NCBI GenBank assembly: GCA_021779835.1
Contig: JAJXZX010000008.1
Location: 1-64,000 of the forward strand
DNA from: Pseudomonadota bacterium
GTDB taxonomy: Bacteria; Pseudomonadota; Alphaproteobacteria; Rhodobacterales; Rhodobacteraceae
Direction of reading: 5' to 3'
Length of the DNA: 64,000 nucleotides
A program made the position numbers and the translations under genes. The notes under the pieces were generated by a model. That model saw only the letters and a list, made by a program, of their open reading frames with translations, was not told the DNA's origin and did no database searches. Shown one piece after another: positions 1-64,000 of the stretch (the stretch's first letter is position 1; each line of letters starts with the position of its first letter).

Positions 1-148
1 GCGTCCCGTCCATATCCGGCAAAGTCACCCCCAGATCGACGACGATCAGCCGCTCTTTTCCCTCACGTCCATAGCCATAGACGTAGCAATTCATCCCGAT
101 CTCCCCCGCGCCGCCAAGGGGAAGATAGATCAGGCGCTCTTTGCTCAT
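1..148 (-). CDS. rnj: Ribonuclease J, N-terminal fragment (cut by window edge)
   Basis: Only the first 49 codons are inside the window. They read as the start of a metallo-beta-lactamase-fold RNase J: an opening of the type MSKERLIYLPLGGAGEIGMN, then a tyrosine-rich strand and a VDLGV segment, all typical of the family's first two beta strands. The histidine/aspartate metal motif lies beyond the edge and cannot be checked. The enzyme is a 5'-3' exo/endonuclease for mRNA decay and rRNA processing. The start codon overlaps the stop of coaX (ATGA), so it is probably the last gene of the nuo-birA-coaX tail. The identification rests on the N-terminal pattern and on the gene order common in Rhodobacteraceae. 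Confidence 0.85.
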   Translation of the reverse strand, partial: MSKERLIYLPLGGAGEIGMNCYVYGYGREGKERLIVVDLGVTLPDMDGT

Positions 149-924
149 ACGTTTTCCAATTCCAGGTTATATCTGTGGATCACCGTCAACCCATGCATGG
201 TGAGGTCGTCATCCACTTTGTCGAATAGCGTAAACCCCTGATCGAACAAAGGTGCAAGCCCGCCGGTGGCAATAACCCGCATCGGGCGCACATGTTCAAC
301 ACGGATCTGGCGCACAATCCCCTCGCAGAGGCCGATATAACCCCAAAAGATGCCCGACTGCATACAAGCCACGGTATTCGTACCAATCGCGGATTGAGGT
401 TTCGTTACGTCCACATGCGGCAGCGCTGCCGCAGCCATATGCAACGCCTCAAGGCTCAGGTTCACCCCCGGCGCAATCACGCCGCCGATATAGGCGCCAT
501 CGGTATCCACCACGTCAAACGTGGTCGCGGTGCCAAAATCCACCACGATCAGATCGCCACCATAGCGATCGAAACTGCCCACCGTGTTGACCAGCCGGTC
601 CGGCCCCACCGTGGTGCCCGCATCGACCCGCGGCACCATCGGTAGCGCACATTCGGGCTTGCCCACCACGCGCGGACGGCAATCATAATAGCGGTTGCAC
701 AACACCCGCAAATTGAACACCACGCGCGGCACGGTAGAGGAAATGATCGCCTCGGTGATCGTCACATCCATCTTATGCAGGTTCATCAGGCTGGACAGCC
801 AGACGAAATACTCGTCCGCCGTGCGCCGATGGTCGGTCGCAATGCGCCATGTCGACAGGAAGCGCGTCCCGTCCCAGATCGAAAACACCGTATTGGTGTT
901 ACCGCAGTCGATCGCCAGAAGCAT
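145..924 (-). CDS. coaX: Type III pantothenate kinase
   Basis: This 259-residue protein phosphorylates pantothenate, the first step of coenzyme A synthesis. It begins MLLAIDCGNTNTVFSIWDG, the acidic phosphate-loop motif of the ASKHA-fold CoaX family. Further in it has the pantothenate-site stretch around GPDRLVN, the second nucleotide motif DFGTATTFD and a GGVIAPG loop. Its length matches the family. The frame is open 57 codons upstream, but the ATG at 924 matches the family N-terminus exactly and lies 11 bases after the birA stop. The stop overlaps the rnj start by four bases. Type III kinases are not feedback-inhibited by CoA, as known for the family. Confidence 0.96.
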   Translation of the reverse strand: MLLAIDCGNTNTVFSIWDGTRFLSTWRIATDHRRTADEYFVWLSSLMNLHKMDVTITEAIISSTVPRVVFNLRVLCNRYYDCRPRVVGKPECALPMVPRVDAGTTVGPDRLVNTVGSFDRYGGDLIVVDFGTATTFDVVDTDGAYIGGVIAPGVNLSLEALHMAAAALPHVDVTKPQSAIGTNTVACMQSGIFWGYIGLCEGIVRQIRVEHVRPMRVIATGGLAPLFDQGFTLFDKVDDDLTMHGLTVIHRYNLELENV

Positions 925-935
925 GACCGCCCCCT

Positions 936-1688
936 TCAGAAAAACACCTCGGCCGCCGGGATCGCCCGCCGCCCCGCCGCCGTTTTCAGCACCAACGCCC
1001 CGGTTTCGTCCACCGTTTCGAAGGTGCCCTCGATAGTTTCCGTGCCGGTCCGCGCCACGATGCGCTCGCCCAACCGCGCCGCGCACGCCAACCACGCGCT
1101 GCGGATCGCGGTAAAACCATAGCTGACAAACTGCGCCTCGGCACGCGCATAGGCCACCGCCAGCAGGTCCAGAAACTCCTCTGGCGTCACCCGCGCCCCC
1201 GTCTCACTCAACAGCGAAACCGGACGCACCGCGCCCGCCTCAACCTGATCCGCGCCGGGGGCCGCCACCAGATTGACGCCAATCCCGATTGCCAGATGCG
1301 CGACGCCCGACCCGGCCCCCACGCTTTCCAGCAATATCCCCGCCACCTTGCCGCCATTCAGCAGCACATCATTGGGCCATTTCAACGCAAAAGGCTCCGC
1401 CCGCCCGGTCGCCGCGACAAAGGCATCATAGAGCGCGAGCGAGGCCACGAAAGACCGCAACGCGACCACCTCTGGTGCCTCACGCGGGCGCATCACCAGC
1501 GTTGCCGCGAAATTGCCCTCGGGCATCACCCAGGCCCTGCCCCGCCGCCCTCGCGCCGCCGTTTGGCGATGCGCCAAAATCCAAGCTGGCCCCGTCAGAG
1601 ACGAGGCCAGTCTTGCCGCTTCCAGATTTGTGCTGTCGGTGACGCCCAGCACATGCCGGGCGACGCCTTCGGGCCAGTCAGTGGACAA
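936..1688 (-). CDS. birA: Biotin-[acetyl-CoA-carboxylase] ligase
   Basis: The protein is a monofunctional biotin protein ligase of about 250 residues. It attaches biotin to carboxylase carrier domains, which would include the methylcrotonyl-CoA carboxylase alpha subunit encoded in this window. The catalytic glycine/arginine-rich biotinyl-AMP loop (ARGRRGRAW) is followed by a KWPNDVL motif and a G-x-L-L-E-S strand. There is no N-terminal winged helix, so it is not a repressor. The start is uncertain. A TTG at 1688 gives a family-like N-terminus and overlaps nuoN by 11 bases; another TTG lies at 1721 and a GTG at 1652. No strong ribosome-binding site decides between them. Confidence 0.93.
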
Positions 1689-3120
1689 GCGCGACCGCGG
1701 CCGCTTGCGCCAGCGCCTCAACCCCGAACATGTTGACGATGCCCAGCACCATCACCACGGCCGAGACCATCAGGAAGGTCCACGCCACCGCGCCCATGCC
1801 ACCCGCATCGACGCCCTCTGCATCCTCGCCAAAGTACATGTAGAACACGATGCGGAGATAGTAGAACGCACCGATGACCGAAGCGACGGCACCCAAGATC
1901 GCCAGCCAGGTCATGTTGGCGTCCACCGCTGCTTGCAGCACATAGAACTTCCCGAAAAAGCCCAGCATCGGCGGCACGCCCGCAAGGCTGAACATCAGCA
2001 CCAACAGCGCCAGCGCCTTCAGTGGCGCACGCTTGGAATACATCTTCAGCGCAGCAATCTCAGTGACCGGCTGGCCGTCCTTCTCCATCGACAGGATGAA
2101 GGCGAAGGTGCCGACGTTCATGGTGACGTAAATCGCCATGTAGATCAGCATTGCCTTGATACCGCCCGCCGTGCCCGCCGCCAGACCCATCATGGCAAAG
2201 CCCATGTGGCTGATCGAGGAATAGGCCATCAGGCGTTTGATGTCCTTTTGGCCGATTGCGGCCACCGCACCCAGATACATCGAGGCCACCGACAACAGCG
2301 CAATGATCTGCCCCCAGTCGCCCGGTGCAGTGCCAAAGGCCCCGACCACAACGCGCGCAATCATCGCCATCGCCGCCACTTTCGGCGCGGTGGCAAAGAA
2401 CGCGGTCACCGGCGTGGGCGAGCCTTCATAGACGTCCGGCGTCCACATGTGGAACGGCACCGCCGACACTTTGAACGCCATACCCGAGATCAGGAACACC
2501 AACCCGAACAACAGCCCCATCGACATCTGCCCGGCATGAACCGTCTGGATGATGCCCGAAAACAGCGTGGTGCCGGCAAAGCCATAGGTCAGCGAGGCAC
2601 CATAGAGCAGCAACCCCGACGACAGCGCGCCAAGCACAAAATACTTCATGCCCGCTTCGGTCGACTTCTCGTTGTCGCGGCGGAAGCTGGCCAGCACGTA
2701 AAGCGCCAGCGATTGCAGCTCCAGCCCCATATAAAGTGCCATCAGATCCCCGGCAGAGACCATGATCATCATGCCCACCACCGACAGCGCCACCAGCACC
2801 GGATACTCAAAGCGCAGCATGTCGCGCTTGACCATATACTCCTGCCCCACCAGCAGCACCGCAGCGCCCGACAGCAGCACCGTCACCTTGGCAAAGCGCG
2901 CGAAGGCATCATTGATGAACAGCCCGCCAAACGCCGTATGCGCGCCACCTGGCCCAAACCCGATCCACACCGCGACCGCGACGAACACCAGCGCCGTCGC
3001 CGTGTTGATCTTTGCCGCCACCAGATCCTTGCCGGTGTAGACCCCGAACATCAGCGCGGCCATCGCGTAAAGCGCGATAATCACTTCCGGCAGAACTAGA
3101 TTGAAATCGCCTGAAATCAT
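1678..3120 (-). CDS. nuoN: NADH-quinone oxidoreductase subunit N
   Basis: This is one of the three antiporter-like membrane subunits of complex I (480 residues). It is a multi-pass protein with the conserved proton-channel helices: a [12 protein letters not shown] segment carrying the key TM5 glutamate, a lysine-bearing [15 protein letters not shown] segment, and the later [18 protein letters not shown] helix. It sits in the cytoplasmic membrane arm and helps translocate protons. It is the last core nuo gene, 12 bases behind nuoM, and its end overlaps birA, so complex I, biotin ligase and CoaX are probably cotranscribed. Confidence 0.98.
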
Positions 3121-3132
3121 CGCCTTCGTCCT

Positions 3133-4674
3133 TCAGTTCTTCGCCGCTTGCGTCTGGGCCGCGGCCCCCGCAACAGCCGTATCGACATGAGAAATCAGCG
3201 CCGTCACCGAGGGCCCGACAATGTCGGTCACAAGGCTCGGGTAGATCCCCAACAACAGCGTCATCGCCACCAACGGTGCGAAGATCAGCCTCTCGCGCAG
3301 GTCCATGTCGGTGATCGCCTTCAGGCTATCCTTGACCAGCGCGCCAAACACCACGCGCCGGTAGAGATAAAGCGCATAGGACGCCGAGAAGATCACGCCC
3401 GACGTCGCAACCGCCGCCACCCAGGTATTGACCTGGAAGGTGCCCATCAGCGTCAGGAACTCGCCGACAAACCCGCTCGTCCCCGGCAGGCCGACGTTCG
3501 CCATGGTGAAAAACATGAAGATCAGCGCGTAAACCGGCATCCGGTTCACCAAGCCACCATAGGCCGCGATGTCGCGCGTGTGCATCCGGTCATAAATCAC
3601 GCCGACGCTGAGGAACAGCGCGCCCGAGACGAAGCCGTGGCTGATCATCTGGAACATCGCGCCATCCAGCCCTTGCTGGTTCATCGCGAAAATCCCCATC
3701 GTCACAAACCCCATGTGGGCAACCGACGAATAGGCGATCAGCTTTTTCATGTCCTCCTGCACCAGCGCCACAAGGCTGGTGTAGACAATCGCGATGGCCG
3801 ACATCCACAACACCAACGGCGTCAGGATATGGCTCGCCACCGGGAACATCGGCAGGCTGAAGCGCAGGAAGCCATAGCCCCCCATCTTCAGCAGGATCGC
3901 CGCCAGCACGACCGAGCCCGCCGTCGGCGCCTCAACGTGCGCATCGGGCAACCAGGTGTGGAACGGCCACATCGGCATTTTCACCGCGAATGACGCGAAG
4001 AACGCCAGGAACAGCATGGTCTGCAAGCCGCCCGCGATCTGCCAGCCAAACAGGTTCAGCGGACCCGCGCTGAACTGGTGCGTCAACAGCGTCGGAATGT
4101 CGGTGGTGCCCGCATCGCGATACATCACCACCATAGCCACCAGCATCAGAACCGATCCAAGGAAGGTATAGAGGAAGAATTTGAACGACGCATAGATGCG
4201 CCGCTTGCCGCCCCAGATGCCGATAATCAGGAACATCGGGATCAGACCTGCCTCGAAGAACAGGTAGAACAGCACCATGTCGAGCGCCACGAACACGCCA
4301 AGCATCAGGCTTTCCAGCACCAGAAACGCGATCATGTATTCCTTGACCCGCATCTCGACGCCCCAGCAGGCAGCGATGGTCAAGGGCATCAACGCGGTGG
4401 TCAACAGCACGAACAGCACCGACAACCCGTCCACGCCGACCTTGTAGTGGAAGCCAAGGATCCACGCATGTTCCTCGACAAACTGGAACCCGGTGTTCTT
4501 CGGATCAAACCCGAACAACAGCGCCAGCGACACCGCGAAGGTGGCGATGGTCGCAATCAACGCAAGCCATTTGGCATTGCGGGCCGAAGCCTCATCATTT
4601 CCACGCAGGAACAGGGCCAATATCGCCGCAGCAACCAGCGGAATAAAGGTGATGATGGAAAGCAGATTGCCCAT
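3133..4674 (-). CDS. nuoM: NADH-quinone oxidoreductase subunit M
   Basis: This is the second antiporter-like subunit of complex I, 513 residues from the ATG at 4674. It has about 14 membrane segments, the E-containing helix around [12 protein letters not shown], the lysine helix in [23 protein letters not shown], and the [22 protein letters not shown] helix shared with NuoL and NuoN. The ATG shares one base with the nuoL stop (TGATG), which points to translational coupling and decides the start over an open frame 10 codons longer. It sits between NuoL and NuoN in the membrane arm. Confidence 0.98.
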
Positions 4675-6683
4675 CAGTGCGCCCCTCCGGTAAGCGTCAT
4701 CCAAGTCATCAGGACACCAATCCCGATCACCATCGCGAAAGCATAGTGGAACAGATAGCCCGACTGGGCACGGCCCGCGAGCCGGGTGAAGAACGGGACA
4801 ATGCCCATCGCAACCCCGTCGATAGTGCCGTCGATCACCTCGCCGTCACCTTTCTTCCAAAGCATACGCCCGACCCAGAACGCGGGCTTCACGAAGATCG
4901 CGTCATAGATCTCGTCGAAATACCATTTGTTCAGCAAGAACAGGTAAAGCGGCCGCTGCGACGCCGCGAAAATCGCGGGCAGCTCGGGCGAGCGGATATA
5001 CATCTTCCACGCCACCGCAAAGCCCAGCACCATCGCGATAAACGGCGACAGGCTGACCCACATCGGGCTTTCATGCGCCATGGCAATCACATGGTTCTGC
5101 GCGCCCATATAGATCGCGCCAGCCCCCGGTGCGGCGCCGTCCTTCAGGCTGAAAAAATGCGCCATCGTCGCTTCGTTGCCGAAGAAAGAGTTGTACCAGA
5201 TCATGCCGCCAAACGTCGCGCCAAGCGCCAGAACCCCCAGCGGGATCAGCATGTTAAGCGGGCTCTCATGCGCGTGGTCATAGGCGTGATGGTCGCCCTT
5301 CGGCTCGCCATAGAACGTCATGAACATCAGCCGCCACGAGTAGAAGCTGGTAAAGGCCGCCGCGATGACCAACAGCCAGAAGGCATACATCGACCCACCG
5401 GCAAAGGTGCTCTCGATGATCGCATCTTTCGACAGGAAGCCGGCAAAGCCAATCGGCAGACCAAACATCTCTTTCGAGAAGGGAATACCAACCCCGGTAA
5501 TCGCCAGCGTCCCGATCATCATCGCCCAGAACGTCAGCGGGATTTTCTTCCGCAAGCCACCATAGTTGCGCATGTCCTGCTCGTGGTGCATCGCCGTGAT
5601 GACCGAGCCCGCACCAAGGAACAGCATGGCCTTGAAGAACGCGTGCGTCAGCAGGTGGAACATTGCGACGCCATAAACGCCCGAGCCTGCGGCGGCGAAC
5701 ATATAGCCCAGCTGCGAACAGGTCGAATAGGCGATCACGCGCTTGATATCGTTTTGCACCAGACCCACGGTCGCGGCAAAGAACGCGGTAGAGGCGCCCA
5801 TCACCAACACCAACTCGCGCGCCGACGGGGCAAATTCATACAAAGGCGACATGCGGCAGATCAAGAACACACCCGCCGTCACCATCGTCGCGGCGTGGAT
5901 CAGCGCCGAAACCGGTGTCGGGCCCTCCATCGCATCCGGCAACCAAGTGTGCAGGAACAACTGCGCCGACTTGCCGGAGGCCCCGATGAACAGCAACACC
6001 CCGATCAGGTTCGCAGCGTTCCACTGCGTCCACAGGAAATGCACGTTCATCTTCGCCAGATCGCCGACATGGGCGAACACGGTGTCAAAGTTGATGCTGT
6101 CGGTCAGGTAGAACAGCGCGAAGATCCCCAAGGCGAAACCAAAGTCACCGACCCGGTTCACCACAAAGGCCTTGATCGCCGCCGCGTTCGCGCTCGGTTT
6201 CTTGTAGTAAAAGCCGATCAGGAGATAGGACGCGACGCCCACGCCCTCCCAGCCAAAGAACATCTGCACCAGATTGTCCGCCGTCACCAGCGCCAGCATG
6301 GTAAAGGTAAAGAACGAGAGGTAAGCGAAGAAGCGCGCACGGTAGGGCTCGTCATCGCCCCAATTCTCGTCATGCGCCATGTATCCCATGGAATACAGAT
6401 GCACGAGCGAGGAAACCGTCGTCACCACGATCAGCATGATCGTGGTCAGTCGGTCCAGCCGGATGCCCCAATAAGTATCAAGGCTGCCCGACGAGATATA
6501 CCGCAGGATCTCGATATGCTTGGTCACGCCATCAAAGCCGATGAACACGACCCAAGACAGCACGCAGGCAAGGAACAGCAACGCGGTCGTCAGCACCTGT
6601 GCCGACCGTTCGCCGATGATCTTCCAGCCAAAGCCACCGATAAGCGCGCCGACCAGCGGCGCAAAAAGGATGATCGGTTCCAT
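4674..6683 (-). CDS. nuoL: NADH-quinone oxidoreductase subunit L
   Basis: This is the distal antiporter-like subunit of complex I (669 residues). It shows the NuoL-specific opening, the [19 protein letters not shown] segment, the [21 protein letters not shown] lysine region and the [20 protein letters not shown] helix. The C-terminal part contains the lateral amphipathic helix and anchor expected of NuoL, ending in a final membrane helix near residues 645-665. It lies six bases after nuoK and shares a base with nuoM. Confidence 0.98.
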
Positions 6684-6689
6684 TGCGCC

Positions 6690-6995
6690 TTACCCCTTCA
6701 TCACGTTGACGTCTTCGACCTCAATCGACCCGCGCGCCCGGAAGAAGCTCACAAGGATCGCAAGGCCAATCGCCGCCTCGGCCGCAGCCACCGTCAGCAC
6801 GAACATGGTGAACACCTGCCCCACCAGATCATGCATGAAGCTGGAGAACGCGACGAAGTTGATGTTCACCGCCAACAGGATCAGCTCCACCGACATCAGG
6901 ATAACGATGACGTTCTTTCGGTTCAGAAAGATCCCGAAAATCCCGATGACGAACAGCACCGCGGCCACCGTCAGATATTGTGCAAGTCCGATCAT
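6690..6995 (-). CDS. nuoK: NADH-quinone oxidoreductase subunit K
   Basis: NuoK is a 101-residue, three-helix membrane subunit (MrpC-like). It carries the two conserved glutamates of the family in [11 protein letters not shown] and [11 protein letters not shown], which form part of the central proton half-channel. The ATG at 6995 gives exactly the family length; the upstream frame extension is non-conserved sequence. The gene is separated from nuoJ by an unusual 80-base spacer that contains a perfect hairpin, whereas most neighbours in this operon overlap. Confidence 0.98.
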
Positions 6996-7041
6996 TTCGT
7001 CCCTCCGGGTCCGCGCCCGATATTTCCGTCTTGTCTTTTGC

Positions 7042-7062
7042 CGCGCCGGATCGCCCGGCGCG
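7042..7062 (-). other. Intercistronic hairpin between nuoJ and nuoK
   Basis: An 8-bp perfect stem (CGCGCCGG / CCGGCGCG) with a 5-base loop lies in the nuoJ-nuoK spacer. On the transcribed strand it is followed by a purine-rich GCAAAAGACAAG stretch, not a U tract. It therefore looks more like an mRNA-stabilising or processing structure than a terminator, since nuoK-N must be expressed. This is an inference from base pairing only. Confidence 0.4.
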
Positions 7063-7075
7063 CATACTCTTTCGC

Positions 7076-7690
7076 CTAGAGGCCCTGCCCCGGCTTCACA
7101 TCGTGCAGCTCCATCGCCGCCGCCGGATCGCGCCACATCTGGTGCAGCACGTTCTGGCGTTTCACCGACTTCCGATGCCGCATCGTCAGCACGATCGCCC
7201 CGATCATCGCGACCAGCAGGATCAGCGCCGAAATCATGAACAGAAACACATACTTGTCATAGAGCAGCAGCCCCAGCGCCTTGGTGTTCTGCACTTGGCC
7301 CAGATCCGGCGTCACCGCCTGCCGCAACCCTTCCGCCGCGTCCGAGGCGTGCCAGACCCCCAGCACCATGAAGAACTGCATCAGCAAGATCACCCCGATC
7401 AGCAGCGCCAGCGGCATATACTTCGACATTTCCGCCTTCAGCTCGGCGAAATCGACGTCCAGCATCATCACCACGAACAGGAACAACACCGCGACCGCGC
7501 CGACATAGACGATAATCAACAGCATCGCCACGAACTCCGCCCCCAGCAGCACGAACAGCCCGGCTGAGGAAAGAAACGCAAGGATCAGCCACAGCACCGA
7601 GTGGACCGGGTTCTTCGCCGTAACGACGAACAATCCCGCGGCCACCGCCACGATGGAAAACATGTAAAATGCAAACGCTGCGACAGTCAT
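7076..7690 (-). CDS. nuoJ: NADH-quinone oxidoreductase subunit J
   Basis: This 204-residue membrane subunit (ND6 homologue) has five helices, including the flexible glycine/valine-rich TM3 seen here as [17 protein letters not shown], the pi-bulge helix that couples quinone reduction to proton pumping. The C-terminal tail is hydrophilic and basic, as in other alphaproteobacteria. Its ATG overlaps the stop of the preceding carboxymuconolactone-decarboxylase-like gene by four bases (ATGA), so the two are translationally coupled. Confidence 0.97.
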
Positions 7691-8097
7691 TCACTGCCCT
7701 CCCCGGTTTCGCCAAAGACGGACTGGGCAATTTCCAGCGCCTTGGTCATGGCGGGCAAACCGCCGAACATGCTCATTTGTGAAATCACTTCCGCGATCTC
7801 CCGTTTTGTCGCGCCCGCCGCCAAAGCATGGCGGATGGTCAGCTTGATCTGCGGCTCGGCCAGTGCGCCCAGCACCACCAGTGCCGCCAGCGTCACCAAC
7901 AGCCGTGTTTTCGCGTCCAGCCCGTCCTTGTTAAAGGTGCGGCCAAACCACATCTCCATCATGTCCTTGGTCATGGTGGGGAACAGCTTGTCCAACCCCT
8001 TCACCTGCATGTTCTCCAATGCGGGGTTGAAGGCATGGACCATCTCCTGGCCCTGCTCCATCATCGCCTTGAACATACCTGTGAAATCAGCGGTCAT
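7687..8097 (-). CDS. Carboxymuconolactone decarboxylase-like protein inside the nuo operon
   Basis: The 136-residue all-helical protein has the AhpD/CMD-type core: [16 protein letters not shown], an R-H-A-L-A-A-G-A-T segment, and an [13 protein letters not shown] helix. It contains no cysteine at all, so it cannot be an AhpD-type CxxC peroxidase, and an enzymatic role is unproven. It overlaps both nuoI and nuoJ by four bases, which places it firmly in the complex I transcription unit. A role in assembly or as a Rhodobacteraceae-specific accessory subunit is possible but only inferred from position. Confidence 0.8.
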
Positions 8098-8600
8098 CTG
8101 TAGGGGGCATCCGTTGCAAGGTTGCGCGCGATCTCGGCTTCCCAGCGGTCGCCGTTGTCCAGCAACTTGGCCTTGTCATAGAAAAGCTCTTCGCGGGTTT
8201 CCGAGGCGAATTCGAAGTTCGGCCCCTCGACGATCGCATCGACCGGGCAGGCTTCCTGACAGAAACCGCAGTAGATGCACTTGGTCATGTCGATGTCATA
8301 GCGCGTGGTGCGGCGGCTGCCGTCATCGCGGGGCTCGGCATCAATCGTGATCGCCTGCGCCGGGCAAATCGCCTCGCACAGCTTACACGCGATGCACCGC
8401 TCCTCGCCCGAGGGATAGCGCCGCAGCGCATGTTCGCCACGGAAGCGGGGCGAAAGCGGCCCCTTCTCGTGCGGATAGTTCAGCGTCGCCTTCGGCGCGA
8501 GGAAGTATTTCATCCCAAGGCCAAAGCCTTTGATGAAGTCCACCATAAAGAAATACTTGATGGCGCGACCGTAATCGATCTTTCGTGTCATCCCCATCAT
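8094..8600 (-). CDS. nuoI: NADH-quinone oxidoreductase subunit I
   Basis: NuoI carries iron-sulfur clusters N6a and N6b in the peripheral arm of complex I. Both 4Fe-4S ferredoxin motifs are intact: [12 protein letters not shown] and [12 protein letters not shown]. The ATG at 8600 shares a base with the nuoH stop (TGATG); alternative ATGs lie at 8597 and 8591, and a GGGGG run just upstream fits the first two best. The N-terminal amphipathic part ([18 protein letters not shown]) contacts the membrane arm. Product length is about 168 residues, normal for alphaproteobacteria. Confidence 0.97.
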
Positions 8601-9640
8601 CAGCCCCCGATCATCGCCCAGCGTGCCCAAAGCCCGCCAAGCACTGCATATTTCGCCAAGAACGATACGATCACCACCCAGCCAAGGCTCAACGGCAGGA
8701 ACACTTTCCAGCCCACGCGCATCAGTTGGTCATAGCGGTAGCGCGGCACGATTGCCTTCACCATGGCGAACATGAAGAAGAAGAACGCCATCTTGCCAAC
8801 CATCCACAGCGCGCCATCCGGCACGCCCGGAATCGGCGACAGCCAGCCGCCAAAGAACAGCAGGGTGATCAGCGCGCACATCAGGAAGATTGCGATATAC
8901 TCGCCCGCCATGAACAGCAGATAGGGGGTAGAGGAATATTCAACCATGAAGCCCGCAACCAGTTCCGACTCTGCCTCGGGCAGGTCGAACGGCGGGCGGT
9001 TGGTTTCCGCCAGCGCGCTGACAAAGAACAGCACCACCATCGGCAGATGCGGCAGCCAATACCAGTTGAACAGTCCGAACCGCCCCGATTGCGCATGAAC
9101 AATGTCGCCGAAGTTCATCGAACCGGTCGAGATGATGATGCCAATGATGATCAGCCCCAGCGACACCTCGTAAGAAATCATCTGCGCCGCCGACCGCAAA
9201 GACCCAAGGAACGGGTATTTGGAGTTCGAGGCCCAGCCGCCCATGATGACGCCGTAAACCTCAAGGCTCGACACCGCGAACACGAACAGCACCGCCACGT
9301 TTATATCCGACAACACCCAGGTGTGGGTGAACGGAATTACCGCCCAGGCCAGCACCGCCAGCACGAAGCTCAGCATGGGGGCGAGGAAGAACACCGCCTT
9401 GTCGGCACCCGCAGGCACCACGATTTCCTTCACCACATATTTCAGCGCATCCGCCACCGATTGCAGCAACCCGAAGGCGCCGACCACGTTGGGCCCCCTG
9501 CGCATCTGGACCGCAGCCCAGATCTTGCGGTCGCCGTAAACCAGGAACAGCAGCGAGATCATCACAAAGGCGATGATTCCCAGCCCCTGCAGCAAGATCA
9601 GCAGCGTTGTACCCAGGCCCGTTTGCAGAAAGTCAGCCAT
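8600..9640 (-). CDS. nuoH: NADH-quinone oxidoreductase subunit H
   Basis: NuoH (ND1 homologue, 346 residues) forms the quinone-access chamber. It has eight or more membrane helices, the RRGPNVVG loop near residue 47 that contacts the peripheral arm, and the acidic loop with the [20 protein letters not shown] signature of the quinone/proton pathway. The stop shares a base with the nuoI start. Upstream of its ATG lies a short spacer occupied mostly by a 14-bp tandem repeat. Confidence 0.98.
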
Positions 9641-9656
9641 GTTGCCTTATCCTCAG

Positions 9657-9699
9657 ATCGCCCGTTCTCATATCGCCCATCTCAAATCGCCCGTCTCAT
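9657..9699 (-). repeat. Three-copy tandem repeat of about 14 bp
   Basis: Three head-to-tail copies of a unit close to ATCGCCCRTCTCAT (15, 14 and 14 bases) fill the spacer between the lipoprotein gene and nuoH. On the transcribed strand each unit begins TGAGA, and the first copy includes the TGA stop of the lipoprotein gene. The copies differ at only one or two positions, so they look like a recent slippage expansion. The array stops about 15 bases before the nuoH start codon, where a GGATAAGG sequence could serve as ribosome-binding site. Confidence 0.75.
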
Positions 9700-10190
9700 A
9701 TGGTCGGTATTCCCTGCGCCCCGCAATCGCGCACCGTCACTTCGGCGTCGATTGTCAGAAGCCCGTCGGGCAGTGCGGACGAGATGGTGTAAACCGCATC
9801 TCCGCGCCAGATGCCACCCTCTTCCGCCACATTCGTCCTCACATGTCGCGCAAATCCGTATCCGCGGATCAACGCATACTGCGCCGCAGCACAAGCCGCA
9901 TAGGCGCCCACGTCCGCCTTCGACCGCGCGCCCTTCATCGACACGACGAAATCCACCAGATCACCCTCCAGCAGCACCGTTTTGATGCCCAGATAGACGG
10001 GATGAAAATCCGCCGATTTGCGCGGCACGGTAGAGTTTGAAACTCCCTGCCCGGCCGCCATCGCCTGCTTCGTCTGCGCCGTCATCGCCTTTTGCAGCTC
10101 CGCCTGCGGGTCCGTCGGCTGCTCGCACGCCCCCAACAGCGCAAGCGCGCTGAGGGTCAGAGCCAGCCGGGGCAGACGCGGTTGCATCAT
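9696..10190 (-). CDS. Putative lipoprotein of unknown function in the nuo operon
   Basis: The 164-residue product begins with a basic stretch, a hydrophobic core and a good lipobox, LLGAC, with Cys22 as the predicted lipidation site. The mature part has a short Pro/Gln-rich linker and then a compact domain with an ACAAAQYALIRGYG helix and later strands. I do not recognise a named family. It lies between nuoG and nuoH, four bases after the nuoG stop, so it should be made together with complex I. The predicted periplasmic membrane-anchored location puts it on the opposite side of the membrane from the NuoG module. Confidence 0.8.
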   Translation of the reverse strand: MMQPRLPRLALTLSALALLGACEQPTDPQAELQKAMTAQTKQAMAAGQGVSNSTVPRKSADFHPVYLGIKTVLLEGDLVDFVVSMKGARSKADVGAYAACAAAQYALIRGYGFARHVRTNVAEEGGIWRGDAVYTISSALPDGLLTIDAEVTVRDCGAQGIPTI

Positions 10191-10193
10191 CTG

Positions 10194-12215
10194 TTACTCC
10201 GCCGCCATCTTGGGCGCACGCCGTTCGGCCTGCATCTTCGACAGTTCCGCCATCAGGTTCGACGCCCGCGCAATCGGGTTGGTCAGGTAGAAGTCCTTGA
10301 CCGCATTGCGAAAATCCGCCTTGCCCGCCGCGCGCACCGCCAAGGGAGCCCACGGGTTTTCGGCCACCACGTCAATCGCGCCCAGATGCGGCACCGCCTG
10401 CACCAGCGAGCGGCGCAACTGCGCAAGGCTGTCCCAGCCCTGCACCCGGCCCAGCTCTGCCGACAGCGCCCGGATGATCGCCCAGTTCTCTTTCGCCTCG
10501 CCCGGCGCAAAGCCCGCGCGCAGCGCCAGTTGCGGCCGCCCCTCTGTGTTCACGAACAACCCCGATTCCTCGGTATAGGCCGCGCCCGGCAACACCACAT
10601 CGGCGCGATGCGCCCCGCGGTCGCCGTGGCTGCCCTGATAGACCACAAACGCGCCCGCAGCGATCTCGACCTCATCGGCGCCAAGGTTATAGACCACCTC
10701 GGCCCCCTCCAGCGCCGCAACCATGCCACCCTCGGTCACTGCACCCACGTCCATCGCGCCAACCCGCGCGGCGGCGGTGTGCAGCACCAGAAGTTTCGCC
10801 TTGCGCGCCTCAGCGATCTTCATCGCATAGGCCAACACGGCCTCGCCGTCGGCCTCGTTGAGTGCACCCTGACCAATGATCACGACGCCCGGCTTGGCAT
10901 CCGGCGCTGCCTCTTCGGCCAGCTTCAGATGCGCCGCGAGCGCCGCGCGGTCGGTGCCCAAGTGGTGATACTCATAGGTCAAATCGACAGCCGCACCGAT
11001 CAGCCCGACCTCAGCCCCCGCCAACCACGCTTTACGGATGCGCGCATTCAGCACCGGCGCTTCGTCGCGCGGATTGGTGCCGATCAGCAGGATGCCACCG
11101 GCGGCATCAATATCCTCGATTTTTGCGGTGCCGACGTAGGCAGAGCGGTTCCCTGCGGGCAACTTCGCGCCATCCACACGGCATTCCACCGTGCCGCCCA
11201 TCGACTCGATCAGCATCTTCAGCGCGTAGGCCGCCTCGACCGGCACCAGATCACCAATCAGACCGGCAACCTTTTTGCCCTTCATCGCCGCAGCGACCGC
11301 CTTCAGCGCCTCATCCCAGCCCGCTTTGCGCAGACGTCCGTTCTCGCGTATATACGGCGTGTCCAACCGCTGCCGCCACAGGCCGTCCCAGACAAAGCGC
11401 GTCTTGTCGGAAATCCATTCCTCGTTCACGCCATCATGGTTGCGCGGCAGGATGCGCATCACTTCGCGCCCCTTCGCATCGACCCGGATGTTCGACCCAA
11501 GCGCGTCCATCACGTCAATCGTCTCGGTCTTGGTCAGCTCCCAAGGCCGCGCCGTGAACGCATAGGGCTTGGAAGTCAGCGCCCCCACCGGGCACAGATC
11601 AATGATGTTGCCCTGCAGGTTGCTGTCCAACGTCTGGTTCAGATAGCTGGTGATCTCGGCATCCTCGCCGCGGCCCGTCTGGCCCATCTGCGTGATCCCG
11701 GCTACCTCGGACGTGAACCGCACACAGCGCGTGCAGGAAATGCAGCGCGTCATCGCGGTCGCAACCAGCGGCCCCAGATCCAGATTGTCGCTCGACCGTT
11801 TCGCCTCGCGGAAGCGGCTGAAGTCCACGCCGTAAGCCATTGCCTGATCTTGCAAATCACACTCGCCACCCTGATCGCAGATCGGGCAGTCGAGCGGATG
11901 GTTGATCAGCAGAAACTCCATCACGCCTTCGCGCGCCTTCTTCACCATCGGGCTGTTGGTCTTGACCACCGGCGGCTCGCCATTCGGGCCGGGGCGCAAA
12001 TCGCGCACCTGCATCGCGCAGGATGCCGTCGGCTTCGGCGGCCCGCCGACAACCTCAACCAGACACATGCGGCAGTTGCCCGCGATCGTCAGCCGCTCGT
12101 GATAGCAAAAGCGCGGGATTTCCACCCCGGCCTGCTCACAAGCCTGGATCAGCGTCAGCGCCGGATCGACCTCGATCACAATGCCATCAATCGAGATTTT
12201 CTTCAGATCAGCCAT
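10194..12215 (-). CDS. nuoG: NADH-quinone oxidoreductase subunit G
   Basis: This 673-residue subunit of the NADH-oxidising module carries clusters N1b, N4 and N5. The N-terminal 2Fe-2S ferredoxin domain has cysteines at about 37, 48, 51 and 66. The His-containing N5 motif is [17 protein letters not shown]. The [10 protein letters not shown] pair and a later CPVGAL form the N4 set. The rest is a degenerate molybdopterin-oxidoreductase-like domain without a cofactor, as usual for mitochondrial-type complex I. The length matches Rhodobacter and Paracoccus NuoG (Nqo3). Confidence 0.98.
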
Positions 12216-12372
12216 GTCTCATCTTCCTTTGCCGCAAGCCGTAATCCGCCCCCCGAGCCCCAAGGCCCGACGGGCGCGCCGTTACCGCCGCCTGTTCTCT
12301 CTTCACCAGAGCCCCGCGCCGCTGCGCCGCGATCCCCCGCATCATCTCACCCAAGGCCGCGCCCATCCGCAT
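12208..12372 (-). CDS. Possible 54-residue basic protein (weak candidate)
   Basis: An ATG at 12372, four bases after the stop of the DUF3291 gene, opens a 54-codon frame that ends eight bases inside the start of nuoG. This tight spacing is what one expects of a real operon gene. The product is Arg- and Ala-rich, with an [21 protein letters not shown] helix and no recognisable domain. The spacer of about 160 bases is otherwise unusually long for this operon. There is no clear ribosome-binding site, and GC-rich DNA gives chance frames, so confidence is low. Confidence 0.25.
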
Positions 12373-12376
12373 CGCC

Positions 12377-12877
12377 CTACTCCGCCGCCATCGCATTACA
12401 CGAGCGGCGCTGCCACAGCTTCGCTTCCGCCAGATAGCTCCAGCCGAACGCCGCGTCGCTGTCGCCGTTGGCGCGCAACAGCTCCAGCCGTTCCAGCCCT
12501 TCGTCCAGCGTGGGCTGGTGTCCGACCGGCACCCACCACATCACGAAATGCATTTTGCCCAGCACCTCGAACCACTCTGCCCGGCGCTCGTAAAACGCGC
12601 GATGCACGGTGTTCCACACGAACTCTTCCAGCGTCGCGACGCTTTCCCAAACCGTCAGGTTCGACACATACTGCGCATCGCCACCAATCTTCGCCTCGGT
12701 ATTCCCGGTTCCCGGTTCGCCCGAGCCTTCCATCATCCACACAAACCCCGGCATCCGTTTGCCAAGGCCATTGATGCGGTCGAGCGCCCCCATGAAATCG
12801 GCAACGCGCGGATCATCGGTCGGCGCAAGCAGCCGCCCCACGTTCAGCTCTGCCAAGTGATGCGTGGCAGGCGTCAT
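12377..12877 (-). CDS. DUF3291 family protein
   Basis: The 166-residue product has the DUF3291 pattern: an HLAELNVGRL opening, a central SNLTVWESVATLEEFVW segment and a W-W-V-P-V-G-H-Q-P-T motif, consistent with the dimeric alpha-beta barrel (ABM-like) fold of this family. The biochemical function of DUF3291 is unknown. Here it is embedded in the nuo operon between nuoF and nuoG, downstream of a 52-residue membrane protein. Family identification is from the aromatic-rich motifs; any role with complex I is inferred from position only. Confidence 0.8.
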   Translation of the reverse strand: MTPATHHLAELNVGRLLAPTDDPRVADFMGALDRINGLGKRMPGFVWMMEGSGEPGTGNTEAKIGGDAQYVSNLTVWESVATLEEFVWNTVHRAFYERRAEWFEVLGKMHFVMWWVPVGHQPTLDEGLERLELLRANGDSDAAFGWSYLAEAKLWQRRSCNAMAAE

Positions 12878-12901
12878 GCGGCGCCCCCGAACCGGAAGCG
12901 G

Positions 12902-13060
12902 TTAAAAGAAGAACCACCAAACCAGCACAACACCAACCATGACGACGCCATAAAGCACGAACAGGATTGGCAAAGGCGCCGCTTCATAGCGCTTGAACGC
13001 AGCCCCATCGGGGTCGCGCCGCTGCTCGCGCCGTCGCGCGATCCACTCACTAAGGCCCAT
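12902..13060 (-). CDS. Small single-pass membrane protein (52 residues) in the nuo operon
   Basis: The ATG at 13060 opens a 52-residue protein with a cytoplasmic basic head (WIARRREQRRDPDG) and one C-terminal hydrophobic helix ending VVLVWWFFF. The frame is open further upstream, but that part is compositionally unlike protein. The layout, a charged head plus a single helix, is reminiscent of small supernumerary subunits of respiratory complexes. No family is recognised. It sits 24 bases before the DUF3291 gene and after a 233-base gap that follows nuoF. Confidence 0.6.
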   Translation of the reverse strand: MGLSEWIARRREQRRDPDGAAFKRYEAAPLPILFVLYGVVMVGVVLVWWFFF

Positions 13061-13270
13061 TGCATCCGCCCTTCGTCCCCGCGCAAGCCGCGTTCTGCCA
13101 AGGCCCCCGCCGACGCAACCGGCACGCAAGCCGCCGCAGCGCACAGGGCTTTTTGCCCCGCACCCTGCCCGCCGTTTGCTTCCGTTTTCTGCGCCGTCAT
13201 AGCCTCGTCTCATCCCTTACATTTGGCCGAACAAATACTGAGTTCATAACGAAATCAGTGTCTTACCCTA

Positions 13271-13289
13271 GTGTTGCACAGTGCAACAC
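13271..13289. promoter_or_regulatory. Perfect 19-base palindrome in the nuoF-nuoG region
   Basis: GTGTTGCACAGTGCAACAC is symmetric around a single central base (9-bp arms) and sits five bases after the nuoF stop in the longest gap of the operon. The one-base centre makes an RNA hairpin awkward, and no U tract follows, so a protein-binding site is more likely than a terminator. The same GTTGC-N5-GCAAC core occurs at 36212-36226. No regulator can be assigned from sequence alone. Confidence 0.45.
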
Positions 13290-13293
13290 CCCC

Positions 13294-14589
13294 TCATTCC
13301 GCCGCCATTGCCCCCATCCGGCCGGTTTTCTTCGCCTTGATGCGGTCCTCGATCTCGTCGCGGAACTGCCGGATCAAGCCCTGAATAGGCCAAGCCGCCG
13401 CATCGCCAAGCGCGCAAATCGTGTGGCCTTCAACCTGCTTGGTGACCGACAAAAGCATGTCGATCTCTTCCAGCTCAGCCTCGCCGCGCACCAGCCGGTC
13501 CATGACCCGCATCATCCAGCCGGTCCCCTCCCGGCACGGCGTGCATTGCCCGCAAGACTCGTGCTTGTAGAACTTCGACAGCCGCCAGATCGCCTTGATG
13601 ATGTCGGTTGACTGATCCATCACGATCACCGCCGCCGTCCCGAGACCCGACCGCTTTTCGCGCAGCCAGTCGAAATCCATGATCGCGTCGTCACATTCCT
13701 CGGCGCGCAGAAGTTGCACCGAAGAGCCGCCCGGAATAACCGCCTTCAGGTTCTTCCAGCCGCCGCGCACGCCGCCGCAATGGGTCTCCAACAACTCTTG
13801 CAGCGGGATCGACATCGCCTCTTCCACCACGCAGGGGTTGTTGACATGACCCGAGATCGCGAACAGCTTGGTGCCCGCGTTGTTCGGGCGGCCAAAGCCC
13901 GCGAACCACTCCGGCCCGCGCCGCAGGATCGTCGGCACCACCGCAATCGATTCCACGTTGTTCACCGTGGTCGGGCAGCCATAAAGCCCCGATGCCGCCG
14001 GGAACGGCGGCTTCATCCGCGGCATCCCCTTCTTGCCCTCAAGGCTTTCCAGCATCGCGGTCTCTTCGCCGCAGATATAGGCCCCCGCACCGTGGTGCAG
14101 ATATAGGTCGAAATCATAGCCCGACCCGCAGGCATTCTTGCCGATCAGCCCGGCGTCATAGGCCTCGTCAATCGCGCGCTGCAACGCCTCGCGCTCGCGG
14201 ATATACTCGCCGCGAATGTAGATATAGGCCGCATTCGCCCCCATCGCGAAAGACGCGATCAGCGCGCCCTCGACCAGCGTATGCGGGTCATGCCGCATGA
14301 TCTCGCGGTCTTTGCAGGTGCCGGGTTCGGACTCGTCGGCGTTGATCGTCAGATAGCTGGGCCGCCCATCGGATTGCTTGGGCATGAACGACCATTTCAA
14401 CCCGGTCGGGAACCCCGCCCCGCCGCGCCCGCGCAGGCCAGAGGCCTTGATCTGATCGACGATCTTATCGCGCCCGCGCGACAGGATCTCTTTCGTGCCA
14501 TCCCAATGCCCACGCGCCTTCGCCCCTGCGAGAGTGCGATCATGCATCCCGTAGATATTCGTGAAGATCCGGTCCTGATCCTTCAGCAT
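13294..14589 (-). CDS. nuoF: NADH-quinone oxidoreductase subunit F
   Basis: NuoF (431 residues) binds NADH and FMN and holds cluster N3. The glycine-rich NADH/FMN loop [16 protein letters not shown] is at residues 51-66. The SLBB domain follows in the middle. The 4Fe-4S set is [13 protein letters not shown] plus a downstream cysteine in the HTICALGDA stretch. This subunit is the electron entry point of complex I. The gene lies 35 bases after the DUF5337 gene and is followed by the longest untranslated gap of the operon. Confidence 0.98.
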
Positions 14590-14624
14590 GCCTCAGTCCT
14601 CAATCCTTCCGACCCAACCGGGCC

Positions 14625-14849
14625 TCAGTTGCCCTGACGTTTCCGCCAGACGCGCCATGTCACGACCATCGCCCAAACGAACGCGGCCAAAGCGGCAAAG
14701 TCGAGCAGGAAGGCGTATTTCGCCGCCCATCCCATCTGTCCGCCCAATAGGTTGCCCCCGACCCAAAGCACCCCGGTTGCCGCGATGACGATTGCCGCCA
14801 GCCGCATCTGCCGTTCGAGGTGCTGTTCTTCGTCGGGGGTCAGTTTCAT
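14625..14849 (-). CDS. DUF5337 small membrane protein
   Basis: The 74-residue product starts with a charged helix, MKLTPDEEQHLERQMR, followed by two membrane helices (about residues 17-37 and 43-63) and a basic tail. This matches my recollection of DUF5337, a family found almost only beside nuo genes in Rhodobacteraceae. The ATG at 14849 was chosen over a GTG one codon upstream. Its conserved placement between nuoE and nuoF suggests a lineage-specific role in complex I assembly or structure, but none is demonstrated here. Confidence 0.8.
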   Translation of the reverse strand: MKLTPDEEQHLERQMRLAAIVIAATGVLWVGGNLLGGQMGWAAKYAFLLDFAALAAFVWAMVVTWRVWRKRQGN

Positions 14850-14860
14850 CACTCCACGCC

Positions 14861-15949
14861 TCAGTAAACCTTGCCGTCTTCGACGCGTTTCGAGAATTCG
14901 GTCGCGCCGCCTGCCGCCAGCAACTTTGCCTGAGCGACCCAGGTGTCGCGCGTCACGCGGCCATGGAAGCCCTCAAGATTGTGGTCCATCCACGACACTT
15001 CGCTGTCGCCCCAAGCCGCGATCTGATCGAAGTGGTAGATACCCATCGAATGGCACAACGCCTCCAGCTTCGGCCCGATCCCCTTGATCTGCTTCAGATC
15101 ATCGGCCTTACCGCCGCGCGCGGCACTCAGCGCCGCCGGGCGCTGCGCCGTCGCCGCGACAGGCTCCGCCGCCGCCGCAGGTTTCGCAGCTGCCGGCTCT
15201 ACCTTGGCCTTTGCCGCAGGCTTCGGCGCCGCTTTCGCCGCCTTGGGCGCCCACGACACCACCAAAGGCACTTCGGTCCCGTCAATGCGCTTCAGCGTGT
15301 CGCCGATATCCACCGCCGCTTGCACGCTGGCGTTATACTGTTGCTTGCCGCTGTCCAGCTCCTTGAGGCTGGTCAGCCCGCTCAACGGTTCCGCCGCATA
15401 GCGCCCGTTCTGCGGCCCCGGCACCGGCACTTTGCCCGCCGCCATGTCCTCAAGCAGCGCTTCCAGCTTCTCTGCCGTCAGATCCTCGTAGTAATCCTTG
15501 CCGATCTGCGCCATCGGCGCGTTGGCACAGGCGCCCAGACACTCGACCTCTTCCCAGCTGAACTTTCCGTCCGCCGAAAGGGTATGCGCCTTGGCCGCGA
15601 TCTTTTTCTTACACACCGCCATCAGGTCTTCGGCGCCGCAGATCATGCACGACAAGGTGCCGCAAACCTGCACATGCGCCACCGAGCCGACCGGCGCCAA
15701 CTGGAACATGAAGTAGAACGTCGCCACTTCCAGCGCGCGGATGTAGGCCATTCCCAGCCGGTCGGCGACATGCTCGATCGCGGCCCGCGTCAGCCACCCC
15801 TCCTGCTCTTGCGCCCGCCACAACAGCGGGATGATCGCCGAGGCCTGACGGCCCGCAGGATATTTCGTGATCTGCGCCTCAGCCCAAGCCTGGTTGGCGG
15901 GGGTGAAAGCGAAAGAGGCAGGTTGTTCGTGGTGCAGGCGACGTAGCAT
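14861..15949 (-). CDS. nuoE: NADH-quinone oxidoreductase subunit E with long C-terminal extension
   Basis: The first 180 or so residues are a normal NuoE, the thioredoxin-fold subunit with 2Fe-2S cluster N1a; ligands C96, C101, C137 and C141 are present (C-x4-C and C-x3-C). The protein then continues to 362 residues. An Ala/Lys/Pro-rich linker (about 235-270) leads to a C-terminal domain with a helix-hairpin-helix-like [15 protein letters not shown] segment near 284-298. Typical NuoE ends at 160-240 residues. The extension looks like the small helical-hairpin domain also seen free-standing in alphaproteobacteria. The start shares a base with the stop of the upstream membrane-protein gene. Confidence 0.96.
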
Positions 15950-16323
15950 CAGGCTCCGGCTCCGGTCTGAAAGTTGGCGGCAAGGGCGACGACCGTGACA
16001 ATTGTCGCGGCGACCCCGGCCATGAGGTGTTTGGAAAACGGCGTGCCCGCCCGCGCGTAAATCGTCGCGTCGGCAAACCCAAGAAAGGCAAAGACGGCAA
16101 ACAGAAAGGCGATCACCTTCATGTCGCCATAGCAGGTGGCGCCAATACCAAGCGCCACCAGCGCGAAGTAGCGGTCGGCCATCACTTGCGGCAGGTTCTC
16201 AAGGCGATGCTTGGCAAAAGCCATGCCTTTGGCCGGGTTGCGCAGGAACATCGCCCCCAGCGCGCCGGGCACCAGCACCCCCGCCCCAGACAGCACCAGC
16301 GCCAGCGTATCAAGCGAGGTCAT
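15949..16323 (-). CDS. Four-helix membrane protein of unknown function in the nuo operon
   Basis: The 124-residue product has four predicted membrane helices (roughly residues 5-28, 50-67, 70-90 and 98-118) and short loops, with an [18 protein letters not shown] stretch in the first loop. The ATG at 16323 overlaps the upstream stop by four bases (ATGA), and the stop shares a base with nuoE, so it is embedded and probably translationally coupled. I do not recognise a family. The helical layout resembles small assembly or accessory proteins of respiratory complexes, which is only a suggestion. Confidence 0.75.
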
Positions 16324-16592
16324 TTGCACGTCCCCCCCGCCATACGCAAAACATCGCCCGGCTCTGGCGTCAGGATCTTGGCGTCGATCAAACGCACCAC
16401 CACCCCGGCACCCTCGTCCGGCGTCAGCTTGGCCGCAGCCAGCACCGCCTTTTGATTGCTATCATTGACCACACAGCCCGCCGCCGCGATCGCCGCAACC
16501 ATCGCGGCAACCTGCGCATTGGTCGGCCCCCCCTCGGCAAATGCCGGGGCGGTCAGGCCAAGCGCAAGGATCAGGGCGGCGAGTGCTTTCAC
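16320..16592 (-). CDS. Small secreted protein of unknown function in the nuo operon
   Basis: The 90-residue precursor has a clear signal peptide ([19 protein letters not shown], cleavage after residue 19). The mature part has about 71 residues with two cysteines, at about 40 and 89, that could form a disulfide. The pattern [20 protein letters not shown] followed by a [13 protein letters not shown] helix suggests a small helical bundle. It starts inside the nuoD stop region and overlaps the next gene by four bases. Export to the periplasm is predicted from the signal; function is unknown. Confidence 0.75.
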
Positions 16593-17800
16593 CGGTCGAT
16601 CTCCCCGAACACCACGTCAAGGGACCCGATGATCGCCGCGACGTCGGCCAGCAGATGCCCGGTGGCGATGTAATCCATCGCCTGAAGATGCAGGAACCCC
16701 GGCGCGCGGATCTTGGCGCGGTAGGGTTTGTTGCTGCCATCCGCCACCAGATAGACACCAAACTCGCCCTTCGGCGCCTCAACCGCGGCATAAACCTCGC
16801 CGGCCGGAACGTGGAAGCCCTCGGTGTAAAGCTTGAAGTGATGGATCAGCGCCTCCATCGAGGTCTTCATCTCGGCCCGTTTCGGCGGCGTGATCTTGCC
16901 GCGCGCCAGCACGTCGCCCGGCTCCACCCGCAGCTTGGCAATCGCCTGACGGATGATGCTGGTCGACTGGCGCATCTCTTCCATGCGGCACAGGTAGCGG
17001 TCGAAACAGTCGCCGTTCTTGCCGACGGGGATCTGGAAATCGAACTCGTCATAGCACTCATAAGGCTGCGAGCGCCGCAGATCCCACGCCAGACCAGAGC
17101 CGCGCACCATCACACCAGAGAAGCCGAATTTCTGGATATCGTCCTCATTGACGACGCCAATATCAACGTTGCGCTGCTTGAAGATCCGGTTCTCGGTCAG
17201 CAGCCCGTCGATGTCATCCAGCACGCGCGGGAATTCCACCGCCCACTGGTCGATATCCTCGATCAGTTCCGGCGTCAGGTCCTGATGCACGCCACCTGGG
17301 CGGAAATAGGCCGCGTGCAGGCGCGCGCCGCAGGCCCGCTCATAAAACACCATCAACTTTTCGCGCTCTTCAAAGCCCCACAGCGGCGGCGTCAGCGCGC
17401 CCACATCCATCGCCTGCGTGGTGACGTTCAACAGGTGGTTCAGCACCCGGCCAATCTCGGAATACAGCACCCGGATCAGGCTGGCGCGACGCGGCACCAC
17501 AACGCCGGTCAGCCGCTCGATCGCCAGACACCAGGCATGTTCCTGGTTCATTGGCGCGACGTAATCGAGCCGGTCGAAATAGGGCAGGTTTTGCAGATAG
17601 GTGCGCGATTCCATCAGCTTTTCGGTGCCGCGATGCAGCAGCCCGATATGCGGGTCGCAGCGCTCCACAATCTCGCCGTCAAGCTCTAGCACAAGGCGCA
17701 AAACACCATGCGCCGCAGGGTGTTGCGGGCCGAAGTTGATGTTGAAGTTGCGAATCTTCTGCTCGCCCGTCATCACGTCGTCGAAGTTGCCGTCCATCAT
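16589..17800 (-). CDS. nuoD: NADH-quinone oxidoreductase subunit D
   Basis: NuoD (403 residues) is the 49-kDa-type subunit that forms much of the quinone pocket beside NuoB. The family signature [24 protein letters not shown] is near the N-terminus, with the quinone-contacting histidine in GPQHPAAHG. The conserved [10 protein letters not shown] and the C-terminal VFGEIDR are intact. Two ATGs lie at 17800 and 17797, just after the sulfotransferase stop. The gene is separate from nuoC, with an unrelated sulfotransferase gene between them. Confidence 0.98.
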
Positions 17801-17801
17801 C

Positions 17802-18677
17802 TCACACCCTCGCCATATTGGCTTGCCAGCTTTCGGGCAGCGCGCCAAAGGTCTGTTCCACAAATCTGTATTGCGGCGCCAAATAGGCCGCCGCCGCCGC
17901 ACGCCGCCGCGCATCCAATGCAACCGGCACGCCGGGAAGGATGCGTTGCGTCAACTGCGCGGGCTGGTAGCCGATGCCCAGAAACGCGCAGAGCCGCCGC
18001 ACGCCGCTTTCGGTCATCAGCCGCTCGTAAAACTCCACCAGCAACCGCTCTGCCGGCACCACCGCCCGCAGCTTGGCGATCACCGCCGCATAATCGCCAC
18101 GCTCGGCAATGCTGTGCGCACCGGCCCCGGCCAACACCTGATCCAACCGCCGCCGCGCCCGACGCGCGCCCTCTGCAGGCGCCCGACCCTCGGCCGCGTG
18201 CATCCGCACATGGCTCCACAGCCGCTCGATCGGGTCGCGCATCACATAGACCACTTTGGACAGCGGCGAGACCGCCAGCATCCGGCGCAGCCCCTCGACC
18301 GACAGCATCGAATAGGCCGGCGTAATATCCGCCACCACCCGCGCCGACCCGCTATCGCGCGTCAGATAGTCACCATAGGTCTCGTCGCCGCGATGCACCG
18401 CGATCATCTCGTGCAGGTCGGCGGCCTGCTTGGCCAGCCACATCAACTCCATGCCCTCGGCCGCGGCAATCTTGCCCTCGATCTCGGCGATCTGCGCTTC
18501 CAGCAAACGAATTTGCCGCGCATGTCCGCGCGCGCCCTGCGCCGCCGCATCGAAATAGTGCAGCTCTTTGATAGAGCGCAAATGACACTCGGCATGGCGC
18601 GCAAGATAGCTGTAAAGCCAGGTCGTCCCTGACTTCGTCGCTCCTACGCCCAACAAGAGTGTCGGTTGCCCCTGCAC
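17802..18677 (-). CDS. Sulfotransferase family protein inserted between nuoC and nuoD
   Basis: The 291-residue product has the two PAPS-binding elements of the sulfotransferase family. The 5'-phosphosulfate loop is [10 protein letters not shown] at residues 11-20, and the 3'-phosphate motif is [10 protein letters not shown] at 147-156. A coiled-coil-like segment (about 55-95) interrupts the core, as in family members that act on large substrates. The acceptor is unknown. It starts with GTG directly after the nuoC stop and ends one base before nuoD, so it is fully integrated in the operon. Cytoplasmic, with no signal peptide. Confidence 0.88.
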
Positions 18678-19286
18678 TTACGCCTTCGCCCCCGCTTTGG
18701 CATCGCCCGGAAGGATGTATTCGGCACCCTCCCATGGGCTCATGAAATCAAACTGGCGGTATTCCTGCACCAGGCTGACCGGCTCATACACCACGCGCTT
18801 CTGCTCTTCGTCATAGCGCACCTCGACATAGCCCGAGGTCGGGAAATCCTTGCGCAAAGGATGCCCGCGAAAGCCATAGTCGGTCAGAATGCGCCGCAGA
18901 TCCGGGTGGCCCGAGAACAGGATGCCGAACATGTCGAACACCTCCCGCTCGAACCAGTTGGCCGAGGGGTGGGTTTCGATGATCGACGGCACCATCTCAT
19001 CCTCGCGCACCGCCACTTTCAGGCGGATACGGTGATTTTTGTACATCGACAGCAAGTGGTAAACCACGTCGAACCGCGCCGCGCGTTCGGGGTGATCGAC
19101 GGCGGTGATATCCACCAGCGTCGAGAACCGGCACCCGGCGTCGTCCTTCAGATAGGCGATCAACGTCGGCACATAGGCCAGATTGACCTCCAGCGTCAGC
19201 TCGCCAAACGCAATCGAGGCGTCCACGATCGCCGCGGGCCGCTCGGCCCGGATCGCTGCGGCCAGATCGTTCAATGTGTCAGACAT
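18678..19286 (-). CDS. nuoC: NADH-quinone oxidoreductase subunit C
   Basis: NuoC (202 residues) is the 30-kDa-type subunit of the connecting domain. The family pattern is clear: [14 protein letters not shown] near residue 55, the signature [20 protein letters not shown], then [17 protein letters not shown]. There is no fusion to NuoD. It lies 11 bases after nuoB and abuts the sulfotransferase gene. Confidence 0.98.
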
Positions 19287-19297
19287 AACGCCTCTCC

Positions 19298-19831
19298 TCA
19301 GCGAGCGATGGTGCCGGTGCGGCGGATCTTACGCTGCAATTGCAGGATGCCATACAGCAACGCCTCGGCGGTGGGCGGGCAGCCGGGAACGTAGATGTCC
19401 ACCGGAACCACGCGATCACAGCCGCGCACCACGGAATAGCTGTAATGGTAATAGCCGCCACCGTTGGCACAGGACCCCATCGAGATCACATAGCGCGGCT
19501 CTGGCATCTGGTCGTAAACCTTGCGCAGCGCCGGGGCCATCTTGTTGGTCAGCGTGCCGGCCACGATCATCACATCCGACTGGCGCGGAGAGGCGCGCGG
19601 CGCGAAACCAAAGCGTTCGGCATCATAGCGCGGCATCGCGACGTGCATCATCTCGACCGCGCAGCAGGCGAGACCAAAGGTCATCCAGTGCAAGCTGCCG
19701 GTGCGCGCCCAGTTGATGATGTCCTCAGACGAGGTCAGCAGGAAGCCTTTGTCCTGCAATTCCCGGTTCAGCGCCTGCGTCGCAACCTCTGGGTCGCCGC
19801 CCGCGTGGTTGGCGGAAGTGCTCACTCCCAT
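19298..19831 (-). CDS. nuoB: NADH-quinone oxidoreductase subunit B
   Basis: NuoB (177 residues from the ATG at 19831) carries cluster N2, the last electron carrier before quinone. The unusual adjacent cysteines are in [10 protein letters not shown], with the remaining ligands in MGSCANGGG and [11 protein letters not shown]. The start was chosen by the AGGAG seven bases upstream. An earlier in-frame ATG at 19852 and a GTG at 19825 (overlapping the nuoA stop as GTGA) are alternatives. The gene overlaps the end of nuoA. Confidence 0.97.
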
Positions 19832-20187
19832 TCCAGCGCTCCTTTTTTCCATTCATAGGCAAAGCCGACGGTCAGCACGGCCAGAAAGACCATCATCGAC
19901 CAGAACGCGACCATAGATAGCGCGCCAAAGGCCACCGCCCAGGGGAACAGGAATGCCACCTCAAGGTCGAAAATGATGAACAGGATCGAGACCAGATAGA
20001 ACCGCACATCGAACTTCATGCGCGCGTCGTCAAAGGCGTTGAACCCGCACTCATAGGCCGAAACCTTCTCGGCATCCGGGTTGCGGATGGCGATCACGAC
20101 GGCGGCTAAGATCAGCACAAGCCCAAGGGCCGTGGCCATCGCAAGGAATATGAGGATGGGAAGGTATTCTCTCAGCAGATGGTCCAC
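19822..20187 (-). CDS. nuoA: NADH-quinone oxidoreductase subunit A
   Basis: NuoA (121 residues, ND3 homologue) has three membrane helices, and the conserved loop [20 protein letters not shown] carries the cysteine that is exposed or buried in different complex I states. I chose the GTG at 20187 because AAGGAG lies six bases upstream; the frame also contains a TTG at 20202. It is the first gene of the operon, with the promoter about 55-80 bases upstream. Confidence 0.97.
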
Positions 20188-20240
20188 TGTCGGCTCCTTC
20201 AAACTCGCGCTTTGTCCGCGCGTTCGTGTTGGCTTAGGCC

Positions 20241-20269
20241 CGTTTACCCCCGCACCCCGGCGCGGTCAA
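20241..20269 (-). promoter_or_regulatory. Predicted sigma70-type promoter of the nuo operon
   Basis: On the minus strand TTGACC (20264-20269) and TAAACG (20241-20246) are separated by exactly 17 bases. The predicted start of transcription near 20234 gives a leader of about 45 bases before the nuoA GTG, with AAGGAG as ribosome-binding site. The -35 box is strong and the -10 box moderate, which is usual in this GC-rich group. Two small inverted repeats (GGTGC-GAAA-GCACC at 20279-20292 and CCCTTG-TTC-CAAGGG at 20292-20306) lie just upstream of the -35 box. Confidence 0.6.
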
Positions 20270-20391
20270 CCAAAGGCAGGTGCGAAAGCACCCCTTGTTC
20301 CAAGGGATTTTCACGTCGGTATACAAATGTGCGCAAACTCTGCTAGCGGAAACGCCGCAGTGCAGCCCTTATCCGGGCCGACTCAGCCGAC

Positions 20392-21174
20392 TCAGCCGCG
20401 CCACACCGGCTTGCGCTTGGCAAAGAACGCAGCGATGCCCTCGGCGGCTTCGTCAGTCTCCCACCGCGCCACCAGCGCCTCGATCGTCTCGTCAATCAGC
20501 GCGTCGTCAATCACCGGCCCCAAGCGCCGCGCCAGCCGCTTTGCCGCCGCCACCGCCCCCGGCGCGCAGTCGAGGTAAGGCGCCACCTCGGCCTCAACCG
20601 CGGCGTCCAGATCGCCCATCGCCACCACCCGCGCCACCACGCCCAGCCGCGCAGCCTCCGCCGCGTCAAACACGCGCGAGGACATCATCACGCGCCGCGC
20701 ATTGGCCTCGCCCATCCGCGCGATCACATAAGGCCCGATCGTCGCCGGGATCAGACCCAGCTTGGTCTCGGTCAGGCCAAACTTCGCCCCCTCCGCCGCA
20801 ATCGCGATATCGCAGACACAGGCCATGCCGACGCCGCCGCCAAACGCGTTGCCATGAATGCGCCCGATCATCGGCTTCGGCATCGTATTGAGCGTGAACA
20901 GCGCCCCCGCCAGCTTGCGCGCCTCAACCCGGCGCGAGGCCGCGTCCCCAGCCACCTGCGCCTGCATCCAGCCCAGATCGCCGCCCGCACAAAAACTCTC
21001 GCCGCCGCTTTGCAGCACCACGACGCGCACCAAGGGGTCCGCGCCCAGCACCAGCGCCGCCGCGTTCAGCTCGGCCATCATCTGGCCCGACATCACGTTA
21101 TGCTTTTCCGGCCGGTTGAGCCAAAGCCCCGCCACGCCGCGCGCATCCACCTCAACCCTGATCGTCTCAAACAT
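20392..21174 (-). CDS. liuC: Enoyl-CoA hydratase family, probable methylglutaconyl-CoA hydratase
   Basis: The 260-residue crotonase-fold protein has the LNRPEKHNVMSGQMM N-terminus, the oxyanion-hole stretch FCAGGDLGWMQ and the GNAFGGGVGMACVCDIAIA helix. The FCAGGDLxWM pattern is characteristic of methylglutaconyl-CoA hydratase, which converts 3-methylglutaconyl-CoA to HMG-CoA in leucine breakdown. The operon contains every neighbouring step, which supports the assignment. The stop codon lies within a 9-bp tandem duplication (CCGACTCAG twice, 20378-20395) that places a second in-frame stop three codons later. Confidence 0.92.
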   Translation of the reverse strand: MFETIRVEVDARGVAGLWLNRPEKHNVMSGQMMAELNAAALVLGADPLVRVVVLQSGGESFCAGGDLGWMQAQVAGDAASRRVEARKLAGALFTLNTMPKPMIGRIHGNAFGGGVGMACVCDIAIAAEGAKFGLTETKLGLIPATIGPYVIARMGEANARRVMMSSRVFDAAEAARLGVVARVVAMGDLDAAVEAEVAPYLDCAPGAVAAAKRLARRLGPVIDDALIDETIEALVARWETDEAAEGIAAFFAKRKPVWRG

Positions 21175-21198
21175 GCCGTTTGCCCCTTGCCCTAAGCC

Positions 21199-22053
21199 TC
21201 ACGCCGACCGCAACCCGCGCGCCATCTCCGCCGCTTCGGCGACCAAACCCAGATCCAGCCCGGTTTCATACCCCAAGCCCGCCAGCCGCGCCGCCACCGC
21301 CTCGGTCGCCACATTCCCCGCCGCCCCCGGCGCATAGGGACAGCCGCCCAAACCGCCGACCGCCGCATCGAACACCCGCAGGCCCAGCGCCAGCGAGGCC
21401 TGTATATTCACCAAAGCCCGCCCCGCCGTGTCATGGAAATGCCCAGCCAGCCGCTCGGCGGGCAGTTCCCCCAACACCGCACGCAGCATCGCGCTTACGG
21501 TCTCTGGCCGCCCCTGCCCTATGGTGTCGCCAAGACTGACCTCATAACAGCCCAGATCGCGCAGCGCCGCCACCACCCGAGCCACTGCCGCCGGCGCCAC
21601 AGCACCCTCAAACGGGCAATCAGTCACGCAAGACACATAGCCGCGCATCCGTATCCCATCCGCCCGCGCCGCCTCTGCCACTGGGGCGAACCGCGCGAGG
21701 CTTTCGGCGATCGAGCAATTCAGGTTCGCCTTGGAAAACCCCTCCGACGCCGAGCCAAAAATCGCGATCTCATCCGCCCGCGCCGCCTTCGCCGCGCCAT
21801 AGCCGATCATATTGGGCACCAAAGCCGCATAAGAAACGCCCGGCGCGCGGGTGATCCCGGCCAGCACCTCGGCCCCGTCCGCCATTTGCGGCACCCACTT
21901 CGGGCTGACGAAGCTCGCCACCTCGATGCGCCGAAACCCCGCGCGCGACAAAAGATCAACCAGCGCGATCTTCGCGGCCGCCGGGATCATGCGCGCCTCG
22001 TTCTGCAAGCCATCCCGAGGCCCGACCTCAAAGATCTCAACAAACTCCGCCAT
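21199..22053 (-). CDS. liuE: Hydroxymethylglutaryl-CoA lyase
   Basis: The 284-residue TIM-barrel enzyme cleaves HMG-CoA to acetyl-CoA and acetoacetate, the last step of leucine catabolism. It opens with VEIFEVGPRDGLQNE, the HMGL-like signature with metal- and substrate-binding residues. The C-terminal half has GHFHDTAGRALVN (metal-binding histidines) and the catalytic-cysteine loop GGLGGCPYAPGAAGN. The ATG at 22053 gives the normal family length; a longer open frame overlaps the GST gene and is not conserved-looking. It begins two bases before the GST stop. Confidence 0.96.
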   Translation of the reverse strand: MAEFVEIFEVGPRDGLQNEARMIPAAAKIALVDLLSRAGFRRIEVASFVSPKWVPQMADGAEVLAGITRAPGVSYAALVPNMIGYGAAKAARADEIAIFGSASEGFSKANLNCSIAESLARFAPVAEAARADGIRMRGYVSCVTDCPFEGAVAPAAVARVVAALRDLGCYEVSLGDTIGQGRPETVSAMLRAVLGELPAERLAGHFHDTAGRALVNIQASLALGLRVFDAAVGGLGGCPYAPGAAGNVATEAVAARLAGLGYETGLDLGLVAEAAEMARGLRSA

Positions 22054-22054
22054 C

Positions 22055-22708
22055 TCAGACCTCCGGTGCCGGATAAAACTCACGCCGGTAAATCTCCGCC
22101 ACGCCATCCCGCGCCAGTGCCCGCTGATAGCCGGGCCGCGCCTGCATCCGCACCACCCAGGCCTGCACATTCGCCATGCCGTCCAGCGCCGCAAACCGCG
22201 CGCCCAGCACCGCACCATAGCCGAGCGTGATATCCACCGCCGAGAACCCGCTGCGCAGCAACCATTCCCGCCCCTCGAGCGCGCGATCCGCCACGGCCAG
22301 CACATTGGACAACCGCTTCGCCTCCAACCGCATCACCGTGGGCGAGCGCATCCAGTCCTCGCGCAAAACGATATGCTGCTGTGTCAATGCCGCCAAATGC
22401 TGCCCCGCGGTTTCCGAGAAGTGCAGCCATTCCAGCCACTCCGCCCGCTCCTCCGTTCCCGGCGCGGCCCACAGCATCCCGCGCGTCTCGCACAGCCATT
22501 CGACAATCGCGCCGCTTTCAAACAGCACGCGCCCATCGACCTCCAGCGCAGGCACCCGCCCCGCAGGCGACAGCGCAAGAAACTCAGGCGAGCGCATCGA
22601 CTTGTCGAAGAACGAATGCTGCACCACCTCGAACGGCAGCCCCATCTCCTCCAGCAGCCACAGCACCCGGAACGACCGCGCCTGCGCGCAATGATGCAGG
22701 CGGATCAT
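22055..22708 (-). CDS. Glutathione S-transferase family protein in the leucine operon
   Basis: The 217-residue product has an N-terminal thioredoxin-like domain (MIRLHHCAQARSFRVLWLLE, with cis-proline in GRVPALEVDG and an ESGAIVEWL helix) and an all-helical C-terminal domain. The catalytic residue of the class is not obvious; Ser12 or Cys7 are candidates. It is embedded in the liu operon, overlapping liuD by four bases. Its position among CoA-thioester enzymes hints at detoxification of reactive acyl intermediates such as methylcrotonyl or methylglutaconyl adducts, which is inference. Confidence 0.9.
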   Translation of the reverse strand: MIRLHHCAQARSFRVLWLLEEMGLPFEVVQHSFFDKSMRSPEFLALSPAGRVPALEVDGRVLFESGAIVEWLCETRGMLWAAPGTEERAEWLEWLHFSETAGQHLAALTQQHIVLREDWMRSPTVMRLEAKRLSNVLAVADRALEGREWLLRSGFSAVDITLGYGAVLGARFAALDGMANVQAWVVRMQARPGYQRALARDGVAEIYRREFYPAPEV

Positions 22709-24639
22709 GCCGCCTCCTCCAGCCTCACCAGCGCCGCGCCCGCCTCGACCTGCGCCCCCGCCTCGACCAGCACCTCTGCCACCACGCCGTCCCGCGCGGC
22801 CACCATGGTGTGTTCCATCTTCATCGCCTCCAGCACGGCCAGCCGGTCGCCCTTCGCCACCGCCTGCCCCGCGCGCACGAACACCGCCTTCACCAACCCC
22901 GGCATCGGCGACAGCGTGATATTCCCCCCCGCATGGGCCGAGGCCTCGCGCGCCAGTTCATCCACCACGTCAAACGACACCGCGCCGCCATCAAACACAT
23001 GCACCCGCGCGCCGATCCGCACCACGCGCCCCGGCGCCTTGGCCTCGTCGATCCACCATGCGCCGCGCCGCTCAGCCACGCTTTCCGTGCCGTCCAGTTC
23101 AACCCGCACCCGGTCCGGCCCCTCGACCCGCACCACCGCGTCCAGCACCGCCTCGCCACGCCGCACCGCCACCCGCCGCCGCAACGGCGCCCACAACGTG
23201 AACCCCGCGAGCCGCGCCGCGCCATCCCACAGCCCCGCCGCCGCCAACACCGCCGCAACAGTGACGCCGCGCGAGGGCGCCACTTCCGCCACCAGCGCCG
23301 CCAAATCCCGCTCAATCAGCCCGGTATCGACCTCACCACGCCCAAACCCCTCATGGCGCGCCAAAGCGCCCAGAAAGCCAAGGTTCGTCACGGTCCCCGC
23401 CACCTCGGTCCCGGCCAAGGCCCGCTCCAACCGCCGCAACGCCACCGCCCGCGTCGGCGCCTGCACCACCAGCTTGGCAATCATCGGGTCATACCAGGGA
23501 GAGATCACATCCCCCTCGCGCACCCCGGTCTCGACCCGCGCGTCGCCAAACCGCAGATGCTCCAGCCGCCCGGTCGCCGGCAAAAACCCCGCCGGAACGT
23601 CCTCGGCATAAAGCCGCGCCTCAAACGCATGGCCCGAGATCGAAAGATCACCTTGCGCGCAGGGCAAAGGCTCGCCGCTCGCCACGAGCAACTGCCACTC
23701 CACCAGGTCAACGCCGGTGATCGCCTCGGTCACCGGATGCTCGACCTGCAACCGCGTGTTCATCTCCATGAACCAAAAGCGGTCCACGCGCAGCCCGTCC
23801 GATCCGTCCACGATGAACTCCACCGTCCCCGCGCCCGAGTAACCGATCGCCTTCGCCGCGCGCACGGCGGCATCCCCCATCGCCGCGCGCATCTCGGCCG
23901 TCATCCCCGGCGCGGGCGCTTCCTCGATCACCTTCTGATGGCGGCGCTGCAAGGAACAATCCCGCTCGAACAAATGCACCGCATGCGAGCCGTCGCCGAA
24001 CACCTGCACCTCGATATGGCGCGGCGCGCTGACGTATTTCTCGATCAGCACCGCGTCATTGCCGAACGCCGTCGCCGCCTCGCCCTTGGCACTCTCCAGC
24101 GCCGCGGCAAAGCCCGCCGCCGCCTCGACCTTGCGCATCCCCTTGCCGCCGCCGCCCGCCACCGCCTTGATCAGCACCGGATAGCCGATCTCGCCCGCCT
24201 TGAGCGCCAGCAACGCGGCATCCTGATCCTCGCCAAGATACCCCGGCACCACCGGCACGCCCGCCGCCGCCATCAGCCGCTTGGCCGCGTCCTTCAACCC
24301 CATTGCCCGGATCGCAGCCCCCGAGGGGCCGATGAACACCAGCCCCGCCGCCTCGACCGCATCGACAAACTCCGGGTTCTCGCTCAGAAACCCATAGCCC
24401 GGATGCACCGCCTCCGCCCCCGACGCCCGCGCCGCCGCAATAATCACATCGCCGCGCAGATAGCTGTCCGAGGGTCGCGCGCCGCCGATCCACACCGCCT
24501 CATCCGCCATCGCCACATGCCGCGCGTCGCGGTCCGCGTCCGAAAACACCGCCACCGTCGCCACGCCCATCTTGCGGCAGGTATCCATTACCCGACAGGC
24601 AATCTCGCCCCGGTTCGCGATCAGGATCTTGCGAAACAT
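22705..24639 (-). CDS. liuD: Methylcrotonyl-CoA carboxylase, biotin-containing alpha subunit
   Basis: This 644-residue protein combines biotin carboxylase (residues 1-445, opening MFRKILIANRGEIACRV, ATP-grasp loop AGGGGKGM, and EMNTRLQVEHPVTE) with a BT linker domain and a C-terminal biotinyl domain, whose EAMKMEH motif puts the biotinylated lysine at about 607. It carboxylates biotin for transfer by the beta subunit, converting 3-methylcrotonyl-CoA to 3-methylglutaconyl-CoA. The closeness of the beta-subunit gene and the rest of the leucine pathway separates it from propionyl-CoA or acetyl-CoA carboxylase. BirA at 936-1688 would attach the biotin. Confidence 0.96.
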   Translation of the reverse strand: MFRKILIANRGEIACRVMDTCRKMGVATVAVFSDADRDARHVAMADEAVWIGGARPSDSYLRGDVIIAAARASGAEAVHPGYGFLSENPEFVDAVEAAGLVFIGPSGAAIRAMGLKDAAKRLMAAAGVPVVPGYLGEDQDAALLALKAGEIGYPVLIKAVAGGGGKGMRKVEAAAGFAAALESAKGEAATAFGNDAVLIEKYVSAPRHIEVQVFGDGSHAVHLFERDCSLQRRHQKVIEEAPAPGMTAEMRAAMGDAAVRAAKAIGYSGAGTVEFIVDGSDGLRVDRFWFMEMNTRLQVEHPVTEAITGVDLVEWQLLVASGEPLPCAQGDLSISGHAFEARLYAEDVPAGFLPATGRLEHLRFGDARVETGVREGDVISPWYDPMIAKLVVQAPTRAVALRRLERALAGTEVAGTVTNLGFLGALARHEGFGRGEVDTGLIERDLAALVAEVAPSRGVTVAAVLAAAGLWDGAARLAGFTLWAPLRRRVAVRRGEAVLDAVVRVEGPDRVRVELDGTESVAERRGAWWIDEAKAPGRVVRIGARVHVFDGGAVSFDVVDELAREASAHAGGNITLSPMPGLVKAVFVRAGQAVAKGDRLAVLEAMKMEHTMVAARDGVVAEVLVEAGAQVEAGAALVRLEEAA

Positions 24640-24648
24640 GCCCCGCCC

Positions 24649-24670
24649 TTTCTTCTTGGCCCAAATACTC
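24649..24670. repeat. Dispersed 22-base intergenic element, copy 1
   Basis: TTTCTTCTTGGCCCAAATAC plus TC lies ten bases upstream of the liuD start and matches the element at 36175-36196 at 20 of 22 positions. It is joined to a CCGCCGGAGG half-palindrome. From general knowledge, similar GAGTATTT...CCAAGAAGAAA strings after a CCTCCGGCGGG stem are scattered between genes in Rhodobacteraceae. Here it may influence liuD translation because the ribosome-binding region directly follows it. Confidence 0.55.
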
Positions 24671-24693
24671 CCGCCGGAGGCGTCCTGCCGCAT

Positions 24694-24727
24694 ATCATGC
24701 GCATGATTGCTGCATGGTTGCTGCATG
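24694..24727. promoter_or_regulatory. Palindrome plus tandem repeat between liuB and liuD
   Basis: A perfect 14-base palindrome, ATCATGCGCATGAT (24694-24707), is followed by two 11-base direct repeats, ATTGCTGCATG and GTTGCTGCATG (24706-24727). They sit in the only real gap of the leucine operon (about 114 bases). Such clustered symmetric and repeated TGC-rich motifs are typical of regulator-binding regions, so a secondary promoter or operator for liuD is possible. The binding factor is not identifiable from the sequence. Confidence 0.4.
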
Positions 24728-24753
24728 AAAAACATATGCCCAAAGCGCCGCCC

Positions 24754-26358
24754 TCACATCCGGAACAACCCGAATTTCGTCGCTGAAATCGGTGCATTCA
24801 GCGCCGCCGAAAGGCTCAACCCCAGCACCGCCCGCGTCTTCCTCGGATCCACGATCCCGTCGTCCCAAAGCCGCGCCGAGGCATACAGCGGATGGCTCTG
24901 CGTCTCGAACATCTCGATGGTCGGGCGCTTGAATTCCGCCTCTTCCTCGGGTGACCAAGTGCCGCCAACCCGTTCAATTCCCTCACGTTTTACCGTAGCA
25001 AGCACACCCGCCGCCTGCTCGCCCCCCATCACCGAGATGCGGCTGTTCGGCCAGGTCCACAGGAACCGCGGGCTATAGGCGCGCCCCGCCATGCCATAGT
25101 TTCCCGCGCCGAAAGAGCCGCCCACCAGCATAGTGATCTTGGGCACTTCCGTGGTGGCGACAGCCGTCACCATCTTGGCCCCATGCCGCGCGATCCCCTC
25201 GTTCTCATACTTCCGCCCCACCATGAACCCGGTGATATTTTGCATAAAAACCAATGGGATAGAGCGCTGAGAGCACAGCTCGATAAAATGCGCACCCTTC
25301 ACGGCGGCTTCGGAAAACAGCACGCCATTGTTGGCGACGATCCCCACCGGACAGCCCATCACATGCGCGAACCCGGTGACCAACGTCTCGCCAAAGCGCG
25401 CTTTGAACTCGTCGAACCGGCTGCCATCCACCACCCGCGCGATCACCTCGCGAATGTCATAGGGTGTGCGCAGATCGCCCGGCACCACGCCCAGAATCTC
25501 CTCGGGGTCATAGGCGGGTTCCTCCACACTAAGCCATTGCACCGTATCAGGTTTCCGCCGATTGAGGTTCCCCACCGCGCGCCGCGCCAGCGCCAAGGCA
25601 TGCGCGTCATCCTCGGCCAGGTAATCCGCCACGCCCGACAGCCGCGTGTGCACATCGCCGCCGCCCAGATCCTCTGCCGTCACCACCTCGCCCGTCGCAG
25701 CTTTCACCAAAGGCGGGCCAGCGAGGAAGATAGTCCCCTGATTTTTCACGATAATCGTCACATCCGACATGGCGGGCACATACGCCCCCCCCGCCGTGCA
25801 AGAGCCCATCACCACCGCGATCTGCGCGATCCCCTTGGCACTCATCCGTGCCTGATTATAGAAAATCCGCCCGAAATGGTCGCGATCTGGGAAGACCTCG
25901 TCCTGATTGGGCAGGTTCGCGCCACCGGAATCGACGAGGTAAACGCAGGGCAGCCCACATTCCTCCGCGATCTCCTGCGCCCTTAAGTGTTTCTTCACAC
26001 TGAGCGGGTAATATGTGCCACCTTTCACCGTCGCGTCGTTGCACACCACCATCACTTCGGTGCCATTGACCCGGCCAACGCCCGCAATCAGCCCCGCGCA
26101 CGGCGCGGCCCCGTGATACATCCCATGCGCCGCCACCGCGCCGATTTCCAGAAACGGCGACCCGACGTCAAGCAAACCCGCCACCCGCTCGCGCGGCGCC
26201 ATCTTGCCGCGCGCCACATGCCGCGCCAGCGCCTTCTCGCCACCGCCCGCAGCCGCATGTGCCGCCGCAGAGGATATTTGTTCCAAAGCAACAAGATGCG
26301 CGGCTTTGTTAAGACGAAACTGTTCCGATCCGGTCACAATCTGCGAGGAAAGCCGCAT
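24754..26358 (-). CDS. liuB: Methylcrotonyl-CoA carboxylase, carboxyltransferase beta subunit
   Basis: The 534-residue acyl-CoA carboxyltransferase has the two crotonase-like halves. The N half contains the [20 protein letters not shown] segment characteristic of the methylcrotonyl-specific branch. The oxyanion glycines are in [16 protein letters not shown] and [16 protein letters not shown]. It transfers CO2 from biotin on LiuD to 3-methylcrotonyl-CoA. The ATG at 26358 shares a base with the liuA stop. A longer open frame exists upstream but only as a shadow of liuA. Confidence 0.96.
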
Positions 26359-27521
26359 CACCCCGCCGCCCCCATCAACTCGCGCCCGACCAGCATCCGG
26401 CGGATCTCGCTGGTGCCCGCGCCGATCTCCATCAACTTGGCATCGCGGAACAGGCGCGACACCACAGAGTCGTTCAAAAACCCTGCCCCACCAAGGGCTT
26501 GCACCGCCTGATGCGCCTGCACCATCGCCTGTTCGGAACAGTAAAGCACGCAAGCCGCCGCATCCGCCCGCGTCACCGTGCCCCGGTCGCAGGCGCGGCC
26601 CACCTCATACAGATACGCCCGCGCCGTGTTCATCGCGGTATACATGTCGGCGATTTTTCCCTGCATCAGCTGGAAATTCCCGATCGGCTGGCCAAACTGC
26701 TTACGCTCGCGCATGTAGGGCATCACCTCGTCGAGGCACGCCGCCATGATGCCGGTGCCGATGCCCGACAGCACCACGCGCTCATAGTCCAGCCCCGACA
26801 TCAGCACGCGCACGCCCCTACCCTCGGCGCCCAGCACGTTCTCGAACGGCACTTCGCACTCCTCGAATATCAGCTCGCCGGTGTTCGATCCGCGCATCCC
26901 CAGCTTGTCGAAATGCGGGCCTTGCCGGAAGCCTTTCATAGTCTTTTCAATAAGAAAGGCGGTGATCCCCTTCGATCCCGCCTCGGGGTCCGTCTTGGCA
27001 TAGACCACCAGCACATCCGCATCCGGCCCGTTGGTGATCCAGTATTTCGACCCGTTCAGCGCATAATACCCGTTCCGCTTTTCCGCGCGCAGCTTCATGC
27101 CCACCACGTCCGAGCCCGCCCCGGTCTCCGACATAGCAAGCGCGCCGACATGCTCGCCAGAGATCAGTTTGGGCAGGTACGCCCGCTTTTGTGCATCCGT
27201 GCCGTTAAGGTTGATCTGGTTCACGCACAGGTTCGAATGCGCCCCGTACGACAGCGAAACCGAGGCCGAAGCCCGCGCGATTTCCTCCACCGCGACGGCA
27301 TGGGCCAGATACCCCAGCCCCGCGCCGCCGAATTCCTCGGGCACCGTGATACCCAGCAGCCCCAGTTCGCCCATCTCGCGCCACAGCGCGGCAGGAAAGC
27401 AATTGTCGCGATCCACCGCCGCCGCCATTGGCTTCAGCCGTTCTTGCGACCAGCGATGCACCGACTCGCGCAGCGCGGCGATATCCTCGCCCAGATCGAA
27501 TGTCATGGATGCGGTGAACAT
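26358..27521 (-). CDS. liuA: Isovaleryl-CoA dehydrogenase
   Basis: The 387-residue acyl-CoA dehydrogenase has the FAD-binding [20 protein letters not shown] segment, the SKYWITNGP strand and the C-terminal [31 protein letters not shown] motif. The glutamate in the LDYERVVLS helix, about residue 245, is the catalytic base position diagnostic of isovaleryl-CoA dehydrogenases. It oxidises isovaleryl-CoA to 3-methylcrotonyl-CoA. The ATG at 27521 follows a GGGAGGGG ribosome-binding site; a second ATG is five codons on. It is the first gene of the operon, just behind a 16-bp palindrome. Confidence 0.95.
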
Positions 27522-27538
27522 GCGGCCCCTCCCGGTTA

Positions 27539-27554
27539 TTGAACGTACGTTCAA
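27539..27554. promoter_or_regulatory. 16-bp perfect palindrome, likely operator of the leucine operon
   Basis: TTGAACGTACGTTCAA lies 18 bases upstream of the liuA start codon and is perfectly symmetric. On the minus strand a TTGACC box at 27580-27585 is the best -35 candidate, which would place the palindrome over the -10/start region, where a repressor would block transcription. The form (GAACG-TA-CGTTC) is like sites bound by TetR-family acyl-CoA-responsive repressors. No such regulator gene is in the window. Confidence 0.6.
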
Positions 27555-27621
27555 ATAACCTGCCGCAATCCCCGAGTCGGGTCAATGCCCCGTATGCTAC
27601 CCTTCGCGGCAGGCTAACGCG

Positions 27622-28827
27622 TCACGCGACGCGCGCTTGCCAGACCGCCGAAACCTCGGCCCGGATGATCCGTGCAATCAGCGCGCAATCCGCAAGGCTG
27701 AAGGTCAGCGGCAGCCGCATATCCAACAGCGCCGCCAGCACACGGTCGGTGCGCGGCAGTCGCGGCGCCTCAACATAGCGCCACGAATCATAACGCGAGG
27801 TGAACGCCACCGGCTCCTCCGCGCCGAACCATTTAAGCTCGACCCCGCGCGCCAGACACCGCGCGATCACGGCCTGCACATCCGCCGCCGCCCAATCCGG
27901 CAACAGGAACTGGATCGAGGAGCCGACGTAGGTCTCCGCCTCGGGCCGCGCGATCACATTCAACCCCGGCGTCGCGCGCAATCCGTCCTCGACACAGGCA
28001 TAGCGCGCGTTCCACGCCGCACATTGATGCGCCAGCCGCCGCAGTTGCGGCCGCAGGATTGCCGCGCGCAGATTGTCCATACGACCAGAGATATTCGGCG
28101 TTTCATACTTTACACGTTCGAACATTTCAGGCGGAGGAGCCGCCTTATGCCGCCCATAGAGCATGTAAGAACCCGACAATATCACCGCCCGCGCCATCAC
28201 CTCGGCATCGTCGCTGACGAGCAGGCCACCCTCGCCCGAATTCATGTGTTTATAGGTCTGCGTCGAATAGCAGCCCACTGCGCCATGCCGACCTGAGGGC
28301 ACACCGCGCCACGCAGCCCCCATCGTATGCGCGCAATCCTCGACCACCACGACGCCCGCACCGTTGCAGATCTCCATCAGCCGGTCCATGTCGCACAGAT
28401 GCCCGCGCATGTGGCTGAGCAGCAGCACGCGGGGGCCACCCGTTGTAACCTTTGCCGCCAGATCCTCCAGATCAATTGTCAGCGCCTCGGTCACTTCGAC
28501 AAACACCGGCACCGCGCCAAGGCTGGCAATCGCCCCCGGCACCGGGGCAAGCGTGAAGGCGTTGGTCAGCACGCGGTCGCCCGCCTTCACCCCCACCGCC
28601 CGCAGCGCGCAACCCAGTGCATAGCCGCCCGAGGCAACCGCGAGGCAGTATTTCGCCCCCACCGTGGCCGCGAATTCCTCCTCCAGCAGCGCCGCCTCGG
28701 CGGTCTCACCCGCCACCGTGTTATAGCGATGCAGCCGCCCGTGCCGCATCACCGCCACCGCCGCTGCGATTGCCTCGTCGGGGATCGGTTCCTGCTGGGT
28801 AAAACTGCCGCTGAAAACGTCCTGCAT
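27622..28827 (-). CDS. DegT/DnrJ/EryC1/StrS-type PLP aminotransferase
   Basis: The 401-residue product has the fold-type I sugar-aminotransferase layout: substrate loop ASGGYALGCAL near residue 65, the PLP-contacting Asp in VVEDCAHTMG (Asp164), and the Schiff-base lysine in STQTYKHMNSGEGG (Lys193). Family members usually aminate nucleotide-linked ketosugars; some are sensory or act on cyclitols. No sugar-modifying genes flank it, so the substrate cannot be named. It is 12 bases from the phosphatase gene upstream and probably cotranscribed with it. Confidence 0.9.
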   Translation of the reverse strand: MQDVFSGSFTQQEPIPDEAIAAAVAVMRHGRLHRYNTVAGETAEAALLEEEFAATVGAKYCLAVASGGYALGCALRAVGVKAGDRVLTNAFTLAPVPGAIASLGAVPVFVEVTEALTIDLEDLAAKVTTGGPRVLLLSHMRGHLCDMDRLMEICNGAGVVVVEDCAHTMGAAWRGVPSGRHGAVGCYSTQTYKHMNSGEGGLLVSDDAEVMARAVILSGSYMLYGRHKAAPPPEMFERVKYETPNISGRMDNLRAAILRPQLRRLAHQCAAWNARYACVEDGLRATPGLNVIARPEAETYVGSSIQFLLPDWAAADVQAVIARCLARGVELKWFGAEEPVAFTSRYDSWRYVEAPRLPRTDRVLAALLDMRLPLTFSLADCALIARIIRAEVSAVWQARVA

Positions 28828-28838
28828 CTGCGCCTCCT

Positions 28839-29507
28839 TTATGGCAACAAGGTCGCGACGATATCGTCAAGCTGATCGTAATGGTCCAGCAATGCCTCTG
28901 GCGACAGGCGCGCCACGCCCTGCCCCTCTGGCCCGAAGGTCACCAGAACCGACGGCACGCCCGCGCGCCGCGCCGTCTCGCGGTCGGTTTCGGTGTCGCC
29001 CACCAACAGCGCGCGCGCCGGATTGCCGCCGGCGCGCCGCACTGCCTCGGTAAAGGGCGCGGGGTCGGGTTTGCGCACCGGCAGCGTGTCCGCCCCCACC
29101 ATCGAGGCGAAAAGATCCCGCACGCCCAGACGCCGCAAAAGCTCTTCCGCTAAGCCCTCGGGTTTATTGGTGCAGATGCCAACCGCATAGCCTGCCGCCG
29201 ACAGCCGCTTCACCGCCGCCACCGCACCGGGGTAAAGCCGCGTATGGCGGTCGATGTCGGCGCTATAGGCCGCCAGCAACATCGGATATTGCGCATCCAC
29301 CATCGCCTCGGTCCACCCGTCGGGCAAAACCCGCGCGAACCCAAGCCGAAGCATGGCGCGCCCGCCGTGAAACGCCGTCAGCGCATCCGCCTGCGCGGAC
29401 AGCATATCCCCATGCCCCAGCCCGCGAAAACAGGCGTTTGCCGCCCCGATCAGGTCCGCCGAGGTATCGGCGAGCGTCCCATCCAGATCGAAAATGACTG
29501 TACGCAT
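28839..29507 (-). CDS. gph: HAD hydrolase, phosphoglycolate phosphatase type
   Basis: The 222-residue protein has HAD motif I (VIFDLDGTLADTS, residues 4-16), motif II in GICTNKP, a conserved lysine in RKPDPAPF and motif IV in LLVGDTETDRETARRAG. The cap is the helical type of Gph/PGP. The assignment as phosphoglycolate phosphatase is by overall similarity; other small phosphate esters are possible. The ATG at 29507 gives the normal family N-terminus; the frame extends further upstream without similarity. It is divergent from glmU. Confidence 0.85.
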   Translation of the reverse strand: MRTVIFDLDGTLADTSADLIGAANACFRGLGHGDMLSAQADALTAFHGGRAMLRLGFARVLPDGWTEAMVDAQYPMLLAAYSADIDRHTRLYPGAVAAVKRLSAAGYAVGICTNKPEGLAEELLRRLGVRDLFASMVGADTLPVRKPDPAPFTEAVRRAGGNPARALLVGDTETDRETARRAGVPSVLVTFGPEGQGVARLSPEALLDHYDQLDDIVATLLP

Positions 29508-29582
29508 CCATCCCCCGGCAACATCCTGCCTTCCGCAGCGACTATATGCAACAAACGGAAAGGTCTTTTGATCGCGGCCAAC

Positions 29583-29610
29583 TTGCGGTAGCCCGCCCAT
29601 CAGGTAAAAC
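29583..29610 (+). promoter_or_regulatory. Predicted promoter of glmUS
   Basis: TTGCGG (29583-29588) and TAAAAC (29605-29610) are spaced by 16 bases in the gap between the divergent gph and glmU genes. The predicted transcript would start near 29617 and run about 20 bases to the glmU ATG, with GAAGGAAAG as ribosome-binding site. Both boxes are imperfect, so this is a moderate guess. Confidence 0.35.
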
Positions 29611-29637
29611 GAGCCGACCCAGAAGGAAAGAGCCCCA

Positions 29638-30990
29638 ATGCCGACCTCACTTATCATCCTTGCCGCCGGCCAAGGGACACGCATGAATTCCGACCTGCCG
29701 AAGGTGCTGCACCACGTCGCCTCGGCCCCCCTTCTGGTGCACGCGATGACCGCCGGGGCTGCGCTGTCGCCCGATCACACTGTCATTGTCGCGGGGCACG
29801 GCGCCGAGGCGGTCAGCAAGGCCGCCCTCGCGCATGACGAAACCGCGCGCGTCGTGGTGCAAGAGGCGCAACTGGGCACGGCACACGCGGTAGCCCAAGC
29901 CGCGCCCTTGCTGAAGGACGTCTCCGGCGACGCCATTGTGCTCTACGGCGACACGCCGTTCATCCGCCCCGAGACGCTAGAGGCGATGCTGGCCGCACGC
30001 GCCACGCATGCGGTTGTGGTGCTGGGTTTTGAGGCGCGCGATCCGGGGCGCTACGGGCGCCTTGTGACCAGCGGCGACAGCCTCGACCGTATCGTGGAAT
30101 TCAAGGACGCATCGCTTGAGGAACGCGCCATAACGCTCTGCAACAGCGGCGTTATCTGCGCTGATACCAGCACCCTGTTTGACCTCGTGGCCGCCGTGGG
30201 CAACGACAATGCCTCGGGTGAATACTACCTCACCGACATTGTCGAGATTGCGCGCAAACGCGGTCTGTCTGCGGGCGTCGTGATCTGTGACGAGGCGGAA
30301 ACCATGGGCATCAATACCCGCGCCCAACTGGCCGAGGCAGAGGCCGCCTTTCAGACCCGCGCGCGGGCCGAGGCGATGGAAAACGGCGTTACCCTGACCG
30401 ACCCCGACAGCATCTTCTTTGCGCTCGACACCGTGGTCGGCCGCGACGCGACCATCGCGCCGCACGTCATCTTTGGCCTTGGCGTCACCATCGAATCCGG
30501 CGCCGAAATCCGCGCCTTCTGCCATCTGGAGGGTTGCCACGTCAGCCGCGGCGCCACCGTCGGCCCCTTCGCCCGCCTCCGCCCCGGCGCGGAACTGGCA
30601 GAGGATGTCCACGTCGGCAACTTCGTGGAAATCAAGAACGCCATTCTGGACGAGGGCGTCAAGGTCGGCCACCTCACCTATCTTGGCGACGCCCATGTCG
30701 GCCAACACACCAATATCGGCGCGGGCACCATCACCTGCAATTACGATGGCGTTTTTAAACATCACACCGAAATCGGTGCCAATGTATTCATCGGATCTGA
30801 TACGATGCTGGTAGCGCCTGTCACGATCGGCGCGGGCGCGATGACGGCCTCCGGTTCCGTCATCACTGCCGATGTACCGGCCGAGGCTTTAGCCCTTGGC
30901 CGCGCCCCTCAAGTGGTAAAACCCGGATTTGCCCGGAAATTTTTTGATCGTTTGAAGGCCCAAAAGGCCGCAAAAGGAAAGCTTTCATAA
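29638..30990 (+). CDS. glmU: Bifunctional GlcNAc-1-phosphate uridyltransferase / glucosamine-1-phosphate acetyltransferase
   Basis: The 450-residue enzyme makes UDP-GlcNAc for peptidoglycan and lipopolysaccharide. The N-terminal pyrophosphorylase domain opens LIILAAGQGTRMNSDLPKVL and has the YGDTPF metal site. The C-terminal left-handed beta helix begins near residue 245, with the hexapeptide repeats, the acetyltransferase region NYDG and the HHTEIGANVFIGSD stretch. An AAGGAAAG ribosome-binding site lies about ten bases before the ATG. The stop shares one base with the glmS ATG (TAATG), coupling two consecutive enzymes of one pathway. Confidence 0.98.
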   Translation: MPTSLIILAAGQGTRMNSDLPKVLHHVASAPLLVHAMTAGAALSPDHTVIVAGHGAEAVSKAALAHDETARVVVQEAQLGTAHAVAQAAPLLKDVSGDAIVLYGDTPFIRPETLEAMLAARATHAVVVLGFEARDPGRYGRLVTSGDSLDRIVEFKDASLEERAITLCNSGVICADTSTLFDLVAAVGNDNASGEYYLTDIVEIARKRGLSAGVVICDEAETMGINTRAQLAEAEAAFQTRARAEAMENGVTLTDPDSIFFALDTVVGRDATIAPHVIFGLGVTIESGAEIRAFCHLEGCHVSRGATVGPFARLRPGAELAEDVHVGNFVEIKNAILDEGVKVGHLTYLGDAHVGQHTNIGAGTITCNYDGVFKHHTEIGANVFIGSDTMLVAPVTIGAGAMTASGSVITADVPAEALALGRAPQVVKPGFARKFFDRLKAQKAAKGKLS

Positions 30991-32810
30991 TGTGTGGAAT
31001 TATTGGTGTTCTGGGCGACCATGAGGTCGCGCCCCTTCTGGTCGAATCGCTGAAACGCCTTGAATATCGCGGCTATGACAGCGCGGGCATCGCCACCATT
31101 TCCAGCGGTCGCCTTGATCGCCGCCGCGCGGTGGGCAAGCTGGTGAACCTGTCTGACCTGCTGGTTCACGAGCCGCTGACGGGCAAAGCCGGTATCGGCC
31201 ACACCCGCTGGGCCACGCATGGCGGCCCCACGGTTAAGAACGCCCATCCGCACAAGGCGGGCCCGGTCGCGGTCGTCCACAACGGCATCATCGAAAACTT
31301 CCGCGAGCTGCGCGCCGAGCTGGCGGAGGCTGGCTACAGCTTTGAGTCCGAAACGGACACCGAAACCGTCGCCCTGCTGGTGCAACACTCGATGACGCAG
31401 GGCATGTCGCCGCGCGAGGCCGCGACGCACACCCTGAAACGTCTGCGCGGCGCCTTTGCTCTGCTTTTTCTGTTCGAGGGCGAGGGCGACCTGATGATCG
31501 CCGCCCGCAAGGGGTCGCCGTTGGCCATCGGCCATGGCAACGGCGAGATGTTTGTCGGCTCTGACGCCATCGCTTTGGCGCCGATGACCGACCAGATCAC
31601 CTATCTGGAAGAAGGCGACTACGCCTTTGTCACCCGCGCTGGCGCCGAAATCTACGACGCCGAGGGCCGCCGCGCCAACCGTGCCGTAACTACGATTCAA
31701 CTCGACGCTACCCGCATCGAAAAGGGCGGCTACAAGCATTTCATGGCTAAGGAGATCGCTGAGCAGCCGGTGGTTCTGGCCGATGCGATCCGCCACTACG
31801 TCATCACCGACGGCACAGCGACAGCGTTCCCCGCAGCCATCGATTTCTGCGGCGTCGAACGCATCGCCATGGTCGCCTGCGGCACCGCCTCTTACGCCTG
31901 CCACGTCGCGAAATACTGGTTCGAACAGCTCGCAGGCCTGCCCGTAGACATCGATATCGCCTCGGAATTCCGCTACCGCGAGCCGCCGCTGTCGGACAAA
32001 TCCTGGGCGATTTTCGTCAGCCAGTCGGGCGAAACCGCCGACACGCTGGCCGCCCTCCGCTACGCCAAGGATCGCGTGGCAAAGGTCGTGTCGGTCGTCA
32101 ACGTCCCGACCTCGTCGATCGCGCGCGAAAGCGACCTTGCGCTGCCGATCTTTGCCGGGGTCGAGGTGGGCGTTGCCTCTACCAAGGGCTTCACCGGACA
32201 GCTTACCACGCTTCTTCTTCTCGCGCTGAAAGCGGCTCAGGACCGAGGTCGGCTGACCGATGCCGAACTTGCCGCCCACCTTGCGGCGCTGCAAAATCTG
32301 CCGGGTCAGATGAACCACGCGCTGGCCCTTTCGTCGCAAATCGCCGACATTGCCACCAAACTCGCCGAGGCGCAGGATATCCTCTTCCTCGGGCGCGGCG
32401 CGATGTATCCCCTCGCGTTGGAAGGGGCATTGAAACTTAAGGAAATCAGCTACATCCACGCCGAAGGTTATGCATCGGGTGAGCTTAAACACGGCCCCAT
32501 CGCGCTGATCGACCGCATGGTTCCCGTCATCGTCCTCGCCCCGCGCGACACGCTGTTTGAAAAGACCGTGTCGAACATGCAGGAAGTGATGGCGCGTCAG
32601 GGCAAAGTCCTGCTGATCTCGGATGCCGAGGGCGTGGCAGAGGCGGGCGACGGCGTCTGGAAATCGCTGACGATGCCTGCGGTCTCCCCGCTCCTCGCGC
32701 CCATTCTCTACGCGATCCCGGCGCAGCTTTTGGCCTACCACACGGCCATCGCCAAAGGCACCGACGTGGATCAGCCGCGCAATCTTGCCAAATCGGTTAC
32801 GGTGGAATAA
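30990..32810 (+). CDS. glmS: Glutamine-fructose-6-phosphate aminotransferase (isomerizing)
   Basis: The 606-residue enzyme makes glucosamine-6-phosphate. Cys2 of the MCGIIGVLG start is the glutaminase nucleophile, so the ATG at 30990 is certain. The class II amidotransferase domain includes GHTRWATHG and HNGIIENF. Two SIS domains follow, with the fructose-6-phosphate site (CGTASYA, SQSGETADT) and the C-terminal NLAKSVTVE tail, where the active-site Lys and Glu residues sit. With glmU it forms a two-gene amino-sugar operon. I saw no glmS-type riboswitch upstream, as expected outside Firmicutes. Confidence 0.98.
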   Translation: MCGIIGVLGDHEVAPLLVESLKRLEYRGYDSAGIATISSGRLDRRRAVGKLVNLSDLLVHEPLTGKAGIGHTRWATHGGPTVKNAHPHKAGPVAVVHNGIIENFRELRAELAEAGYSFESETDTETVALLVQHSMTQGMSPREAATHTLKRLRGAFALLFLFEGEGDLMIAARKGSPLAIGHGNGEMFVGSDAIALAPMTDQITYLEEGDYAFVTRAGAEIYDAEGRRANRAVTTIQLDATRIEKGGYKHFMAKEIAEQPVVLADAIRHYVITDGTATAFPAAIDFCGVERIAMVACGTASYACHVAKYWFEQLAGLPVDIDIASEFRYREPPLSDKSWAIFVSQSGETADTLAALRYAKDRVAKVVSVVNVPTSSIARESDLALPIFAGVEVGVASTKGFTGQLTTLLLLALKAAQDRGRLTDAELAAHLAALQNLPGQMNHALALSSQIADIATKLAEAQDILFLGRGAMYPLALEGALKLKEISYIHAEGYASGELKHGPIALIDRMVPVIVLAPRDTLFEKTVSNMQEVMARQGKVLLISDAEGVAEAGDGVWKSLTMPAVSPLLAPILYAIPAQLLAYHTAIAKGTDVDQPRNLAKSVTVE

Positions 32811-32845
32811 CCCACCGCGCCACCTTGCGACCAACATCGCACCGC

Positions 32846-32867
32846 AACCGGCCAACAACGGCCGGTT
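32846..32867 (+). terminator. Hairpin after glmS, possible terminator
   Basis: AACCGGCC and GGCCGGTT form a perfect 8-bp stem with a 6-base loop 36 bases after the glmS stop. The downstream sequence is not T-rich, so intrinsic termination would be weak; it may instead stop exonucleases at the transcript end. Confidence 0.4.
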
Positions 32868-33074
32868 CGCATTCCGATTTCCCGCACCTAAGCCAAACAC
32901 ACAGGCCCTCCGCTGGTAAACACCACTGCCGCGCGAAGCCGCCCGTCGCGCGGCAAAATCGCCGCAGAACCCGCAATCCGCATGACGCTTCTATACGTCA
33001 ATGGTAAGCACACCCTTAACCCAAGCCGGGAAATCACCGCTTTCGCGGCCATGCCCTCAACCCCAAGGCCCTCC

Positions 33075-33758
33075 ATGACCCTCCTTTCTGCCGACGACGC
33101 CATCACCCAACTCCGCGCCGCAGGCGATGCGCGGCGCGCCCTTGATGCGGCCGCCTACCACAAGGTCGCGCGCCCCTATCTTGGCGTCACGGTTCCCGTC
33201 ATTACCGACCTCGCCAAATCATGGCGCGAGGATCTGCCGCCCGAGGCCCGCCCCGCCTTCGCCGCCGCCCTTTGGGATACTGACATCCACGAGGCGCGCG
33301 TTGCCGCCGCCAAGCTGCTGACGCAGGCGCGCATCACTGATGACGCCGCGGTTTGGAGCCTCATTGCCTCTTGGGTGCCGAGATTCGACGCTTGGGCGAT
33401 CGCCGATCAGGTGTGCTCTGCCGGGGCGCGCCGCCTTACCGCCAAGCCGACCCGCCTGGACGAGGTCGAGACCTGGATCACCAATGAGAACATGTGGACC
33501 CGCCGCGCCGCCCTGGTGATGACGCTGCCGTGGACCAAACTCCCGTTCCCAAAGCCCGACGACCTCGCCATTCGCGACCGCGTCCTTGGCTGGTGTGTAA
33601 CCCTTGCCCCCGACCGCGACTGGTTCATCCAGAAAGCCATCGCCTGGTGGCTACGCGAGTTGTCCAAACACGACGCCCCCCGCAGCCGCGCCTTTCTCGA
33701 TGCGCATGGCGAGGCGCTCAAACCCTTTGCCCGCAAGGAAGCCGCGCAATACCTCTGA
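33075..33758 (+). CDS. DNA alkylation repair protein (AlkD-like HEAT-repeat family)
   Basis: The 227-residue all-helical product has the AlkD-family pattern: YLGVTVPVITDLAKSW (helix pair), LWDTDIHEARVAAAKLL, VPRFDAWAIADQVC with the conserved aspartate, WTRRAALVMTLPW, and a C-terminal DRDWFIQKAIAWWLRELSK. In AlkD the Trp/Asp/Trp set of these helices excises alkylated purines without base flipping, and the equivalents D, W and R are visible here. Several in-frame starts exist; the ATG at 33075 begins at the first family-like helix. Earlier ATGs at 32982 and 33051 would add unrelated sequence. Confidence 0.88.
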   Translation: MTLLSADDAITQLRAAGDARRALDAAAYHKVARPYLGVTVPVITDLAKSWREDLPPEARPAFAAALWDTDIHEARVAAAKLLTQARITDDAAVWSLIASWVPRFDAWAIADQVCSAGARRLTAKPTRLDEVETWITNENMWTRRAALVMTLPWTKLPFPKPDDLAIRDRVLGWCVTLAPDRDWFIQKAIAWWLRELSKHDAPRSRAFLDAHGEALKPFARKEAAQYL

Positions 33759-33791
33759 CCAGCCGCAATTATTTGCCCCAACTATCCCCCG

Positions 33792-33822
33792 GGGGGCGGC
33801 ACGCGACGGGGGCACCGCCCCC
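33792..33822 (+). other. GC-rich inverted repeat between the AlkD-like gene and moaA
   Basis: GGGGGCGG and CCGCCCCC are separated by 15 bases, just after the AlkD-like gene. A CCCCCGGGGGG palindrome abuts it. It may end the upstream transcript, but no U tract follows and moaA begins 50 bases later in the same direction. Confidence 0.3.
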
Positions 33823-33871
33823 ACCTTAAGTCGCCCTTGCCCATCCCCCTACGCAACACTACCTTCTTCCC

Positions 33872-34876
33872 ATGAACGCACCTTTGATCGACCCATTTGC
33901 CCGCGCCATCACCTACCTGCGCGTCTCCGTCACGGACCGCTGCGATTTTCGCTGCGTCTATTGCATGTCGGAAAACATGACCTTCCTGCCCAAGGCCGAC
34001 CTGCTGACGCTGGAGGAACTCGACCGCCTCTGCACCACCTTCATCGGCCTCGGCGTGCAAAAACTCCGCATCACGGGGGGCGAGCCTTTGGTGCGTCGCG
34101 GCATCATGACCTTCTTCAAGGCGATGTCGCGCCACCTTGACACCGGCGCGCTCAAGGAGCTGACGCTGACCACCAACGGTAGCCAGCTCGCCAAATACGC
34201 CGCCGAGCTTGCCGCCTGCGGCATCCGCCGCATCAACGTCTCGCTCGATACGCTGGATCCCGAAAAATTCGCGCGCATCACGCGCTGGGGCCGTCTGGCG
34301 CAAGTGCTCGACGGCATCCGCGCCGCCACTGCCGCGGGACTGAAAGTCAAGATCAACGCCGTCGCCCTCAAGGGCGTCAACGATGACGAACTGTTCTCGC
34401 TTGCCGAGTGGTGCGCCACCGAGGGCCATGACCTCACCTTTATCGAGGTGATGCCGATGGGCGATATGGGCCCCGACGACCGCCTCGACCAATACTGGTC
34501 GCTTGACGATCTGCGCGGGCAACTGGCGACCCGCTATACCCTGATTGATCTGCCCGACAACACCGGCGGCCCGGCCCGCTATGTGCGCCTTGCCGAAACC
34601 GGCCAGCGCATCGGCTTTATCACGCCGCTGACGCATAACTTTTGCGAAAGCTGCAACCGCGTGCGCCTGACCTGCACCGGAGAGTTGTTCATGTGTCTGG
34701 GGCAAGAGGATATGGCCGACCTTCGCGCGCCCCTGCGCGCCTCTCCCGATGACGCGCAACTGACGCAGGCGATCCGCAACGCGATCCTCAAAAAGCCCAA
34801 AGGCCACGATTTCGACTATTCCCGCCAGCATGTCGTCGGCCAGATGACCCGGCATATGAGCCACACGGGCGGCTAG
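33872..34876 (+). CDS. moaA: GTP 3',8-cyclase (molybdenum cofactor step 1)
   Basis: The 334-residue radical-SAM enzyme starts molybdopterin synthesis from GTP. The SAM-cluster motif is C24-x3-C28-x2-C31 in [12 protein letters not shown]. The GGEPLVRRG glycine motif follows, the second cluster is [18 protein letters not shown], and the C-terminus ends in the family's Gly-Gly, which penetrates the active site. Its product would feed cofactor synthesis for the molybdenum hydroxylase at 57122-60703. moaC and other moa genes are not in the window. Confidence 0.97.
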
Positions 34877-34883
34877 TCCTCAA

Positions 34884-34904
34884 TGGGGGGCGGCTTGCCC
34901 CCCA
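34884..34904. terminator. Bidirectional terminator between moaA and the M20 hydrolase gene
   Basis: TGGGGGGC and GCCCCCCA form an 8-bp perfect stem with loop GGCTT, in the 48-base space between two convergent genes. Both transcripts would run into it. T-runs are short on both sides, so termination strength is uncertain, but placement and stability support the call. Confidence 0.55.
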
Positions 34905-34924
34905 CAATACTGTTCAGCGCCGTC

Positions 34925-36091
34925 TTACGCTGCGGGCATACGGTCCTCAACCATCGTCGCATACCAGCTTGACCCGAACGGAATCGCGTTGTCGTCAAAG
35001 TTATAGGCCGGGTGATGCACCATCGCCGTGTCGCCATTGCCGAGGAAAATATAAGCCCCGGGCCGCGCGTTCAGCATAAAGCTGAAATCTTCTGCCCCCA
35101 TCATCGGCGCGATGTCCAGATCGACATTGCCCGACACTTTCAACGCTGCCGCCGCCGCGTAGTCGGTGTTTTCCGGCGCATTCATAGTCACCGGATAGCC
35201 GCGCTTGTAATCCACCTGCGCCGTCGCGCCAAAGGTCGCGGCGACGCCTGCGATAATCGCCTTCACCCGCTCCTCGACGAAATCCTGCACCACAGGGTCC
35301 ATCGTGCGCACCGTGGCGCGCAACGTCACCGTCTGCGGAATCACGTTGAACGCCTCGCTTTCGGTGCGGAAGGTGCAGACCGAGACCACCACCTGCTTCA
35401 GCGGGTCTACGTTGCGGCTGGCGATGGATTGCAGCGCTATCACCATGTGACTGGCAACCAGCGTGGTGTCGATGCAATCGTGTGGCTTGGCGGCATGGCC
35501 ACCCTTGCCGGTCACCACCACCTCGAACTGATCGGCAGAGGCCATCATCGCGCCGGGGCGGATCGCAAACTGGCCAACCGGAATGCCCGGCATATTGTGC
35601 ATGCCATAGACCTCTTGAATGCCAAAGCGGTCCATCATGCCGTCGTCCACCATCTCGCGCCCGCCGCCGCCGCCCTCTTCGGCGGGCTGAAAGATCACCA
35701 CGGCACGCCCGTCGAAATTGCGCGCCTCGGCCAGATATTTTGCGGCCCCCAACAACATCGCAGTATGCCCGTCATGGCCGCAGGCGTGCATCTTCCCCGG
35801 TGTTTTAGAGGCATACTCCACCCCCGTCGCCTCAAGGATCGGCAGCGCGTCCATATCGGCGCGTAGGCCGACCACACGGCCTGCCTTGTCGGTCTTGCCT
35901 TTGATGACGCCGACCACGCCGGTGCGGCCAATGCCTTCAACCACCTCATCGCAGCCAAACGCACGCAGCTTGGCCGCGACGAGGGCCGAGGTTCGGTGGG
36001 TGTCAAACAGCAGTTCCGGGTTTTCGTGAATATCCCGGCGCCAGGCGGCAATTTCGGGCAGCATTTCGGCGAAGCGATTTTTGACGGGCAT
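34925..36091 (-). CDS. M20 family amidohydrolase (hippurate/N-acyl-amino-acid hydrolase type)
   Basis: The 388-residue metallopeptidase has the M20D pattern: GLRADMDALPI, the metal-binding HACGHDGHTAMLLGAA (Cys, His), the catalytic Glu in FQPAEEGGGGGREMVDDG, HNMPGIPVGQF, and the late PMMGAEDFSFML. Family members remove acyl groups from hippurate, N-acetyl amino acids or auxin conjugates; the exact substrate cannot be read. The ATG at 36091 starts at a family-like helix; the frame is open 20 codons further. Nearby argE and a peptide transporter suggest use of imported acylated or peptide nitrogen. Confidence 0.92.
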   Translation of the reverse strand: MPVKNRFAEMLPEIAAWRRDIHENPELLFDTHRTSALVAAKLRAFGCDEVVEGIGRTGVVGVIKGKTDKAGRVVGLRADMDALPILEATGVEYASKTPGKMHACGHDGHTAMLLGAAKYLAEARNFDGRAVVIFQPAEEGGGGGREMVDDGMMDRFGIQEVYGMHNMPGIPVGQFAIRPGAMMASADQFEVVVTGKGGHAAKPHDCIDTTLVASHMVIALQSIASRNVDPLKQVVVSVCTFRTESEAFNVIPQTVTLRATVRTMDPVVQDFVEERVKAIIAGVAATFGATAQVDYKRGYPVTMNAPENTDYAAAAALKVSGNVDLDIAPMMGAEDFSFMLNARPGAYIFLGNGDTAMVHHPAYNFDDNAIPFGSSWYATMVEDRMPAA

Positions 36092-36174
36092 GGCGACACT
36101 CCGATCAGGGGGATTTCCGGGGATCGTGACGAATTTATTTCGCCACCGCAAGGGTTGGATTTTTCGGGGGTTGG

Positions 36175-36196
36175 TTTCTTCTTGGCAAAAATACTC
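36175..36196. repeat. Dispersed 22-base intergenic element, copy 2
   Basis: TTTCTTCTTGGCAAAAATAC plus TC repeats the element at 24649-24670 with two differences. It lies between the M20 hydrolase promoter side and the end of the flavoprotein gene. Here it is embedded in a visibly AT-rich spacer and could act as the tail of a terminator for the argE-flavoprotein transcript. Confidence 0.5.
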
Positions 36197-36211
36197 AAAA
36201 ATCCACGGGGT

Positions 36212-36226
36212 GTTGCATGGCGCAAC
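36212..36226. promoter_or_regulatory. GTTGC-N5-GCAAC inverted repeat
   Basis: GTTGCATGGCGCAAC lies 120 bases upstream of the M20 hydrolase start, with the same arms and spacing as the core of the palindrome at 13271-13289. An AT-rich stretch (TTTGATATTAAATAG) follows. It may be a regulator site for the hydrolase gene. Confidence 0.35.
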
Positions 36227-36298
36227 GCTTGCTTATCTATTTGATATTAAATAGTTCTAGAAATTTTGCACCCAAATACCAACCTGTTCCAACATCCC

Positions 36299-37624
36299 CT
36301 ACCCGCCGAAGCGCGTCATGCGGAACCGTGCCAGATCATGCCCCGGTGCGCGGCCCGTCACGAGGTCCGCCACCACACGGCCCACGGCGGGGCCGATGCC
36401 GAAGCCATGCCCGCACATGCCTGTCGCCACCACTAAACCCGGCAGCGCCGCCGCGTGATCGATCACCGGCACCACGTCGGGCATCGTGTCAATCATTCCG
36501 GCCCAGGCACACGCGATCTCCGGGCGGCCAAGTGCGGGGAAAGCGCTCGCAAAACGATCTTGCACGATCTTGAGCGCGCCCTTGCTGGGTTTGGGGTCAA
36601 GGATGCGCATCGCCTCGAACGGCGAGGCGGCATCAGGCGACCAGCGGCGCGGGGTGCGCCATGCGTCGGGGTAGCCTGCGGGTGCAGCCGGTCGATAGCT
36701 ACGGTCGAACAGAGAGCCGCGCAGCTCCGGCAGGAAGGCGCGGAAGTTGCGGAAGGCGTCGGGGCCAATGAAGAATTCGTGAAATTCGTAATGCGCAATC
36801 GAGTATCCGCCGTCGATGCGCCTGCGGAAGGCGAAGGTGTTGTCGGTGGCACCGCCGGGGAAAATCTCTGGCATCGGCGGGGTTTGCGCCACGGTGGACA
36901 GCACCGAAAGCTGCGGGATGCGGAGCCCAAGGTTGCCAAGGAACAGCGCCGACCACGCGCCTCCAGCCAGCACGGCGTGATCGCAGGCGATGCGGCCCTG
37001 TTCGGTGACGACGCCAGTGACGCGCCCCGCGGTCACGTCGAGGCTGCGCACAGCGCAATCCTCGATGATGGTGACGCCCGCGCGCACGGCGGCGCGGGCC
37101 ATCGCAGGGACGGCCTGCCAAGGTTCCGCCCGCCCGTCGCTTGCCGTCCAGAGGCCGCCAAGCAGGCCACCGGGCCAGTTCGGATTGGCACCCGGCAGCA
37201 TCGCCAGCACCTGATCGGGGGTCAGCATCCTTGTGTCGAGCGCGTGTTGACGGGCGAGCGCCATGAACGCCTCGAACCGGGCCACGTCCTTGGGTTTGTT
37301 CGCGATATAAAGCACGCCGGTTTCGCGGTAGCCAAGATCCTCGCCACAGTCGGCCGCGAGGGTTTGCCACATTTGGCGCGCCTCGATCATCAGCGGCAGT
37401 TCGGCGGCGTCGCGGCCTTGCTGGCGCACCCAGCCCCAGTTGCGCGAGGATTGCTCGCCCGCGACGCGGCCCTTTTCGCATAGAACGACGCGCAGACCGC
37501 GTTGGGCCAGCTGCCACGCCGACATCACGCCAATCACGCCGCCACCGATAACGACGACGTCAGCCTTGGCGGGCAGCGGCGCCGTAAAGGCGGCCGGCAC
37601 CGTCATCGAAATCGGAAAGCCCAT
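36299..37624 (-). CDS. FAD-dependent oxidoreductase (DAO / D-amino-acid dehydrogenase superfamily)
   Basis: The 441-residue flavoprotein has the Rossmann dinucleotide motif VVVIGGGVIGVMSAWQLA near residues 23-40 and the E-x-S-S-R-N-W-G-W segment after it. It also has a C-terminal FAD loop in MCGHGFGIGPAVGRVVADLV. It belongs to the glycine/sarcosine/D-amino-acid oxidase superfamily; the substrate amine is not evident. It follows argE by a single base (TAA, C, ATG), so the two form an operon. Neighbouring amidase and deacetylase genes favour an amino-acid or amine substrate. Confidence 0.9.
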   Translation of the reverse strand: MGFPISMTVPAAFTAPLPAKADVVVIGGGVIGVMSAWQLAQRGLRVVLCEKGRVAGEQSSRNWGWVRQQGRDAAELPLMIEARQMWQTLAADCGEDLGYRETGVLYIANKPKDVARFEAFMALARQHALDTRMLTPDQVLAMLPGANPNWPGGLLGGLWTASDGRAEPWQAVPAMARAAVRAGVTIIEDCAVRSLDVTAGRVTGVVTEQGRIACDHAVLAGGAWSALFLGNLGLRIPQLSVLSTVAQTPPMPEIFPGGATDNTFAFRRRIDGGYSIAHYEFHEFFIGPDAFRNFRAFLPELRGSLFDRSYRPAAPAGYPDAWRTPRRWSPDAASPFEAMRILDPKPSKGALKIVQDRFASAFPALGRPEIACAWAGMIDTMPDVVPVIDHAAALPGLVVATGMCGHGFGIGPAVGRVVADLVTGRAPGHDLARFRMTRFGG

Positions 37625-37625
37625 G

Positions 37626-38789
37626 TTATCCCGCCAATTCGGCAACCAGCCGCCGCATGAACTCCTGCCCCGCCTCGAATTGCGCGACCGAGATGAATTC
37701 GTCAGGCTGATGCGCCTGCGCGATGTCGCCCGGCCCGCAGACGATGGCAGAATAGCCGCCGTCCTGAAACTGCCCCGCCTCTGTGCCGTAGCTGACGACA
37801 TGGCTGTCGTTGTCGCCGGTCAGGCGACGCACCAGCGCCTCTGACGCGCCACCGGGTTCGGGTTTCAGCGGCGTCACGGTGAAGCGGCGTTCAAGGTGGA
37901 TCGCCGCCTCTGGCCGCACGGCCTTCATCATGGCCTCGACCTCGGCCACCTTGGCCTTGTAGGCCGCGTCCCACGTCGCCATGTCCTCGCCCGGCACCAC
38001 GCGAAAATCGAGGCTGAAGCGGCAGTCTTTGGCGGTGATATTGTGCGCGGTGCCGCCCGAGATCATGCCGACATGCACCGTGGTATAGGGTGGCACGAAC
38101 ATCGCGGCGAGCGGGCCGGGCGTGCGGGCGGCGTTTTCGGCGTTCATCTGATTGGCCCAGTCGATCAGCTTGGCCCCCGCCATGATCGCATTGACCCCGG
38201 TGTGGAGGAGAGAGGAGTGCACCTCGAACCCCTCGACATGGGTGGCAAAGCCGGTGCCGCCCTTGTGGCCAGAAACCGCCTTCATCATCGAGGGTTCGCC
38301 CACCACCACCGCCGCGGCTTTCGGCAGGGTCTTGACCATGTCGGCAATCATCGGCGGCGCGCCGAGGCAGCCGACCTCTTCATCATAGCTCAGCGCGATT
38401 TGCAGCGGCCGTTTCACCCCGGCCTCCAGCGCCAAAGGCACGGCCCAAAGCGCCAGCGCGTCAAACCCTTTCATGTCGCAGGTGCCGCGTCCGTAAAGCC
38501 GCCCGTCGCGTTCCGTCACCTGCCAGGGGTCCGACGTCCAAGCCTGCCCATCCACGGGCACCACGTCGGTATGGCCCGACAGCACGACGCCGCCCGGAAC
38601 CATCGGACCGACATTGGCGTAAAGGCTGGCCTTGGTGCGATCAGCGTTCCAGACGCGGTGCGATGTGACACCCCACGAGGCGAGATACGCCTCGACCCAG
38701 TCGATCAGCGCCAGATTGCTATCGCGACTCACCGTCGGAAACGAAACCAGCCGGTCCATCAGCGCGCGTGCCGTTAGCCGCGTTGCCAT
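37626..38789 (-). CDS. argE: Acetylornithine deacetylase (ArgE/DapE family)
   Basis: The 387-residue M20A metallohydrolase has metal motif 1 in VLSGHTDVVPVDGQAW, the bridging Asp in GRGTCDMKGFDALAL and the catalytic Glu pair in SYDEEVGCLGA. The C-terminal SYGTEAGQFQDGGYSAIVCGPG is typical of ArgE. I chose the ATG at 38789 because GGAG sits six bases upstream; another ATG is four codons earlier. Deacetylation of N-acetylornithine is the family assignment, but its location with a flavoprotein and peptide importer leaves room for a catabolic N-acetyl-amino-acid role. Confidence 0.9.
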   Translation of the reverse strand: MATRLTARALMDRLVSFPTVSRDSNLALIDWVEAYLASWGVTSHRVWNADRTKASLYANVGPMVPGGVVLSGHTDVVPVDGQAWTSDPWQVTERDGRLYGRGTCDMKGFDALALWAVPLALEAGVKRPLQIALSYDEEVGCLGAPPMIADMVKTLPKAAAVVVGEPSMMKAVSGHKGGTGFATHVEGFEVHSSLLHTGVNAIMAGAKLIDWANQMNAENAARTPGPLAAMFVPPYTTVHVGMISGGTAHNITAKDCRFSLDFRVVPGEDMATWDAAYKAKVAEVEAMMKAVRPEAAIHLERRFTVTPLKPEPGGASEALVRRLTGDNDSHVVSYGTEAGQFQDGGYSAIVCGPGDIAQAHQPDEFISVAQFEAGQEFMRRLVAELAG

Positions 38790-38954
38790 TTTCTTCTCCA
38801 TCTGCGGACATTTTCGGCAAGGTGATCCTGCCTTGCGCCAACGTCAATATCGCGCGGCCCCGGTTGTTCGCAATTTTGTTACGTCGTGTGGTTCACGAAG
38901 AAAGCGTATTGCCGTGGGCAGAAAAATATCTAACACTCGGGGAAATCGACCGCT

Positions 38955-38982
38955 TGGACAAAATTCATGACGGTCGCAAAAT
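38955..38982 (+). promoter_or_regulatory. Possible promoter of the peptide ABC transporter operon
   Basis: TGGACA (38955-38960) and CAAAAT (38977-38982) are 16 bases apart, in an AT-rich stretch about 30 bases before the first ATPase start codon. The 224-base divergent space also contains other weak boxes, for example TTGCCG with TAACAC. The choice is tentative. Confidence 0.3.
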
Positions 38983-39013
38983 AAAACAAAAACAATCGCT
39001 TGGGGAGCGTCAT

Positions 39014-40018
39014 ATGCCCGATGGGGCACTACCAGTCCTTGATGTCAAGGGCTTGAAGGTTGTCTTCAAGACCCGTGGCGGTGAAGTTCACGCCGTCAAT
39101 TCCGTTAGCTTCGACCTCAAACCCGGAGAGCTTCTGGGCGTGGTGGGCGAAAGCGGGTCGGGAAAGTCCGTGACCATGATGTCGCTGATCGGGCTGTTGC
39201 CCTCGCCCCCCGCCGATGTGCGGGAGGGGCAGGTGCTGTTCGATGGGCAGGATCTGCTGACCTGCACGCCGGACACTCTGCGCTCGATCCGGGGCGCGCG
39301 CATCGGGTTTATCTTTCAAGACCCGATGACCAGCCTTAATCCGGTGTTCAACGTCGGGTTTCAGATCATGGAACCGCTGCGCAAACATATGAAGCTTAGC
39401 AAAGCCAAGGCCGCTGACCGCGCGGTGGAGCTGCTGGAGCTGGTCGGGATCCCCGATGCGCGGCGCAGGCTGGACGATTACCCGCACCAGTTTTCCGGCG
39501 GCATGCGGCAGCGCGTGATGATTGCCATTGCGCTGGCCTGCGATCCGCAGGTGTTGATTGCTGACGAGCCTACCACAGCGCTCGACGTGACGATTCAGGC
39601 GCAGATACTGGAGCTGGTGCGCGACCTGCGGCGAAAGCTGGGCATGGCGATCGTGTGGATCACGCATGACCTTGGCGTCATTGCGGGCATCGCGGACCGG
39701 GTGATGGTGATGTATGGTGGCCAGGTGGTTGAACAATCGCCGGTCAAAGATCTGTTCCGCAACCCGCAGCACCCTTATACGCGCGCGCTTCTGAAGACCG
39801 TGCCGGGCGTTCTTGGCGAGCGGCCCGAGAAATTGAACGTGATCGAGGGGCAGCCACCGATCCTGATGGCGGCGCCGTCGGCTTGTGCCTTCCGTGACCG
39901 CTGCGCCTTTGCGATGCCGCGCTGTGCCAAGGAAAACCCGGCGCGCGTGCAGGTCGGCGCGGGCCATGACGTCGCCTGTTTCTGGGACCCTGCAACGAAT
40001 GGGCCGCGCAATGCTTGA
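39014..40018 (+). CDS. Peptide/nickel-type ABC transporter ATP-binding protein 1 (DppD/OppD-like)
   Basis: The 334-residue ATPase has Walker [10 protein letters not shown]-loop [12 protein letters not shown], signature [10 protein letters not shown], Walker [13 protein letters not shown] and the switch histidine in WITHDLGVI. The C-terminal oligopeptide-transporter domain contains a cysteine cluster (CAFRDRC...RC...VACF) that in relatives binds an iron-sulfur cluster. The ATG at 39014 follows GGGGAG. It pairs with the next gene to form the ATPase heterodimer and overlaps it by eight bases. Confidence 0.95.
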
Positions 40019-41078
40019 CGCAACCAACACCCAAAAGACGCTCGTCACGGTGCGTGGGCTCAAGATGTATTTCCCGATCCACAGCGGGTTCCTGCGCCGC
40101 CATACCGGCGATGTGAAGGCGGTCGATGGTGTCAGCTTTGACATCTATGAAGGCGAGACGTTGGGGCTGGTGGGCGAATCCGGCTGTGGCAAGTCCACCT
40201 GCGGGCGCGCGCTGATCCGCCTTTACGAGGTGACAGACGGTGTCGTCACCATCAACGGCAAGGAAATCGCAAAGGCCAACCCGCAGGATCTGCGCGCCAT
40301 GCGGCCTACCATGCAGATGGTCTTCCAGGATCCGCAGGCCAGCCTGAACCCACGCATGACGCTGGCCTCGATCATCGGCGAGCCTTTGATCGAACACACC
40401 AAGATGACCAAGGCCGAACGGCAAGCGCGTATCTATGAACTGATGGATGCGGTCGGGCTGAACCGCTCTTTCGTCAACCGCTATCCGCATGAATTCTCGG
40501 GCGGGCAGCGGCAGCGGATCGGCATTGCCCGCGCACTGGCGCTGAACCCCAAGTTCATCGTTTGCGACGAACCGATTGCCGCGCTGGATGTCTCGATTCA
40601 GGCGCAAGTGGTCAACCTGCTGGAAGAATTGCAGGCGCGGCTTGGCCTGACATACCTGTTCATCAGCCACGATTTGTCGATGGTGCGCCATATCGCCGAC
40701 CGGGTCGCGGTGATGTATCTGGGCAAGGTGGTCGAGCTTGGTCCGCGCGACGCGATCTTTGCCGATCCGCTGCACCCCTATACCGAGGCGCTGCTGTCGG
40801 CGGTGCCCGAACCCGATCCCTCGCTGGAAAACACGCGCGAGCGTATTATCCTCAAGGGCGACGTCCCCTCGCCGGCCAATCCGCCCAAGGGGTGCAACTT
40901 TTGCACGCGCTGCCCCAAGGTGATGGAGATGTGCCGCAGCATCGAACCGACATACCGTGAGGTGCAGCCCGGGCGTTTCCTCGCCTGCCACCTTTACGAC
41001 CAGAACAACACGAGCGCTGGATCAACCAGCGGCATTGAGGCGAGCCAAAAGCACGTTCAACAAGGAGAGTTACAATGA
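40011..41078 (+). CDS. Peptide/nickel-type ABC transporter ATP-binding protein 2 (DppF/OppF-like)
   Basis: The 355-residue ATPase has Walker A GESGCGKST, Q-loop MVFQDPQASLNP, signature EFSGGQRQRIG, Walker B FIVCDEPIAALD and FISHDLSMV. The C-terminal GCNFCTRCP...MC cysteine set is typical of the family. The start at 40011 overlaps the previous gene; an ATG four codons earlier (39999) is an alternative. The stop overlaps the start of the binding-protein gene as ATGA. Confidence 0.95.
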   Translation: MLDATNTQKTLVTVRGLKMYFPIHSGFLRRHTGDVKAVDGVSFDIYEGETLGLVGESGCGKSTCGRALIRLYEVTDGVVTINGKEIAKANPQDLRAMRPTMQMVFQDPQASLNPRMTLASIIGEPLIEHTKMTKAERQARIYELMDAVGLNRSFVNRYPHEFSGGQRQRIGIARALALNPKFIVCDEPIAALDVSIQAQVVNLLEELQARLGLTYLFISHDLSMVRHIADRVAVMYLGKVVELGPRDAIFADPLHPYTEALLSAVPEPDPSLENTRERIILKGDVPSPANPPKGCNFCTRCPKVMEMCRSIEPTYREVQPGRFLACHLYDQNNTSAGSTSGIEASQKHVQQGELQ

Positions 41079-42781
41079 GATTGACGACAGCCCTATTGGG
41101 TGCGGCCGCGATGATGGCCATTGCGCCCGCCGCTTTTGCCGCACGCGGCAGCGACGGCGAGTTGAAGCTGATTTACTGGCAAGCGCCTTCGATCCTGAAC
41201 CCCTATCTGTCCAGCGGAACGAAAGACCTCGAGGCCTCCTCGATCGTGTTGGAGCCGCTGGCCCGCTACACCCCCAAGGGTGAACTGGTCCCCTATCTCG
41301 CGGCCGAAATCCCGACGCTGGACAATGGCGGCATCGCCAAAGACCTGAAGTCGATCACCTGGAAACTGAAACCGGGCCTGAAGTGGTCGGACGGCTCTGC
41401 CGTGACCGCCGATGACGTGGTGTTCACCGGCCAGTATTGCATGGACCCCAAGGGCGGCTGCGCGCAGTTGCAGCACTTTACCGGGGTGGACAAGGTCGAG
41501 GCGGTCGATCCGACCACGGTCAAGATCACCTTCAAAGAGCCGATGCCCGACCCCTATCAGCCGTTCACCTCTTACGAGAACCCGATCCTGCAGAAAAAGC
41601 AGTTTGAGAAGTGCATCGGCGCCGCGGCCCCGACCTGCACCGCGGCCAACTTTGGCCCGATCGGCACCGGCGCGTTCGAGGTTGCGTCGTTCAAGACCAA
41701 CGACGTGGTGACCTTCAAGGCCAACCCGAACTATCGCGACCCGAACAAGCCGGCCTTTTCCGGCATCACCATGAAGGGTGGCGGCGATGCAATGGCGGCG
41801 GCGCGCGCCGTGTTCCAGACCGGCGAATTTGACTATGCCTGGAACCTGCAACTGTCGCCCGACGTCATCAAGGGCATGACTGGTCCCGACGCCAAGGGCC
41901 ATGTCGTCGCGGCCTTCGGCAGCCTTGTCGAGCGGCTTGAGATGAACATGACCGACCCCTCGCCAACGCTGCCCGAAGGCGAGCGTTCGACCTCGGCGCA
42001 TCCGAACCCGATCCTGTCGGACATTCGCGTGCGTGAAGCACTGTCGATGGCCATCGACCGCAGCCTGCTGGTTCAGGTCGGCTATGGCCCGGCTGGCCAG
42101 CCTACCTGTAACCTCGTCCCGGCCCCGGCCGCCTATGCGGACACCACCAACACTGGCTGTCTGAAGCAGGACGTCGAAGGCGCCAAGAAACTGCTGGACG
42201 AAGCAGGCTGGAAGATGGGCGCGGACGGCTTCCGCTACAAGGATGGCAAGAAGCTGAGCCTGACCTACCAGACATCGACCAACGCTGTGCGTCAGGACTT
42301 CCAGGCGCTGATCAAGCAGTGGTGGCATGACGTCGGCGTGGACACCGAGCTGAAAAACATCAACGCTTCGGTGTTCTTCGGCAGCGACCCGGGCTCGCCC
42401 GACACGTTCGAGAAGTTCTACGCAGACGTGGAAATGTATGCCAACAACTTCTCTGGCACCGATCCGCAGGCCTATATGGCGCAGTATGTCTGTTCGCAGG
42501 CGCCGAGCCCGAAGAACCAGTGGCAAGGCCAGAACATGAACCGCTACTGCGATCCGAAGTATGACGCGATGGTGACCGAGCTTGGCCAGACCGCAGACCC
42601 GGTCAAACGGGCAGAGATGGTCAAGACCATGAACGACATGCTGACCAAGGACACCATGACCATCGTGCCGCTGGTGTGGCGCGGCACGACCTCTGGTGTG
42701 GCGAACTCGATCGTGGGTGAGGATATCAACCCATGGGACAGCGAGCTGTGGAACATCGGCGACTGGTCGCGCAAGCACTGA
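41075..42781 (+). CDS. Periplasmic peptide-binding protein (SBP_bac_5 family)
   Basis: The 568-residue precursor has a signal peptide (MRLTTALLGAAAMMAIAPAAFA, cleaved after residue 22) and the family 5 solute-binding fold. Visible landmarks are the W-K-L-K-P-G-L-K-W-S-D-G motif near residue 95, the TADDVVFT stretch and a late DEAGWKMGADGFRY segment. There are several cysteines, some possibly in disulfides. It delivers peptides or related solutes to the permease; the specificity cannot be told. A strong AAGGAG lies nine bases upstream of the ATG. Confidence 0.95.
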   Translation: MRLTTALLGAAAMMAIAPAAFAARGSDGELKLIYWQAPSILNPYLSSGTKDLEASSIVLEPLARYTPKGELVPYLAAEIPTLDNGGIAKDLKSITWKLKPGLKWSDGSAVTADDVVFTGQYCMDPKGGCAQLQHFTGVDKVEAVDPTTVKITFKEPMPDPYQPFTSYENPILQKKQFEKCIGAAAPTCTAANFGPIGTGAFEVASFKTNDVVTFKANPNYRDPNKPAFSGITMKGGGDAMAAARAVFQTGEFDYAWNLQLSPDVIKGMTGPDAKGHVVAAFGSLVERLEMNMTDPSPTLPEGERSTSAHPNPILSDIRVREALSMAIDRSLLVQVGYGPAGQPTCNLVPAPAAYADTTNTGCLKQDVEGAKKLLDEAGWKMGADGFRYKDGKKLSLTYQTSTNAVRQDFQALIKQWWHDVGVDTELKNINASVFFGSDPGSPDTFEKFYADVEMYANNFSGTDPQAYMAQYVCSQAPSPKNQWQGQNMNRYCDPKYDAMVTELGQTADPVKRAEMVKTMNDMLTKDTMTIVPLVWRGTTSGVANSIVGEDINPWDSELWNIGDWSRKH

Positions 42782-42794
42782 TCTGAGGCTACTC

Positions 42795-42820
42795 GCGGTC
42801 CCGGTTCGCGCCGGGGCCGC
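42795..42820 (+). other. Intercistronic hairpin between binding protein and permease
   Basis: GCGGTCCCGG and CCGGGGCCGC pair over 10 bp (one G-U) with loop TTCGCG, in the 78-base spacer after the binding-protein gene. Similar hairpins in transporter operons protect the upstream mRNA or reduce read-through, so that binding protein exceeds permease. This role is inferred from position. Confidence 0.6.
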
Positions 42821-42859
42821 ACCTACTTTCCGCAGACAGCTGCGCCGAGGCTCCCACAT

Positions 42860-43867
42860 ATGTTCACATACACCATCAGACGGCTGGTCCTTGCGATCCC
42901 GGTGCTTCTGCTCATCAGTCTGATCATCTTCGCCCTGTTGAAATTCGCGCCCGGTGACCCGATGGCGCAGGTGCCGATGACGGTGCCGCCCGAGGTCAAG
43001 GCCAAGATGCGCGCCGCCCTTGGCGCCGATCAGCCGCTGATCGTGCAATACCTGCTATGGCTGAAACAGTTCTTTATCATCGAGCCGTTACACATCCTCG
43101 GCACGATGACCGGCTATGACCTTGTCGGCAACGCGCAGCGGGTGATTTCCTGGCAAACGCGCAGCCCGGTGGCGGATATCATCGCGCAGCGGATGCCTCA
43201 GACTCTGACCGTGGTTGGCATGTCCTATGTGGTGGGCGTGCTGATCGCGCTGCCGATCGGCATCGTGTCGGCCTACAAGCAATACAGCTGGTTCGACCAG
43301 ATCGGCACCTTCGTCTCGATGATCGGCTTTTCGGTGCCGACGTTCTTTACCGGCGTGATGCTTATACTGATCTTCTCGGTCTATCTTGGCTGGTTCCCCT
43401 CGATCTACGACACCACGCTGGTGGTCGACAGTTGGCCGCATTTCTGGCTGCAAGTGCGCCAGATGGTGATGCCGGTCGCGGTTCTGGCGCTATATAACGC
43501 CGCGCAGATCAGCCGCTTCATGCGCGCCTCGATGCTGGACAACCTGCAACAAGACTATGTGCGCACCGCCCGCGCCAAGGGCATGACCGAGCAGGTCGTC
43601 GTGCTGAAACACGTCCTGCGCAACTCTTTGATCCCGGTCGTCACCGTGATTGCGCTTGGCGTGCCGCAGATCTTTGGCGGTGCCATCATCACCGAGCAGG
43701 TGTTCAAGGTGAACGGCCTTGGCGCGCTGTTGATCAACGCGATCTACGCCGACGACTTGCCGATGGTGCAAACGCTGACCTTCATCTTTGCCATCCTGAT
43801 CGTCATTTTCAACCTGATTGCCGACGTCCTGTACGGCATCCTAGACCCGCGGATCCGCTATGACTGA
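42860..43867 (+). CDS. ABC transporter permease 1 (DppB-like)
   Basis: The 335-residue inner-membrane permease begins MFTYTIRRLVLAIPVLLLISL, the hallmark of DppB/OppB proteins. It has six predicted helices, with the large periplasmic loop after the first. The EAA coupling loop is DYVRTARAKGMTEQVVVLKHVLRNSLIP. The N-terminal FALLKFAPGDPM is the family's conserved loop. It overlaps the second permease gene by eight bases. Confidence 0.96.
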   Translation: MFTYTIRRLVLAIPVLLLISLIIFALLKFAPGDPMAQVPMTVPPEVKAKMRAALGADQPLIVQYLLWLKQFFIIEPLHILGTMTGYDLVGNAQRVISWQTRSPVADIIAQRMPQTLTVVGMSYVVGVLIALPIGIVSAYKQYSWFDQIGTFVSMIGFSVPTFFTGVMLILIFSVYLGWFPSIYDTTLVVDSWPHFWLQVRQMVMPVAVLALYNAAQISRFMRASMLDNLQQDYVRTARAKGMTEQVVVLKHVLRNSLIPVVTVIALGVPQIFGGAIITEQVFKVNGLGALLINAIYADDLPMVQTLTFIFAILIVIFNLIADVLYGILDPRIRYD

Positions 43868-44801
43868 TATGGCCAAACCGGCAAACACCAACCGCGCTAT
43901 CCGGCCGCCCCGCAGCCAGTGGTGGGATGTCTGGGATCAGTTCAAGACCCACAAGGGCGCGATGTTCGGCGCCGCGGTCTTTGTCTTTATCGTGCTGTTC
44001 GTGGTGATTGGCCCGCTGATCTGGCAGGTCAGCCCGACCGAGATGCCGCAGAAGGCGCTCGACTTGATCCGGGGCAAGAACCTTGGCCCCAGTTGGGAGC
44101 ACCCGCTGGGCACCGACCAACTTGCGCGCGATGTGCTGGCGAGGATGATGGCGGGGGGCAAGGTCTCGCTGGCGGTCGGCCTTGTGGCGATGGTGATCTC
44201 GATCACGCTGGGCACGACGGTCGGTGTGCTTGCGGGCTATTTCAGGCGGCTTGACGGGCCGCTGATGCGGCTGACCGACCTGTTCCTTGCGCTGCCGCTG
44301 CTGCCGCTGCTCTTGGTGATGGTGATGCTGTTCCGCGATCCGTTGGGCCGTATGCTGGGGATTGAGGTCGGCACCTTCCTGTTGATCGTCACCGCCATCG
44401 GCATCACCAGTTGGATGCAATGCGCCCGCATCGTGCGTGGCGAGGTGATCGCGCTGAAGGAGCGGGAATTCGTGCTGGCCGCGCGGTCGATCGGCACGCC
44501 TCCGATCCGCATGGTGCTGCGCCATATCCTGCCCAACGTGATGTCGCCGGTGATGGTTGCCGCCACGCTGGGCATCGCGGGCGCTATCATCACCGAAAGC
44601 GCGCTCAGCTTCCTTGGCCTTGGCTTTCCGCCGGACTTCCCGACCTGGGGGCGCCTTTTGGCGGATGGCGCGGATTACTTGCAGGACCAACCGCTGCGCG
44701 TGATCTGGCCCGGCATCGCGATCTCGCTGACTGTGCTGTCGGTGAACTACATTGGCGACGGTCTGCGCGATGCGCTGGACCCGCGCATTCGCGGGCGTTG
44801 A
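43860..44801 (+). CDS. ABC transporter permease 2 (DppC-like)
   Basis: The 313-residue permease has a soluble N-terminus (RPPRSQWWDVWDQFKTHKGAM), six membrane helices and the DppC-type HPLGTDQLARDVLARMMAGG segment. The EAA loop EREFVLAARSIGTPPIRMVLRHILPN contacts the ATPases. It is the last gene of the operon and is followed two bases later by a strong hairpin. The gene order ATPase-ATPase-binding protein-permease-permease is complete. Confidence 0.96.
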   Translation: MTDMAKPANTNRAIRPPRSQWWDVWDQFKTHKGAMFGAAVFVFIVLFVVIGPLIWQVSPTEMPQKALDLIRGKNLGPSWEHPLGTDQLARDVLARMMAGGKVSLAVGLVAMVISITLGTTVGVLAGYFRRLDGPLMRLTDLFLALPLLPLLLVMVMLFRDPLGRMLGIEVGTFLLIVTAIGITSWMQCARIVRGEVIALKEREFVLAARSIGTPPIRMVLRHILPNVMSPVMVAATLGIAGAIITESALSFLGLGFPPDFPTWGRLLADGADYLQDQPLRVIWPGIAISLTVLSVNYIGDGLRDALDPRIRGR

Positions 44802-44803
44802 CG

Positions 44804-44832
44804 CGAGGGCGCCCCCAAGCGGGGCGCCCTCG
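44804..44832. terminator. Bidirectional terminator hairpin
   Basis: A 12-bp perfect stem (CGAGGGCGCCCC / GGGGCGCCCTCG) with loop CAAGC fills the 34 bases between the stops of two convergent genes, the second permease and the DUF3422 gene. No long T-run follows on either strand, but the stability and placement make a shared terminator likely. Confidence 0.75.
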
Positions 44833-44835
44833 CCC

Positions 44836-46119
44836 CTAGTGCATCCCCTTGCGGATGCGCCGCATCGCCAGCCACATCGCGACAATCACCACCGGCGTCA
44901 GGATCGCCACCGCCGCGCCGTGGCCATAGCCGAAATGTTCGGCCAGCGGCCCCAGCGCATAGCTGGCCAGATTGACCGCGTAATAGCTGATCGCCACCAC
45001 CGACAGCCCCTCGACCGTGTGTTGCAGGCGCAGTTGCAGATCGGCGCGTTTGTCCATGCTTTCCAGCAATAGCTGGTTCTGCCGGCTGCGTTCGACATCG
45101 ACGCGGGTGCGCAGCAATTCGCCGGCGCGGTTGGCGCGTTCCGCCATCTGGCCAAGGCGCGCCTCGGCGGATTTCACCGTGCGCATGGCAGGATCGTAGC
45201 GGCGCATCATGAATTCGGAAAACGTCTGGCGACCCTCGAAGCGCGTCTCGCGCAGAACCTCGATGCGTTGCATGACGATGGCCTCATACGCCCCCGTTGC
45301 GCCGAAGCGGAAGGTGGTTTTGACGGCGAGGCTTTCCAACTCCGCCGACACCGCCAGAAGCGCGTGCAGCGTATGCTCTGCCGTCGCGGTTTCCGAGGTG
45401 AGGTCCTCGACCAGCGCCGATAGCTGCGGGTCGAGCGCGTTGAGCCGCGCGGTCAACTCGCGCGCGCGGCCAAGGCCGAGCATCGACATCGCCTTATAGG
45501 TCTCGATCTCGCAGAGCCGCTGCACGATGCGCCCGACGCGGCGCGGGCTGGTGCCGGGGCGCACGAAAACCGCAAATCGCATATGCCCCGCCGGATCAAT
45601 GCGAAAGTCCGAGGCGATCACCGCCGCCCCATCCAGCACCCAGGCGCAGGCGAGGCTTTCCGGCACGAACCAGTCGTTGAAAAGCGTGCTGAGGCTTGCC
45701 GGTTCCGCAGGCAGCAAATCGACGCGCACCAGCGCCGACACCAGCCGTTTGCCCGGCGCATCGGCGATCCAGTCGGGCGGGAAAACCGCAGCCTCCACCG
45801 GGTTGAAGGGCCGCTCCTCCAGCCCCGGCGCGAAGGCGGAGTAGGTGACGAACTCTGTATGGCTTTCCCATTTCAGCGTGCGCCGCCCGATCTCGCCCGA
45901 GTAGTGCGTGGCATCCGGGCGCGGTTGCGCGCCACCGTGACGGTCGAGCAGCGCTTGCAGATGCTTGAGGTCTGCGGCGCGGTCGCGGTTCGCCGCGTTC
46001 GAGGGTTGCTTGAACGCCACATAAACCGCGTGGCACGGTGCCTCCAGCGAGGGGAACGGGCGCGCATGCAGCTCGTTCGTGATGGCATAGCGCAGCGGGT
46101 GATCGTCGTTGGGCGTCAT
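44836..46119 (-). CDS. DUF3422 family membrane-anchored protein
   Basis: The 427-residue product has a conserved N-terminus (HPLRYAITNELHARPFPSLEAP) and a middle with many short motifs (ESHTEFVTYSAFAPG). A long helical, likely coiled-coil region lies at about 230-365, and two C-terminal membrane helices at about 370-390 and 398-418. This is the DUF3422 layout; the function of the family is unknown. The coiled coil next to a membrane hairpin recalls magnesium-transporter-like or stress-sensing proteins, without proof. It is monocistronic between two terminator-bearing regions. Confidence 0.85.
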   Translation of the reverse strand: MTPNDDHPLRYAITNELHARPFPSLEAPCHAVYVAFKQPSNAANRDRAADLKHLQALLDRHGGAQPRPDATHYSGEIGRRTLKWESHTEFVTYSAFAPGLEERPFNPVEAAVFPPDWIADAPGKRLVSALVRVDLLPAEPASLSTLFNDWFVPESLACAWVLDGAAVIASDFRIDPAGHMRFAVFVRPGTSPRRVGRIVQRLCEIETYKAMSMLGLGRARELTARLNALDPQLSALVEDLTSETATAEHTLHALLAVSAELESLAVKTTFRFGATGAYEAIVMQRIEVLRETRFEGRQTFSEFMMRRYDPAMRTVKSAEARLGQMAERANRAGELLRTRVDVERSRQNQLLLESMDKRADLQLRLQHTVEGLSVVAISYYAVNLASYALGPLAEHFGYGHGAAVAILTPVVIVAMWLAMRRIRKGMH

Positions 46120-46198
46120 CGGGGCATCCTTAGGAATGGCAGCAACCCTAGCCGGATCGCGCCCCCGCGCAACAAAAAACCTTAACGCTTACCGCGCT

Positions 46199-47305
46199 TT
46201 AACGGCACACACCGGTATGCAGGACGCAGCCCCACGGCACATAATGCACAGTCATCACCATGCCGATCGCCATGCCCATCATCACAACCGGGATAATCGC
46301 AAGGCTCCACCCCAGCCGCCGGTTCATCGGGCCAACCAAAAGCCACAACTCCTCAGCCGTTTCCGGCACCGCCAGCGCGGCGGAGTTGGAGCCGTCAAAG
46401 CTGCGCAGCTTGGTCCAGCGACGCACCTCGGCGCGGTTCCAGTTGGTGATGACAAACATGATGCAGACGAGCAGGATCATGCTGACCAACGCCCAGTTGA
46501 GGTAGCCGCCCGCGGCCTCGTCATCCAGCGCGGTCATGTCGAACATATGCAGCCCCAAACCGTAGGCGGTGAAAATTACCATCGGTTTCAGCGTGAAGGT
46601 CGCGCCCATCATGATCGAGGACAATGCGGTGACGATCAGCATGACGACCCGCACGCCATGACGTGGGCCCTCTGGCGCGTCGCGGCGGTCGAATACCACC
46701 GAGAAGAACATGATGCCGGTGATCGTCAGGCTTAGCGTCATCAGGTAGCCGACGATCCCGCTGTTCACCGCCGCATCCTGCAATGGCGGCACTTGCCAGA
46801 GGTAGAAGATCGCGATGAAGAGCGGCGTAATGACCAAAGGCTGCGTCACCCAATTGGCGACCGCCGCCAGCCGCACGTTGCGCAGCAGGGGTGCTATCCC
46901 CTCGCGCCGCAAGCGCTTGGGCATGCCCATGTAAACTTCGTGCTGCGGTTCCGACAGGAATATGAACATCGGCCCGACCACGCGCAGGGCCATGATCTTG
47001 ACGTGGGCGACCCAATACATGTGCTGCGCCACCCAATTGAGCGGCGAAATCGTGACCAAAAGCATCGCACCAAGCCCGCCAAAGAACGCCATCGGGCGCC
47101 AGTCGGCATAGGGAATGCCGCGTTGGTATTTACGGTTCAACCCGCGCAAATACGCCCAGCCAATGGCGAAGGCGACCACGATGGCGAGGGGGTCAAATGT
47201 CCATCGCGTCAACAGCCCCGCCGTCCCCGGCGCGTCGGCCAAGGCGGGGGCCGCAACGACCGAGGCCGCAAAAGCCACTCCAGCACGCAGCACGCGATTG
47301 TCCAT
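46199..47305 (-). CDS. CtaG-like cytochrome c oxidase assembly family membrane protein (caa3-type)
   Basis: The 368-residue protein has an N-terminal signal-like helix and about nine membrane segments, with the landmarks FFGGLGAMLLVTISPL, a histidine-rich HMYWVAHVKIMAL helix and a later YGLGLHMFDMTALDDEAAGG segment. This matches the caa3_CtaG (COG3336) family, distinct from the copper chaperone Cox11, which is also called CtaG. It is not next to oxidase genes here, so a role in oxidase copper delivery is only by family analogy. The ATG at 47305 precedes the signal helix; a longer frame is open. Confidence 0.8.
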   Translation of the reverse strand: MDNRVLRAGVAFAASVVAAPALADAPGTAGLLTRWTFDPLAIVVAFAIGWAYLRGLNRKYQRGIPYADWRPMAFFGGLGAMLLVTISPLNWVAQHMYWVAHVKIMALRVVGPMFIFLSEPQHEVYMGMPKRLRREGIAPLLRNVRLAAVANWVTQPLVITPLFIAIFYLWQVPPLQDAAVNSGIVGYLMTLSLTITGIMFFSVVFDRRDAPEGPRHGVRVVMLIVTALSSIMMGATFTLKPMVIFTAYGLGLHMFDMTALDDEAAGGYLNWALVSMILLVCIMFVITNWNRAEVRRWTKLRSFDGSNSAALAVPETAEELWLLVGPMNRRLGWSLAIIPVVMMGMAIGMVMTVHYVPWGCVLHTGVCR

Positions 47306-47382
47306 CCGACGCTCCCTCTCCGGCGGGCCTTGGGCCGGTCGCGGATGTCTACCCGTCCTCAGGCCGGGCCTCAACGGCTCAA

Positions 47383-47402
47383 TGTCACACGTTGGCGTGA
47401 CA
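47383..47402. promoter_or_regulatory. TGTCAC-N8-GTGACA inverted repeat upstream of the CtaG-like gene
   Basis: Two 6-base arms separated by eight bases lie about 80 bases upstream of the CtaG-like start codon, just before the pntB terminator. The symmetric form suggests a dimeric regulator site, but no known consensus fits with confidence. Confidence 0.3.
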
Positions 47403-47459
47403 AAATAAACAACGGCCCCGCTGCCAAGGTTCCTATGGAATCTTGGGGAACGGGGCCGT
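47403..47459 (-). terminator. Rho-independent terminator of pntAB
   Basis: ACGGCCCCG (47412-47420) pairs with CGGGGCCGT (47451-47459). Inside it CCAAG pairs with CTTGG, and TTCC with GGAA around a TAT loop, making one long nested stem six bases after the pntB stop. On the minus strand it is followed by TTGTTTATTTTG, a T-rich tail. Stem, tail and position all agree. Confidence 0.88.
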
Positions 47460-47465
47460 CTGGTC

Positions 47466-48905
47466 TCAGTTGATTTTCGGCAGCAGCTCGTCCAGCGATT
47501 TCTTGGCGTCGCCGTAGAACATCCGCGTGTTTTCCTTGTAGAACAGCGGGTTCTCGATACCGGAATAGCCGGTGCCCTGCCCCCGCTTCATCACGATCAC
47601 CAGCTTGGATTTCCACACCTCCAGCACCGGCATCCCGGCGATGGGCGAATTCGGGTCTTCCTGCGCCGCCGGGTTGACGATGTCGTTCGATCCGATGACG
47701 ATCGAGACATCAGTGGTGGGGAAGTCGTCGTTGATTTCATCCATCTCCAGCACGATGTCATAAGGCACCTTGGCCTCGGCCAGCAGCACGTTCATGTGCC
47801 CCGGCAAACGCCCCGCCACCGGGTGAATGCCAAAGCGCACCGTCTTGCCCGCCGCACGCAGTTTGCGCGTAAGCTCAGACACCGACTGCTGCGCCTGCGC
47901 CACGGCCATGCCGTAACCCGGCACGATGATGACCGAATCCGCATCATTCAGCGACGCGGCCACGCCATCGGAATCGATGGCGATCATCTCGCCCTCAATT
48001 GCTTGCGCGGGGCCAGTGGTGCCGCCAAAGCCGCCAAGGATAACGCTGATGAACGAGCGGTTCATCGCCTTGCACATTATATAGCTCAGGATCGCACCGG
48101 AAGAGCCGACCAGCGCGCCGGTCACGATCAGCAGGTCATTGCCCAGCGTGAAACCAATCGCCGCCGCCGCCCAGCCCGAATAGCTGTTCAGCATCGACAC
48201 CACCACGGGCATATCCGCGCCGCCGATGCCCATGATCAGATGCCAGCCGATAAAGCCCGCGATCAGCGTCATCAGCAGCAGCGTCCACATTCCCGCGCCG
48301 TTGAAGAACATCAACAGCAGGATCACCGAAAGCGCCAGCGCCGAGCCGTTGATCCAATGCCCGCCGGGAAGCTTTTTCGGCTTGCCGTCGATCTTGCCCG
48401 CCAGCTTGCCAAACGCCACCACCGAGCCGGTGAAGGTCACCGCCCCGATGAAGATGCCAAGAAAGACCTCGACGCGCAGCATCGACAGCTCTACCGCGTC
48501 CTTTTGGGCCAGCTTGGCGGCAAAGCCCGCCAACGTCGAGACATCGCCGCCATGCGCGCGCAGGGCCAGCATGTGCCCCAGCTCCAGATCCGCATTAAGC
48601 CCGATGAACACCGCCGCCAGACCAACGAAGGAATGCAGCGCCGCGACCAGTTGCGGCATCTCGGTCATTTGCACCCGGTTCGCGACGTAATAGCCCGCCA
48701 GCGAGCCGATCGCGACCATCACCACGATCAGGAACCAATTGCCCACACCGGGGCCGAACACGGTCGCCAGCACCGCCAGCGCCATGCCCACAATGCCATA
48801 CCAAACTGCGCGCTTGGCGCTTTCCTGCCCCGAGAGGCCGCCCAGCGACAGGATAAACAGAACAGCCGCAGCGATATAGGCGGCGGAAACGATACCGATA
48901 GACAT
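47466..48905 (-). CDS. pntB: NAD(P) transhydrogenase, beta subunit
   Basis: PntB (479 residues) has the membrane domain (about residues 1-265, with eight or more helices) and the C-terminal NADP(H)-binding domain III. That domain shows the Rossmann motif [12 protein letters not shown], the [17 protein letters not shown] loop and the closing [11 protein letters not shown]. With PntA it couples proton flow to NADPH formation from NADH. The membrane histidine of the proton path lies in LQALRAHGG-like sequence near residue 120. It follows pntA by 12 bases and ends at a clear terminator. Confidence 0.97.
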
Positions 48906-48917
48906 GTTTCAGCCCCC

Positions 48918-50489
48918 TCAGCTTCTTTGGAACATGGCAAGCATCCGGCGCGTAACCAGAAAGCCACCAACGATGTTGATCGAGGCGATAAGAACCGCCA
49001 CCGCAGACAGGATGACCACCAGCCAAGAGCTGGACCCGATCTGCAAAAGCGCCCCAAGGATGATGATCCCCGAGATCGCGTTCGTCACCGCCATCAGGGG
49101 CGTGTGAAGCGCGTGGCTGACGTTCCAGATCACCTGGAAGCCCACGAAACAGGCAAGCACGAACACGATGAAGTGGCTCATGAAGCTTTCGGGCGCATAG
49201 GCACCCACCAGCAGCAACAGCGCGGTCGCGACAGCCAGCAGCGTCACCTGGCTTTTGGTCGCAGCCTTGAACGCTGCAACCTCGGCGGCTTTCTTTTCCT
49301 CTGGCGTCGGGTCTTTTACCTTCGGCTTCGGCTTGGCTGCTGCAATCGCCGCGATCTTTGGTGGCGGCGGCGGGAATGTGATGGCGCCATCATAGGTCAC
49401 CGTCGCGCCACGGATCACATCGTCTTCCATGTTATGGACGACCTTACCATCCTTGCGCGGTGTAAGATCGGTCAGCATGTGACGGATATTGTTGGAATAA
49501 AGCGTGCTGGCCTGCGCCGCCATCCGGCTGGGGAAATCGGTATAGCCGACCACCGTCACACCGTTCTCGCTGACGATCTTTTCGTCCGGAATGGTCAGAT
49601 CGCAGTTACCGCCGCGCTCCGCCGCAAGGTCAACCACGACCGAGCCAGGCTTCATCGCGGCGACCATGTCGGCCAGCCACAGCTTGGGCGCGGGGCGGCC
49701 GGGGATCAGCGCTGTGGTGATGACGATGTCCATCTCGGGTGCCAACTCGCGGAACTTCGCCAGTTGCTTTTCGCGGAATTCAGGGCTGGACGGTGCGGCA
49801 TAGCCACCGGTCGCAGCGCCATCCTGCGTCGCCTCGAACTCCAGATAAACGAAGTTCGCCCCCATCGATTCAATCTGCTCGGCCACCTCGGGGCGCACGT
49901 CGAACGCATAGGTGATCGCACCAAGGCTGGTCGCGGTGCCGATGGCGGCAAGACCCGCCACACCCGCACCGACGATCAGCACCTTGGCTGGCGGCACCTT
50001 GCCCGCCGCCGTCACCTGACCGGTGAAGAAGCGGCCAAAGTTGTTCGCTGCCTCAACCACCGCGCGGTAGCCCGCGATATTGGCCATCGACGACAGCGCA
50101 TCCATCTTTTGCGCGCGCGAAATCCGCGGCACCATGTCCATCGCAATGACGTTGGCGCCCTTGGATTTGCACTGTTCCAACAGATCCGGGTTCTGCGCCG
50201 GCCAGAAGAAGGAAATCAGCGTCTGCCCCTTGGCCAGCCGTTTCGCCTCGACCTCTTCCGGGCCGCGCACTTTCACCACGACGTCGCAAGCTTTCCACAG
50301 CGCATCAGCGGTCTTGATGACCTCGACGCCCACCGCCGCATAGGCCGCATCCGCGAACCCTGCCGCAGCGCCCGCGCCCGTCTCGATTGCGCAGTCATAG
50401 CCCAACTTTTTCAGTTGAACCGCCGAATCCGGCGTCATCGCGACCCGCGCCTCGCCCGCAAATATCTCTTTCGGTGCCCCGATCTTCAC
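48918..50489 (-). CDS. pntA: NAD(P) transhydrogenase, alpha subunit (single polypeptide)
   Basis: PntA (523 residues) has the NAD(H)-binding domain I, related to alanine dehydrogenase: [20 protein letters not shown] at the start, and the nucleotide motif [22 protein letters not shown]. The mobile loop [18 protein letters not shown] is also present. After an Ala/Lys/Pro linker (about 385-410) come three or four membrane helices. In many alphaproteobacteria the alpha subunit is split in two; here it is one chain. The start is GTG at 50489 after GGGGAGAG. Confidence 0.97.
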
Positions 50490-50546
50490 GCTGATCTCTC
50501 CCCGTATCTGTTCAATCGCTCGCGATGGCCAAAAGCGACCTCTTGG

Positions 50547-50575
50547 TTTCTAAACGCGCCCTCGCAGTTTCACAA
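50547..50575 (-). promoter_or_regulatory. Possible promoter of pntAB
   Basis: On the minus strand TTGTGA (50570-50575) and TAGAAA (50547-50552) are 17 bases apart and would start a leader of about 50 bases. The 201-base gap between pntA and the GT87 gene is AT-richer than its surroundings and has no convincing open frame. The boxes are imperfect, hence moderate to low confidence. Confidence 0.35.
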
Positions 50576-50690
50576 GCGCGCGCGGCAAAGGAATATTGTG
50601 CAAAAGCAGCATTTCACGAAGGAAAATTACGCAAGCGACGCAAGGTCGCGCCCCGCAGTCGTCGCGTCAGACAAGAATCGGCCCACATTA

Positions 50691-51959
50691 TCAGGCTCGC
50701 ACCGCACCAGCCGAGGCGCCCTGCCGCAAAGATTGCGCCAGCGGCGCGCGCTTCAACACCACCGCAACCATGACGATCAGCGCGAGATAGCCGAACGCCG
50801 CAAACGACAGCACCTCTCTGGTGTCCACCAAAATCACGTCATCCGCCCCGCGCGGCAGGGACATCAAGCGCAACAACCCCCAGCCAGAGCTGAGCCAGGC
50901 CAGCACCAGCATCGCCAGCTTTTCAAATCCCCGCGCCCGCACCAGCACGTCGGGCAACAAAAGCGCGGCGGCAATGCCAAAGATGGTCATATCGTAGTCA
51001 TAGCAATAGGGGCTGACCACCAGCGTCGCCAACACCGCAACGCCCAAAGCGCGCCGCAGGTCGCGCCCGCTGAGGGCAATATAGACCACCACGGCGCAGG
51101 CCAGCACTGCGCTGGCAAACTGCACCGAAAGCGCGCCCTTTGCGGGAAGGCCAAGGGTAAACAGCGCGGCGTAGATCGAGGTCATGCGGAAATACGGATA
51201 CCCCCCGGAGGCTAGAAGACCGCCCGCCTCTTTGATCGCGCCAAGGAACGCGCCCCAGATGGCGATGCCAAATGCCCATGTTGAAAGCAGCGACGTCACA
51301 CCCACCACCAGCGCCGCAATCGCAAGCAGCGACCAGCGCCGGGAGGCAAGGCTCAGCACGCTCAACCCGATGGCCAGATGCGGCTTGATCACCATCAAGC
51401 CCAGCGGCACCCCGGCAACCCGTCGCCCGCTCAGAAATGCAAGGCAGAACAACCCGATCAGCGTGCCGGTAAACAGCCCGTTCTGCCCGCACAGGACCGC
51501 CACCCAAATCGCCGGCGCGGTCAGGGCAAGCGCTTCGGTAAAGACTTTGCCCGCCACGCGGCGCAATACCAGAAGGTAGGAAAGCAGGGTGCCGCCGACA
51601 AAAGCCGTATAGGCCAAGCCCTTCGGCACCATCGCGAAGGCCGCGACAAAGGCATCAAACTGCGGTGGATAGGTCCAGGGCATGACAGAGTTCGCGTTGG
51701 TCAGCGCAACCTGCGTGGCCCACATGGTTTTCAGCACATAGGCATCGTTCAGCATGCCGGACCAATACATGCGCCCGACCAGATAGAAGTCATCGAAATC
51801 GGTATAGCCGCCTTGGTTTTCCCGCCAAATCGGACCGGAAAAGTGCGAAATACGCCAGACGAGCAGCATCACGCTCAGCACGATGATACCCACCGCGACA
51901 CCCATGCGGCCGGCCCCCGGCGCCATTTGGATGAACCCTTTGCCGCCCGCGTCGCTCAC
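50691..51959 (-). CDS. GT87 / DUF2029 family membrane glycosyltransferase (GT-C fold)
   Basis: The 422-residue integral membrane protein has about ten helices. A first periplasmic loop carries the acidic cluster YTDFDDFYLVG (about residues 52-62), the position of the catalytic Asp in GT-C enzymes such as PimE. The later YPPQFDAFVA and YCYDYDM motifs are typical of DUF2029. GT87 enzymes use polyprenyl-phosphate sugars as donors. The GTG at 51959 overlaps the stop of the DprE2-like gene, and the cluster upstream could make polyprenyl-phosphate arabinose, so this is the most likely user of that donor. An ATG at 51926 is an alternative start. Confidence 0.82.
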   Translation of the reverse strand: MSDAGGKGFIQMAPGAGRMGVAVGIIVLSVMLLVWRISHFSGPIWRENQGGYTDFDDFYLVGRMYWSGMLNDAYVLKTMWATQVALTNANSVMPWTYPPQFDAFVAAFAMVPKGLAYTAFVGGTLLSYLLVLRRVAGKVFTEALALTAPAIWVAVLCGQNGLFTGTLIGLFCLAFLSGRRVAGVPLGLMVIKPHLAIGLSVLSLASRRWSLLAIAALVVGVTSLLSTWAFGIAIWGAFLGAIKEAGGLLASGGYPYFRMTSIYAALFTLGLPAKGALSVQFASAVLACAVVVYIALSGRDLRRALGVAVLATLVVSPYCYDYDMTIFGIAAALLLPDVLVRARGFEKLAMLVLAWLSSGWGLLRLMSLPRGADDVILVDTREVLSFAAFGYLALIVMVAVVLKRAPLAQSLRQGASAGAVRA

Positions 51960-52690
51960 AGCTTCAACCCCTTGAAAACAGCCTCGGGGATATTGCGGAT
52001 CACGGCCATCACCAGCCACCAGATTGGCTTGACGTAAATCACATTACGCTTTTTCTCGACCGCCAGTGCAATCGCCTCGCCCACCTCGGCGGGTTCCGCC
52101 GTCAGCTTGGGCGGCAGGTCCAGCCCGTCGGTCATGCGCGTCGCCACGAACCCCGGCAGCACGGTCACGACATGCACGCCCTTTTTCGCCAGACGGTTGC
52201 GCAGGCCCGAGAGATAGGCGGTGAACCCGGCCTTGGCCGCGCCATAGATGTAATTGGTCGCCCGCCCGCGGTCGCCCGCGACCGAACTGATGCCGACCAG
52301 CGTGCCCGAGCCGCGCGCCTCAAACCGATTGGCGAGCACGGCCAGAACCGAGGCTGGCCCCTCAAAGTTCGCGCGCATCACCTGCGCTGCGGCCTCGACA
52401 TCGCGCTGATCCTCGGCCTGATGGCCCAAAACGCCCACAGCACAGACCACGATCTGCGGCAACACGTCTAGGCCATCCACAAACCCCTCATGCCCCGCGA
52501 CGTCCAGCGCATCGAACTCATGCAGGCTGACCGCCACGTTATAGCGCAGCTCGATATCCGCCTTCTCCGCGCTCAAGGATTGCACGTTGCGTGCCGCGAG
52601 TTGAACCGGATGGCCGCGCTTGGCCAAGGCGTGCGCCGCCGCCAGCCCGATGTCCGACCGCCCGCCAAGGATCAGAACCGGCCCCATCAT
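51956..52690 (-). CDS. SDR reductase, DprE2-like (polyprenyl-phospho-2-keto-ribose reductase)
   Basis: The 244-residue short-chain reductase has the nucleotide motif GGRSDIG at 9-15, a Ser at about 135-136 and catalytic Y149-x3-K153 in YIYGAAKAG. Its C-terminal tail (an AVIRNIPEAVFKGL-type segment) closely recalls that of mycobacterial DprE2, which ordinary SDRs lack. DprE2 reduces the keto intermediate made by DprE1 to the arabinose form. It overlaps the DprE1-like gene and the GT87 gene by four bases each. The assignment combines sequence pattern and context. Confidence 0.85.
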   Translation of the reverse strand: MMGPVLILGGRSDIGLAAAHALAKRGHPVQLAARNVQSLSAEKADIELRYNVAVSLHEFDALDVAGHEGFVDGLDVLPQIVVCAVGVLGHQAEDQRDVEAAAQVMRANFEGPASVLAVLANRFEARGSGTLVGISSVAGDRGRATNYIYGAAKAGFTAYLSGLRNRLAKKGVHVVTVLPGFVATRMTDGLDLPPKLTAEPAEVGEAIALAVEKKRNVIYVKPIWWLVMAVIRNIPEAVFKGLKL

Positions 52691-54012
52691 AGCCCGAGCC
52701 TTTCGGATTGAGCCGAGGAAAACGCAGCCCCCGCCTTGGTTTCTGCGCGCATCTTCACAAAGGCCGCGACCCGTTCGGGGTCGGCCTGTCGAAGCGTGTA
52801 GGGCGTCATTCTGCTATCCTTTGCAAGGTAGAACCGCCCGCCATTCTGCACCGTCAAACGGTCCAGTTCTGCCATCAGGGCGAGGGTTTTTGCGTTAACG
52901 GGGAAATCGAGGGCCAGCGTATAGCCCTCCATCGGAAAGGAAAAATGGCCGCTTTGCACGCCGAACCGTTTCAGCACCGCAAGGAACGAGCCCTGCCCCG
53001 AGGCCGAAATCGCCTCTAGCAGCGCGCGCATTCCCGTGGCCGAATTCGCCAACGGCAGCGCACATTGAAACTGCATGAAGCCACGGCGGCCATAGATGCG
53101 GTTCCAATTCTCGATGCCGTCGAGCGGATAGAAATAGCCATCCCAATCGACCAGTTCGGTGCCCGCTTTCTTCAGCCCCTGACGGTAATAAACCGCATTG
53201 AACGCCCGCACCGCGAGCGTGTTCAGCGCGAAGGCGGGCGCATCCATCGGCACCGCCAGCTTGCGCTTTACCGGCACCAGATAGGGCGTGTTGCGCTTCG
53301 GATAGCCCATGTCGCGCGGGCTTGCATGTTCACCCAACATCACCAGAGACCGCCCCAGGGACGCGCCCTTGCTCAGACAATCAATCCACGCCACCGAATA
53401 GGTCGCGTCCTGATTGGCTTCAAACACGTCCATCGCATCGTCGAGATTGGCCGCCGCAATTGTGGTTTGGCGGATATAGGCGGTCTCGACCGGGCGCAGG
53501 CGGAACGCCACGCGCAGGATCACCCCCGTCAGGCCCATGCCACCCAGCGTCCAGTGGAACAACTCCGGCTCCACATCCGGCGCGCAACGGCGCACCACGC
53601 CATCGGCGCCCATCAGGTCAATCCAGTCGACAAAGGCGCCGAAAGAGCCGTCGCGATGGTGGTTCTTGCCATGAACATCCGCCGCTACCATACCGCCGAT
53701 GGTGACAAACTTGGTGCCCGGCGTCACGGCGGGGAACCAGCCGCGCGGCAGAAAGGTCGCGATCACCTCTGACAGCAGCACCCCAGCCTCGACCACCAAC
53801 TGGCCAGAGTTGCCGTTGAAGGCGATCATCCGGTTAAAGCGGCGCATATCAACGGTGTTGGTCGTGCTTAACGCTGAGTCTCCATAGGCGCGCCCATTGC
53901 CGCGCGCGATCAGCCGCCCCTCGGCAATCCGCGCGGCGATCTCTGCCTCGGTCGTAGGCTTGGTCACCCGGCAATTCTGATAGGGAAAGCGGCCCCAGCC
54001 CGACAGCATCAT
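52687..54012 (-). CDS. FAD-linked oxidase, DprE1-like (polyprenyl-phospho-ribose 2'-oxidase)
   Basis: The 441-residue vanillyl-alcohol-oxidase-type flavoprotein has the FAD motif IARGNGRAYGDSAL near 35-48, and the DprE1 hallmark VHGKNHHRDGSFG at 113-125. It also has the C-terminal active-site lysine in AKDSRMT (about Lys398). DprE1 oxidises C2 of decaprenyl-phospho-ribose. The residue at the position of the mycobacterial benzothiazinone-target cysteine appears to be Ala367 (in LALDFP). L-gulonolactone-oxidase-like relatives share the fold, but the GKNHH motif and the DprE2-like partner favour this role. Confidence 0.87.
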   Translation of the reverse strand: MMLSGWGRFPYQNCRVTKPTTEAEIAARIAEGRLIARGNGRAYGDSALSTTNTVDMRRFNRMIAFNGNSGQLVVEAGVLLSEVIATFLPRGWFPAVTPGTKFVTIGGMVAADVHGKNHHRDGSFGAFVDWIDLMGADGVVRRCAPDVEPELFHWTLGGMGLTGVILRVAFRLRPVETAYIRQTTIAAANLDDAMDVFEANQDATYSVAWIDCLSKGASLGRSLVMLGEHASPRDMGYPKRNTPYLVPVKRKLAVPMDAPAFALNTLAVRAFNAVYYRQGLKKAGTELVDWDGYFYPLDGIENWNRIYGRRGFMQFQCALPLANSATGMRALLEAISASGQGSFLAVLKRFGVQSGHFSFPMEGYTLALDFPVNAKTLALMAELDRLTVQNGGRFYLAKDSRMTPYTLRQADPERVAAFVKMRAETKAGAAFSSAQSERLGL

Positions 54013-54437
54013 GATGCCGCCCTCAGCCCAAGTTGCACATCGGTGAATACAAAGCGGCGGTCGAGGTTGTATTTCACCAGATAGCCCACGCCCAATCCCA
54101 GCGCCGCGCCGATCTCTCGCATCTCTGCCGTGTGCCAGATCAGCCAGAATGAGGTTTCGGACCCCCAGAACACCAAAGTCGTCACGACGCCCATCGCAGA
54201 GTAAAGGATGAACTTGCGCCCATGCGCCTTGGCTCCGGTTGAGATGTCGTAAAAGATCCAGTTCTTATCCAACACATATTTCACCGCGAGGCCCGCAACC
54301 GTGCCGATGAACATCGCCGCCGCCAGCCCGACCGCCCCGCTCATGCCCGCCAGCACGAGCCTTTGCACGCCCAGATTGACCAGCGTGGCCACTACGGCAA
54401 AGGCGGCATAGCGCAGAACCAAGCCTCGCGTCGTCAC
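54009..54437 (-). CDS. GtrA family membrane protein
   Basis: The 142-residue product has four membrane helices (about 8-28, 35-55, 72-92 and 100-120) and the family signatures FAVVATLVNLGVQR, VKYVLDKNWIFYD and a closing YLVKYNLDRRFVF. GtrA proteins are thought to help move polyprenyl-linked sugars across the membrane. The GTG at 54437 overlaps the upstream stop (GTGA), and the ATGA overlap with the DprE1-like gene shows tight coupling. In this cluster it is a candidate flippase for the arabinose carrier lipid. Confidence 0.88.
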   Translation of the reverse strand: MTTRGLVLRYAAFAVVATLVNLGVQRLVLAGMSGAVGLAAAMFIGTVAGLAVKYVLDKNWIFYDISTGAKAHGRKFILYSAMGVVTTLVFWGSETSFWLIWHTAEMREIGAALGLGVGYLVKYNLDRRFVFTDVQLGLRAAS

Positions 54438-55858
54438 AAGATCACCCCCGCCGCCGCAAAGCCAAAGATCAGTGCGACGCACAGAAGGCTCACCCGGTCT
54501 TTCGCCGCAAACACCACCGGATCGTCATGCATCTGCCCGCGATGCGTCACCATCACCATCCGGCTGATCCAGTAAAGCAGCACCAGGCAGATCCCCCAAA
54601 GCGCCGAGGGTTTGTGATACAGCACCAGCACCGCAGGCGAGTTAACGTAAAGTGCCATAACCAGCACCGAGACATAGCCCGCCGCAATCGCCATGTTCGC
54701 CACCAGGGGCAGGTCGCTGGTCTGATAGCCGCGCCCGCTCGCCTTGACGCGGCCAGAAGAGATGCCGTCGATCAGCTCCGCCTGCCGCTTCACCGCGGCG
54801 AGCGAAAAGAAGAAGAAGATCGAGAAGGCCAGAAACCACACCGAGGCCGGAATATGCGCCGCCACCGCGCCCGCCACGATGCGGATGGTATAAAGCACCG
54901 CCAAAACGCAGATATCAATGATAAGCTGACGCTTGAAGTATAGCGAATATGCCGTTGTTATTGCATAATAAACGACGATCACGCCCAGAAACTTCCAGCC
55001 AAGCGGCAGACCCACCAACAGCCCCGCCAGCAACAGCACCGGCGCCATCACCGTGCCATGCGCAATCGGAATAGCCCCGCTGGCAAACGGGCGGCGGCAC
55101 TTGCGCGGATGCGCGCGATCCGCCGCCAGATCCAGCAGATCGTTCAGCACATAGACGCTTGATGCGACCAGCGAAAACGCCACGAACGCCATCAGCATGT
55201 CGCGGATCGAAACAAAGTCGTATTTGTGCGCCGCCAGCAGCGGCAAAAACACCAGCAGGTTCTTCATCCACTGATGCGGGCGCAGCGCCTTCATATAGCT
55301 TTTCACCGAAGGCTCCGTGCCCGGCAACTGCTCCACCTCGCGACCAAACCCGGCAACTTTCGCGGCCAAGGCGCCACTGACGCCGACCATGATCGCCTTA
55401 TGCGCCTTGGCCCAGACCGGCAGGTCCGCCTCGGCGTCGCCAATATAATCGAAGCCCGTTGCGCCAAAGCGATCCTGCAAAAACGCGGCTTTGTTCGCGC
55501 CCTTGAGGTTGGTGACCTCGTCCGATCCATGCACCTCGTCAAACATGCCCAGATGCGCGGCGATGTCCTCAGCCACCGTCTGGTTCGTCGCCGTCACCAG
55601 CGCCGTACGCCCGCCACCTGCGCGCCACTGGCGGATATATCCCAGCACATCCTGATTATACGGCAGCGAGGCTACCTCGACCTGCCCCATGCCCTGCAGG
55701 CGGTGTTTCAGCGCGGCACGCCCCTGCAAAAGGCTGGCAATCGACACGAAGGGCGCCTTCCAAGTCTTTGAAAACGCTGCCCAGAACGTCTCGAATAGCA
55801 TGTCTGAGCGGATCAATGTCCCGTCCAGATCCACCACCAACATTTGCCCCTGCGTCAT
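54434..55858 (-). CDS. HAD phosphatase-UbiA prenyltransferase fusion (polyprenyl-phosphate phosphoribosyltransferase type)
   Basis: The 474-residue protein has a HAD-type N-terminal domain: motif I DLDGTLIRSD from Asp10, motif II at TATNQ 89-93, lysine 119 or 123, and motif IV at GDAEADLP 140-147. The UbiA membrane domain starts near residue 195 and has the metal-diphosphate motif N239-D240-x2-D243-x3-D247 followed by AHPRKCRRPFASG, as in decaprenyl-phosphate phosphoribosyltransferase. It would join PRPP-derived phosphoribose to a polyprenyl phosphate; the HAD part could remove the 5-phosphate. It heads the five-gene cluster. Confidence 0.85.
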   Translation of the reverse strand: MTQGQMLVVDLDGTLIRSDMLFETFWAAFSKTWKAPFVSIASLLQGRAALKHRLQGMGQVEVASLPYNQDVLGYIRQWRAGGGRTALVTATNQTVAEDIAAHLGMFDEVHGSDEVTNLKGANKAAFLQDRFGATGFDYIGDAEADLPVWAKAHKAIMVGVSGALAAKVAGFGREVEQLPGTEPSVKSYMKALRPHQWMKNLLVFLPLLAAHKYDFVSIRDMLMAFVAFSLVASSVYVLNDLLDLAADRAHPRKCRRPFASGAIPIAHGTVMAPVLLLAGLLVGLPLGWKFLGVIVVYYAITTAYSLYFKRQLIIDICVLAVLYTIRIVAGAVAAHIPASVWFLAFSIFFFFSLAAVKRQAELIDGISSGRVKASGRGYQTSDLPLVANMAIAAGYVSVLVMALYVNSPAVLVLYHKPSALWGICLVLLYWISRMVMVTHRGQMHDDPVVFAAKDRVSLLCVALIFGFAAAGVIL

Positions 55859-55975
55859 GCGCCGCCGCTCCGATTATTGCGCGATTGTTTCGCGTTTGAT
55901 GCCTAATACTGCGATAATGTGGCAATTGTTCGGCCTCAAGCGCGGTTTTGTCGCTCTGCGGCCTTTTGCCGGTGG

Positions 55976-56716
55976 TCAGTCGAAATACCCGGCGTGGGTC
56001 GCGGCCAACTCGACCAGCACAGTCAGGATCATGCGCAAGTGCGTCTGCGTCGTGGTGATCGCCAACCGCATATCGCGCGCGCGGATCGCGTCAAATATCT
56101 GACAATGCTGGATATGTAGCGTGTCGAGATAGGCCCGATCGCGCGACGACAGCACGCGCAGCCGATCGAGCTGCATCTTCTCATGCTCCAGCACATGCGC
56201 CACGCGGTCATACCCCGTCGCCCGCGCCAGTGTCTGGTGAAAGCGGTCATCCTCGGCGCGAAAGGCAACCTCGTTGCCCGCATCAAGTGCTGCCTGCTGG
56301 CGCACGAGGCATTCGGTCAGATCGGCCTCAACCGCCTTGGTCAGCCCGGTTTCTACCAGCCGCGCCACACAGGCCACCTCCAGCGCTTCCCGCAGAAAGC
56401 GGGCCTCGCGGATCTTGTCGGCGTTCAGCTTGGTGACGAAATTGCCCCGGCTTGCCAGCGTCATCACCAGCCCCGCGTCGCGCAACTGCGACAAAGCCTC
56501 GCGCACCGGGGTGCGGCTGGCGCCAAAGCGCGCGCCGATTTCCGCCTCGGATATGATGCTACCCGGTGCCAGATCCATCGCCAGAATGGCCGTGCGCAAC
56601 GCCTGATAAATCTGCGCGCCAGCGGGGGCGGCAAGGTTGATTTTCGGCGCGTTCAGCCGCGCCAGTTGCAGCGCAGACGCCTCGGTTCGCGCGGGGATAT
56701 TGGTGGGCTCTGACAT
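55976..56716 (-). CDS. GntR family transcriptional regulator (FCD domain)
   Basis: The 246-residue regulator has an N-terminal winged helix (QIYQALRTAILAMDLAPGSIISEAEIGARFGASRTPVREALSQLRDAG, shown here only as the segment from about residues 35 to 85) and an all-helical FCD effector domain with metal-ligand-type acids and histidines (DDRFH, THLRMI). FCD regulators sense small carboxylates. It lies beside the molybdenum hydroxylase operon, in the same direction, with a complex inverted-repeat region between them, and probably regulates that operon and itself. Confidence 0.93.
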   Translation of the reverse strand: MSEPTNIPARTEASALQLARLNAPKINLAAPAGAQIYQALRTAILAMDLAPGSIISEAEIGARFGASRTPVREALSQLRDAGLVMTLASRGNFVTKLNADKIREARFLREALEVACVARLVETGLTKAVEADLTECLVRQQAALDAGNEVAFRAEDDRFHQTLARATGYDRVAHVLEHEKMQLDRLRVLSSRDRAYLDTLHIQHCQIFDAIRARDMRLAITTTQTHLRMILTVLVELAATHAGYFD

Positions 56717-56740
56717 CACACTACTCGATTGCTTCGCCGC

Positions 56741-56768
56741 TGTATACCGGCATCCCAATGCAATGCAA
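56741..56768 (-). promoter_or_regulatory. Predicted promoter of the gntR gene
   Basis: On the minus strand TTGCAT (56763-56768) and TATACA (56741-56746) are 16 bases apart. Transcription would begin near 56734, giving an 18-base leader before the gntR ATG. A second overlapping TTGCAT lies five bases closer. The inverted-repeat region starts eight bases upstream of the -35 box, suitable for control. Confidence 0.5.
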
Positions 56769-56775
56769 CGTCTAT

Positions 56776-56872
56776 GGCGTGTCAGGTTTCGATAGAAACA
56801 GGCCTATCGAAAAACGCGTTCGAGCGGCAGGGAGAGGCAGTGATTTTCGATGCAAATCAAACCTGACACGCC
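56776..56872. promoter_or_regulatory. Nested inverted repeats between the Mo-hydroxylase operon and gntR
   Basis: GGCGTGTCAGGTTT (56776-56789) is the exact reverse complement of AAACCTGACACGCC (56859-56872). Inside, TTTCGATAG (56787-56795) pairs exactly with CTATCGAAA (56804-56812), and a third TTTCGAT is at 56845-56851. The right arm touches the stop codon of the MoaD-like gene and the left arm is just upstream of the gntR promoter. It could be a transcript-end structure, a set of regulator half-sites, or both. Confidence 0.5.
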
Positions 56873-57118
56873 TTAACCGCCCTGCATATACGGCATCAAC
56901 ACGACCTCACTATCCGGCTTGATCGGCGCAAACCACGCCTCGCGATAGACCCGCCCGTCCAGCGCCATCGAGACGCCGCGCGCGATTTGCGGGCGAAGGC
57001 CAGGATAGGCCTCCGCCAGCCGGTCCAGCACCTCTTTAAAGGTGCTGGCCTCCACTTCAACCTCGGCGCGGCCATCGGCAAAGCTGCGTAAGCTTCCCCA
57101 AAGCAACACCTTCACCAC
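56873..57118 (-). CDS. MoaD/ThiS family sulfur-carrier-like protein
   Basis: The 81-residue protein has the ubiquitin-like beta-grasp pattern (MVKVLLWGSLRSF, a helix with LDRLAEAYPGLR, and the late strands SEVVLMPYMQGG) and ends in Gly-Gly, the site of adenylation and thiocarboxylation. Neither moaE nor thiG is nearby. It follows the large hydroxylase subunit by three bases with a GTG start, so it is made with that enzyme. A dedicated sulfur donor for its molybdopterin cofactor is a natural but unproven idea. Confidence 0.82.
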   Translation of the reverse strand: MVKVLLWGSLRSFADGRAEVEVEASTFKEVLDRLAEAYPGLRPQIARGVSMALDGRVYREAWFAPIKPDSEVVLMPYMQGG

Positions 57119-57121
57119 CGC

Positions 57122-59365
57122 TTAGCCCCGCGCCATGATCGCCTTCAGCACGCGCGGTGGCGACATCGGCAACTCGCTCATCCGCACGCCCGTGGCACGC
57201 GACACGCCGTTCGAAATCGCGGCAAGCGGCGGCACGATCGGCGTTTCACCAACGCCCCGCACGCCGTACGGATGGCCCGGATTCGGGATCTCCAAAATCA
57301 CCGTGTCGATCATCGGTAGGTCAGAGGCGACCGGCACGCGGTAATCAAGGAAGCCCGCGTTCTGCAACCGTCCATCGGCGCCGTAGATATATTCCTCGTT
57401 CAGCGCCCAGCCGATGCCCTGCACGGCACCGCCCTGCATCTGCCCCTCGACATAGGCCGGATGCACCGCTTTGCCGGCATCCTGGAACACCGTATAGCGC
57501 AGGATCTTGGTGGCCCCGGTTTCCTTATCTACTTCCAGATCAACAAGATGCACGCCAAAGCTCACACCGGCTCCGTCCGCGTTGAACTCATGGTGGCCCG
57601 CAATCGGACCGCCGGTCTGGAACGACACGGCGGCGATTTCCGCCAAACTCATCGGCGGGAATTTCCCCGCATTCGGCCCAGCAGGCACCGCAGCGCCATC
57701 GATCCACTCGACCGCCTCTTCGTCGATGCCCCAAATCTTTGCCGCCCGGCCGCACATCTTCCTGATCGCGTCCTGCGCCGCCTTGATGGTGGCAAGACCG
57801 ACCGAGAACGTCACCCGGCTGCCATCCGTCACATCGTTGTGGCCCAGCGAGGCGGTGTCGGCGATGATGGTGCGGATACGGTCGTAAGGTATTCCCAACT
57901 CCTCCGCCGCCATCAGGCTGATCGAGGCGCGAGAGCCGCCAATATCCGGGTTGCCCTCAGTCACGCCCACGGTGCCATCGGTGTTCACGTTCAGGCTTAC
58001 GCAGGTGTTGCCGCCAAAGTTGAACCAGAAGCCGCAGGACAGACCGCGCGCCTGCCCGGCACCCAACGGCGCGTGGTAATGCGGATGCGCCTTCGCGGCC
58101 TCCAGCGTCGCCACCAGCCCGATATCGTCGAACACCGGGCCATAAGACGACTGCGTCCCCTTGCGCGCCGCGTTCAGCAGGCGCACGTCCAGCGGGTCGA
58201 GCTTCAGCACCTGACACAGTTCATCCACCACGCTTTCCACCGCGTAGATCGCCTGCGGCGCGCCCGGCGCGCGATAGGCGGCCTCTTTCGGGCGGTTGGT
58301 CAGCGCGTTCCAGCCATAGGTCCGCACGGCGGGCAAGTCATAGGCGGCAAAACCCGCCATCGCGCCCATATCCACTGTGCCGCACGGGAAAGCCCCGCCG
58401 GAATAGCGCATATGCGCCTCTGCCGCCGTGATGCGACCGTCCTTGGTCATGCCGATCTTCACGTCGATCGAGGTTGACACCGTCGGCCCCGTCGCCTTGA
58501 ACACCTCGTCACGCGTCATCACCACCTTCACTGGCCGCCCCGCCTTTTTCGACAAGGCGAGCGCCACCGGCTCGATAAACACCGTGGTCTTGCCACCAAA
58601 ACCGCCGCCGATCTCGGACGCGGTGACGCGCAGCTGGCTCGCCTCCATCCCCATTATCGAGGCGCAGAGCGAACGCACGTTGAATTGCCCCTGCGTGCAG
58701 CACCACAGGTCCGCCTTCCCGTCAGAGGTCATCGAGGCCAGACAGGCGTGCGGTTCGATATAGCCCTGATGCGTCGCGGCGGTCTTGAAGCTGCGCGAAA
58801 CGATCTTGTCGGCCTTGGCAAAGCCCGCCGCTACGTCGCCATGCCCAAACTCGCAGTGATGCGTGACGTTTTCCGAGAACCCCTTCGGCACGTTCTCGAC
58901 CGCGCGGCTCGCCTGCACCACTGGCGAACCAGCCTTCATCGCGGCATCCACGTCGGTCACATGCGGCAGCACTTCATAGATCACCTTGATCGCCTTCAGC
59001 GCCGCCTTCGCCACCGCGGCAGAGGTTGCAGCCACCGCCGCCACCGCGTGCCCGTCATACAGCGCCTTGCCATCCGCCATGCAGTTCACCTGCACATCGC
59101 GGGTGGACGCATCCTCGACCACCGCGAAATCCCGCGACGTGATAACCGCTTTCACCCCCTGCATCGCCTCGGCGGCAGAGGTGTCAATCGACACGATCCG
59201 CGCATGCGCGTGCGGAGAGCGCAAAATCCGCCCCACCAACATCCCCGGCGCGCTGACGTCCGCACCATAAAGCGCGCGCCCCGTGACCTTATCCACCCCA
59301 TCGGGCCGCGCAGGCCGCGTGCCGACCACCTTGAATACGCGTTTACCGTTTGAATCCAAAGCCAT
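57122..59365 (-). CDS. Molybdenum hydroxylase large subunit (xanthine dehydrogenase family)
   Basis: The 747-residue molybdopterin-binding subunit has the family motifs GGGFGGK at 253-259, EPHA at 204-207 and AYRAPGAPQ. The catalytic glutamate is in the C-terminal VRGVGETP. The active-site loop is not the AYRCSFR of form I CO dehydrogenase, so CO oxidation is unlikely; hydroxylation of a heteroaromatic or aldehyde is expected. The ATG at 59365 has GAGGAG eight bases upstream. It is the third gene of the operon, followed by the MoaD-like protein. Confidence 0.95.
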   Translation of the reverse strand: MALDSNGKRVFKVVGTRPARPDGVDKVTGRALYGADVSAPGMLVGRILRSPHAHARIVSIDTSAAEAMQGVKAVITSRDFAVVEDASTRDVQVNCMADGKALYDGHAVAAVAATSAAVAKAALKAIKVIYEVLPHVTDVDAAMKAGSPVVQASRAVENVPKGFSENVTHHCEFGHGDVAAGFAKADKIVSRSFKTAATHQGYIEPHACLASMTSDGKADLWCCTQGQFNVRSLCASIMGMEASQLRVTASEIGGGFGGKTTVFIEPVALALSKKAGRPVKVVMTRDEVFKATGPTVSTSIDVKIGMTKDGRITAAEAHMRYSGGAFPCGTVDMGAMAGFAAYDLPAVRTYGWNALTNRPKEAAYRAPGAPQAIYAVESVVDELCQVLKLDPLDVRLLNAARKGTQSSYGPVFDDIGLVATLEAAKAHPHYHAPLGAGQARGLSCGFWFNFGGNTCVSLNVNTDGTVGVTEGNPDIGGSRASISLMAAEELGIPYDRIRTIIADTASLGHNDVTDGSRVTFSVGLATIKAAQDAIRKMCGRAAKIWGIDEEAVEWIDGAAVPAGPNAGKFPPMSLAEIAAVSFQTGGPIAGHHEFNADGAGVSFGVHLVDLEVDKETGATKILRYTVFQDAGKAVHPAYVEGQMQGGAVQGIGWALNEEYIYGADGRLQNAGFLDYRVPVASDLPMIDTVILEIPNPGHPYGVRGVGETPIVPPLAAISNGVSRATGVRMSELPMSPPRVLKAIMARG

Positions 59366-59366
59366 A

Positions 59367-59843
59367 TCAAGCACTCCTCATCTGGGCGGCGGCATCCTGC
59401 ACGGCACGAACGATCTTGTCATAGCCGGTGCAGCGGCACAGGTTCCCCGCCAGCCAAAAGCGCACTTCTTCATCCGTCGGGTCCGGGTTCTTCGCCAACA
59501 GCGCCTTGGCCGCGACCAGGATCCCCGGCGTGCAAACCCCGCATTGCAAGGCGGCATGGTCGATAAACGCCTGCTGCAACGGATGCAGCGTTTCGGCCTC
59601 TGCCATCCCCTCGACGGTAGAAATCTCGGCCCCCTCGGCCTCGACGCCCAGCACCAGGCACGAACACACCAGCCGCCCGTCAACCAGCACCGAACAGGCG
59701 CCACAATCGCCGGTGCCGCAGCCCTCTTTGACCCCGGTCAGGCCCAGCCGGTTGCGCAGCACATCCAGCAACGGCTCATCGGGCGCACAGACGAACTCTA
59801 CGGGGTCGCCGTTGATGCTTGTGGTAACGTGAATATTGCTCAT
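59367..59843 (-). CDS. Molybdenum hydroxylase 2Fe-2S subunit
   Basis: The 158-residue subunit carries both 2Fe-2S clusters. The plant-type set is C42, C47, C50 and C62 (GCGTGDCGAC...), and the C-terminal helical set is C101, C104, C136 and C138 (CGVCTPG and CRCTGY). It passes electrons from the molybdenum site to FAD. It overlaps the FAD-subunit gene by four bases and ends one base before the large-subunit start codon. Confidence 0.96.
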   Translation of the reverse strand: MSNIHVTTSINGDPVEFVCAPDEPLLDVLRNRLGLTGVKEGCGTGDCGACSVLVDGRLVCSCLVLGVEAEGAEISTVEGMAEAETLHPLQQAFIDHAALQCGVCTPGILVAAKALLAKNPDPTDEEVRFWLAGNLCRCTGYDKIVRAVQDAAAQMRSA

Positions 59844-60703
59844 GCCTGACCTCCGGCGCGCGTATAGGCGATGCGGGCGGCGCGTTTGGCCAGCACGCCC
59901 GCGATATGGGTGCGGAACTCAATGGTGCCGCGTTTGTCATCAATCGGGGCGCAGGCCGCAGAACAGGCCGCAGACAGCGCGTCCAGCGCCGCCTCGTCCA
60001 GCCGCGTGCCGACCAGTGCCGCACCCGCCGCCTCGACCAGCCGCACCGTCGGCGCCACCGCGCCAAGCGCCACGCGCGCCGCCGTCACCATGCCCACCCC
60101 GTCCAGCTCCAGACTGACCGCAGCCGACGCCACCGCAATGTCCATCTCGGTGCGCGGGATAAAGCGCAGATAGGCATCCGACGCGCGATCGGGCCGCGCG
60201 GGCACGAAAATCGACGCGATAAATTCGCCCTTTTTCAGCGAGGTCTTGCCCGGCCCAACCGGCACATCCGACACCGCCACGTCGCGCACGCCGTCCGGCC
60301 CTATGACGCGCGCAACCGCGCCCGCCGCCACCAGCGCCGGCACCGAATCCGCGGCGGGCGACGCGTTGCACAAATTCCCCGCCTGCGTGCAGCGCCCCTG
60401 CACCTGGGTGGAACCGATCAGCTCCGCCCCCTCGACAACCCCCGGCCACAGCGCCTTCAATCCAGCATGTTCGCCCAGTTCGGCCCCCGCGACGCAGGCG
60501 CCGATGCGATAGCCGCCCGCCTCTGCCACGATCTCGCGTATGCCGGGCAAGCCCTTGATATCAACCACCAAGGCAGGCTCTACCATGCCCGCCTTCATCT
60601 GGACCAACACATCGGTGCCGCCCGCCAGAATTCGGGTCACGCCCGCCTCGTCTTTCAGAAGCCGTGCGGCCTCTGCTACCGTCTTGGGTTTCGCGTATTG
60701 CAT
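59840..60703 (-). CDS. Molybdenum hydroxylase FAD-binding subunit
   Basis: The 287-residue subunit has the FAD motifs LAGGTDVLVQMK at 26-37 and the second loop QAGNLCNASPAADS near residues 111-124, then the CO-dehydrogenase-type C-terminal domain. It is the first gene of the operon. Between the two FAD motifs the sequence is typical of the medium chain of xanthine dehydrogenase-type three-subunit enzymes. The order medium-small-large matches nicotine, quinoline or CO-dehydrogenase-like operons. Confidence 0.95.
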   Translation of the reverse strand: MQYAKPKTVAEAARLLKDEAGVTRILAGGTDVLVQMKAGMVEPALVVDIKGLPGIREIVAEAGGYRIGACVAGAELGEHAGLKALWPGVVEGAELIGSTQVQGRCTQAGNLCNASPAADSVPALVAAGAVARVIGPDGVRDVAVSDVPVGPGKTSLKKGEFIASIFVPARPDRASDAYLRFIPRTEMDIAVASAAVSLELDGVGMVTAARVALGAVAPTVRLVEAAGAALVGTRLDEAALDALSAACSAACAPIDDKRGTIEFRTHIAGVLAKRAARIAYTRAGGQA

Positions 60704-60721
60704 GAAAGATTGTCCACCGTG

Positions 60722-60750
60722 GTTAGGGCGTCATTTGTCTGTCTGGTCAA
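60722..60750 (-). promoter_or_regulatory. Predicted promoter of the molybdenum hydroxylase operon
   Basis: On the minus strand TTGACC (60745-60750) and CCTAAC (60722-60727) are 17 bases apart, putting the transcript start about ten bases before the ATG at 60703. The -35 is good and the -10 poor, suggesting an activated or repressible promoter. The very short leader leaves little room for a ribosome-binding site. Confidence 0.4.
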
Positions 60751-60841
60751 ACTGTAACGTTTGCCGCGCCGGGTCCGCAACGCCCAACACGACACTTCGC
60801 TACACCATCGCGTCGAATTCACTCCACAGTCCGTCCAAATG

Positions 60842-60872
60842 AAAACCGCCACCGGAGCGTATCCGGTGGCGG
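60842..60872 (-). terminator. Rho-independent terminator of the cytochrome-porin gene
   Basis: CCGCCACCGGA (60846-60856) pairs perfectly with TCCGGTGGCGG (60862-60872) around loop GCGTA, 27 bases after the stop at 60900. On the minus strand the stem is followed by TTTTCATTT. The 11-bp stem and the T-run make this a convincing terminator. Confidence 0.88.
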
Positions 60873-60899
60873 CAGGGTCGCAGGGTTCAGATCGTCAGA

Positions 60900-62318
60900 T
60901 CAGAAAGCAAAGACCGTGTAGAGGAACAGGTAGTCGTTGTCAGAGGCGTTATGGCCTGCCCCGTCAAAGTTCGTGGTGCCCCCGCCAAGCGACAGGAAGT
61001 GGGTATATTTCGCCCCGATCTTCATGTTGCCCATCGGGTCAAACTTCGGCCCGCCATCCATCCACGGCGAATAGTTGACCTCCAAAGACACCGACTGGCT
61101 GTTGGGCGAGTTGGTGGCCGAGCTTCCGCTATAAAGCCCCGCGTCTTTCGACCCGGACACGTTAGAGAAGGCCCCGATCACCGCCCATGTCGGTTTGTAG
61201 TAGGTCACCGAAAGGTCCAGCGCGTTCAGGGTGTTGCTGGCATTGGACGCCCCACTGATTGGCGCAGCGCCGCTCGTGGTCTGCCACTCCATGATATCGC
61301 GCGCCTTGAACATCAGGCCGAAGTTTTTGCCTGAATAGTCGTATTGCGAGTCGATACCGAAGTCGACGTAGTGGTCCTTGCCAGTTCCCGCCGAGGTGTC
61401 CCACGGCGTCAGGTTGGCAACCATCGCCATCGCCCCGACCATCAGGGTGCTCTTCTTGCTCAGATCCTTGCTATAGGCGATCCGCGCATAGGGCGCGATG
61501 CCCTGCACCTTGAAGCTGCCGCTCGCGTTTGGCACACCAAGCGCCGCCGCCGTGTGATCGGGCAGGCCGGTATAGCCGCCGAACTCGGTGTAAAGCCCGT
61601 TGCCGAACATCGAGTAGCCGGTCAGACCCAGCACCTCTTGCCCCAACGTCCCCTGCAACAGCGTGCCGACCGGGCCGGACTGCGGACCCACCGCCGAGTC
61701 AAAGGCCGGATAGCCCCATGCCGGCGACGTCGCCCAAAGATCCTGCACCGTCGGGTTGTTGTTCAGGCTGAAGCCATAGGTCGCATCCTGCCCGAACAGC
61801 TTGCCGGTGTCGGCATAGCGAATGTCCATGTTGTCCCATGCCCAGCTATGCGCGTTCGGGTCGTAGGTCACCTGAACGAAGGCCCCCATATTGCCGGTAA
61901 TCCGCCCGGCATATAGCAGGCTCACCTGATCGATCGAGGTGATGTCATTCGTCTTGGTCGAATAGGCCAACGGCGGCGCATCCTGCGCTTTCGCTGTATG
62001 GGTGAACCCACCAATAACCAGCGCCGTCACCGGCAAAGCGGGCGCGCCATCAGCTTTCTGCACATAGCCATTCAGCTTGAAATTGCGCCCGAATGCCGTC
62101 AACTCTGGAATTGACGTGTGGCACATCGAGCAAGCAAACCCGGTCTGGCGTGCATAGCTCGGCACAGCCTGTGCGGGTGTGATCGAGGCGGCCAAGCCCA
62201 GTGCCCCGACGGCCAGCGGCGCCAAACCGCGTAGCGCCGCATCGGCAAACCCGGACAAAAGCCCCCTGCTTTCAATGATCTGGCCCGGAGCCGTCCCGGA
62301 CCGCGAATTGGGAGTCAT
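60900..62318 (-). CDS. Monohaem cytochrome-porin fusion (Cyc2-like outer-membrane protein)
   Basis: The 472-residue precursor has a signal peptide with a long N-region, cleaved after AQA at residue 51. The mature protein opens PSYARQTGFACSMCHTS, with one c-type haem motif (C63-x2-C66-H67), followed by PELTAFGRNFKLNGY. The remaining 380 residues alternate polar and aromatic residues like a beta-barrel and end in phenylalanine, the outer-membrane assembly signal. This order, the ARQTG...CxxCH...FGRxFK...GY pattern and the length fit Cyc2-type iron oxidases and their relatives. No other cysteine is present. An SD (GGAGGG) precedes the ATG. Confidence 0.85.
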   Translation of the reverse strand: MTPNSRSGTAPGQIIESRGLLSGFADAALRGLAPLAVGALGLAASITPAQAVPSYARQTGFACSMCHTSIPELTAFGRNFKLNGYVQKADGAPALPVTALVIGGFTHTAKAQDAPPLAYSTKTNDITSIDQVSLLYAGRITGNMGAFVQVTYDPNAHSWAWDNMDIRYADTGKLFGQDATYGFSLNNNPTVQDLWATSPAWGYPAFDSAVGPQSGPVGTLLQGTLGQEVLGLTGYSMFGNGLYTEFGGYTGLPDHTAAALGVPNASGSFKVQGIAPYARIAYSKDLSKKSTLMVGAMAMVANLTPWDTSAGTGKDHYVDFGIDSQYDYSGKNFGLMFKARDIMEWQTTSGAAPISGASNASNTLNALDLSVTYYKPTWAVIGAFSNVSGSKDAGLYSGSSATNSPNSQSVSLEVNYSPWMDGGPKFDPMGNMKIGAKYTHFLSLGGGTTNFDGAGHNASDNDYLFLYTVFAF

Positions 62319-62429
62319 ACCTATCCCTCCATGGTAGTTGAGGTGTACCGACCGGCCAAGGCGCCTAAAAAGACTCCCCACCCGAGGCACTCACGCTCGC
62401 CTATTGCCGCTGGAATCGCGGCCTAAACT

Positions 62430-62443
62430 TTGACTTGAATCAA
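62430..62443. promoter_or_regulatory. FNR/FnrL-like binding site
   Basis: TTGACTTGAATCAA matches TTGAT-N4-ATCAA at nine of ten fixed positions. It lies 112 bases upstream of the cytochrome-porin ATG. If it acts from -41.5, transcription would begin near 62395, with a poor -10 (around CAATAG on the minus strand), as usual at activator-dependent promoters. By chance about one such site is expected in 64 kb, so its intergenic location is the main support. Confidence 0.5.
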
Positions 62444-62560
62444 ATCGGCACACGACTTCGGCATTCCACGGCATACGCGTCATTAATATCACATACCTCG
62501 CCATCTCATTTTGTGATTTTCAAATAATTCTGCCCTGCTCCATTCAAATTAATTTCTGAA

Positions 62561-62578
62561 TCTGACGAATTCGTCAGA
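62561..62578. promoter_or_regulatory. 18-base perfect palindrome in the divergent region
   Basis: TCTGACGAATTCGTCAGA is perfectly symmetric, about 190 bases before the flavoprotein start and about 240 bases before the cytochrome-porin start. It lies in the most AT-rich part, where a promoter for the rightward gene could lie. It looks like a dimeric repressor or activator site; no regulator is identified. Confidence 0.5.
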
Positions 62579-62763
62579 AACAACACGGCTTCGTGAATAT
62601 ACATTTTTAATACACGTCCGTTTTAAGCTAATATGCCATCTGCGGGATGTATAAACGCCTCCCCGCCGCGATCATGTCGCTAATGCGCCAGCCATGTCGA
62701 TTTCCGGGCAGCCCCACGCGCGCGCGCAAACAAGACTAAGACCAATCGCGCAAAGGAAATCGC

Positions 62764-64000
62764 ATGGCCTCCTCTGATCCGCTTCTCCAGCCCTACCAAC
62801 TCAAACATCTGACGCTGAAGAACCGCATCATGACCACCAGCCATGAACCGGCCTACCCCGAGGACGGTATGCCCAAGGACCGCTATCGCGCCTATCATGT
62901 CGAACGCGCCCGCGCGGGGGTGGCCATGACGATGACCGCAGGCTCTGCCGCTGTCTCCAAGGACTCGCCGCCCGTCTTTAACAACGTCCTCGCCTACCGG
63001 GATGAGGTCGTGGGCTGGATGAGGAAGCTCACCGACGAATGCCACGACCACGGCTGCGCCGTGATGATCCAGCTTACCCACCTCGGTCGGCGCACCCATT
63101 GGGCCAAAGGCGACTGGCTGCCCGTCGTCACCCCCTCGCACCAACGCGAACCCGCCCACCGCGCCTTCCCGAAAAAGCTGGAAGACTGGGACATCGCCCG
63201 CATCATCACCGACTACGCCGACGCCGCCGAACGGATGCACGCCGCGGGTTTGGATGGGATCGAGCTGGAATGCTACGGCCACCTGATGGATCAGTTCATG
63301 TCCCCCCTGACCAATGAACTCGATGCGCCCTACGGAGGCTCTCTCGAAAACCGCGCCCGCTTCGCGCTCGACGTCCTTGCCGCGATCCGCAAACGGGTGG
63401 GCGAGAAATTCCTCGTCGGTGTGCGCTATACGGCGGACGAGACCGCCCCCGGCGGCATTTCAACCGAGGAAGGCATCGCCATCGGCCACCTCTTCAAGGC
63501 GTCTGGCAACGTCGATTTCCTCAACATCATCCGCGGCCAGATCCATACCGACCCCGCGATGACCGACGTGATCCCGGTGCAGGGTATGAAATCCGCCCCC
63601 CACCTCGATTTCGCCGGCCGCATAAGGGCAGAGGTCGGCCTGCCCACCTTCCACGCCTCGCGCATCCCCGATGTCGCGACGGCACGCCACGCGGTCGCGG
63701 CGGGCCTGCTAGACATGGTCGGCATGACCCGCGCCCATATGGCCGATCCGCATGTGGTGAAAAAAATCATGGAGGGGCGAGAAGAGGATATCCGCCCCTG
63801 TGTTGGCGCGACCTACTGCCTTGACCGCATCTATCAGGCGGGCGACGCGCTCTGCATGCACAACGCCGCCACTGGGCGCGAGTTGACGATGCCGCACACG
63901 ATCCAACCCGCCGCCAACCCGCGCAAAGTGGTGATTATCGGCACCGGCCCGGCGGGGCTGGAGGCCGCGCGCGTCGCGGCTGAACGCGGCCACACTGTCA
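62764..64000 (+). CDS. TMADH/old-yellow-enzyme-type flavoprotein, 5' part (cut by window edge)
   Basis: The first 412 codons show an FMN-binding TIM barrel (LLQPYQLKHLTLKNRIM, AVMIQLTHLGRRTHW, GLDGIELECYGHLMDQFMSPLTN). A region that normally binds a 4Fe-4S cluster follows, then a dinucleotide motif, VVIIGTGPAGLEAARVA, at about 393-409. This is the trimethylamine-dehydrogenase / 2,4-dienoyl-CoA-reductase / N-methylproline-demethylase architecture of about 650-700 residues. The cluster ligands read C346, Ala349, C352 and C364: the second cysteine is missing. N-demethylation of betaine-like compounds is a plausible role. The ATG follows AAAGGAA. Confidence 0.9.
   Translation, partial: MASSDPLLQPYQLKHLTLKNRIMTTSHEPAYPEDGMPKDRYRAYHVERARAGVAMTMTAGSAAVSKDSPPVFNNVLAYRDEVVGWMRKLTDECHDHGCAVMIQLTHLGRRTHWAKGDWLPVVTPSHQREPAHRAFPKKLEDWDIARIITDYADAAERMHAAGLDGIELECYGHLMDQFMSPLTNELDAPYGGSLENRARFALDVLAAIRKRVGEKFLVGVRYTADETAPGGISTEEGIAIGHLFKASGNVDFLNIIRGQIHTDPAMTDVIPVQGMKSAPHLDFAGRIRAEVGLPTFHASRIPDVATARHAVAAGLLDMVGMTRAHMADPHVVKKIMEGREEDIRPCVGATYCLDRIYQAGDALCMHNAATGRELTMPHTIQPAANPRKVVIIGTGPAGLEAARVAAERGHTV

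Follow-up and report, generated by a model that had tools for sequence, protein, structure and literature searches.

It is an open question whether the many Cyc2 homologues outside the known iron oxidisers also oxidise iron (PMC8406198); should they do so, microbial iron oxidation would be much more widespread than is now recognised. The question arises at a gene within a 64,000-nucleotide stretch of a Rhodobacteraceae genome (hereafter the window), in which an earlier note, made from the sequence alone, had seen a Cyc2-like cytochrome-porin. A Rhodobacteraceae carrier of a duplicated cyc2 may be an unrecognised iron oxidiser, and the family includes genetically tractable models. The unusual host, the duplication and a regulatory signal upstream of the gene make this Cyc2 testable.

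A Cyc2-type gene and its product

The gene, identified as that of a fused monohaem cytochrome-porin by its reading frame, homologues, structural model and place in a tree, lies on the minus strand (60900..62318). The ATG is at 62318, the stop codon ends at 60900 and the product has 472 residues. A Shine-Dalgarno-like GGAGGG (62325..62330, minus strand) stands 6 nt before the ATG, and an intrinsic terminator with a 12-bp stem, a 5-nt loop and a T-rich tail lies just past the stop (60845..60873, minus strand), as the earlier note had it. Upstream is a divergent FMN flavoenzyme gene and downstream a xanthine-dehydrogenase-like operon. The open reading frame is not a chance one, since coding periodicity is present in its frame, at least 584 homologous loci were found, and certain residues of the product stay unchanged in all 81 proteins of an alignment.

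A putative signal peptide occupies residues 1-50 (62169..62318, minus strand), as judged from an AQA site (...TPAQA, followed by V) and a hydrophobic helix predicted by AlphaFold2 at residues 20-44. After this hydrophobic N-terminus, the stretch AVPSYARQTGFACSMCHTSIPEL...FGRNFKLNGY holds the sole CxxCH haem c attachment site of the protein (residues 63-67; 62118..62132, minus strand), in the very context first written for it. In an alignment of the window protein with homologues from 80 loci of named genomes, C63, C66, H67, R57 and K81 are invariant (81/81), and all phylogenetic neighbours keep the CxxCH. Besides H67 no His or Met is conserved in this alignment, by which the sixth haem ligand would be neither a conserved His nor a conserved Met.

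Residues 97-471 (60906..62030, minus strand) are predicted to form a 16-strand beta-barrel. The AlphaFold2 model built on the 81-protein alignment (pLDDT 88.5, pTM 0.83) has 16 long strands, from 97-108 to 463-471. Foldseek against the PDB returned outer-membrane barrels first, mostly general porins, and with VIA-align 295-300 residues align with OmpC, OmpF and PorB at Z 21-22 (OmpC 21.7), as far as the C-terminal residue; the matched porins are 16-stranded. The earlier reading of a barrel ending in Phe is thus borne out, the chain closing with ...LYTVFAF (Phe 472). Charged and Tyr residues invariant on the strands (R167, R279, D319, D323, E344, Y243, Y249 and Y277) are candidates for the lining of the pore, assuming that they point inward. 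Neither the protein nor its profile drew informative matches from Pfam, NCBIfam or the PDB sequences. The porin fold alone is uninformative on electron transfer; the haem domain is the informative part.

Family membership and cluster

The protein adds a new member to a family already known, the Cyc2 cytochrome-porins. By the description of Keffer et al., a Cyc2 has a signal peptide, a single CXXCH preceded by AXPXFAR[Q/K][T/Y] and followed by PXL, a 16-strand barrel fused to it and at least 365 aa in all (PMC8406198). In the window protein the single CXXCH occupies residues 63-67, PXL follows 4 residues later (CHTSIPEL), the C-terminal barrel is present in the model (16-strand porins at Z about 21) and the length is 472 aa. 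The upstream element is found if read leniently, as AVPSYARQT, with Tyr for the first Phe, one conservative substitution; the second copy described below has Phe at that place (AVPSFARQT). The Cyc2 architecture seen in the earlier note therefore stands, with one conservative change in the published signature. Neither outcome that the note had named as telling against it occurred: the structure prediction does give a barrel, and the neighbours in the tree are proteins that keep the CxxCH.

At least 584 relatives were found in the genome collection. The best 80 of these, complete or almost complete in length and 34-59% identical, occur in hosts that include Hyphomicrobiales, Thiomonas, Zoogloea, Azoarcus, Nitrosospira and Verrucomicrobia, among others. 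In a tree of 127 rows, built by a quick method with SH-aLRT support, the window protein falls among full-length Cyc2 homologues that keep the CxxCH, forming with them, Thiomonas included, one cluster (support 98); branches between clusters are long. Two further Cyc2 types, ARQTGAACLSCHF... and ARKYGMACSSCHT..., fall outside it. Both come from one large family of the same phylum, which we take to be Zetaproteobacteria, and Zetaproteobacteria are reported to have Cyc2 of Clusters 1 and 3 (PMC7029218). Thiomonas Cyc2 has been assigned to Cluster 2 (PMC12285272), and two Thiomonas genomes that were checked each gave exactly one match, both in the cluster of the window protein. Given these published assignments, the grouping with Thiomonas, apart from the two types taken as zetaproteobacterial, makes Cluster 2 the likely address of the protein, with Thiomonas as landmark in a tree without the chromosomal Acidithiobacillus ferrooxidans Cyc2.

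With Cluster 2 (A. ferrooxidans, Ferrovum, Thiomonas; PMC7029218, PMC8406198, PMC12285272) the protein shares a signal-peptide-like N-terminus, one CxxCH in AXPXFAR[QK][TY], PXL and the fused 16-strand barrel, as well as full-length similarity of 36-40% to the Thiomonas homologues and an A. ferrooxidans plasmid protein. It differs in its rhodobacterial host, in its two copies, in the FNR-type box upstream, in the lack of adjoining cytochrome or cox genes and in the change of the signature Phe to Tyr. Cluster 1 (Mariprofundus ferrooxydans PV-1, Gallionellaceae, Chlorobium) has the same haem-domain signature. Proteins taken to be of this type match the N-terminal 130 residues of the window protein at about 1e-14, whereas the barrel is unmatched in the same search and the tree places them in a separate clade (100). 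The likeness to PioAB, MtoAB and MtrAB is one of principle, electron transfer across the outer membrane by way of a barrel. Those systems use a separate decahaem cytochrome and a 26-strand barrel, while the window protein has one fused haem and 16 strands; no multihaem gene was found among the genes neighbouring the window cyc2.

Duplication, distribution and origin

The earlier note had the gene standing alone in the window. This is so, but the genome holds a second cyc2, 86% identical, on another contig (G000:C50:15009-16436). The duplicated segment is 1.93 kb long by DNA comparison (window 60583..62495; G000:C50:14692-16613). The shared block takes in the regulatory region, the gene and the terminator, and also some 120 bp from the start of the adjoining flavoprotein gene, which is truncated on C50. 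Gene and control region were thus copied together as one segment. Between the copies dS is 0.42 and dN 0.087 (dN/dS 0.21), values that point to a duplication neither recent nor decaying, under purifying selection. C50 carries a transposase-like open reading frame, to which Pfam gave no name, and is possibly a plasmid or island.

Carriers of cyc2 were found in 2 of 394 sampled Rhodobacteraceae genera, and within the genus of the window 4 of 7 genomes have the gene. This rarity in the family suggests gene transfer. The rhodobacterial clade (100) is nested in a set of 20 rows (99) that is otherwise alphaproteobacterial, largely Hyphomicrobiales, which fits acquisition from the Hyphomicrobiales-rich alphaproteobacterial side, if the direction is read correctly. 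On an A. ferrooxidans plasmid (CP084173, 5890-8186) and on the plasmid NC_009469 (Acidiphilium cryptum) there are Cyc2 homologues with identical match statistics (36.6%); the one on CP084173 lies between a transposase and a c-type cytochrome. This is a sign of plasmid-borne spread.

An FNR/FixK-type box upstream of cyc2

An FNR/FixK-type palindrome, TTGATTCAAGTCAA, lies 112 nt upstream of the ATG (62430..62443, minus strand). Each of the six rhodobacterial genes, namely the window gene, its second copy, those of three genus mates and that of Defluviimonas, has the box upstream. The pattern TTGAY-N4-RTCAA has 2 sites in the window against 0.21 expected, the other exact one being at 51385-51398. 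Among the relatives, 87 non-redundant upstream regions hold 22 sites (0.66/kb), compared with 20 in 1.25 Mb taken from elsewhere in these loci (0.016/kb), an enrichment of about 40-fold; control patterns with wrong spacers of 3 or 5 bases gave 0 sites upstream. Loci with the box upstream of cyc2 include L033, L044, L058, L065 and L079. Since presence and absence of the box need at least 16 changes on the tree, its position upstream of cyc2 is no single accident passed on by descent.

The window genome as a whole has 36 occurrences of the pattern and 4 of its reversed control. Two of the 36 precede the second COX1-family oxidase gene, which we take to be ccoN, and a box also lies between the gene of a c550-like protein and ctaD. 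FixK control is known for the iron-oxidation operon pioABC of Rhodopseudomonas (PMC3050613). For cyc2, a limited literature search found no report of FNR-type control; the two papers found there in which Cyc2, FNR and iron oxidation come together mean something else by FNR. Regulation of the FNR/FixK type may recur in this branch of Cyc2 and have gone unreported so far. The box makes a simple prediction, induction at low oxygen that is lost in an fnrL mutant, and promoters offer a means of telling respiratory Cyc2 proteins from others.

Candidate partners and oxidases

Relatives of the window gene are commonly accompanied by cytochrome genes. Of 75 relatives, 40 have a same-strand open reading frame with one or two haem motifs whose start lies no more than 1 kb downstream; among control stretches the figure is 3 of 230 (1.3%). 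On a Caballeronia plasmid the cyc2 relative is flanked by genes for a HiPIP and a c-type cytochrome. The window cyc2 has no neighbouring cytochrome or HiPIP gene. The Defluviimonas orthologue adjoins a monohaem cytochrome gene, and a homologue of that partner, 51% identical and c550-like, is encoded in the window genome between ctaD and what we take to be a lipB-like gene. The search of the genome for a periplasmic partner that the earlier note had proposed thus yields none adjoining the gene and one candidate, the c550-like protein encoded next to ctaD. An aa3-type oxidase is present in the genome and, by our reading, a cbb3-type oxidase as well.

RuBisCO is present in the window genome. A general link of cyc2 with carbon fixation was considered and rejected, as the three other cyc2 carriers of the genus are without RuBisCO; cyc2 is therefore not a marker of autotrophy.

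Proposed function and alternatives

The reading that we favour, and hold to be moderately probable, is Fe(II) oxidation in the pore of Cyc2, induced at low oxygen, with electrons passing to a periplasmic cytochrome c. A Crp/FNR-type regulator would switch cyc2 on under microoxic conditions; at neutral pH, Fe(II) lasts longer when oxygen is low. The N-terminal monohaem c domain would sit at or in the periplasmic mouth of the 16-strand barrel. A dissolved reduced metal, most likely Fe(II), would enter the pore, the haem would oxidise it by taking its electron, and the electron would go on to a soluble periplasmic cytochrome c and from there to the cbb3 or aa3 oxidase. In its favour stand the Cyc2 signature, the predicted 16-strand barrel, the invariant haem residues and K81, the place in the tree, the cytochromes c beside relatives and the c550-like homologue beside ctaD, the FNR-type boxes upstream of cyc2 and of the presumed ccoN, the low dN/dS between the copies and the FixK precedent of pioABC. 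Counted against this mechanism are the lack of an adjoining cytochrome or HiPIP gene, the genus mates without RuBisCO, and the hosts of the relatives, most of which are not known to be iron oxidisers. For distant Cyc2 homologues, notably much of Clusters 2 and 3, function is described as uncertain (Keffer et al., PMC8406198). More tentatively, we can picture a rhodobacterial lineage that gained cyc2, duplicated it and put it in an FNR regulon together with a terminal oxidase, leading to a possible facultative Fe(II) oxidation at low oxygen with RuBisCO present, under an FNR/FixK control perhaps recurrent in the branch.

The same protein could serve another physiology, as an electron outlet or with another donor (Mn(II), reduced organics, an electrode, humics), for redox balance at low oxygen and not for growth on iron. 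FNR-type control suits anaerobic electron disposal, many hosts of the relatives have no known iron oxidation, and the carriers of the genus other than that of the window have no RuBisCO. A related Cyc2 isoform of Acidithiobacillus has moreover been assigned to ferric iron reduction (PMC10715153). On the other hand, the literature has tests of three Cyc2 proteins, one from each cluster, and all of them oxidise Fe(II) (PMC8406198). The partners found beside the relatives, c-type cytochromes and HiPIPs, are moreover those of oxidation chains; we regard such a role as rather unlikely.

A use in detoxification or sensing, for example oxidation of Fe(II) or another metal at the surface as a defence against Fenton damage, with no energy gain, could account for two genus mates in which cyc2 stands beside a two-component system and an RcnB-like gene, and for the heavy-metal P-type ATPase, MerR-like regulator and two-component system on the contig of the second copy. 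The metal-resistance genes of C50 need not relate functionally to cyc2, however; the most telling neighbours common to the relatives are cytochromes c, and the FNR-type box suggests respiratory use, so that this explanation is quite improbable. That Foldseek and VIA-align rank general porins first might suggest an ordinary porin whose haem motif is accidental or vestigial, a very remote prospect when the CxxCH and much of the nearby signature are invariant in 81 of 81 relatives and there are relatives with adjoining cytochromes c. Fe(II) oxidation coupled to a periplasmic cytochrome c remains the preferred reading.

Genes surrounding cyc2 loci

Additional observations concern the regions around the cyc2 genes. 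In the window, 56873-60703 (minus strand) holds a three-subunit molybdoenzyme operon resembling xanthine dehydrogenase or 4-hydroxybenzoyl-CoA reductase, adjoined by genes for a small ThiS/MoaD-like protein and a GntR regulator. On C50, the region 4408-12494 (locus L116) encodes a heavy-metal P-type ATPase with an HMA domain, a MerR-like regulator, MFS genes and an OmpR-type two-component system. Within 3-4 kb around cyc2 in two genus mates (L119 and L120), an RcnB-like gene comes before cyc2, and an OmpR-type regulator and a sensor kinase with a 2CSK_N domain follow it. Kinases like these occur in about 19 of the cyc2 loci.
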